From assembly GCA_012513365.1 (NCBI GenBank), contig JAAZCI010000082.1:1-32454 (forward strand): a DNA stretch of 32,454 bases, written 5' to 3'. How positions within the stretch are numbered: the stretch's first letter is position 1; the number at the start of each line of letters is the position of its first letter. The notes below the pieces were generated by a model. The model was not told the origin of the DNA. It made no database searches and saw nothing but the letters and a program-made list of their open reading frames with translations. Positions 1 through 32,454 of the stretch are shown here, piece by piece. The translations under genes were made by a program, and so were the position numbers. Origin of the DNA: Lysobacteraceae bacterium (GTDB lineage Bacteria > Pseudomonadota > Gammaproteobacteria > Cardiobacteriales > Wohlfahrtiimonadaceae).

Positions 1-509
1 AGATGTTCCGTCACCGAATGAGTAATGCCGCCAGGATAGGTGAGATCGCCCTCAATATGCATCTTTTCATGGTTTCCAAGTTGATGCATAAGGCAAACCG
101 CCGTCTCACTTTTGGCAATGATGGGGAGAGAATCGGGGTCACTTAATCCAGTGACATCATTGATAATATCAGCACCTTCCGCGATCATCACCGCCATGGT
201 TTTAGCGCGAAAGGTATCGATTGAGATCGGCACATTAATATGCGCGGCCAGTTTTTTGACGACTGGGAGAAGGCGGGCAATCTCTTCTTCGGCGGTAATG
301 GGCGTTGCTTTTGGATTGGTGGATTCTGCGCCAATATCGATAATATCCGCGCCCTCTTCAATCATTTGATAGGCGTGTTCGAGCGCTTTTTCAGCATCAT
401 AATAATAGCCCCCGTCGGAAAATGAGTTGGGGGTGACATTTAAAATGCCCATAATTTGAGTGCGATCGAAATGAAGCGATGTTTGATTAAAGCGTAGAAT
501 TTTAGTCAT
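1..509 (-). CDS. folP: Dihydropteroate synthase (FolP), C-terminus cut by window edge
   Basis: Dihydropteroate synthase condenses 6-hydroxymethyl-dihydropterin pyrophosphate with p-aminobenzoate in cytoplasmic folate synthesis. The first 169 codons are present; the rest lies left of the window. The pterin-site signature MGILNVTPNSFSDGG is at residues 20-34, followed by DIGAEST (58-64), SIDTFRAKT and INDVTGLSD, in the usual TIM-barrel order. The start ATG (507-509) gives a normal N-terminus ending in the family's QIMGILNVTP. The gene lies downstream of hemY on the same strand, but an intrinsic terminator (633-667) separates them and a TATAAT (578-583) could drive it alone. Odd: the loop usually reading STRPGA is STNPKA (63-68), so the conserved Arg is Asn, and the usual MHMQGNP reads MHQLGNH. 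It is probably still a functional FolP, though a divergent paralogue is possible. Confidence 0.93.
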   Translation of the reverse strand, partial: MTKILRFNQTSLHFDRTQIMGILNVTPNSFSDGGYYYDAEKALEHAYQMIEEGADIIDIGAESTNPKATPITAEEEIARLLPVVKKLAAHINVPISIDTFRAKTMAVMIAEGADIINDVTGLSDPDSLPIIAKSETAVCLMHQLGNHEKMHIEGDLTYPGGITHSVTEH

Positions 510-577
510 GATATGCGGGGTGCCTTCTCCAGTGAACGGAAATGAACGGGGTGATAAGTGATGCAATGACGCACAAT

Positions 578-583
578 ATTATA
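578..583 (-). promoter_or_regulatory. Candidate -10 box for folP
   Basis: A perfect TATAAT on the minus strand lies about 70 nt upstream of the folP start and downstream of the heme-operon terminator. No convincing -35 hexamer stands 16-18 nt upstream, so the promoter call is weak. Confidence 0.35.
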
Positions 584-632
584 ACGATTTCGGAGCGTTT
601 CGGGGGAAAAGTGATGGAAAATTTGAGGGAAT

Positions 633-667
633 AAAAAACGCGCAAAAGAGAATGGGCTCTTTGCGCG
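633..667 (-). terminator. Intrinsic terminator of the hemC-hemDX-hemY operon
   Basis: Read on the minus strand, the stem CGCGCAAAGAG pairs with CTCTTTTGCGCG (one bulged base, short loop) and is followed directly by TTTTTT. It begins 23 nt after the hemY stop. Confidence 0.8.
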
Positions 668-689
668 CTGTATCGAGATTAAGAGAGGA

Positions 690-2051
690 TTACGCTTTCG
701 GCGCGTCCTCGCTTGGGTTTGCCTCTTTATTATTGTCTGCATCATCCGCGACTTCACCGTCGATCACTTCCGCAATGGTTTCGGGAAGTTTTACGGTTTC
801 ATCGACTAACAATTCACCATCGGCCTTTTTCACGTGAGCCGGGCGATCAGAGAGCAGTAGATCATTCACAAATTGGAATGATTGAAGCGCTGCCGCCGGA
901 TCGTTTTGACGAAGTTTTAATTCACCAAAGAGCTTATGCGCAGGCGCTAAGGTTGGATCGAGTTTGATCGCCGCCATTAACACCTCTTCCGCTTCGGCAA
1001 GCTCGTTATTACGGACTAAAAAATTCGCAAGGGAATAACGGGCAATGGCGCTCTCTTCATGAGTTTTCACAAAATTACGCGATTGTTTAATGAGTTGATG
1101 AATGTTGCCACGATAGAGCTGACTGTAGGCCATCATCATGTTCTCATCCCATGATTTACGCAGCTCGCCACGTAGAAGCGCTTCCGCCGAATCAGGGTCG
1201 CCGGCATCAAGTAACAGATGGGCGTATTTAATCATCGATGCATGATCGCGTTTAATTTCATTCGGGAACTGCCACCAAGTCTCTTTAATGCGTTTCACAT
1301 CGAGATCTTTCGCCGCATATTCTAAAATATCGCAATAGAGACCGCGCTCTTCACAGGGCGTTGAGGCTTTACGAATCGCTTTTTGAATATCGGGGAGGCG
1401 TTTAATGAGTTCCTCAAATTTACCAAGGCCATGGTAGGCTTTCGCAAGCAATAAAGTGGCTTTTGCGTTGCCACGATCCTCTTTCACAAGGCGCGTCAAT
1501 ACCTGTTCTGCCTTCTCAAATTCGCCAATTTCGATTAAGAAATCACCACGAACCACAAGAGAGAGATCTTCATTGATCTTATCGTCAAGGTAATCAATCT
1601 CACTTAAATAGCGGTCACGCTGGGCATTATCGCCAAGCATATGAGAGGCTTTTGCCGCGCCGATATAACAGATGCTGGGAAAGTCGCTCTTTTTCGCTGC
1701 GGAGATAAAGAGTTTTTCCGCATCTTTTGGGCGATTTTCGTAGATCGCCAGTTGCGCGCGAGCAAATTCACGGTCGGCACTTTTAGCACGGCGACGGCGA
1801 TTAAAATGCCCAATGCTTTCTGGTGTACGAATGAGGCGTGAGAAGAAACGTAAAATAAAATAGAGTGAGAAAAATCCCCCAATGCCAAAGACAATCGCGC
1901 CTAAAAAGGTGAGATAGATGGTGCGTTCGCCGAGGAAGGGAATGGGACCTGAGATCATCACAAGCCCGGGTTCTTTACGGATCACGGAGACCAGAAAAGC
2001 CGCAAGAGCTGGGATTAAAATGGTCCAAAATAGGATACCAAAGCGTCTCAT
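690..2051 (-). CDS. hemY: HemY-like TPR membrane protein of the heme operon
   Basis: This is the HemY of the enterobacterial hemCDXY operon, a membrane-anchored TPR protein linked to late porphyrin synthesis. It is not the protoporphyrinogen oxidase that shares the name. At 453 residues it is slightly longer than E. coli HemY (about 400). Two hydrophobic segments (about 7-24 and 45-68) are followed by a basic stretch (RRRRAK) and a long helical TPR region (about 100-400), with the family-type sequence AKSADREFARAQLAIYENRP near the first repeat. The last 35 residues are acidic and Ala/Asn-rich. Its ATG shares one A with the TAA stop of hemDX (TAATG), suggesting translational coupling. It is the last gene before the terminator at 633-667. 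Confidence 0.9.
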   Translation of the reverse strand: MRRFGILFWTILIPALAAFLVSVIRKEPGLVMISGPIPFLGERTIYLTFLGAIVFGIGGFFSLYFILRFFSRLIRTPESIGHFNRRRRAKSADREFARAQLAIYENRPKDAEKLFISAAKKSDFPSICYIGAAKASHMLGDNAQRDRYLSEIDYLDDKINEDLSLVVRGDFLIEIGEFEKAEQVLTRLVKEDRGNAKATLLLAKAYHGLGKFEELIKRLPDIQKAIRKASTPCEERGLYCDILEYAAKDLDVKRIKETWWQFPNEIKRDHASMIKYAHLLLDAGDPDSAEALLRGELRKSWDENMMMAYSQLYRGNIHQLIKQSRNFVKTHEESAIARYSLANFLVRNNELAEAEEVLMAAIKLDPTLAPAHKLFGELKLRQNDPAAALQSFQFVNDLLLSDRPAHVKKADGELLVDETVKLPETIAEVIDGEVADDADNNKEANPSEDAPKA

Positions 2052-4348
2052 TATTGACCCCCTTTCGGTTGACGCGCTTCGATCGCCGCACTAAACGCTA
2101 AAATTGCAGGCGTTACATCGGGAAGCGCTTGGCTATAATCTTGTTCAAGCATGAGATCAAGCTCGGCAACGGCTTTGGCAACGCTCGCATCACGAGGATC
2201 GAAATATTCTACAATCCAGGTGCGGGCAAGGGTGACCGAATCCTTATGCAGCGCCGGCATATTTTGTAAAAGCGCTAAACGCGCCGCGGAGAGCTGTACT
2301 TGAATGTTGTGCTGAATGTAGAGACTATCGAGCTCGGCCATCAGTTTCGGTGGCTCAACGGTCTCTTGCTCCACAAATACAAGGGAGGAGAGAATGTTTT
2401 TGTACCACGCTTTATCGGTCTCGATCTCTTTTTGCGTGCTGTAGATTTTATCTCTAAAGGCCGCAATTGCGCCATCTTCTTTAAGCGGTGCATGGGCGAT
2501 CTCTTTGGTAATTTCAAAGAGTTTTGCCGCAGTCACGTCACGATGTTGATTATTATCGTTGAAGGTTTTGAGCATCTCCAAGGTTGCATCCACATGACCG
2601 ATCGCAACGGTAAAAGGAATCGCTTCAATGCCCGCCATGCGTGCTTTTGCCGTTTCTAATACATTGATGGCAGAATCGGTATCGCGCTCATATTCCAATT
2701 TATATTTGGCGAATTTGAGCAGATATTCGATCTCAGCGAGTTTAAAGGTATCAAGATCGGTGGTGTTTTTGATGGTTTTGATCAGCTCGCGTGCTTCAAT
2801 AATGGTGCTATCTTGAGTGATCTTATTTTGCGCGAGTTCAACGGCTAAGGTATCAGCGCGTTTTGAGGCATCTTTTGCCAGATCAGTAATCCCGGTGAGC
2901 AATACTTTCTGATCGTTAAAATCGGTTTGAAGAGCACTGTTGGCCTCTTTAAGCGCCTCAATCATGCTCTCCATTTTTTGGTTTTGTGATTGAATGACGG
3001 TGAGGTTGTCCACTTTTTTAGTGAGATTCTCAATCGCTTTTTGCGCCGAATCAAGACCGCTTAAATCAACCTTTTCAGCAGTTTTTGGAAGCGTTTGTAA
3101 TTGAGATTGTACACTGGAAAGATCGCCCTTTAAGGTTGCGATCGCGTTATCAATGTGTGAGGTATCAAGGGCCGGTGTCTCAACTGATTTCGGTGCCGGT
3201 GGATTTAAGTAGAGATAACTACTAAAGCCGAGCGAACCCAGAGCAATCGCACAGGCAAGCCAGGCAATGCCGCCGCCTTTTTTCTCCACTACTTTTTCCG
3301 TTACAACGGGGGTGGATTCTTCAGGCGTTGGGCCAAGCGGCATTTCGACGAATTCTTTTTTCGCTTTGTTGGCTTTATTGGTTTTTTTATTGTTTGCGCC
3401 GATCACATCGGATTTCGCAGACGATTTTTTCTCTGGCGTATCGTTTTTTGCGGGAGAGTTGGATGATTCCGCACCGACCGTGTCAGCAGTTTCAATCGAT
3501 TCAAGCTCCTCCTTAGGAGTCTTTTTGGTGTCGTTATTTTCTTGCATAGTCGCCTCATTATTATCAGTTTGAGTGAGCGATTCACTATAGGTTACGATTG
3601 CGTCCCAAAGATCATCTTCAAGCGCCGATTGAGCTACGATCGGATTGTGAAAACCCACGTCGATCGCATGATTTGCGAGCCGGTCACTGCCCACGATAAC
3701 CGCATCGATTGTCTCCATTAACTCTGCATCTTGTAGGGCAGGTAGGAGGGTATCGATCGCCTCTGAGCTCGTTAGCGTCAGGAGAACGGGATGCTCTTTG
3801 ATGTAAGTTGTGACCGGTTCAAGAGCAAATGTTTTTGGTTTTACTCGGCGATAGACATTGACATATTTCGTCTTTGCGCCCTGTTCGGTGAGGGCATCGC
3901 CAAGTAATCTACGTCCGCCTTCACCGCTTACAATCAGCACCGATTGATCGGCTAAATCGTATGATTTAAGCGTTTCGATCAAGGCTTCAGAGGTGTAAGG
4001 TTTGGGCGCGGTGATGATTTTATCATTCACATCGTGCGTAATGCCTTCTGCGTGGAGCGCTTTTTCCGTCCCAAGGCCAATGGAGATATACCCCTTGTCC
4101 ACCGGGAATTTAAAGCCCAGTTTCTTGGCAAAAATAACGGAATTGGGGCTCGTAAAGAGGAAGTAATCATTCTGATCGCTCTGGCTTAAGATGCGTTTTG
4201 CCCCTTTGCTGTTGCGTGCATTGACGATCGCAAGAGCGGGGACTAAAAAGCCTTTTCCGCCATGCTCGTGAATGCGATTTAAGAGTGATTCTGCCTGTGC
4301 TTCAGGACGGGTCACGATGACACCGATTTGACGTAGATCTGCTTTCAT
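2051..4348 (-). CDS. hemDX: Fused uroporphyrinogen-III synthase (HemD) and membrane protein HemX
   Basis: Residues 1 to about 250 form a HemD domain that cyclises hydroxymethylbilane to uroporphyrinogen III; it begins IGVIVTRPEAQAESL and has YLFTSPNSV-type and LTSSEAIDTL segments. A charged, low-complexity linker rich in Lys, Asn, Glu and Ser (about 265-355) leads to one transmembrane helix (about 363-382, GIAWLACAIALGSLGFSSYL). Then comes a HemX periplasmic part with predicted coiled coil (about 395-530) and a helical C-terminus. The total of 765 residues matches HemD (about 245) plus HemX (about 390) plus linker, in one uninterrupted frame. The topology puts HemD in the cytoplasm and HemX outside. 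It starts 11 nt after hemC with a good GAGGAA site. HemD/HemX fusions are known in some gammaproteobacteria. HemX has often been mis-labelled a methyltransferase; no such domain is seen. Confidence 0.92.
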   Translation of the reverse strand: MKADLRQIGVIVTRPEAQAESLLNRIHEHGGKGFLVPALAIVNARNSKGAKRILSQSDQNDYFLFTSPNSVIFAKKLGFKFPVDKGYISIGLGTEKALHAEGITHDVNDKIITAPKPYTSEALIETLKSYDLADQSVLIVSGEGGRRLLGDALTEQGAKTKYVNVYRRVKPKTFALEPVTTYIKEHPVLLTLTSSEAIDTLLPALQDAELMETIDAVIVGSDRLANHAIDVGFHNPIVAQSALEDDLWDAIVTYSESLTQTDNNEATMQENNDTKKTPKEELESIETADTVGAESSNSPAKNDTPEKKSSAKSDVIGANNKKTNKANKAKKEFVEMPLGPTPEESTPVVTEKVVEKKGGGIAWLACAIALGSLGFSSYLYLNPPAPKSVETPALDTSHIDNAIATLKGDLSSVQSQLQTLPKTAEKVDLSGLDSAQKAIENLTKKVDNLTVIQSQNQKMESMIEALKEANSALQTDFNDQKVLLTGITDLAKDASKRADTLAVELAQNKITQDSTIIEARELIKTIKNTTDLDTFKLAEIEYLLKFAKYKLEYERDTDSAINVLETAKARMAGIEAIPFTVAIGHVDATLEMLKTFNDNNQHRDVTAAKLFEITKEIAHAPLKEDGAIAAFRDKIYSTQKEIETDKAWYKNILSSLVFVEQETVEPPKLMAELDSLYIQHNIQVQLSAARLALLQNMPALHKDSVTLARTWIVEYFDPRDASVAKAVAELDLMLEQDYSQALPDVTPAILAFSAAIEARQPKGGQ

Positions 4349-4359
4349 TGTGCGTTCCT

Positions 4360-5283
4360 CTACCCGTAGATTTTTTCTAAAATTTTATCGGCTCCACGAG
4401 ATAAGAGATTCTCCGCAAGTTCGACGCCTAAATTTTGGGCATCTTCCGGAGCGCCGTAGAGCTCATGATAGATGATCTCTCCTGTATCAAGATCGCCTAC
4501 AAGACCGCGAACCCATAATCCTTTTTCGGTCAGTTCCGCATAGCCTGCAATCGGCGCCTGACAACCCCCATTTAAGCGCGCGTTATAGGCTCTTTCGGCC
4601 GCAACGCAGATGGAGGTCTCTTCATGATTGAGTTTTGAGATCAGATCGCGCACCTCTTGATTTGCCTCAACGCACTCAATGCCGATCGCACCTTGCCCAA
4701 CTGCGGGTAGGGAGAGATCTTGGCTAATGGTTTCGGTGATGTGCTCATCAAAACCTAAGCGTTTTAATCCAGCGGCCGCGAGAATAATCGCATCGTATTC
4801 GCCATCATGGAGCTTTTTAAGACGAGTGTTCACATTCCCACGCAGATCTTTAATTTGCAGATCGGGGCGATGGGCGAGCAATTGTGCGCGACGACGAAGA
4901 GAACACGATCCAACCACCGCGCCTTTAGGGAGATCATCGATCGATTTATAATGATCCGATACAAAGGCATCACGGGGATCTTCACGTTTAAGCACCACCG
5001 GAACGATCAATCCTTCAGGAAGCGCTGAGACAACGGGAACGTCTTTCATCGAGTGGACCGCGATATCGGCACGGCCTTCAAGCATCGCGACTTCAAGCTC
5101 TTTTAAGAATAATCCTTTTCCGCCAATTTTAGCGAGCGGTGAGGAGAGCATTTGGTCGCCGCGAGTGGTCATCCCGAGAATCTCTACGGTTAGATCGGGA
5201 TAGAGTTTTAAGAGTTCATCTCGAACGTGATTGGCTTGCCAGAGTGCTAAAGGACTTTCTCGTGTTGCGATCGTTAATTTCAT
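4360..5283 (-). CDS. hemC: Porphobilinogen deaminase (hydroxymethylbilane synthase)
   Basis: HemC polymerises four porphobilinogens into hydroxymethylbilane, the substrate of the HemD domain encoded next. The 307-residue length is standard. Visible family motifs are [13 protein letters not shown] (5-17), KGLFLKELE (56-64), [11 protein letters not shown] (73-83, with the catalytic-region Asp), [11 protein letters not shown] (125-135), LRGNVNTRL (147-155) and LNGGCQAPI. Cys241 in the last motif is the attachment site of the dipyrromethane cofactor. It is the first gene of the minus-strand heme operon, divergent from cmk, with TATAAT at 5351-5356 about 70 nt upstream. Confidence 0.97.
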
Positions 5284-5350
5284 TGATTCTTTAATTCCCT
5301 TTGTCGTAGATTCATATTGAGATGAGTTTTCAAACGAAAATTCCCATATA

Positions 5351-5356
5351 ATTATA
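5351..5356 (-). promoter_or_regulatory. Candidate -10 box of the heme operon
   Basis: A perfect TATAAT on the minus strand in the 150-bp gap between divergent hemC and cmk, about 70 nt before the hemC start. The -35 region is not a clear match, so the promoter may need an activator or be weak. Confidence 0.45.
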
Positions 5357-5433
5357 CATCAGTGATTTTAACACTTTAGTGGACGTTATCATATATCACC
5401 CATATTTTTAATTCAGTTCAAAGAGAAAGAGAG

Positions 5434-6111
5434 ATGGAAAAAGAGAGAGTCATTACAATCGATGGTCCAAGTGGCGTGGGCAAGGGGACTTTGGCGAAAA
5501 AGCTGGCGGAAAAATTGGGCTGGGAGCTGCTTGACTCAGGGGCGATTTATCGTGCCCTTGCGCTCTTTGCTGAAGAAAAAGGGCTCGATCTTAACGATGA
5601 AGAAAAGGTCGCCGCATTAGCGCTCACATTACCGCTTGAATTTAAACCGGGCGAGAAGGGCGTATTAATCTATCTTGATGGCGAAGATCGTACCGATGCC
5701 ATTCGCTTAGAAACTACCGGTAATAAAGCGTCGATTGTGGCGAAATTGCCCAAAGTGCGTGAAAATTTATTGCAGCGCCAACGGGATTTTGCAACGGCTA
5801 AAGGATTGATTGCAGATGGTAGAGATATGGGAACGGTGGTCTTTCCCCGAGCGCCCTTAAAGATCTTTCTGACGGCATCGGCCGAAGAGCGCGCAAAAAG
5901 ACGATATAAACAGTTGTTGGAAAATGGAATTTGCGCTAAAATAGAGCAGATTTTATCTGAGGTGAAAGCCCGAGACGAGCGAGACCGTTCGCGAAAGAGC
6001 TCTCCCCTTATCCCTGCCGAGGATGCCGTGATCGTTGATACATCGGAGTTTTCAGCAGATGAGGTGTTTGAGAAAGTTTGGGCAAATGTCGCTTCAGTGG
6101 AAATTAATTAA
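5434..6111 (+). CDS. cmk: Cytidylate kinase
   Basis: Cmk phosphorylates CMP and dCMP with ATP in pyrimidine nucleotide recycling. The 225 residues match the bacterial family. Seen are the P-loop GPSGVGKGT (10-18), the substrate-side LLDSGAIYRALALFA (34-48), DGRDMGTVVFP (127-137) and the lid-region Arg cluster ERAKRRYKQL with RDERDRSRKSSPL. It starts at the only ATG in front of the conserved region, preceded by a purine-rich AAGAGAAAGAGAG ribosome site. It lies upstream of rpsA, the classic cmk-rpsA-ihfB order of gammaproteobacteria. Confidence 0.97.
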   Translation: MEKERVITIDGPSGVGKGTLAKKLAEKLGWELLDSGAIYRALALFAEEKGLDLNDEEKVAALALTLPLEFKPGEKGVLIYLDGEDRTDAIRLETTGNKASIVAKLPKVRENLLQRQRDFATAKGLIADGRDMGTVVFPRAPLKIFLTASAEERAKRRYKQLLENGICAKIEQILSEVKARDERDRSRKSSPLIPAEDAVIVDTSEFSADEVFEKVWANVASVEIN

Positions 6112-6346
6112 GGCGCATTGAGGATTGCCGAATCCGATCATAAATCTCATGGTTTAGATTTAAATGACTTAAATTTGATCAGAGTAGGGTAGACAGTAAA
6201 TGCTGACTGCCGGGACGGATTCACACGGGCATCTAAAATGCATAGTGTTTAACATTTAACAGACGGTAAAAACGCATATTGACGGTGATTGAGGGAACAA
6301 AACCTTTTGATCATAAGCGATTTTGCCCATTTGAGTTTATAAATAT
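6112..6346 (+). promoter_or_regulatory. rpsA leader region, candidate autoregulated translation start
   Basis: This 235-bp gap precedes rpsA. The bases just before the rpsA ATG (TTTATAAATATATG) contain no Shine-Dalgarno sequence, although rpsA must be strongly translated. In E. coli and relatives the rpsA start has no strong SD and depends on a folded leader that S1 itself represses. Several short complementary stretches are present, for example TGCC/GGCA around 6207-6232, but I cannot fold the leader reliably. No clear terminator separates cmk from rpsA. Confidence 0.4.
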
Positions 6347-8017
6347 ATGTCATTAAGTTTTGCAGAGTTATTTGAACAATCGATCGCTCAAGAGGAATCT
6401 CGTACAGTTGGTTCGATTATTAAAGCTACCGTAGTAGCAATTGAAAACGAGTTCGTCATCGTAGATGCTGGACTTAAAAGTGAAGGTCGCATCGCTATCG
6501 ACCAATTCCAAGATATCAACGGTGAATTAGAAGTTGCAGTAGGTTCAGACGTTGACGTAATGCTTGAGTCACTTGAAGATGGTTTCGGTGAAACCCGTCT
6601 TTCACGTGAAAAAGCAAAACGTGCAGAAGTTTGGGCAGCTCTTGAGAAAAAACTTGAAGCTGATGAGATCGTTAAAGGGGTTATTTCTGGCCGCGTTAAA
6701 GGTGGATTCACCGTTGACCTTGGTACTGAAAGAGCGTTCTTACCCGGTTCATTAGTAGATGTTCGTCCCGTACGTGATATCTCTTACTTAGAAGGTAAAG
6801 AACTCGAGCTTAAATTAATCAAGCTTGATCCAAAACGTAATAACATCGTTGTATCTCGTCGCGCGGTTGTAGAAGAAGAATACTCTGCAGAGCGTGAAGA
6901 GTTACTTAAAAACCTTGAAGAAGGCGATATCGTTAAAGGTGTGGTTAAAAACCTTACTGATTACGGTGCGTTCCTTGATCTTGGTGGAATTGATGGTTTA
7001 CTTCACATCACAGACATGGCGTGGAAACGCGTTCGTCACCCTTCCGAAATCGTTAACATCAACGATGAGATCGAAGTTAAACTTCTTAAATTCGATCGTG
7101 AGCGTAACCGCGTATCTTTAGGTCTTAAACAATTAGGTGAAGATCCATGGAAAGATATCGGAATGCGCTTCCCATCAGGCATCCAAGTAAAAGGTAAAGT
7201 AACTAACATTACCGATTACGGTTGCTTCGTTGAAATCGAAGACGGTATCGAAGGTCTTGTTCACGTTTCAGAAATGGATTGGACAAACAAAAACGTTAAC
7301 CCATCAAAAGTTGTGACGGTTGGTGAAGAAGTTAACGTAGTTGTTCTTGACATCGATGAAGAACGCCGCCGTATCTCTTTAGGCATGAAACAATGCCAAC
7401 CAAATCCATGGGAAGAGTTCGCGATGAAATACAACAAGAACGATAAAATCACTGGTACGATTAAATCAATCACTGATTTCGGTATCTTTATCGGTTTAGA
7501 CGGCGGTATCGACGGCCTTGTTCACTTATCAGACATTTCTTGGAATGTTGCTGGTGAAGATGCGATCCGTGACTACAAACGTGGTGATGAAATCGAAGCG
7601 ATGGTACTTGCTGTCGATGCTGAGCGTGAGCGTATCTCACTTGGTATCAAACAACTTGACCAAGACCCATTCTCAAACTTCTTAGCAGCACACGAGAAAG
7701 GTTCAATCGTTAAAGGTCAAATCGTTTCTGTTGATGCTAAATTCGCAGTAATCGATCTTGGCGACGGTATCGAAGGTAACTTACGTGCATCAGAAATCTC
7801 TAACGAGCGCGTTGAAGATGTTCGTAACGTATACAACGTAGGCGACGAAGTTGAAGCTAAATTCATCAACGTTGACCGCAAAAACCGTTCAATCGTTCTT
7901 TCTGTAAAAGCGATCGACGAAGTAAGCGCTAAAGATATCTCTGGCTACTCACACGAGAACAGCCAAGTAGGCGCAACTTTAGGTGATCTACTTAAAGAGC
8001 AAATGAAACAACAATAA
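6347..8017 (+). CDS. rpsA: 30S ribosomal protein S1
   Basis: S1 binds mRNA on the small ribosomal subunit and is needed to start translation on most leaders. The 556 residues match the six-domain proteobacterial form. OB-fold S1 domains start near residues 21, 105, 192, 277, 364 and 451. Domains 3-6 show the strong repeat pattern ([60 protein letters not shown]), each ending in a RxRxSLGxKQ-type strand. Codon choice differs from its neighbours (mostly CGT for Arg, GGT for Gly, AAA for Lys), the usual mark of very high expression. A strong terminator follows at 8034-8068. Confidence 0.98.
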
Positions 8018-8033
8018 TTATAATTGTTGAAAA

Positions 8034-8068
8034 GCCATTATGGGTTTAGTCGCTCATAATGGTTTTTT
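8034..8068 (+). terminator. Intrinsic terminator after rpsA
   Basis: The stem CCATTATG (8035-8042) pairs with CATAATGG (8055-8062), followed by TTTTTT (8063-8068). It begins 17 nt after the rpsA stop. Confidence 0.88.
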
Positions 8069-8225
8069 GTATTATTAAGAATTGTAAAAATTTTTAGACT
8101 TTTTTACATATTTTTAATTTTTATATACTAATATGATAATCCTGTGAAGCACCTAATTTTAATTAGATTTAATTGAAGTTTTAGGTATCAGGTTAATTTT
8201 GAATATTTTAATGGAGTGAAATATT

Positions 8226-8528
8226 ATGACTAAATCAGAATTAGTACAGCGTTTAGGTGAAAAGTATCCTAACTACACCAACGCTGAAGTCGAAAAAGGG
8301 GTTAAAATTATTTTAGATCAGATCAGCGAAGCGTTAGGTGAAGGCCGTCGCATTGAAGTTCGCGGATTTGGAAGCTTCTCTGTTCGCTATCGTGCGCCGA
8401 AAACGGGCCGTAACCCTAAAACTGGCGATTCTGTAAAATTAAGCGGTAAATACGCATCACATTTCAAAGCAGGTAAACACCTCCGTGAAAGCGTAAACGA
8501 AAGCCGTCACGATTTTGACATTCAATAA
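8226..8528 (+). CDS. ihfB: Integration host factor beta subunit
   Basis: IhfB forms the IHF heterodimer with IhfA, a nucleoid protein that bends DNA sharply at specific sites. The 100 residues match the family (94-100). Typical features are the N-terminal helices MTKSELVQRL, the strand-arm region IEVRGFGSFSVRYR and the DNA-intercalating arm APKTGRNPKTG with its Pro (about 56-66). HFKAGKHLRESVN closes the fold. The HU/IHF alternatives are resolved in favour of IhfB by sequence and by position after rpsA. A TGGAGTG ribosome site lies 8 nt before the ATG. The 157-bp upstream gap is extremely A+T-rich and holds its own promoter in all likelihood, since rpsA has a terminator. Confidence 0.97.
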   Translation: MTKSELVQRLGEKYPNYTNAEVEKGVKIILDQISEALGEGRRIEVRGFGSFSVRYRAPKTGRNPKTGDSVKLSGKYASHFKAGKHLRESVNESRHDFDIQ

Positions 8529-8612
8529 GTCGGTTTTGCAGGTGAATCAATCATCTCGTTAGAGGGGGTAAAGAATCTCGATTCACCGGATGCGATATTA
8601 ATTATTGAAGGG

Positions 8613-8643
8613 AAAAGTGCTATCATTTGATAGCGCTTTTTTT
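8613..8643 (+). terminator. Intrinsic terminator after ihfB
   Basis: The stem AGTGCTATC (8616-8624) pairs with GATAGCGCT (8629-8637; one G-U pair), with loop ATTT and a T run (8638-8643). It separates ihfB from ispD. A weaker inverted pair, GGTGAATC (8541-8548) and GATTCACC (8580-8587), lies upstream of it. Confidence 0.85.
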
Positions 8644-8684
8644 ATGGGCGCTCCATTTTCGAACTTCCAACGGATACGAAGATT

Positions 8685-9506
8685 ATGCCTAACGATTTAC
8701 CGCTTCAATCGCCCGATTCTCATCGCTCTACTTCACATAAAGAGAGATCCCCTCGCGTCTACGGAATTATCCCGGCAGCCGGTGTCGGCGCGCGGATGGA
8801 GGCCAGTTGCCCGAAGCAATATCTCATGTTGACGACCCATACGATTTTAGAAGAGACCTTGGCGGTCTTTCAAAAAAGTAATAGGCTCGCTGGGCTCTAT
8901 GTGGGCATTGCGAAAGAGGATCCTTATTTTGTGTTGCCGGAAGAAGCGGACCTCGATTGCAGCGGGACTTATCGAACCGCTATTCATCGAACTGAAGGCG
9001 GCGAGAGTCGTGCAGAAACGGTGTTTAATGCGATGGATTTTATTTTAAAATCGGCAAAAGCTGTGAGTGAGAGTGAGTATGAGGCGGTATTAAAAAGTTG
9101 GGCGCTGGTGCATGACGCGGCACGGCCGGGGCTTTCAAGCGCGGAACTTGATCAATTTATTGAAGCCGTCTTAACGGATAATCACCCTGACGGCGGGATT
9201 ATGGCGCTTCCGGCGCAAGATACGATTAAGAAAGTGGGATCTAGTAACACCATTGAAAAAACGCTCAATCGCGATCATATTTGGCTTGCGCAAACCCCGC
9301 AGATGATGCCCTTTGAGCTTCTTTACACACTCTTAGCTAAATGCCTAAAAGAAAATGCGCCGGTCACTGATGAGGCGTCCGTTTTAGAGTATAATGAACG
9401 CTTTCCCAAAGTTTATCGAGGCTACACGCATAACTTTAAGATTACCTATCCGGGTGATCTTGAGCTGATGCGCCTCCATTTTAAAGGACGAGAACGATGC
9501 GAATAG
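8685..9506 (+). CDS. ispD: 2-C-methyl-D-erythritol 4-phosphate cytidylyltransferase
   Basis: IspD joins CTP to MEP in the non-mevalonate isoprenoid pathway. The nucleotide-binding loop [10 protein letters not shown] and PKQYLML lie at about residues 29-49. [19 protein letters not shown] (metal/ligand region), [11 protein letters not shown] and TDEASVLE follow in order, ending in the family's [11 protein letters not shown]. The protein has 273 residues against about 235 in E. coli. The excess is a polar N-terminal extension of about 25 residues ([15 protein letters not shown]...) that no alternative ATG removes, plus small insertions. The ribosome site is weak. It overlaps ispF by 10 nt, as in many bacteria, implying coupled translation of the two MEP-pathway enzymes. 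Confidence 0.95.
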
Positions 9507-9979
9507 GATTTGGTTTTGATGTGCACGCTTTTAAAGAGGGTGATCATTTAGTCTTAGCGGGCGTTAAAATCCCGTTTGTGCGTGCCTTTAAAGCACATTC
9601 CGATGGGGATGTGGTGCTTCACGCGCTGACCGATGCGCTGTTAGGCGCGGTGAAAGGCGGCGACATTGGGACGCTTTTCCCCGATACCGATCCGCAATAT
9701 AAAGATGCCGATAGCCGCGTTCTTTTAAAAGAGGCCTACCAAGTGATTCTTGAAAAGGGCTGGGAAGTGGAAAATATCGACATTACCATCATGGCGGAGC
9801 GTCCAAAACTACTGCCATATCGTGGTGAGATGGAACAAAATATCGCCACCGACCTCATGATCGGAACCGATCGGGTTAACGTTAAAGCGACCACCACAGA
9901 AAAGCTTGGCTTTGTTGGCCGTGAAGAGGGCATTGCGGCGCAAGCGGCGGTATTATTAAAATCACGCAAAGCGCACTAG
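9497..9979 (+). CDS. ispF: 2-C-methyl-D-erythritol 2,4-cyclodiphosphate synthase
   Basis: IspF cyclises the CDP-ME 2-phosphate made by IspD and IspE, releasing CMP; it works as a trimer. The 160 residues are standard. The zinc ligands are visible: Asp8 and His10 in GFGFDVHAF, and His42 in [17 protein letters not shown]. The C-terminal signature [21 protein letters not shown] is present. The ATG lies inside the end of ispD (10-nt overlap), with the AAAGGACGAG ribosome site within the ispD coding region. Confidence 0.98.
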
Positions 9980-10053
9980 AAACATTTATACTGAATTAAA
10001 CATTTAATAACGATCAACCTAAACACGTTTTATAGATAGGATTTAAGAGTACG

Positions 10054-12162
10054 ATGCAGAATCAACGACAATTATTTGTAACGAATGCACTGCCATTTGC
10101 GAATGGTGATATTCATTTAGGTCACTTGCTGGGCTACGCTCAAGCGGATATCTGGGTGCGTTTCCAGCGAATGCGTGGTCATGTCGTTCACTATATTTGT
10201 GCCGATGATACGCATGGTACGCCCATTATGCTTAAAGCTCACGAGCTTGGCATTACTCCCGAAGAGTTGATCGCAAAAGCTCATGAGGCGCACTTAAAAG
10301 ACTTCCAAGATTTCTCGATCGATTTTGATAATTACTACACCACCCACAGTAAAGAGAATCAGGAGCTTGTTGAAAAGATCTATCTGAAACTTGTTGATGC
10401 AGGCCTCATTGAAACTCGTACCATTGAGCAGTTTTACGATGAAGAGCGCAAAATGTTCTTGCCGGACCGTTTTATCAAAGGCGAATGTCCGAAATGTCAT
10501 GCGAAAGATCAATATGGCGATAACTGTGAAGCGTGCGGCGCGACCTATCGCCCGACAGAATTGATTGAGCCGTTTTCAGTGGTAACCGGTAAAACGCCGG
10601 TAATGAAGCCCTCTGAGCACTTCTTCTTTAAACTCTCTGATCCAAAATGTGTGGCATTTTTGCGTAAGTTTTTAGAGGATAATGATCGCTTGCAATCGGA
10701 AGCGGCTAATAAAATGCGTGAGTGGATCGGTGAAGAGGGGGATGAAAAACTCTCTGACTGGGACATTTCCCGTGACGCACCATACTTTGGTTTCCCGATC
10801 CCCAATGCAGAAAATAAATATTTCTACGTGTGGCTTGATGCGCCGATTGGCTATTTTGCCTCACTTAAAAATTACGCCGAGCGCGAAGGCATCGACTTTG
10901 AGAGCTTTGTAAAAGCGGATGCAGCCGATAAGGCGGGTACTGAGATGGTGCATTTTATCGGGAAAGATATCATGTATTTCCATACGCTTTTCTGGCCAGC
11001 GATGCTCCATTTTTCAGGCCACCGTATTCCGAGCCAATATGCGATTAATGGATTTTTAACCGTCGATGGCGCGAAGATGAGTAAATCACGCGGCACTTTT
11101 ATGACGGCGAAATCCTACACCGAACAGGGCTTAAATCCTGAGTGGTTGCGCTACTATTTTGCGGCAAAATCCACCGGTGCGATCGATGACTTTGACTTAA
11201 ATCTCGATGATTTTGTTAATCGTGTGAATGCTGATCTTATCGGGAAATATGTCAATATTGCGTCGCGCACAAGCCGTTTTATCTCACGTAATTTTGAGAA
11301 TAAACTTGGCGCGCTTGGTGATGAAACCGCTGACCTTTTAGCGGAGATTAAAGGGGCGAGCGAGAAAATTGCTGCCGGCTTTGATGGGCGTAATTTTGGC
11401 GCAGCACTGCGTGAAGTATCGCGTCTATGCGATGTGGTGAATGAGCATTTCGATAGCACAAAACCGTGGGAATTGGTACGTGATGAAGCGGCTCTTTACC
11501 GTCTCCACGCACTCTGTACCGGGTATTTGGAAGCATTTCGTCTCTTAAGTCTCTACTTAAAACCGGTGATTCCTAATGTGGTCACCGCGGCGGAGGGTTA
11601 TCTTAATATTGCACCGCTTAGCTACGCGACTCTTGATGATGCGCTTGCAGCGGGGCACGAGATTAATGAGTATGAGCATTTGATGACGCGTCTTGACCGT
11701 AAAGCGCTCGATCGGTTGGTGGAAGCGAATAAATCGGCGTTAAGCGTTGAGCGTAAAGACAATCAAAAAGCGGATAAAAAGTCGGACAAAAAGGCTGATA
11801 AAAAAGCCGATAAGAATGCAGCTGCGGATGATGAGTACATCACCATTGATGATTTTGCCAAAGTGGATCTCCGTTTAGGAAAAGTGCTTGAGTGCGATTT
11901 CATCGAAGGGGCAGATAAACTTCTAACCTTCCAGATCGATCTTGGGGAAGAAAAACCGCGCACCATCTTTTCGGGCATTCGTAAATTCTACGAAGATCCT
12001 CAAGCGCTCGTGGGAACGTATGTGATTGTGGTGGCGAACTTAGCGCCCCGTAAAATGCGCTTTGGCGTCAGCGAAGGGATGATCTTATCGGCATCGACAA
12101 AAGATGAGCTCTCGCTCCTAACCTCACTTAGCGAGCTCAAACCCGGCGCGAAAATTTCGTAA
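10054..12162 (+). CDS. metG: Methionyl-tRNA synthetase
   Basis: MetG charges tRNA-Met for initiation and elongation. This class I synthetase shows HLGH (21-24) as the HIGH motif and KMSKS (341-345). It also has a zinc knuckle with four cysteines (145, 148, 158, 161), making it the one-knuckle type. The anticodon-binding helical region follows. A lysine-rich, repetitive linker (about 570-590, built of KADKK units) leads to a C-terminal tRNA-binding OB domain (about 595-702, starting ITIDDFAKVDLRLGKV) that usually also mediates dimerisation. The 702 residues match the long form (E. coli 677). A terminator follows at 12188-12223. Confidence 0.98.
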   Translation: MQNQRQLFVTNALPFANGDIHLGHLLGYAQADIWVRFQRMRGHVVHYICADDTHGTPIMLKAHELGITPEELIAKAHEAHLKDFQDFSIDFDNYYTTHSKENQELVEKIYLKLVDAGLIETRTIEQFYDEERKMFLPDRFIKGECPKCHAKDQYGDNCEACGATYRPTELIEPFSVVTGKTPVMKPSEHFFFKLSDPKCVAFLRKFLEDNDRLQSEAANKMREWIGEEGDEKLSDWDISRDAPYFGFPIPNAENKYFYVWLDAPIGYFASLKNYAEREGIDFESFVKADAADKAGTEMVHFIGKDIMYFHTLFWPAMLHFSGHRIPSQYAINGFLTVDGAKMSKSRGTFMTAKSYTEQGLNPEWLRYYFAAKSTGAIDDFDLNLDDFVNRVNADLIGKYVNIASRTSRFISRNFENKLGALGDETADLLAEIKGASEKIAAGFDGRNFGAALREVSRLCDVVNEHFDSTKPWELVRDEAALYRLHALCTGYLEAFRLLSLYLKPVIPNVVTAAEGYLNIAPLSYATLDDALAAGHEINEYEHLMTRLDRKALDRLVEANKSALSVERKDNQKADKKSDKKADKKADKNAAADDEYITIDDFAKVDLRLGKVLECDFIEGADKLLTFQIDLGEEKPRTIFSGIRKFYEDPQALVGTYVIVVANLAPRKMRFGVSEGMILSASTKDELSLLTSLSELKPGAKIS

Positions 12163-12187
12163 TGAGTTTACGTGTTAACTGATTGTT

Positions 12188-12223
12188 AGAGGCCTTATTC
12201 CTAAGTGGAGTAAGGCCTTTTTT
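12188..12223 (+). terminator. Intrinsic terminator after metG
   Basis: The stem AGGCCTTA (12190-12197) pairs with TAAGGCCT (12211-12218), followed by TTTTT. Confidence 0.88.
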
Positions 12224-12284
12224 ATGGGAATTGATTTAAACCATGGGGTAAGGCTTCGGTAGCGGATTGCAAACTATATTTGTG

Positions 12285-12290
12285 TATAAT
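12285..12290 (+). promoter_or_regulatory. Candidate -10 box upstream of the Tic20-like gene
   Basis: A perfect TATAAT 68 nt before the ATG of the next gene and after the metG terminator. No good -35 box lies 16-18 nt upstream. Confidence 0.4.
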
Positions 12291-12358
12291 AGCTTGAATT
12301 ATTAATAGATTATTGATGTTTAAAGGCATGTTTTGTAGTACAGGTTTAGGAGATTTAA

Positions 12359-12820
12359 ATGGATGATTTGAATGATGATCACAATCGGAAAAAGCTCGAG
12401 GAGGATCGATATCGCCTCGATTATAGTCGCCCTGAGTTTGTGGGAGATTCCGCTTCTCGTGATGAAAATGGGCAGACTGATACCGCCCAAGGAATGAATC
12501 CCAAAGCGAAAGGACGCGATGATGCGCTGGTGGTCTATATTGCGCTTGGAAGCATTGCGGTGTCGGGCTTTCTCGGTTGGATTGTGGCGATCATTTATGC
12601 CTATATGCGCCGTGATAACATCAAAGACACGATCTATTATGGTCACTTAAATTATCTGATTAGAACTAGCTGGATTCTTGCGATCACCTTTATTTTAGGG
12701 ATTGTTACTGCACCCTTTTTAATTGGATTTTTGATCATCGGGATCAATTTTATCTGGTATATCTATCGAATTATTAAGGGCGTTCTGCGCTACAAAGATT
12801 ATCTGCCGATCGAATCATAA
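12359..12820 (+). CDS. Small membrane protein, DUF4870/Tic20-like
   Basis: The 153-residue protein has a charged N-terminus of about 55 residues (DDLNDDHNRKKLEEDRYRLDY...) followed by three hydrophobic segments (about 58-80, 98-118 and 118-140). The end, IWYIYRIIKGVLRYKDYLP, closely resembles the C-terminal pattern of DUF4870 proteins (a Tic20-like fold of unknown function in bacteria). The AGGAGAT ribosome site is well placed. Upstream lies the metG terminator. Downstream, a G+C-rich stem (GGGGCA/TGCCCC, about 12869-12893) may end or attenuate the transcript. No function can be assigned from sequence. Confidence 0.82.
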   Translation: MDDLNDDHNRKKLEEDRYRLDYSRPEFVGDSASRDENGQTDTAQGMNPKAKGRDDALVVYIALGSIAVSGFLGWIVAIIYAYMRRDNIKDTIYYGHLNYLIRTSWILAITFILGIVTAPFLIGFLIIGINFIWYIYRIIKGVLRYKDYLPIES

Positions 12821-12900
12821 AGTCTTTGCTAAAAGCTGAATTAAAAGCAGAAACAAAATCAGAAACGGGGCAATATTCGGCGGACGTGCCCCTCATTTTG

Positions 12901-12906
12901 TATAAT
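12901..12906 (+). promoter_or_regulatory. Candidate -10 box for the GyrI-like gene and pepP
   Basis: TATAAT 52 nt before the ATG at 12958, just downstream of the GGGGCA/TGCCCC stem. The -35 region does not match the consensus. Confidence 0.35.
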
Positions 12907-12957
12907 GAAATCATTGAAGATTAAATCCCCTTTTACCACGATTAGCACGAGGCTCCC

Positions 12958-13389
12958 ATGGAATTATTAACGCTCTCATCGGTTCGCACCCATAACTTTA
13001 ACGATCTTAAAATTTTAGAGAAGATTATTGGCCTATGGCGTAACGGTGGGAAAATGCTGGAAACACTCAATTATCATGGCGATCGCTATGCGCTTTACCA
13101 TGAATATGAGTCCGATTATGATGGCGAATATACCTTAACGCTAGCGATTCCGACGGAGGGGCTAAGCGATACGCTCCTTGAGGATCGTGAGGCAATTGTG
13201 AGCCTTGATCCTGAGGTGTCGTATCAAGCCTTTGAGGTCGATCCGTTTGATCCGAACGGCGTGATCGCGATGTGGCAAGAGATTTGGACGCTTGAGGAAG
13301 AGGGGAAATTGCAACGTGCGTATGGCATCGATTATGAAAAATACAGCGTCGATGGCAGTGTAACGATCTATATTGGGCTCGCAAAATAG
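12958..13389 (+). CDS. Stand-alone GyrI-like / AraC effector-binding domain protein
   Basis: The 143 residues resemble the SHS2-type effector-binding domain of AraC/MerR activators and GyrI (SbmC), without any helix-turn-helix. Supporting features are an N-terminal strand (LLTLSSVRTHN), a middle YTLTLAIPTEG strand, and the C-terminal block IAMWQEIWTLEEEGKLQRAYGIDYEKY...VTIYIGLAK, the usual ligand-pocket end of the fold with its acidic residue near the tail. Stand-alone versions bind cationic or hydrophobic small molecules, and some inhibit gyrase; which applies here is unknown. It is followed after 26 nt by the aminopeptidase gene, probably in one transcript. The ribosome site is GAGG 9 nt before the ATG. 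Confidence 0.8.
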   Translation: MELLTLSSVRTHNFNDLKILEKIIGLWRNGGKMLETLNYHGDRYALYHEYESDYDGEYTLTLAIPTEGLSDTLLEDREAIVSLDPEVSYQAFEVDPFDPNGVIAMWQEIWTLEEEGKLQRAYGIDYEKYSVDGSVTIYIGLAK

Positions 13390-13415
13390 CCCGCCGATAT
13401 GAAGAGGAGTGAGCG

Positions 13416-15221
13416 ATGACAAGTGCAGCGAAGCGGATTGCCGCATTACAACAGACGATGGTGCGTGATGAGGTGGATGCGTGGATTATTTTAAGCAGTG
13501 ATCCCCATCTGTCGGAATATCTTCCGGAACATTGGAAGCTCCGCGCGTGGTTTTCAGGATTTACCGGGTCGGCGGGAACGCTGGTGGTATTAAAAGAGAG
13601 CGCGTATCTCTGGGCCGATAGCCGTTATTGGGTACAGGCCGCCAAAGAGCTAGGCGGGAGTGGCATTACGTTGCAAAAACTCGGCGCGCCCAATATCCCA
13701 AGTTATACCGATTTTTTATTAAATACCTTGCCAGAGGGGAGCAGTGTTGCGCTCTTGGGTGAGACCATTTCGGTGGAAGCGTTCTTTAATTTGGAGGATG
13801 CGCTCGATAGTAAATCGATTGAACTGGTCTCCTCGCTCAATCCTTTTAATGGCCTTTGGCCCAATCGCCCGCCGTTACCGCTTGAGACGATCTATCCTCA
13901 TGAGGCAGAGTTTGTCTCTCACACGATGATGGAGAAATTGGGCGAGATTCGCGCGGTGATGGAGGATGCGAGTGCCGACTTTCATTTAGTCTCAACGCTT
14001 GATGATATCGCTTGGATTTTAAATCTTCGAGGCAGCGACGTGGAATACAATCCGCTCTTTTTATCCTATCTTTTAATTGAACCCAATCGTGCGGCACTCT
14101 ATGTGGATTCGGCAAAATTGAGTGATGAGGCGGTCAGAGCACTTGATGCCGCTCGGGTGATGGTGAAATCCTATCACGAGATCTATCTTGATCTCAAAGA
14201 GCTTGAGGTGGGTAATAGCATTATGCTCGATCCTGCGCGCACCAACTATGCGCTCCTTGAAGCGATTCCAGAAAGTTGTGATGTGCTCCCACTATTTAAT
14301 CCGAGTACGCTGGAAAAAGCTTTAAAATCGGAGGCAGATATTGCCCATGTGCGCGTTGCGATGGAAGAAGATGGCGCAGCGCTGTGTGAGTTTTTTGCAG
14401 AATTTGAAGAGAAAATGGCCCGGGGTGAAGCGGTCACTGAGCTTACCGTCGCCGAGATGTTAGAAGAGAAACGCAGTGCTAAACCGAACTATGTCTCGCT
14501 CAGTTTTGGCACCATTGCCGGATTTAATGAAAATGGGGCGCTCCCGCACTATAGTGCAACGCTTGAGGCGCATTCCGTGATTGAGGGCGACGGCCTTCTT
14601 TTAATTGATTCAGGCGCGCAATATCAAAATGGCACCACCGATATCACTCGCGTGATTCCGATTGGCACGATTACCGACGCGCATAAACGCGATTTTACTT
14701 TAGTGCTGAAATCGATGATTACGATGAGCCGTGCGCATTTTCCAAGAGGGATTAAAATGCCACAACTAGACGCCATTGCTCGCGCACCTTTATGGCAGGC
14801 ACACCTTGATTATGGTCACGGAACGGGGCATGGGGTAGGCTACTTTATGAATGTGCATGAAGGGCCACAAGTGCTCTCCTATAATGCAAAATTAACGCCG
14901 CAATCGGAAGTGCGTGATGGCATGATTACCTCCATTGAGCCAGGACTCTATCGTGAAGGAAAGTGGGGCATTCGCATTGAAAACTTAGTGGTTGCAACGG
15001 GCACTACACAAAAGGCGTGCGGTGAATTTGGCGAATTTATGGCCTTTGAAACCTTAACCCTCTGCCCAATTGATACGCGCTGTATTGATTCATCACTATT
15101 AACTAAAGAAGAGGTGGCGTGGCTTAATGAATACCATCAAGAGGTGCGTGAGCGTCTTGCGCCGAAATTGAGCTGTGAGCGTGCGCTTGCGTGGCTCAAT
15201 GAGCGTACGGCGGCGATCTAG
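13416..15221 (+). CDS. pepP: Xaa-Pro aminopeptidase (M24B family, long form)
   Basis: This metallopeptidase removes the N-terminal residue from peptides with proline at position two. Two creatinase-like N-terminal domains (about 1-145 and 155-300) precede the pita-bread M24 domain (about 310-535) and a short C-terminal domain (about 540-601). The five metal ligands are present: Asp398 (LIDSG), Asp409 (GTTDITR), His472 (HGTGHGVG), Glu508 (SIEPG) and Glu522 (RIENL). The 601 residues match the eukaryote-like three-domain APP type rather than the 440-residue E. coli PepP, so the symbol is used loosely. The ribosome site GAGGAG is strong. A bidirectional terminator follows. Released proline could feed the neighbouring put genes, but this is only inference. 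Confidence 0.93.
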   Translation: MTSAAKRIAALQQTMVRDEVDAWIILSSDPHLSEYLPEHWKLRAWFSGFTGSAGTLVVLKESAYLWADSRYWVQAAKELGGSGITLQKLGAPNIPSYTDFLLNTLPEGSSVALLGETISVEAFFNLEDALDSKSIELVSSLNPFNGLWPNRPPLPLETIYPHEAEFVSHTMMEKLGEIRAVMEDASADFHLVSTLDDIAWILNLRGSDVEYNPLFLSYLLIEPNRAALYVDSAKLSDEAVRALDAARVMVKSYHEIYLDLKELEVGNSIMLDPARTNYALLEAIPESCDVLPLFNPSTLEKALKSEADIAHVRVAMEEDGAALCEFFAEFEEKMARGEAVTELTVAEMLEEKRSAKPNYVSLSFGTIAGFNENGALPHYSATLEAHSVIEGDGLLLIDSGAQYQNGTTDITRVIPIGTITDAHKRDFTLVLKSMITMSRAHFPRGIKMPQLDAIARAPLWQAHLDYGHGTGHGVGYFMNVHEGPQVLSYNAKLTPQSEVRDGMITSIEPGLYREGKWGIRIENLVVATGTTQKACGEFGEFMAFETLTLCPIDTRCIDSSLLTKEEVAWLNEYHQEVRERLAPKLSCERALAWLNERTAAI

Positions 15222-15281
15222 TCATATCTAAGGCGTATTCATGCTTATATAATCGAAACAGGTTAAACTATTAGACAAAAT

Positions 15282-15334
15282 AAAACCCTTACGGTGATGA
15301 CTCAGAATTAATGAGCGTTCCGTAAGGGTTTTTT
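15282..15334. terminator. Bidirectional terminator between convergent pepP and putP
   Basis: AAAACCCTTACGG (15282-15294) pairs perfectly with CCGTAAGGGTTTT (15320-15332) across a 25-nt loop. A T run follows on the plus strand and a T-rich flank on the minus strand, so it can stop transcripts from both sides. Confidence 0.85.
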
Positions 15335-15354
15335 ATTGCGTGTTACTTAATCAA

Positions 15355-16953
15355 TTATTTCGCCATCGCATCGCGATAGGATTTAGTTGCATCATCAAAG
15401 TTTGCTTCCATCGTTTTGCTAGGTTTACCCATGAGACTCACCACTACGATCATAATACACGCTAAGAGGAAGCCTGGGATAATCTCGTAAAGCCCTAAAA
15501 GTGGCATTTTCGCTAAGATAGCATCAACGCTTACGCCTTGGCTAGCGGCTACCCATGCTTTGATTTTAGGGAAGATGATGACCGTTAAAGCACCTGTAAT
15601 CATACCGACTAACGCACCGTTACGGGTGGTTCTGCGCCAGAATACTGAGAAGATAATGATTGGACCAAATGCCGCGGCAAATCCTGCCCACGCGTATGAG
15701 ACAAGATCTAATACTTTACTGTTTGGGTCGTGCGCGATGTAGATCGCAATCGCTGCTACCGCAAATACCATCGCGCGGCCAATCCATACAAGTTCCTGTT
15801 CGCCTGCATCTTTACGTAAGAAACCTTTGTAGAGGTCTTCGGTTAATGCACTTGATGCGACAAGCAACTGACAGCTAAGCGTACTCATGACCGCAGCAAG
15901 TACTGCCGATAATACGATGCCCGCAATCCATGGGTTCAGGAGAACTTTAGCAAGTTCCATAAAGACCGACTCAGGATTACCGCTTAATACTTCACCGGTC
16001 ACAGGATGTGTGCCACTCATGATGTTTGCCGCAACAACAGGGTGTTCGATGACATAGGCGTATCCAAAGAATCCAACGGCAACCGCGCCCATTAAACAAA
16101 GCGCCATCCAAGTAATGGAGATACGGCGAGCATTAGGAATTGTTTTAACTGAATCGGCCGCCATAAAACGCACTAAAATGTGTGGCTGACCGCAATATCC
16201 AAGCCCCCACGCAACGAGTGACACGATGGTGATCCAAGTAAGATCATGGGTGAAGTTTAAGTGAGTTGGGCTATAGGTGCGAATGGTTTCAATGGTCGCG
16301 CCCACATCTAAACTGCCTAAATCCCCAAGTTTTAACACGATAATCATCGGCACTAATAAAAGCGCAAAGATCATGAGTGAGGCTTGAACGGTATCCGTCC
16401 AGCTCACCGCTAAGAATCCACCGATAAATACATAGGCAATCGTTGCAAAGGCACCGACCCAGATTGCGGTTTCATAGCTCATGCCAAAGGTACTGGTGAA
16501 AAGACGCGCGCTTGCCACGACGCCTGAGGCGCAGTAGATCACAAAGAAGAAGAGAATGATCATCGATGCGATGATTTTTAAGAGACGGGTATTATCTTCA
16601 TAACGGCCGTGGAAAAAGTCCGGCAGGGTGAGCGCATCGTTTGTTTTTTCGGTAAACATCCGTAAGCGTCCCGCGACAAAGAGCCAGTTCAGATAGGCAC
16701 CGAGCGTTAATCCGATGGCGATCCAGGAGCCGGAGATTCCGGAGATGAAGATCGCGCCGGGAAGCCCCATTAAGAGCCATCCACTCATGTCTGATGCACC
16801 GGCAGAAAGTGCGGTGACGAAGCTACCGAGTCGGCGTCCGCCAAGAATATAGTCCGATAGATTGCTGGTGGATTTATAGGCGTAAAATCCAATGCCGATC
16901 ATCGCGACAATATAGATAAAAAATGTGATATGTAAAGGTTGTAACGAACCCAT
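15355..16953 (-). CDS. putP: Sodium/proline symporter
   Basis: PutP imports L-proline with Na+ across the inner membrane. The 532-residue protein of the solute:sodium symporter family has about 13 hydrophobic helices. Family sequences are YILGGRRLGSFVTALSAGASDMSGWLLMGLPGA (about 36-68), the SWTDTVQASLM helix, WGLGYCGQPHILVRFMA, and STLSCQLLVASSALTEDLYKG, which in PutP contains Na+/proline-site residues. It lies 83 nt downstream of putA on the same strand, so catabolism and uptake are probably co-transcribed. A hairpin sits in the gap. The GAGGAA ribosome site is good. Confidence 0.96.
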   Translation of the reverse strand: MGSLQPLHITFFIYIVAMIGIGFYAYKSTSNLSDYILGGRRLGSFVTALSAGASDMSGWLLMGLPGAIFISGISGSWIAIGLTLGAYLNWLFVAGRLRMFTEKTNDALTLPDFFHGRYEDNTRLLKIIASMIILFFFVIYCASGVVASARLFTSTFGMSYETAIWVGAFATIAYVFIGGFLAVSWTDTVQASLMIFALLLVPMIIVLKLGDLGSLDVGATIETIRTYSPTHLNFTHDLTWITIVSLVAWGLGYCGQPHILVRFMAADSVKTIPNARRISITWMALCLMGAVAVGFFGYAYVIEHPVVAANIMSGTHPVTGEVLSGNPESVFMELAKVLLNPWIAGIVLSAVLAAVMSTLSCQLLVASSALTEDLYKGFLRKDAGEQELVWIGRAMVFAVAAIAIYIAHDPNSKVLDLVSYAWAGFAAAFGPIIIFSVFWRRTTRNGALVGMITGALTVIIFPKIKAWVAASQGVSVDAILAKMPLLGLYEIIPGFLLACIMIVVVSLMGKPSKTMEANFDDATKSYRDAMAK

Positions 16954-16978
16954 AATCTGTTCCTCATTGGTTAAGACA

Positions 16979-17010
16979 CCCTCACTACCTTAAACTAAAA
17001 GCGGTGAGGG
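16979..17010 (-). promoter_or_regulatory. Hairpin in the putA-putP gap
   Basis: CCCTCAC (16979-16985) and GTGAGGG (17004-17010) form a perfect 7-bp stem with an 18-nt loop. Read on the minus strand it is followed by TGTCTTAACC, not a T run. It is thus more likely an RNA-stabilising or processing hairpin than a terminator. It could set different putA and putP mRNA levels. Confidence 0.45.
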
Positions 17011-17036
17011 GGTCGTATAAATATTATTATTTTTAT

Positions 17037-20000
17037 TTATCCTTGTTCGTCATAAGCAAGGCTGATGAGTGCCGCGTCTCCTCCAATAGCCGCGGTATTA
17101 ACGGAGGTTGAACGTTCTGTCATAAAACGTGGAAGATAGTGTGGACCGCCCGCTTTTGGACCGGTTCCTGAGAGGCCGCGTCCACCAAACGGTTGTACCC
17201 CAACGATCGCACCGACTTGGTTACGATTTACGTAGAAGTTACCAACGCGCGCGTGGGTTTCAATAAAGCGAATATAGTCATCATTACGGCTATGTACGCC
17301 CATGGTGAGTCCAAATCCGGTTGCGTTGACCTCGTGGATCATGTCGAGCAGTTTATCGCTCTTATAGCGAATCACATGCATGATCGGGCCGAAGTGCTCT
17401 TTTTTAAGCTCTGAAATGGAATCGATCTCAAAGATCACCGGTGCCACAAAGTGTCCGTTGAGTTTTGGATCAATTTTGGCTTCTGCAATCAGTTTACCTT
17501 GTGCTTTAAGGGCATCGATATGCTCTAAAAGACTTGCTTTTGCCCGCTCATCAATCACCGAGCTAACATCGGTTTTACGCGAATAAGGAACGCCCACAAC
17601 GATATCGTCCATCGCGCCTTTTAAGAGCTCGATAATGCGATCGGCGATCTCATCTTGAAGATAGAGCACACGCAGCGCCGAACAGCGTTGACTGGTACTC
17701 ACAAATGCCGATTGAAGCGCATCACGAACCACTTGCTCAGGCAATGAGGTGGAGTCCGCAAACATCACGTTTTGTCCGCCGGTTTCAGCGATTAAGGTCG
17801 GAATTGCCCCTTCACGCGCCGCTAAGTTTTGGTTAATGGCGCGCGCGGTGCCGGTGGATCCTGTAAAACAAACACCCACAACGCGAGGATCTTGCGTGAA
17901 GATATCCCCAAGCATTTTCCCCGATCCAGGAAGAAGTGCGATCACCTCTTTCGGTAGACCCGCTTCAAAAAGGAGTTCCACCACACGATAAGCGATCATG
18001 GGCGTTGCTTCTGCAGGTTTTGCAAGAACGGTGTTACCGCTCACAAGCGCTGCGACGATTTGCCCTAAATAGATTGCAAGAGGGAAGTTCCATGGACTGA
18101 TACAGGCAAAGACTCCTTTACCGGCGTGGTAGTAGAGGTTTTGCTCGCCCGTTGGGCCTTTAAGCTCTTTAACTGTGCCGTGTTTACGAGCTTCTTGCGC
18201 GTAGTATCGGCAGAAATCAGCGGCTTCTCGCACCTCATCGATTCCATCATGAATGGTTTTACCTGCTTCCATTGAGCAAAGTGCGATTAGTTCAATGCGA
18301 TTTTCCTCAAGAAGGTCAGCGGTTTTTTCTAAAATGTTTGCACGCACTTCAACGGGCGTCTCATTCCAGTTAAACCACGCTTTATCGAGCGAATCGATCG
18401 CCGCTTTCACCTGCGCTTCATTGGCAGTAGTCACCTTACCGACCACATGCTCTAAATCAAACGGTGAGCGGGCTTGATAGGTCTCTTGCCCCTCTTTTTG
18501 TGGCACACCATTAATGATCGGTTTTGCGCGCCAGCGTTTAGTGATCATCTCATTGTACTGACTTTCAAAGGGAAGCCACGTGCTTGAGAAGTTCATATTG
18601 AGACCGCGTGAGTTCTTACGGGTTTTGTAGAGCTCATCGGAGTAAGGAATATTGGGGTTTTTAATGGTTTCGTAGCCATCAACGACTGTTACTGGATGCT
18701 CAATTAAGCTTTCGATCGGAACGGTTGGGTCAACGAGCTGGTGAACAAATGATGAGTTTGCTCCATTTTCAAGGAGACGGCGTACAAGGTAGGGGAGCAG
18801 GTCATGATGAAGTCCGACCGGCGCGTAGATCCGCACACTTTTACCATACTCTTTAATAATTTCGTTATAGAGCGCTTCGCCCATCCCGTGGAGGCGTTGG
18901 AATTCGAAATTATCGTTATTAAAACGCTCACTGAAATCTAAAATCGTCATCACTGTTTGCGCGTTGTGGGTGGCAAATTGAGGACGAATCACCCCTTGTG
19001 CTGCAGGGCTTAACATAAAGCGTGCGCACGCAAGGTAGGAGATATCGGTATTTTCTTTACGAGTAAAAACGGGATAATTATTGAGTCCGCGCACTTGCGA
19101 ATCTTTCACTTCCGTATCCCAATACGCCCCTTTTACAAGACGAACCGGAATTTCAATGCCAAGCTCACGGCCAAGAAGGCTCACCCAAATGAGTGACGGC
19201 ATCGCGTGTTTTGCGTACCCTTGAATTACAAGGCCTAATCCACCCCATGAACCGATTTCAGGCACACGAACCAGTTTCTCAAATAGCTCAAGTGAGAGCT
19301 CTAAACGATCCGCCTCTTCCGCGTCAATACTAATTTCCGCATCAAGCTCTTTTCCTAATAGCGCAAGTTCTTTCACGCGATTGAAAAGCTCGGTCATTAC
19401 GCGATCTTTTTGATCGACAGTGTAACGTTGATGAAGGGCTGAGAGTTTGATTGAGAGTGAAGGTTTACGGCTATTCGGTAGCGCCTCTTCCGCGCCCACA
19501 GCTTTTAGTGCATTTTTATAATCTTCAAAATAACGATCGGCATCGGCTTGCGTCATCGCCGCTTCTCCGAGCATATCGAAGGTATAGGTATAGCCTTGTT
19601 CGCGTACTTTACGACCATTTTTTAGCGCTTCCGCCATGGTTTCGCCAAGGACAAACTGTTTCCCCATTACCTGCATCGCAACGTTCACTGATTTACGAAT
19701 CACAGGTTCGGTCATCTTATTGGTGAGCTTTTTAAGCGCGCTGCTCTCATCGTCAATATCCACCAAATTCCCGGTGAGCATCAGTCCCCAGGTGGCAAAG
19801 TTTACCAGTTGCTTATTACTATTGCCTTTATGTGATGACCAGTTGACGCCGGCGATCTTATCGCGAATCAGCGCATCGGCGGATTTTTTGTCGGGAATCC
19901 GTAAAAACGCTTCCGCAAGACACATTAAAATAAGCCCTTCTTTGGTGGTGAGATTATATTCACGCAGAAGAGCATCGAGCGAACTTTCAATTTCAGGGCT

Positions 20001-20201
20001 ATTACGAATGCGTTGTACGACATCGTAGGTTTTTTGTCGGATTTTCTGCTCGGTATCCGTAGTCGGTGCGATAATTTCGCGCAGATCACGAATGCATTCC
20101 TCTTCGTCCTTAAGATGCATTTTACCAATCACATCGAAGAACGTTGCGCTAGTGAACTCCCCGAACTCTTTATGATTGATAATCCGATTTAAATCATACA
20201 T
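17037..20201 (-). CDS. putA: Bifunctional proline dehydrogenase / P5C dehydrogenase (short PutA)
   Basis: PutA oxidises proline to glutamate in two steps: an FAD-dependent proline dehydrogenase barrel, then an NAD-dependent glutamate-semialdehyde dehydrogenase. The PRODH half (about 170-480) shows SIKLSALH, EISIDAEEADRLELSLE, RLVKGAYWD and YAPVGLHHDLLPYLVRRLLENG. The aldehyde dehydrogenase half (about 540-1035) has Glu806 in IAETGGQN and the nucleophile Cys840 in TSQRCSALRVL, 34 residues apart as in the family. At 1054 residues it lacks the N-terminal ribbon-helix-helix DNA-binding domain and the long C-terminal extension of trifunctional PutA, so it cannot repress its own operon in the E. 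coli manner. GGAGGAAAC gives a strong ribosome site. Confidence 0.97.
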   Translation of the reverse strand: MYDLNRIINHKEFGEFTSATFFDVIGKMHLKDEEECIRDLREIIAPTTDTEQKIRQKTYDVVQRIRNSPEIESSLDALLREYNLTTKEGLILMCLAEAFLRIPDKKSADALIRDKIAGVNWSSHKGNSNKQLVNFATWGLMLTGNLVDIDDESSALKKLTNKMTEPVIRKSVNVAMQVMGKQFVLGETMAEALKNGRKVREQGYTYTFDMLGEAAMTQADADRYFEDYKNALKAVGAEEALPNSRKPSLSIKLSALHQRYTVDQKDRVMTELFNRVKELALLGKELDAEISIDAEEADRLELSLELFEKLVRVPEIGSWGGLGLVIQGYAKHAMPSLIWVSLLGRELGIEIPVRLVKGAYWDTEVKDSQVRGLNNYPVFTRKENTDISYLACARFMLSPAAQGVIRPQFATHNAQTVMTILDFSERFNNDNFEFQRLHGMGEALYNEIIKEYGKSVRIYAPVGLHHDLLPYLVRRLLENGANSSFVHQLVDPTVPIESLIEHPVTVVDGYETIKNPNIPYSDELYKTRKNSRGLNMNFSSTWLPFESQYNEMITKRWRAKPIINGVPQKEGQETYQARSPFDLEHVVGKVTTANEAQVKAAIDSLDKAWFNWNETPVEVRANILEKTADLLEENRIELIALCSMEAGKTIHDGIDEVREAADFCRYYAQEARKHGTVKELKGPTGEQNLYYHAGKGVFACISPWNFPLAIYLGQIVAALVSGNTVLAKPAEATPMIAYRVVELLFEAGLPKEVIALLPGSGKMLGDIFTQDPRVVGVCFTGSTGTARAINQNLAAREGAIPTLIAETGGQNVMFADSTSLPEQVVRDALQSAFVSTSQRCSALRVLYLQDEIADRIIELLKGAMDDIVVGVPYSRKTDVSSVIDERAKASLLEHIDALKAQGKLIAEAKIDPKLNGHFVAPVIFEIDSISELKKEHFGPIMHVIRYKSDKLLDMIHEVNATGFGLTMGVHSRNDDYIRFIETHARVGNFYVNRNQVGAIVGVQPFGGRGLSGTGPKAGGPHYLPRFMTERSTSVNTAAIGGDAALISLAYDEQG

Positions 20202-20280
20202 AGTGTTTCCTCCAAGCCCTAAAAAGCTTAATTTATAATGGTTTATGCGGGCAGATTATTTTGGTGCCCATTACTCTGAA

Positions 20281-20309
20281 TTTATAGCATGAGTCTCTTT
20301 TGTATACAA
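20281..20309 (-). promoter_or_regulatory. putA promoter with TTGTATACAA operator over the -35 box
   Basis: On the minus strand TTGTAT (20304-20309), a 17-nt spacer and TATAAA (20281-20286) form a plausible sigma-70 promoter about 80 nt before the putA ATG. The perfect 10-bp palindrome TTGTATACAA (20300-20309) covers the -35 box and enters the spacer, the place expected for a repressor site. TTGTATACAA is the kind of site used by GntR/FCD regulators. No regulator is encoded next to it. Confidence 0.55.
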
Positions 20310-20489
20310 GGAAAACAGGCAAACAATCAGCGGCCTGGCTAACATTTCATTACATAAATAGATTTTATGCAAGTTTTGTTAGTAAAAAGAAGATTTTAAT
20401 CTAAATGAGCCTTATTTTCATCGGAGAGAGGCTCTATTTGATGGGCGAATAATGCTATATTCAGCTGTACGAATTGAGAACAAAATGCG

Positions 20490-20512
20490 ATTATCTGAAT
20501 AATTGAGATAAT
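20490..20512 (+). repeat. Inverted repeat before the TPR gene
   Basis: ATTATCT (20490-20496) and AGATAAT (20506-20512) are perfectly complementary across 9 nt and end 19 nt before the ATG. It could be an operator or a leader hairpin close to the ribosome site. Confidence 0.4.
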
Positions 20513-20531
20513 AACGGATAAAGGAAGGACT

Positions 20532-21107
20532 ATGGTGCTTGATAAACAGGATGTGGAGCGATATCAGCAATGTTACGATGCCGCAACGAGCGGGCTTGAG
20601 GGCTATCTTTTGCTTGAGGGTAATGCACGTCGAGCGCTCACAGATGGGGATGTCGTGATTTTAGAGCAAAAGGCGGCACTCTTTAAAGAGGCGCTTAAGA
20701 TCAACCCGGGGAGTTTTCCCTCGATCTTCTTTTTGGGCAAAATTTATCAGCGCTTGGAAGATTATCAAAGTGCACTCTTTTATCTTGAAGAGGCGGTCAA
20801 TAACCATGCAAGTGATTGCAATGCGCCGATGGAAGCCTCTATTGTGGCGATGAGTTTAGATCTAACCGCGCGGGCCGTCCGTTATTCCGAAGAGGCGGTG
20901 CGCCGAGCGCCCGATTATCTCAATGCGATCACCAATCATGCCGCGAATTTATTTGTCACGGGTAATGATGAAAAAGCGCTCGAGATGGTTGCCGCGGCTC
21001 TTGCGATCGATTCAGAAGACCCGATTGCCAATATGCTCGAGCAGATGATTTTAGAGGTGAAACAGGGCAGACGCATTCGCCCGACGTTTCATGAATTGAT
21101 CCGTTAA
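20532..21107 (+). CDS. TPR-repeat protein of unknown role
   Basis: The 191-residue soluble protein has no signal peptide or membrane segment. It is built of helical pairs with TPR spacing: KEALKINPGSFPSIFFLGKIYQRLEDYQSALFYLEEAV (about 52-91), a pair at about 100-130 (SIVAMSLDLTARAVRYSEEAVRRAP), and ALNAITNHAANLFVTGNDEKALEMVAAALAIDSEDP-like residues at about 135-172. Such proteins usually serve as interaction scaffolds. The AAGGAAGGAC ribosome site is strong. It is divergent from putA and convergent with the universal stress gene. I do not recognise a specific family. Confidence 0.85.
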   Translation: MVLDKQDVERYQQCYDAATSGLEGYLLLEGNARRALTDGDVVILEQKAALFKEALKINPGSFPSIFFLGKIYQRLEDYQSALFYLEEAVNNHASDCNAPMEASIVAMSLDLTARAVRYSEEAVRRAPDYLNAITNHAANLFVTGNDEKALEMVAAALAIDSEDPIANMLEQMILEVKQGRRIRPTFHELIR

Positions 21108-21128
21108 TCAAAAGATTTTCCCAAACGC

Positions 21129-21195
21129 AAAAACGCCCCCAAAGATTGATTGGATCAATAAATCAATTGATCAATCCCAATCTCGGAGGCGTTTT
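21129..21195. terminator. Bidirectional terminator between TPR gene and uspA
   Basis: A long imperfect inverted repeat is anchored by AAAACGCC (21130-21137) and GGCGTTTT (21188-21195). It continues inward through GATTG and GATC pairings to a small loop. It lies between two convergent stops, with A and T flanks that suit termination in both directions. Confidence 0.78.
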
Positions 21196-21243
21196 CAGTA
21201 TTGAATGCTTCGCATTAAACCAATCATCAAATAAATCGAGGCG

Positions 21244-21705
21244 TTACACTTTAATCGTTAAAATATCGCACGGTGAATCATTGATGATTGAGCCTGAGGT
21301 TGAGCCAAGCAGAAGGGCCAATCCTTGACGGGTGTGCGAGCCGATAATAAGCAGATCAACGTCGAGTTCTTTCGCGGCTTTTAAAATTCCCTCTTTTGTG
21401 GAAAGTGCCGAGATCACTAAGGTGTCCGCATCGGGAATCCCCAGTTTAAATGAGAGCTCACGCATCGATTTTTTCGCTTCCGCTAACACTTCATCATCGG
21501 TGCCTTGAGGAATCACGGGCATTAACTCATAGCTCGTATTGAGGCTAATGCTCTCTAAAATGTTAAGAAGCGTTAATTTTGCACGATTTCGTTTAGCCAC
21601 ACCGAGCGCCTTACGGCCGACCGCTTCCGCATCATCTGACTGGTCAACGGCGACTAAAATGTGTTTGTACTGTTCTTTGAAATCGTCATGGATCTCATCA
21701 GTCAT
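21244..21705 (-). CDS. Universal stress protein, UspA family
   Basis: A single Usp domain of 153 residues: the first strand HILVAVDQSDDAEAVGRKAL, a middle LTLLNILE strand, VDLLIIGSHTRQG, and the nucleotide-binding end GSHTRQGLALLLGSTSGSIINDSPCDILTIKV, which carries the G-x2-G-x9-G(S/T)-type pattern of ATP-binding members. I place the start at the ATG at 21705 (MTDEIHDDF) because GGGGGA stands 8 nt upstream. An in-frame ATG 15 nt earlier, at 21720, has no ribosome site and would remove that spacing. A TATAAT (21741-21746) lies just upstream. Usp proteins help in stress survival; the specific role is unknown. Confidence 0.9.
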   Translation of the reverse strand: MTDEIHDDFKEQYKHILVAVDQSDDAEAVGRKALGVAKRNRAKLTLLNILESISLNTSYELMPVIPQGTDDEVLAEAKKSMRELSFKLGIPDADTLVISALSTKEGILKAAKELDVDLLIIGSHTRQGLALLLGSTSGSIINDSPCDILTIKV

Positions 21706-22011
21706 TTCAAATTCCCCCATAGGATTTAAGTAATCTTTACATTATATACCAAGCGCTTCGCAATTAATCAATTATGATGATGGAAGCGCATCGACTTCCT
21801 GCTATTCGTCAGTGTTTACGCTAAAAAATGTCGCATTTGCTGATCGCAGGTTTGTGGCTTTTTCTACCCTTAGTTTAGTAAATTCATGTACAATATGGCA
21901 GTCAAAACTTATCTATTTTTAACTTAACGTTCGCTCATCCCTTACTTTTTGTGAGAGAGGGGCGGTTTGAGTTGCCATTTAAAAAATTGTTTTATAAAGA
22001 TTATCATCACT
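21706..22011. other. 306-bp region between divergent uspA and prfC
   Basis: It contains TATAAT on the minus strand (21741-21746) before uspA, next to the 8-bp palindrome AAGCGCTT (21751-21758). TACAAT on the plus strand (about 21890) is a possible prfC -10 box. No gene with a ribosome site is visible. Confidence 0.5.
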
Positions 22012-23601
22012 ATGAGTAAATTGTTAAAAGAGAGCCAACGCCGTCGAACCTTTGCGATCATCGCTCACCCGGATGCGGGTAAAACGACAATGACTGAAAA
22101 ACTCCTTCTATTTGGGGGCGCGATCAGTTTAGCGGGATCGGTCAAAGGCCGTAAAGCGGCCCGTCATGCCACATCGGACTGGATGGAGCTTGAGCAACAA
22201 CGGGGAATCTCGGTAACCTCATCGGTGATGCAGTTTCCCTATCAAGATTATATGATTAACCTGCTTGATACCCCCGGGCACCAAGACTTCTCGGAAGATA
22301 CTTACCGCACGCTTACCGCGGTGGACTCGGCGCTGATGATGATTGATTGCGCTAACGGGGTTGAGGAACAGACCATTAAATTGATGAATGTGTGCCGTCT
22401 TCGTGATACGCCGATCATCACCTTTATCAACAAACTTGACCGTGATGGACGCGATCCGATCGATCTTTTAGACGAAGTGGAAGAGGTACTGAAAATCAAT
22501 TGTGCGCCGGTCACTTGGCCGATCGGTATGGGGCGCGATCTCAAAGGCGTTTACCATATTTTAGAAGATTACATTCACCTTTATGACGATGAAGAGCGTG
22601 GGACGACGAGTAAAGGTCGCGTGATTCAAGGGCTCGATAGTAAAGAGCTCGATGAGGTTTTGGGGGAAGAACGCGCCAATGCCTTTAGAGAAGAGGTGGA
22701 GCTGGTCCAGATCGCGAGTAATGAATTTGATCTCGATGAGTATCGTGCAGGACGCTTAACGCCGGTTTATTTTGGCTCTGCGATCACCAACTTCGGGGTG
22801 CAAGAGATGCTCGATGGATTTGTTCAGATTGCGCCGCCGCCAAGTGTGCAAAAAACCACAACGCGCGAGGTTCACGCTGGTGAAGAGAAACTCACAGGTT
22901 TTGTCTTTAAAGTTCAAGCCAACATGGACCCGCGTCACCGCGATAGAATCGCCTTTATGCGCATCTGTTCAGGGAAATATACCCCGGGCATGAGTGCGAA
23001 ACATGTGCGTATCGGCAAAAATATTAAAATCCCAGAAGCGATGACTTTTATGGCCTCCGACCGTAGCCATTTAGAAGAGGCCTATGCCGGCGATATTATC
23101 GGGATTTACAATCACGGTACGATTCGAATCGGTGATACTTTTACTGAAGGGGAAGACCTAAGTTTTAAAGGGATTCCGGACTTTGCGCCAGAGCTTTTCC
23201 GCCGGGCCCGTCTTCGCGATCCGCTTCGCATGAAACACCTTGAGCGCGGGCTTGAACAGCTCTGTGAAGAGGGGGCAACTCAGCTCTTTAAGCCGCTTCA
23301 CAATAACGATCTGATTATCGGCGCCGTTGGGGTGCTTCAGTTTGATGTGGTCGCGCACCGTTTGAAACTCGAATACAACGTTGATTGTATTTTCGAGCAG
23401 GTGAATGTTGCCACCGCACGTTGGGTAGAATCGGACGATAAGAAGAAATTTGAAGAGTTCAAAAAACGCTGTTACGACAATCTTGCCGTCGATCATCACG
23501 GGGAATATGTCTATGTCGCACCGACTCGCGTCAATTTGACGTTAACGCAAGAACGCTACCCAGAAATTAAATTTAAAGCTGTACGCGAGTTTCACGGGTA
23601 A
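22012..23601 (+). CDS. prfC: Peptide chain release factor 3
   Basis: RF3 is the GTPase that removes RF1/RF2 from the ribosome after peptide release. The G domain shows [15 protein letters not shown] (G1), the switch region [34 protein letters not shown] (G3) and [11 protein letters not shown] (G4). Domains II and III follow, with [19 protein letters not shown] near the end. With the ATG at 22012 the protein has 529 residues, the normal length. An upstream in-frame TTG (21967) would add 15 residues unlike any RF3 and is rejected. The ribosome site is weak. Two terminators follow in tandem. Confidence 0.97.
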
Positions 23602-23632
23602 GACTCAATTGGCTTGATTCATTAAACATAAG

Positions 23633-23661
23633 AGGGCGCCGCTTAGACGGCGTCTTTTTTT
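23633..23661 (+). terminator. Intrinsic terminator after prfC
   Basis: GGCGCCG (23635-23641) pairs with CGGCGTC (23648-23654; one G-U pair), followed by a run of seven T. Confidence 0.85.
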
Positions 23662-23685
23662 ATGCGGACATTTATTTCAGGCAAT

Positions 23686-23725
23686 AAAAAAGCTCCAGGG
23701 GGTAATTGGAGCTTTTTCTTTTTTG
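23686..23725 (+). terminator. Second, tandem terminator
   Basis: AAAAAGCTCCA pairs with TGGAGCTTTTT (23707-23717) around a 9-nt loop, followed by CTTTTTT. It is symmetrical enough to act on both strands and backs up the terminator 30 nt upstream. Confidence 0.78.
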
Positions 23726-23957
23726 TCGTTAAATGTATATGTATATTGCTTAGAGTGAAAATCTTTGCAATTGGCTATGGATTTAAGTATAGAGAATCAA
23801 TCTTCAATTTTAGTAAAGGGAATTTAAATCTCCGTTTACGATTCGTAAACATTTGTACATTTACGCGCTAATCCATTGATCTTAGCGGGTTCCTAAATTT
23901 TAGATTTCCTTACAAAATTCTATATTTACGCCTAAAAATATTATTTTCTGCGAATAT
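23726..23957. other. A+T-rich stretch without a recognised gene
   Basis: Between the tandem terminators and the small membrane gene I see only A+T-rich DNA. A 69-codon open frame on the plus strand (23662-23871) crosses a terminator, has no ribosome site and shows no protein-like composition. Confidence 0.5.
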
Positions 23958-24101
23958 TTAATCGTTTTCGCGCGATTTTGGCTTTTTAAAATGAATTAAA
24001 AAGAGATAGAGCCAAATAAGTGTGGAGATAATTACCCCCATCACGCCAAAAAAGTGATAACCGAGTAGGCCAAAGATTAAAATTAACAGCACTAAAAACA
24101 T
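23958..24101 (-). CDS. 47-residue small membrane protein
   Basis: A short frame starts at the ATG at 24101 (MFLVLLILIFGLLGYHFFGV) and ends in TAA at 23958. AAAGGA stands 6 nt before the start. The product has one or two hydrophobic helices (about 2-20 and 20-37), then a basic hydrophilic tail, HFKKPKSREND. Good ribosome site, typical topology with a positive tail and a clean stop make it a likely real gene despite its size. It diverges from yceI, and the gap holds a palindromic operator candidate and TATAAT on the minus strand (about 24194-24199). I do not recognise a family. Confidence 0.68.
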   Translation of the reverse strand: MFLVLLILIFGLLGYHFFGVMGVIISTLIWLYLFLIHFKKPKSREND

Positions 24102-24133
24102 AACGATCCTTTTACCGCGATCCCGCCGCGAAT

Positions 24134-24151
24134 TGTTCCAAATTTAGAACA
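24134..24151. promoter_or_regulatory. Operator-like palindrome TGTTCCAAATTTAGAACA
   Basis: An 18-bp near-perfect palindrome (16 of 18 positions symmetrical) lies between the divergent small membrane gene and yceI, 33 nt from the former's start. It resembles a dimeric regulator site. No matching regulator can be named. Confidence 0.45.
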
Positions 24152-24269
24152 GACTCTCCAGCAATCAGAGATATTCAAACAATGAGTTGTTCATTATACT
24201 GAGAATGAATCCCACCTCCGAAATTTTTAGGGTGAGGTGGAGCATAATCATGATAATAAGGAGCAGACG

Positions 24270-24872
24270 ATGAAAACGACGATGAAGAAAACAATGAAGC
24301 AAATGATTCAATTGAGTGCCGGTGCGTTACTGTTTGGGGCGTTTATGGGGAGTGCGCAGGCTGATACTTGGGCGCTCGATCACGATCACACGCGGATCGG
24401 ATTTGGAGTCGATCATATGGGCTATTCGACCACCTACGGCTATTTTACCGAATACGACGGCAAGGTCCATTACGATCGGGATGCGCCAGATCTTTTAGAG
24501 CTTGAAATAAGCATTCAAACCGGGAGTGTGATGACGGTTTCAAAGGGCTTAAACGATCACCTTAAAACGGCGGATTTTTTCAATGTCGAGCACTTTCCGA
24601 CCATGACCTTTAAAGGAAGCGGCTTTGAGAGTGACGATGGAAAAACCGGCATGGTGCATGGAGAATTAACTCTACTCGGTGTAACCAAACCGGTTACGCT
24701 CAATGTAGAGCTCTTTAAAGATGCGGTGAGCCCGATGACGGAGGTGGAAACGATTGGTTATCGCGCGAAAACCACCTTGATGCGAAGCGAGTGGGGCATG
24801 AGTTTCCTCTCGCCAAATGTGGGTGAGGCGGTCTTAATTACCATTGATGGCGAATTGATGAGGCTCGATTAA
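24270..24872 (+). CDS. yceI: Periplasmic YceI-family protein
   Basis: YceI proteins are secreted lipocalin-like barrels that bind polyisoprenoids such as ubiquinone-type lipids. The ATG at 24270 has GGAG 8 nt upstream and gives a proper Sec signal: a Lys-rich start (MKTTMKKTMKQ), a hydrophobic core and cleavage after GSAQA, so maturity begins DTWALDHDHTRIGF. The mature part has the family order DHxHTRIGFGVDHMGYSTTYGYF, LKTADFFNVEHFPTMTFKGSGF, HGELTLLGVTKPVTLNVEL and TLMRSEWGM. The 200 residues are normal. An upstream GTG in frame (24237) would place 11 polar residues before the signal and is rejected. Confidence 0.94.
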   Translation: MKTTMKKTMKQMIQLSAGALLFGAFMGSAQADTWALDHDHTRIGFGVDHMGYSTTYGYFTEYDGKVHYDRDAPDLLELEISIQTGSVMTVSKGLNDHLKTADFFNVEHFPTMTFKGSGFESDDGKTGMVHGELTLLGVTKPVTLNVELFKDAVSPMTEVETIGYRAKTTLMRSEWGMSFLSPNVGEAVLITIDGELMRLD

Positions 24873-24908
24873 ACGCTCATAACTGGCGAGTAATAGATAC
24901 ATAAGAGG

Positions 24909-24948
24909 CGGATGATTAGGGAGTGTGATAAACCCATCATCCACTTTT
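24909..24948 (+). terminator. Intrinsic terminator after yceI
   Basis: GGATGAT (24910-24916) pairs with ATCATCC (24936-24942), followed by ACTTTTTT. Confidence 0.75.
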
Positions 24949-25041
24949 TTATGCGCTATAGTAATGAGGAATATCGGGTTTATCCCGAGAAAAAAGAACA
25001 ATAATAATTTAACTTAACCACTGAACGATAAAGGAGCTTTT

Positions 25042-25566
25042 ATGACTCAGAAAACTGACGAACGCCGCAAAGGAATCACCATGGCGGGCAATCCCGTCAC
25101 TTTATTAGGCCACGCATTAACAGTTGGCGAGAAGGCGCCGGATTTTACCGCACTTAAGCAGGATCTCACTCCCTATTCACTCCATGAAGCGGGCGATAAA
25201 GTGAAGATTATCTCTGTCGTGCCATCGCTCGATACGGGCGTGTGTGAATTGCAAACCGTTCGTTTTAATAAGGAAGCTGAAACGCTTAAAAATACCGTTG
25301 TCATCACGCTTTCGGTGGATCTTCCTTTTGCGCAAGGCCGATTCTGCGGCGCAAAAAACATTGACCATCTTTTGACGCTATCCGATCATCGGGCTCTCGA
25401 TTTTGGCTTAAAATATGGCTTTGTCATTGAGGAATTGCGCCTGTTAAGCCGTGGGATTGTGGTGCTCGATGGCGACAATACTGTGAAACACATTGAGTAT
25501 GTCGCAGAAGTGACGGATCACCCTGATTATGACGTGGCACTTAACGCCGCAAAAGCGTTAGTTTAA
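25042..25566 (+). CDS. tpx: Thiol peroxidase (Tpx)
   Basis: Tpx is an atypical 2-Cys peroxiredoxin that reduces hydrogen peroxide and alkyl peroxides using thioredoxin. The peroxidatic Cys68 lies in PSLDTGVCELQT, with Thr65 at the active site. The resolving Cys102 is in GRFCGAKNI, near the family spacing. GLKYGFVIEELRLLSRGIVVLD is also typical. The 174 residues are slightly longer than the usual 165-168 because of a few extra N-terminal residues. AAAGGAGC is a strong ribosome site. A small hairpin, TCGGGtttatCCCGA (24974-24988), lies in the leader. It converges on the lysR gene with only 6 nt between stops and no terminator. Confidence 0.96.
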   Translation: MTQKTDERRKGITMAGNPVTLLGHALTVGEKAPDFTALKQDLTPYSLHEAGDKVKIISVVPSLDTGVCELQTVRFNKEAETLKNTVVITLSVDLPFAQGRFCGAKNIDHLLTLSDHRALDFGLKYGFVIEELRLLSRGIVVLDGDNTVKHIEYVAEVTDHPDYDVALNAAKALV

Positions 25567-25572
25567 GGGCGA

Positions 25573-26481
25573 TTATTCTTCACAAATTGCTTCAAACTCG
25601 ACGACGAGAAAATCAATCAGCGCACGCACCGACGGGAGTAATCCACGGCGGGACGGAAAAACGGCATGGATAATTTCAGGGGTTGTGGTGAGTTCTGGCA
25701 ATAATTTAACCAGCTCACCGCGAGCCACTTCATTTTTAAGCAACATATGCGGGAAATGAATCACGCCAACGCCCGCAAGCGCCGCTTGTTTGAGTGCATC
25801 CATATCGGTCGTCATATACCGTGGGGTGATGGGGAAACAAAACTCATCGCCCTTTTTATTGAGAAATGTCCAAGAATGTCCGGTCGGTTGCGAGCTATGG
25901 GCAAGAAGCGGCCACGCGGAAAGCTCATCTAAACTTTCGGGCATTCCCTGCATCGCATCAATTAAGAGAGGGCTCGCAAAGAGGGCGATTGTGCGGGTGC
26001 CGAGCTGACGCATCACGAGCTCGCTATCTTCAATATTTGAACGAACACGAAGCGCAATATCGATCCCTTCACCAATAAGATCGACGGCCCGATTGGTCGA
26101 TAGTAGTTGAATCGTGATTTTCGGATGAATGAGCATAAATCGCGCGAGCATATCGCTCACATGGGTTTGCAATAGTGCACGTGGGCAAGAAATTCTGATC
26201 ACGCCTTTCGGCTCACTTCGGGCAAGATCAATCGCCTCTTGCGCCGCTTCCGCCTCAATCAGCATCGCCTTACAGTGGGTAAAATAGGTCTCTCCGAGAT
26301 CGGTCAAACGAAACTGACGGGTCGAACGCTGAATTAGCTGAACGCCAAGTGTTTCTTCCAAGGTTGAAATCCGCCGACTGAGCCGTGATTTCGGAATCCC
26401 CAACGCCCGCTCCGCCGCGGAAAATCCGCCATGTTCCACCGACTTTACAAAATAGTAGAGATCATTTAAATCCAGTTGCAT
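25573..26481 (-). CDS. LysR-type transcriptional regulator
   Basis: A 302-residue LysR protein with a winged HTH at the N-terminus (LNDLYYFVKSVEHGGFSAAERALGIPKSRLSRRISTLEETLGVQLIQRSTR, about 5-55) and a periplasmic-binding-like effector domain (about 88-295) starting KGVIRISCPRAL. The sequence is of the CrgA/YhaJ-like subgroup with RxxRxFxLTxxG; the exact orthologue is uncertain. It converges on tpx. Its 230-bp upstream region contains the inverted pair AAAATC/GATTTT near 26607-26632, a possible autoregulatory site. The target genes are unknown; LysR proteins often control divergent neighbours, but here the neighbour upstream is pdxS on the same strand behind a terminator. Confidence 0.93.
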   Translation of the reverse strand: MQLDLNDLYYFVKSVEHGGFSAAERALGIPKSRLSRRISTLEETLGVQLIQRSTRQFRLTDLGETYFTHCKAMLIEAEAAQEAIDLARSEPKGVIRISCPRALLQTHVSDMLARFMLIHPKITIQLLSTNRAVDLIGEGIDIALRVRSNIEDSELVMRQLGTRTIALFASPLLIDAMQGMPESLDELSAWPLLAHSSQPTGHSWTFLNKKGDEFCFPITPRYMTTDMDALKQAALAGVGVIHFPHMLLKNEVARGELVKLLPELTTTPEIIHAVFPSRRGLLPSVRALIDFLVVEFEAICEE

Positions 26482-26650
26482 TGCCGATCCTTTGCTGCGC
26501 GTTAGCCATTACCCATTGAGATGAATCCTTTACTTTAACGAGAACCTCGGTCATTGTGAAGGGATTTTAATTCCTCGCGATCGATTCTGATTATTTTGAT
26601 TAGTGGTTAAAATCTCGATTTTTATCTAGATTTTCAAAACATACACAAAC

Positions 26651-26689
26651 AAAAAAAGCCATCTCCCTAATTGAAAAGATGGCTTTTTT
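26651..26689. terminator. Intrinsic terminator after pdxS
   Basis: AAAAAAAGCCATCT (26651-26664) pairs perfectly with AGATGGCTTTTTT (26677-26689). It lies 22 nt after the pdxS stop on the minus strand and is symmetrical. Confidence 0.88.
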
Positions 26690-26710
26690 ATAGCAGAAAT
26701 CGTTAACCGA

Positions 26711-27565
26711 TTACCAGCCGCGTTCTTGCATGCGCTCTTCTGGGTTTAATTTGCTAATTTCTAAACCGCGCATGGGCTCGCCTAAATCTTTTGAGAGTTC
26801 TGCGATGAGTGCGTAGTCTTGATAGTTTTCGGTGGCTTTAACGATGGCACGTGCGAATTTTTCAGGGTTTTCTGATTTGAAAATACCTGATCCAACGAAT
26901 ACGCCATCAGCGCCCAATTCCATTATCAGTGCCGCGTCTGCAGGCGTTGCAACGCCGCCTGCTGCGAAGTTTGCTACCGGTAGACGGCCGTGCGCTTTGA
27001 TCTGTAACAGCACTTCATACGGCGCGCCAAGATCTTTTGCGTAGGTCATGATTTCATCGTTATTCATATGGAGAAGTTTACGCACTTGCGCGTTCACTTT
27101 ACGCATATGACGTACCGCTTCGACGATGTTTCCGGTTCCGGGTTCACCTTTGGTACGGAGCATTTTCGCGCCTTCACCTAAACGGCGAGCCGCTTCCCCA
27201 AGATCGCGACATCCGCATACAAATGGGACTTTAAAATCGCTTTTTAAGAGGTGGAATTCTTCGTCTGCTGGGGTTAACACTTCACTTTCGTCAAGATAGT
27301 GAACGCCCATCGATTCAAGAACGCGCGCTTCAACAATATGGCCGATACGAGCTTTAGCCATCACGGGAATCGATACTGCACCTAATACTTCTTCAATAAT
27401 GCGCGGATCCGCCATACGAGCAACGCCGCCCGCTTTACGAATGTCTGAAGGAACGCGCTCTAACGCCATGACTGCTACTGCGCCGGCATCTTGAGCGATT
27501 TTAGCCTGTTCCGCATTGATCACGTCCATGATCACGCCGCCATTTTTGATAATTGAATCAGCCAT
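26711..27565 (-). CDS. pdxS: Pyridoxal 5'-phosphate synthase subunit PdxS
   Basis: PdxS builds PLP from ribose 5-phosphate, glyceraldehyde 3-phosphate and ammonia, normally supplied by the glutaminase PdxT. The barrel is very well conserved: [16 protein letters not shown] (9-24), [30 protein letters not shown] with catalytic Lys71 (Lys81 in Bacillus numbering), [24 protein letters not shown] with Lys139 (Lys149), [33 protein letters not shown], and the ending EERMQERGW. The 284 residues are about ten fewer than usual. The missing part is the N-terminal stretch (TERVKRGMAEM-type) that forms the helix contacting PdxT. An in-frame TAA seven nt upstream excludes a longer start. No pdxT is in the window. 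Many gammaproteobacteria use PdxA/PdxJ instead. Confidence 0.96.
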
Positions 27566-27909
27566 CTGTTTTTATTTTCCTCTGTAATCGAATGAAAGAA
27601 AGAGCGATATTGCTCAATAAAATCAAAAACCACTCATCATAGTAAAAGATCTATGGTATAGCGTCAATTGCGAGGCTTTGAAATTGTTAAAAAGAGTGAA
27701 AAATTGCATAGTTTGGTTTATAAGGGTGTTATCCGTAGAGTTATCCACAGGAAATGTGGATAAGATTGACAGTAAATCGCGGTGGAAAGAAGGGTAAATA
27801 TTATCGGATGAAATCGTCATTTCCTTTACACTATAATCGCCTTAAATAAATTGGCATGGAACGCATTAATCGCGGTATTAATAAAGACGCATAATCAATA
27901 AGGAGAGCT
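27566..27909. other. 344-bp region between divergent pdxS and rhtC
   Basis: It contains three DnaA boxes (27729-27763). A weak minus-strand promoter TTGACG-17-TACTAT (27639-27667) lies before pdxS. An unpaired TTGACA (27766-27771) and TATAAT (27832-27837) lie on the plus strand before rhtC. No open frame with a ribosome site is seen. Confidence 0.6.
27729..27763. promoter_or_regulatory. Cluster of three DnaA boxes
   Basis: TTATCCGTA (27729-27737, plus; two differences from the strong box), TTATCCACA (27741-27749, plus; perfect consensus) and TGTGGATAA (27755-27763, the perfect box on the minus strand) lie within 35 bp. The two perfect boxes face each other across 5 nt. No oriC-linked gene (dnaA, dnaN, rpmH, mnmG) is nearby, so a DnaA-titrating or reactivating site, or DnaA control of pdxS/rhtC, is more likely than an origin. 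Confidence 0.65.
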
Positions 27910-28554
27910 ATGTTTGCAATTTTACTCAGCATTATCGGGATTCATTTAATGGCGCTTATTACGCCCGGGCCTGACTTTTTCTTTATCTCGCAGACGGCGG
28001 CGCGTTTTTCGCGTAAAGAGAGTTTTAAAGCGGTGCTCGGGATCACCGTTGGGGTGATGATTTGGGCAGGGCTTGCGCTGCTTGGACTCCATTTTGTCCT
28101 CGAAAAATTTGTCTGGCTCCGCCATATTATTGTGATTCTCGGGGCACTCTATCTGAGTTATCTTGCGGTGCAGTTACTCCGTTCGGCCTTTTCTAAACAG
28201 GTTGGCGCGGAAGAGGTGAGTTTTTTACCAGAAGTGGGGCAACATCTCTTTTTAAAAGGGCTCTTGACCAATCTCGCTAATCCCAAAGCGATCGCCTATT
28301 TTGCCAGCGTTTTTTCGATGTTTGTTAGCGATGGCATGGGCACTGAGACGAAACTTGCGATCTTTGCGGTGGTGGCAATTGAGACGCTGATCTGGTTCTG
28401 CATTGTGATTCTTGTGTTTTCCCTTCCGGCGATGAAGCGGGCGTATAAAAAAGTGATGCGGGTGATCGATGGGGTGGCTGGGGTGATCTTTTCAGGCTTT
28501 GCGATCTACTTTCTCTATCAAGAGTTTAAAAGTTTCTTTTTAAATCAAGCGTAA
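27910..28554 (+). CDS. rhtC: Threonine/amino-acid exporter of the RhtB/LysE family, RhtC-like
   Basis: A 214-residue inner-membrane protein with six hydrophobic segments exports amino acids, threonine in E. coli RhtC. It follows RhtC closely along its length: ALITPGPDFFFISQTAARFSRKES (about 16-39), GITVGVMIWAGLALLGLHFVLEK, LKGLLTNLANPKAIAYFASVFSMFV (about 117-141) and MKRAYKKVMRVIDGVAGVIFSGFAIYFL. The ATAAGGAGAG ribosome site is strong. It starts 146 nt from the DnaA-box cluster. TATAAT (27832-27837) is a candidate -10 box. Substrate identity rests on similarity only. Confidence 0.9.
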   Translation: MFAILLSIIGIHLMALITPGPDFFFISQTAARFSRKESFKAVLGITVGVMIWAGLALLGLHFVLEKFVWLRHIIVILGALYLSYLAVQLLRSAFSKQVGAEEVSFLPEVGQHLFLKGLLTNLANPKAIAYFASVFSMFVSDGMGTETKLAIFAVVAIETLIWFCIVILVFSLPAMKRAYKKVMRVIDGVAGVIFSGFAIYFLYQEFKSFFLNQA

Positions 28555-28687
28555 GCGGAAAATTAGGCTAAAGCTCGGTATAATTACTCGCATGAGGTGT
28601 GAATTGAGTGAGATTTACCAATCATTCACCTAAAATTGACTAGGAATTTACTAAGCATTAGCTAAAAATGATGAAAGGAGTGCATCG

Positions 28688-29314
28688 ATGCGTGATGAGC
28701 AGGAATGGAATGAAATCGAGGTAGATGAGGCGGAAATTCGTGAGGTTAAAGCGAAACTCACCGGTCTTTATCGGGAAGAGGTAACGCGGGAGTATAGTGA
28801 CACAGCTGCGCATCCGAGCTATTTTAGTTTAAGTTTTAAGGGGCGAATTGGGCGATTACAATTTATCATTGGCGCATTTTTTTCGATGCTTCCCTTTTTG
28901 GCGTATACCGTTTTTCGCTATGTAGGTTATGAGATTAACGAAGGCCCGCTCTGGACGGAGATGGTTCGTGGCGAGAGTGGCATAATGCTCGCGGTGGTCG
29001 CGGGGTTAATCCTCTTTAGCGGCATCTTTACCATTCGGTTTATGGCGCTTCGCCTACATGATTTTAATATCACCGGTGGTTATCTCATTTTATTACCACT
29101 TCTTTATTGGATTCATCCCATCGCTTTTGGCATTGCGCTCGGGGTGATGATGTTTTTGCTACTGGTGAATGAAGGGGTGGATTATGTCAATCCGTTTGGC
29201 GCGCCGGTGACGCGAGGAAATCTACCGTTGGCGCTTTTTTGTTTGGTACTCTCTGCGCTCTATCTGGCTTACTTTTTAGTGATGGTGGGCATTGTGATTG
29301 TGATCCGATACTGA
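28688..29314 (+). CDS. DUF805 membrane protein
   Basis: The 208 residues comprise a charged, acidic N-terminus of about 50 residues, then about four hydrophobic segments. DUF805 marks are SFKGRIGRLQFIIGAFF (about 54-70), the RFMALRLHDFNITGGYLIL helix (about 118-136) and a late NPFGAP. The function of the family is unknown. AAAGGAG lies 9 nt before the ATG. TATAAT at 28579-28584 is a possible -10 box about 100 nt upstream with no clear -35. No terminator separates it from rhtC or from the next gene. Confidence 0.87.
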   Translation: MRDEQEWNEIEVDEAEIREVKAKLTGLYREEVTREYSDTAAHPSYFSLSFKGRIGRLQFIIGAFFSMLPFLAYTVFRYVGYEINEGPLWTEMVRGESGIMLAVVAGLILFSGIFTIRFMALRLHDFNITGGYLILLPLLYWIHPIAFGIALGVMMFLLLVNEGVDYVNPFGAPVTRGNLPLALFCLVLSALYLAYFLVMVGIVIVIRY

Positions 29315-29429
29315 GTCGGAGATTGGTCTTCGCATAATGGGCATCTATTTTGATATATAAAATTGTAGAATGAATAAAAAATATGCTACAGTATTCCTTC
29401 AACGATCTTGAGATAAGTGAGGTATCAAT

Positions 29430-29714
29430 ATGACTCAGTCAACCGAAACACCCGTTAAACGTAGCAAACTACCCTCAAAATATGCACGATTTATCGTACC
29501 CCTCGTGCTTACGTTTTTAATGACATTTGTGGTCGCCGGTATTAGTACGTGGCGTGTCGCAGGTGGATCCGATATTTTCTTTGCAAAATGGATGGTGTCG
29601 TGGATGATTTCGTGGGCTGTTGCGTATCCTACGATGATTGTATTTATGCCAATCGCACAAAAATTGGTCTTTATGATCGTTGAAAAACCTCAGCCTCCCA
29701 AACCCAAAGCGTAA
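29430..29714 (+). CDS. DUF2798 small membrane protein
   Basis: The 94-residue protein has two transmembrane helices (about 22-44 and 52-80), a basic N-terminus (KRSKLPSKYARFI) and a proline-rich tail. LTFLMTFVVAGISTWRVAGG and WMISWAVAYPTMIVFMPIAQKLV match the DUF2798 pattern; function unknown. GAGG lies 10 nt before the ATG. A strong terminator follows. Confidence 0.85.
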   Translation: MTQSTETPVKRSKLPSKYARFIVPLVLTFLMTFVVAGISTWRVAGGSDIFFAKWMVSWMISWAVAYPTMIVFMPIAQKLVFMIVEKPQPPKPKA

Positions 29715-29738
29715 TGGATTTGGCCAAGAGGAAATGAG

Positions 29739-29786
29739 AAAAACCGCCTTATACTTCAGGGGTTCCCTTGGTGTAAGGCGGTTTTT
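29739..29786. terminator. Intrinsic terminator after the DUF2798 gene
   Basis: AAAAACCGCCTTA (29739-29751) pairs perfectly with TAAGGCGGTTTTT (29774-29786), with T tails possible on both strands, so it can also stop the GntR transcript coming from the right. Confidence 0.88.
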
Positions 29787-29827
29787 AGTGCTCTATAAAA
29801 GGGTTGAATCGGTTATTGTTATTATTA

Positions 29828-29878
29828 TTTCTCCCCCATCACCTTTCTTCTTTTTCTTAATTCTTCTTCTTCTTTTTG
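29828..29878. repeat. Polypyrimidine/polypurine tract
   Basis: About 50 bp on the plus strand are almost only T and C (runs of TTCTTC and CTTTTT). The minus-strand mRNA of the GntR gene thus has a purine-rich 3' end right after its stop. Simple-sequence composition, no coding signal. Confidence 0.6.
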
Positions 29879-29882
29879 ATGG

Positions 29883-30590
29883 TTATTCTTTTAAAGAGCG
29901 GTAGAGACCAATGGTATTTTCAATGTGGTTCATCATCAGCGAAACGGCCTCCTCTTTCTGCTGATCTCGAATGTGGTTAAACATCTGACGATGCTCGTTA
30001 ATAAAGTGATCGACTCGGTCAAGACGTCTGACTTTGGTGCGCGTTTCAAGGAGTGATTCCTTAAAGCTATCAAACAAAATATCGGCAATCTTGATCAGCA
30101 TATGATTATGGCTCGCTTTGATAATCGCTTTGTGGAAGGCGATATCGGCTTTGGCGGCCACCTGTTTATTCGCGATCGCCTCTTCAAGCGTATTGAGCGC
30201 GGCTTCAATGGCCTTTAAATCAGGCTCAGTACGGCGGTCACAGGCAAGCGCAATGGCACGCGATTCAATCGCTTCACGCACCTCAAGGAGTTCAATCAGA
30301 TCCTCGGTGTGGACGTGTAAAATGTTGCTTTTAATCTTCGCAATTAAGAGGCCACGATCGCTATTGGAGAGAAAGTACTCACCACTTGGTTTTTTATAGA
30401 TGATACTCTCTGCTTCAAATCGGTTTAATACCGTTTCGATCGATTCCGTCTCCACGCCCATCTCTTTGGCAATATCCGCAGCTTTTGGGAGATATTCCCC
30501 CGGTAAAAATGCGCCTTGCTCAATGCGTTTAACCACTTGACGCACGAGCTCAAAATAATCGCGATTCTCATGTAATAATGCTGCATTCAT
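29883..30590 (-). CDS. GntR-type regulator with FCD effector domain, atypical recognition helix
   Basis: Residues 10-75 form a winged-helix GntR domain (RIEQGAFLPGEYLPKAADIAKEMGV). Residues about 85-225 form an all-helical FCD domain: DLIELLEVREAIESRAIALACDRR with metal-ligand candidates Asp149 and His153 (ADIAFHKAI), His200 (NEHRQMF) and His222 (MNHIEN), the full FCD metal set. FCD regulators usually sense organic acids. Odd: the recognition helix, normally SRxPVREAL, reads ETESIETVL (47-55), with both conserved arginines replaced (Thr48, Glu52). DNA binding may be altered or lost. The gene follows the flavoenzyme gene on the same strand, 161 nt away. Confidence 0.9.
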   Translation of the reverse strand: MNAALLHENRDYFELVRQVVKRIEQGAFLPGEYLPKAADIAKEMGVETESIETVLNRFEAESIIYKKPSGEYFLSNSDRGLLIAKIKSNILHVHTEDLIELLEVREAIESRAIALACDRRTEPDLKAIEAALNTLEEAIANKQVAAKADIAFHKAIIKASHNHMLIKIADILFDSFKESLLETRTKVRRLDRVDHFINEHRQMFNHIRDQQKEEAVSLMMNHIENTIGLYRSLKE

Positions 30591-30695
30591 GTCGATCTCC
30601 TTTTTGATATGAATGGTTGTGGACTGAGTTCACTGTCGCATACTTTTTTCGGTTTGAGTAATGCATTTTTGTCATATCTGAAATCATAGAAAGAC

Positions 30696-30734
30696 AATAG
30701 CGACCGGCGTAACAATCTGATACCGCTCGCTATT
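30696..30734 (-). terminator. Candidate terminator/hairpin after the flavoenzyme gene
   Basis: AATAGCGA (30696-30703) pairs with TCGCTATT (30727-30734), with further CCGG/GCGG pairing inside. On the minus strand the stem is followed by GTCTTTCT, a poor T tract, so termination may be partial, letting some transcripts run into the GntR gene. Confidence 0.5.
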
Positions 30735-30751
30735 TTAAACGTATTGATTGA

Positions 30752-32092
30752 TTATTTAGCGGTGTTGGCCGCGATATTGAGTGCTTCCCAGGTAAGTGAG
30801 AAGGGCGGAGCGTAGGCATAATCAAGCAGGCCAATCTCATCGGTTTTAAGATTGGCATAAATCGCCGTGGATAATCCCGTCATCCGCAGCACGGCATCTT
30901 TTTTCCCAAAGAGTTGCGCCCCAAGGAGGATTTTACTCTCCGCATTATAGACAAGTTTAATATCGATCGGCGTTGCCCCGGGATAATAGGCGGTGTGCGA
31001 TTGGGTGGTAATGGTGGTGGTTTTATAGGGAATGTTGAGCGCTTTGGCATCCCGCTCGGTAAGCCCCGTCGATCCCGCTTCATAATGCCCAACTTTAATG
31101 GCGCTGCTGCCGAGCGAGCCGACATATTGCTCGCGATGTTTATTCTCTGAGACAATATTGGTGCCGATCACACGGCCCATTTTATTGGCGCCTGTCGCTA
31201 AAGGAAGATAGACATTGCCGTGAAATTTATGGGGAATCGTCGCACAATCTCCCGCGCTAAAAACATCGGGAATCGACGTTTCACCATAGGCATTAATCAC
31301 GATCGCGCCATTATCAAGTTTTTTAAGACGCGGGTCGGTAATAAAGGCGGTATTGGGGCGAAATCCGATAGCAACCACCACCGCATCGACGTGATAAACG
31401 CTCTCTTTTGAGACCATTTGCGTGACGTTTTTTTGCTCGTTAAGGGTGAAGGATTCAATCAGGGTATTGAGCGCTACTTTAACGCCGGTCTCTTCGAGCG
31501 CTGTTAAGATTTTGGCGGAAAATTCAGGATCAAAAGGGCGATTGATGAGTGCGCCGCTGGCTTGAATGAGTTTGACTTTTTTGCCCATGAGCGCAAGCTG
31601 TTCCGCCACTTCAATCCCGATAAATCCCCCGCCAATGACGCCGATCGTTTCATATTGGTCGAGCGAATCTTTTAGTTTTTGCGTGTCATTGAGTTTGGTC
31701 AGCGTATAGACGTTATCCGCATCGATGCCGGCAATGGGCGGTTTTACAGGCGTTGCGCCGGTTGCAATCATGAGGCGATCGTAGTGCATCATCATCTCAT
31801 CTTCCGTTGCGAGATTGCGGACGCTCACCGCTTTTTGATCAAAATGAATTCCCGTTGCGAGATGGCGCGTTAAGATGGTGATCCCTTGCGCTTCCATCTG
31901 CTCCGGCGTGCGGGCAAACATGGTGTTGGGATCGTCAAAATGGCCGGCAAGATAATAGGGCAGGCCGCAGGCACCAAAGGAGATATAATCCTCCGCCTCG
32001 ATGACCGTCACCGTTGCCTCGGGTGCTTCACGTTTGGCTTTGGCGGCAACGCTCATTCCTGCTGCAATCCCGCCGATAATGATAATATTCAT
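30752..32092 (-). CDS. CoA-disulfide reductase / NADH oxidase-like flavoprotein
   Basis: A 446-residue FAD-dependent pyridine nucleotide-disulfide oxidoreductase. The FAD Rossmann motif IIGGIAAGMSVAAKAKRE (5-22) starts the protein. SFGACGLPYY holds the single redox Cys42 typical of CoA-disulfide reductases and NADH oxidases. The NAD(P)H-binding motif VIGGGFIGIEVAEQL lies at about 152-166, and the second FAD segment IPDVFSAGDCA at about 290-300. The C-terminus YAPPFSLTWEALNIAAN matches the CoADR-type dimer end, with a Tyr in the active-site region. Likely reactions are CoA disulfide or persulfide reduction, or oxygen reduction to water; sequence does not decide. It has no rhodanese domain. The ribosome site GAGGAGCGG is good. 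Confidence 0.92.
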   Translation of the reverse strand: MNIIIIGGIAAGMSVAAKAKREAPEATVTVIEAEDYISFGACGLPYYLAGHFDDPNTMFARTPEQMEAQGITILTRHLATGIHFDQKAVSVRNLATEDEMMMHYDRLMIATGATPVKPPIAGIDADNVYTLTKLNDTQKLKDSLDQYETIGVIGGGFIGIEVAEQLALMGKKVKLIQASGALINRPFDPEFSAKILTALEETGVKVALNTLIESFTLNEQKNVTQMVSKESVYHVDAVVVAIGFRPNTAFITDPRLKKLDNGAIVINAYGETSIPDVFSAGDCATIPHKFHGNVYLPLATGANKMGRVIGTNIVSENKHREQYVGSLGSSAIKVGHYEAGSTGLTERDAKALNIPYKTTTITTQSHTAYYPGATPIDIKLVYNAESKILLGAQLFGKKDAVLRMTGLSTAIYANLKTDEIGLLDYAYAPPFSLTWEALNIAANTAK

Positions 32093-32396
32093 ACTCCGCT
32101 CCTCTTTTTCATTATTGAATGAATGATTTTATAATTCTATAAAATGATAAAGTGTTCTCTTTTACTATAGTGGAAGATTGGCGTTTGTGCTACGTTTTAG
32201 CGCTTTATGCTGAGATTCAAGTAAGTGCTGATCGTGCGCGGTTTGCGGGCTTTATAAAGATTGATCTATGTGTAAATAACCGAAGAAAAACCGAAAAAGA
32301 TTACAGTTTTTAACGAAAATTAGGTATTATTTTATGCACTTTAAAAATAATCGATCAGCATTCAATCAGCATTAAAACGGAAGGACAGATACTTTT
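32093..32396. other. 304-bp region between divergent flavoenzyme and lipoprotein genes
   Basis: A+T-rich DNA with possible -10 boxes on each side (TATAAA/TATAGA on the minus strand near 32131-32142; TATTAT on the plus strand near 32325). No strong -35 box, repeat or hidden gene is evident. Confidence 0.45.
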
Positions 32397-32454
32397 ATGC
32401 GTTATCTAGCGGCACTTATTGCTACAGCGATTTTAATTACGGGCTGTGCAACGA
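32397..32454 (+). CDS. N-terminus of a lipoprotein, cut by window edge
   Basis: Nineteen codons are present: MRYLAALIATAILITGCAT. A basic start, hydrophobic core and LITGC lipobox indicate a lipoprotein signal cleaved by signal peptidase II before Cys17. GGAAGGA lies about 11 nt before the ATG. The mature protein is outside the window and cannot be identified. Confidence 0.75.
   Translation, partial: MRYLAALIATAILITGCAT

Follow-up and report, generated by a model that had tools for sequence, protein, structure and literature searches.

The window, that is the whole stretch of 32,454 nucleotides of Lysobacteraceae bacterium DNA that was analysed (contig JAAZCI010000082.1), contains a pdxS gene and an rhtC-like gene in divergent orientation, and three DnaA boxes form a compact core in the intergenic region between them. 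The features are the following (coordinates are those of the window):

26711 to 27565, minus strand: pdxS, pyridoxal 5'-phosphate synthase lyase subunit (NF003215, 489.5 bits, cut-off 395)
27566 to 27728, no strand: non-coding DNA on the box-III side up to pdxS, without a consensus Fis or IHF site
27639 to 27667, minus strand: promoter-like site ahead of pdxS, a consensus match only, 61 bp from the core
27729 to 27763, minus strand: core of the type found in DnaA-reactivating sites (DARS); order on the minus strand box I, 5 nt, box II, 3 nt, box III
27729 to 27737, plus strand: DnaA box III, TTATCCGTA, two mismatches, codirectional with box II and 3 nt apart from it
27741 to 27749, plus strand: DnaA box II, a sequence match to the consensus TTATCCACA
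27750 to 27754, minus strand: 5-nt spacer between boxes I and II, TTTCC in DARS orientation
27755 to 27763, minus strand: DnaA box I, consensus TTATCCACA, facing boxes II and III
27808 to 27837, plus strand: promoter-like site ahead of rhtC, a consensus match only, 45 bp from the core
27910 to 28554, plus strand: rhtC-like threonine/homoserine efflux gene (252.6 bits, below the RhtC equivalog cut-off of 288)

On the plus strand the core reads TTATCCGTA-GAG-TTATCCACA-GGAAA-TGTGGATAA, and boxes I and II are the only exact DnaA boxes in the whole window. Over the 27 box positions it differs from an all-consensus core at two. An earlier note on this DNA had reported two exact boxes facing each other at 5 nt and a weaker third box 3 nt off, and both its description and its coordinates are correct. 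A DARS core consists of three DnaA boxes I to III, with box I opposed to boxes II and III at the spacing of DARS1 and DARS2, and exactly this arrangement is present here. Read on the minus strand, the boxes start at 27755, 27741 and 27729, which gives start offsets of 14 and 12. The same offsets separate the boxes of DARS1 (813107(+), 813121(-), 813133(-)) and of DARS2 (2969135(+), 2969149(-), 2969161(-)) in E. coli MG1655. According to the literature, the two E. coli cores are spaced alike, each with an opposed box I, and they depend on the head-to-head arrangement (PMC5742627, PMC10380432). The likeness to the DARS sites that the earlier note had drawn is even tighter than it claimed, as orientation and both spacings equal those of the two E. 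coli cores.

As the site sits between two divergent genes, it could be a DnaA-controlled regulatory site for the pdxS and rhtC promoters, so that bound DnaA would link vitamin B6 production or the export of amino acids with the cell cycle. The direct double box with 3 bp formed by boxes II and III, which E. coli DnaA favours at promoters under its control, e.g. that of purH (PMC11317965), would suit such a role. However, the core overlaps neither of the promoter-like sites, which are themselves predicted from consensus matches, and regulation leaves box I at the exact DARS gap unexplained. Moreover, the cores found across the class adjoin unrelated genes (priA, hemW, kdsB, rsmH, trkH, typA), and no DnaA boxes were detected at the pdxS or rhtC homologues in the other genera of the family that were examined. 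We consider promoter control rather unlikely, and the coupling of pdxS/rhtC transcription to DnaA put forward in the earlier note is unsupported, although DnaA bound at the core could possibly affect transcription as a side effect. In the family's other genera, pdxS and rhtC have different neighbours, the pdxS-rhtC order is not kept, and cores are found at other places of their own. Locus-level conservation was thus dropped as a test, and the comparison among relatives is limited to one more strain, G057, the second genome of the species. Here the 35-bp core with all three boxes is identical, while the remaining pdxS-rhtC intergenic region differs by about 10 substitutions as well as an indel of 29 bp, and the rhtC side accounts for almost all of these changes. 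The boxes are hence kept in the one close relative compared that has the same gene order, as the earlier note had asked of them. This invariance is compatible with constraint but does not reach significance by itself, as only about 10 substitutions fall in the whole intergenic region.

The geometry of the core is found far beyond this locus. At the genomic base composition, a 27-base core of this geometry with at most two mismatches is expected 1.6e-6 times per genome. A random scatter of 56 exact boxes would give a facing pair at one given gap 0.0004 times, so that the earlier note was right to regard two exact 9-mers this close as improbable by chance. The window genome contains four exact facing pairs with a gap of 0-60 nt, against none for the reverse-read control. 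A search of 274 class genomes for three consensus boxes, each gap being free to vary from 0 to 20 nt, gave 18 matches, 17 of them with gaps of exactly 5 and 3. The exact sequence box I-TTTCC-box II occurs at 33 loci in GTDB contigs, among them those of Rhodocyclaceae, Stenotrophomonas, Thiohalobacter, Methylococcales and others, and box III (at most two mismatches) follows at gap 3 in 24 of 35 such occurrences, any other gap accounting for two at most. The core is present in 16 of the 18 genomes of the family and, with up to three mismatches, in 143 of the 299 genomes of a phylum sample, in which the pattern search also recovers the enterobacterial DARS1 sequence as a positive control. Reverse-read control patterns gave no match in the class, family and phylum searches. 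Because the gaps of 5 and 3 recur both in the free-gap matches and among the GTDB loci, the core geometry is selected for across the class. The exact 23 nt of box I-TTTCC-box II are also present on Bacteroidota, Firmicutes and Chloroflexota contigs (L195, L196, L189, L200, L177); the two Bacteroidota copies have a common right flank, which is a different one, and a third box follows at gap 3 in the copy from Acidaminococcus. A Methylococcales contig carries three tandem DARS-like cores 322 bp apart (L190:5634-6300).

The position of the core relative to the origin was mapped in G057, whose 2.17 Mb are assembled in 3 contigs, with GC skew sampled in 20-kb pieces. The skew turns positive near C2:62 kb with a cumulative minimum at 61,867, and beside this minimum lies the 890-bp intergenic region that separates rdgB/folK from brnQ, with 66% AT and a high density of DnaA boxes. 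From this we infer the chromosome origin to be the rdgB/folK-brnQ intergenic region (G057:C2:62551-63440, L113; ortholog G000:C182:3821-4707). The dnaA gene is not adjacent to this region, the surrounding 12-16 kb or so contain further scattered exact boxes, and genus g4 has the cluster as well. A second skew switch was seen between C2:1420 and 1540 kb (contigs C2, C1), so that the two replichores would differ in length (about 1.4 and 0.75 Mb), barring a rearrangement in the assembly. The window core corresponds to C2:346,405-346,439 and thus lies about 283 kb, or about 13% of the 2.17 Mb, from the putative origin, in line with the earlier note, which had placed the boxes away from oriC. An identity of the window site with oriC itself was rejected, as the skew minimum lies that far off beside the rdgB/folK-brnQ cluster.

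The box cluster near the putative origin is also of interest for the idea that the window site serves DnaA titration only, its strong boxes binding DnaA passively without catalysing nucleotide exchange. Besides this dense cluster, the genome has an excess of TTATCCACA (55 copies versus 6 for the reverse-read control), as described for titration in E. coli (PMC12371093), and E. coli DARS1, DARS2 and datA themselves contribute to titration. Yet no fixed geometry is required for titration, while the class hardly departs from gaps of 5 and 3. Because these gaps are fixed, titration alone is insufficient, and it is unlikely to be the whole role of the site.

Besides the boxes, many cores of the class have sites for IHF and Fis at constant distances, which are counted here from the first base of box I toward the box-III side, with one mismatch allowed for the IHF consensus. 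An IHF consensus starts at +118 to +123 in 36 of 52 class core loci (12/15, 7/9 and 17/28) versus about 0.5 expected, and 24 of the 52 have an exact Fis consensus that begins at +87, versus an average of 0.17 per position. The 29 loci outside the set used for finding these positions include 17 with the IHF site, where 0.29 would be expected, and four with Fis at +85 to +88, where 0.16 would be expected. This DARS-like layout of core, Fis at +87 and IHF at +118 to +123 extends over the class in many neighbourhoods (priA, hemW, kdsB and others; loci L129-L144, L078-L087, L176-L208 and L215-L241), and it is a more notable by-product of the analysis than the window site. As the positions are fixed across lineages, they can serve as a search rule for sites of this kind in many genomes of Gammaproteobacteria. 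No IHF site was seen at +118 to +123 of facing pairs that are spaced otherwise, and 4-nt-gap pairs (rdgB-brnQ cluster, genus g4) as well as 6-nt-gap pairs (sohB-lemA, or within coding sequence) were rejected as DARS cores on this ground. One such perfect facing pair, AGTTATCCACA-GAAAGA-TGTGGATAACT, lies between sohB and lemA just ahead of priA (G000:C41:2935-2958, L008); besides its 6-nt gap, the third box is absent. DARS cores do occur ahead of priA in several other gammaproteobacteria.

In the window, the equivalent positions are about 27663-27677 for Fis (+87 to +101) and about 27631-27643 for IHF (+121 to +133). No IHF consensus was found here, the best intergenic match having two mismatches, of which 8.5 are seen per shuffle, and no Fis consensus is present at +75 to +105. 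The DARS2-type pair of IHF and Fis sites at a fixed distance on the box-III side is thus missing, and the earlier note had correctly seen no clear IHF consensus beside the boxes. Because neither consensus is found at the class positions, the window copy can be regarded as core-only, resembling DARS1. Enterobacterial DARS1-type loci carry an IHF consensus at +122 (L229, L230, L232, L233, L236), and E. coli DARS1 has there a degenerate IHF-like TTTTAACTGGTTA with two mismatches; DARS1 has been described as IHF-independent. These findings also bear on a datA-like site promoting DnaA-ATP hydrolysis. The window site is a box cluster away from oriC in the origin-proximal part of the chromosome, but minimal datA needs boxes in the same direction and an IHF site (PMC5742627), whereas box I is opposed and no IHF site was found. 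We regard this as very improbable, and the datA-type control of initiation timing raised in the earlier note does not fit. A chance cluster of DnaA-box-like words is practically negligible, since single near-matches are indeed common in the window (9 found versus 5.9 expected in shuffles), but the complete geometry is expected so rarely per genome, is identical in the second strain and recurs in family and phylum with no control match.

The window site is not the only core of its genome, the gene content of which may point to the order Cardiobacteriales. In the window species, a second core, ATACTCACA-ATACC-TGTGGATAA-CTC-TTGGGATAT, lies between mazG and kdsB, about 1.02 Mb from the putative origin. 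It is accompanied by a Fis site of exact consensus at +86 and, with one mismatch, an IHF site at +121. A core upstream of kdsB is syntenic in family genomes, in mazG-kdsB in genus g4 and in eda-kdsB in g2. Because it combines weak outer boxes with Fis and IHF sites, the kdsB-linked core of the window species follows the DARS2 pattern and, judged by these motifs, is DARS2-like. Further cores were found in other genera, each at its own place (rsmH, trkH, typA), and because other genera have cores at their own places, the extra copy is lineage-specific. A match in the polA coding sequence of G057 (three mismatches) is probably coincidental.

With regard to protein partners, the DnaA residues described for DARS are R399 and T435 in domain IV and R281, R285 and L290 in the AAA+ domain (PMC4245941, PMC5742627). 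The dnaA gene was found, and R281, R285, L290, R334 and R399 are conserved in the predicted protein, so the binding and interaction residues for DARS seem to be in place except T435, which is Ser. This replacement is conservative, yet we count it against a DARS function, as T435 is needed for DARS2 activity in E. coli (PMC4245941). A Fis-family gene adjoins dusB, and by inspection a gene for an IHF beta-like protein lies at 8226-8528 of the window. A DnaA-like match on contig C35 sits among phage-like genes and was rejected as Hda.

Taken together, the window site is probably a DARS1-type DnaA-reactivating site that promotes ADP release from DnaA. DnaA binding is likely, because boxes II and III match the double DnaA box with 3 bp that is preferred in vivo. 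As known from E. coli biochemistry, ADP-DnaA would occupy boxes I and II in head-to-head orientation, with box III stabilising the DnaA complex, and the DnaA-DnaA contact would expel ADP, whereupon apo-DnaA would leave and reload ATP. A DARS is also marked by a preference for ADP-DnaA in binding, by initiation that comes late once the site is deleted, and by additional initiations if it is present in multicopy. The window site would in this way give basal ATP-DnaA for the next initiation, and the kdsB-linked site an IHF/Fis-gated pulse of ATP-DnaA; the effect on initiation timing is what we infer from E. coli. Besides the Ser residue, it counts against a DARS function that the pdxS-rhtC location is not common to other genera and that box III (TTATCCGTA) is weak. 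From its motifs, the site is most likely a second copy of a known switch of replication timing, one that is particular to the lineage and located between pdxS and rhtC. We assign it to the known DARS kind because conservation of the DARS2 core has been described for E. coli relatives (PMC4245941) and DARS-like sequences are said in reviews to occur in many proteobacteria (PMC10380432).

On balance, we lean towards a wider view, in which DARS would be an old, relocatable module in Gammaproteobacteria (betaproteobacterial lineages included) and other Pseudomonadota. It would typically consist of core, Fis at +87 and IHF at +121, an order unlike that of E. coli DARS2, in which the closest Fis consensus comes only after the IHF sites. 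In the window family, genomes would combine one syntenic DARS2-like copy with genus-specific extras such as the window copy, so that replication timing would be retuned by moving or adding cores. The experimental DARS work cited here is on E. coli, and a distant gammaproteobacterial core together with a DARS2-like partner offers a ready test of generality, the question at stake being whether DNA sites reactivate DnaA as a general principle.

Among the known systems, E. coli promoters such as those of purH and polA have double boxes that resemble boxes II and III, codirectional, 3 bp apart and one of them a 7/9 match; in purH a 7/9 match is followed after 3 bp by a perfect box, and E. coli DnaA prefers such direct double boxes in vivo, DARS2 included (PMC11317965). 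However, these have been described as pairs only, and what distinguishes the DARS core is an opposed box I at a 5-nt gap. E. coli datA is alike in being an intergenic chromosomal DnaA-box cluster away from oriC, but its boxes all point in one direction and flank an IHF site, whereas box I of the window is opposed. DARS2, upstream of mutH, shares the core geometry, but its core boxes are weak and IHF and Fis sites are needed for activity, whereas the window site has no such sites. With the same consensus, IHF is found in DARS2 at +94 (minus strand) and +110 and Fis at +146, whereas the kdsB-linked core has Fis (+86) ahead of IHF (+121). The spacer is TTTCC in the window, ATTCC in DARS1 and TTTTC in DARS2. 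DARS1, intergenic between bioD and uvrB, has a different gene neighbourhood and a different box III (TAATACACA versus TTATCCGTA in the window), and, like several enteric homologues, it keeps the IHF-like sequence at +122 that the window copy lacks. Nevertheless, it has the same opposed box I and the same gap lengths (5 and 3), its boxes I and II are likewise strong, no exact IHF or Fis site lies beside the core, and the stretch from box I to box II is near-identical, TTATCCACT-ATTCC-TGTGGATAA in DARS1 and TTATCCACA-TTTCC-TGTGGATAA in the window.
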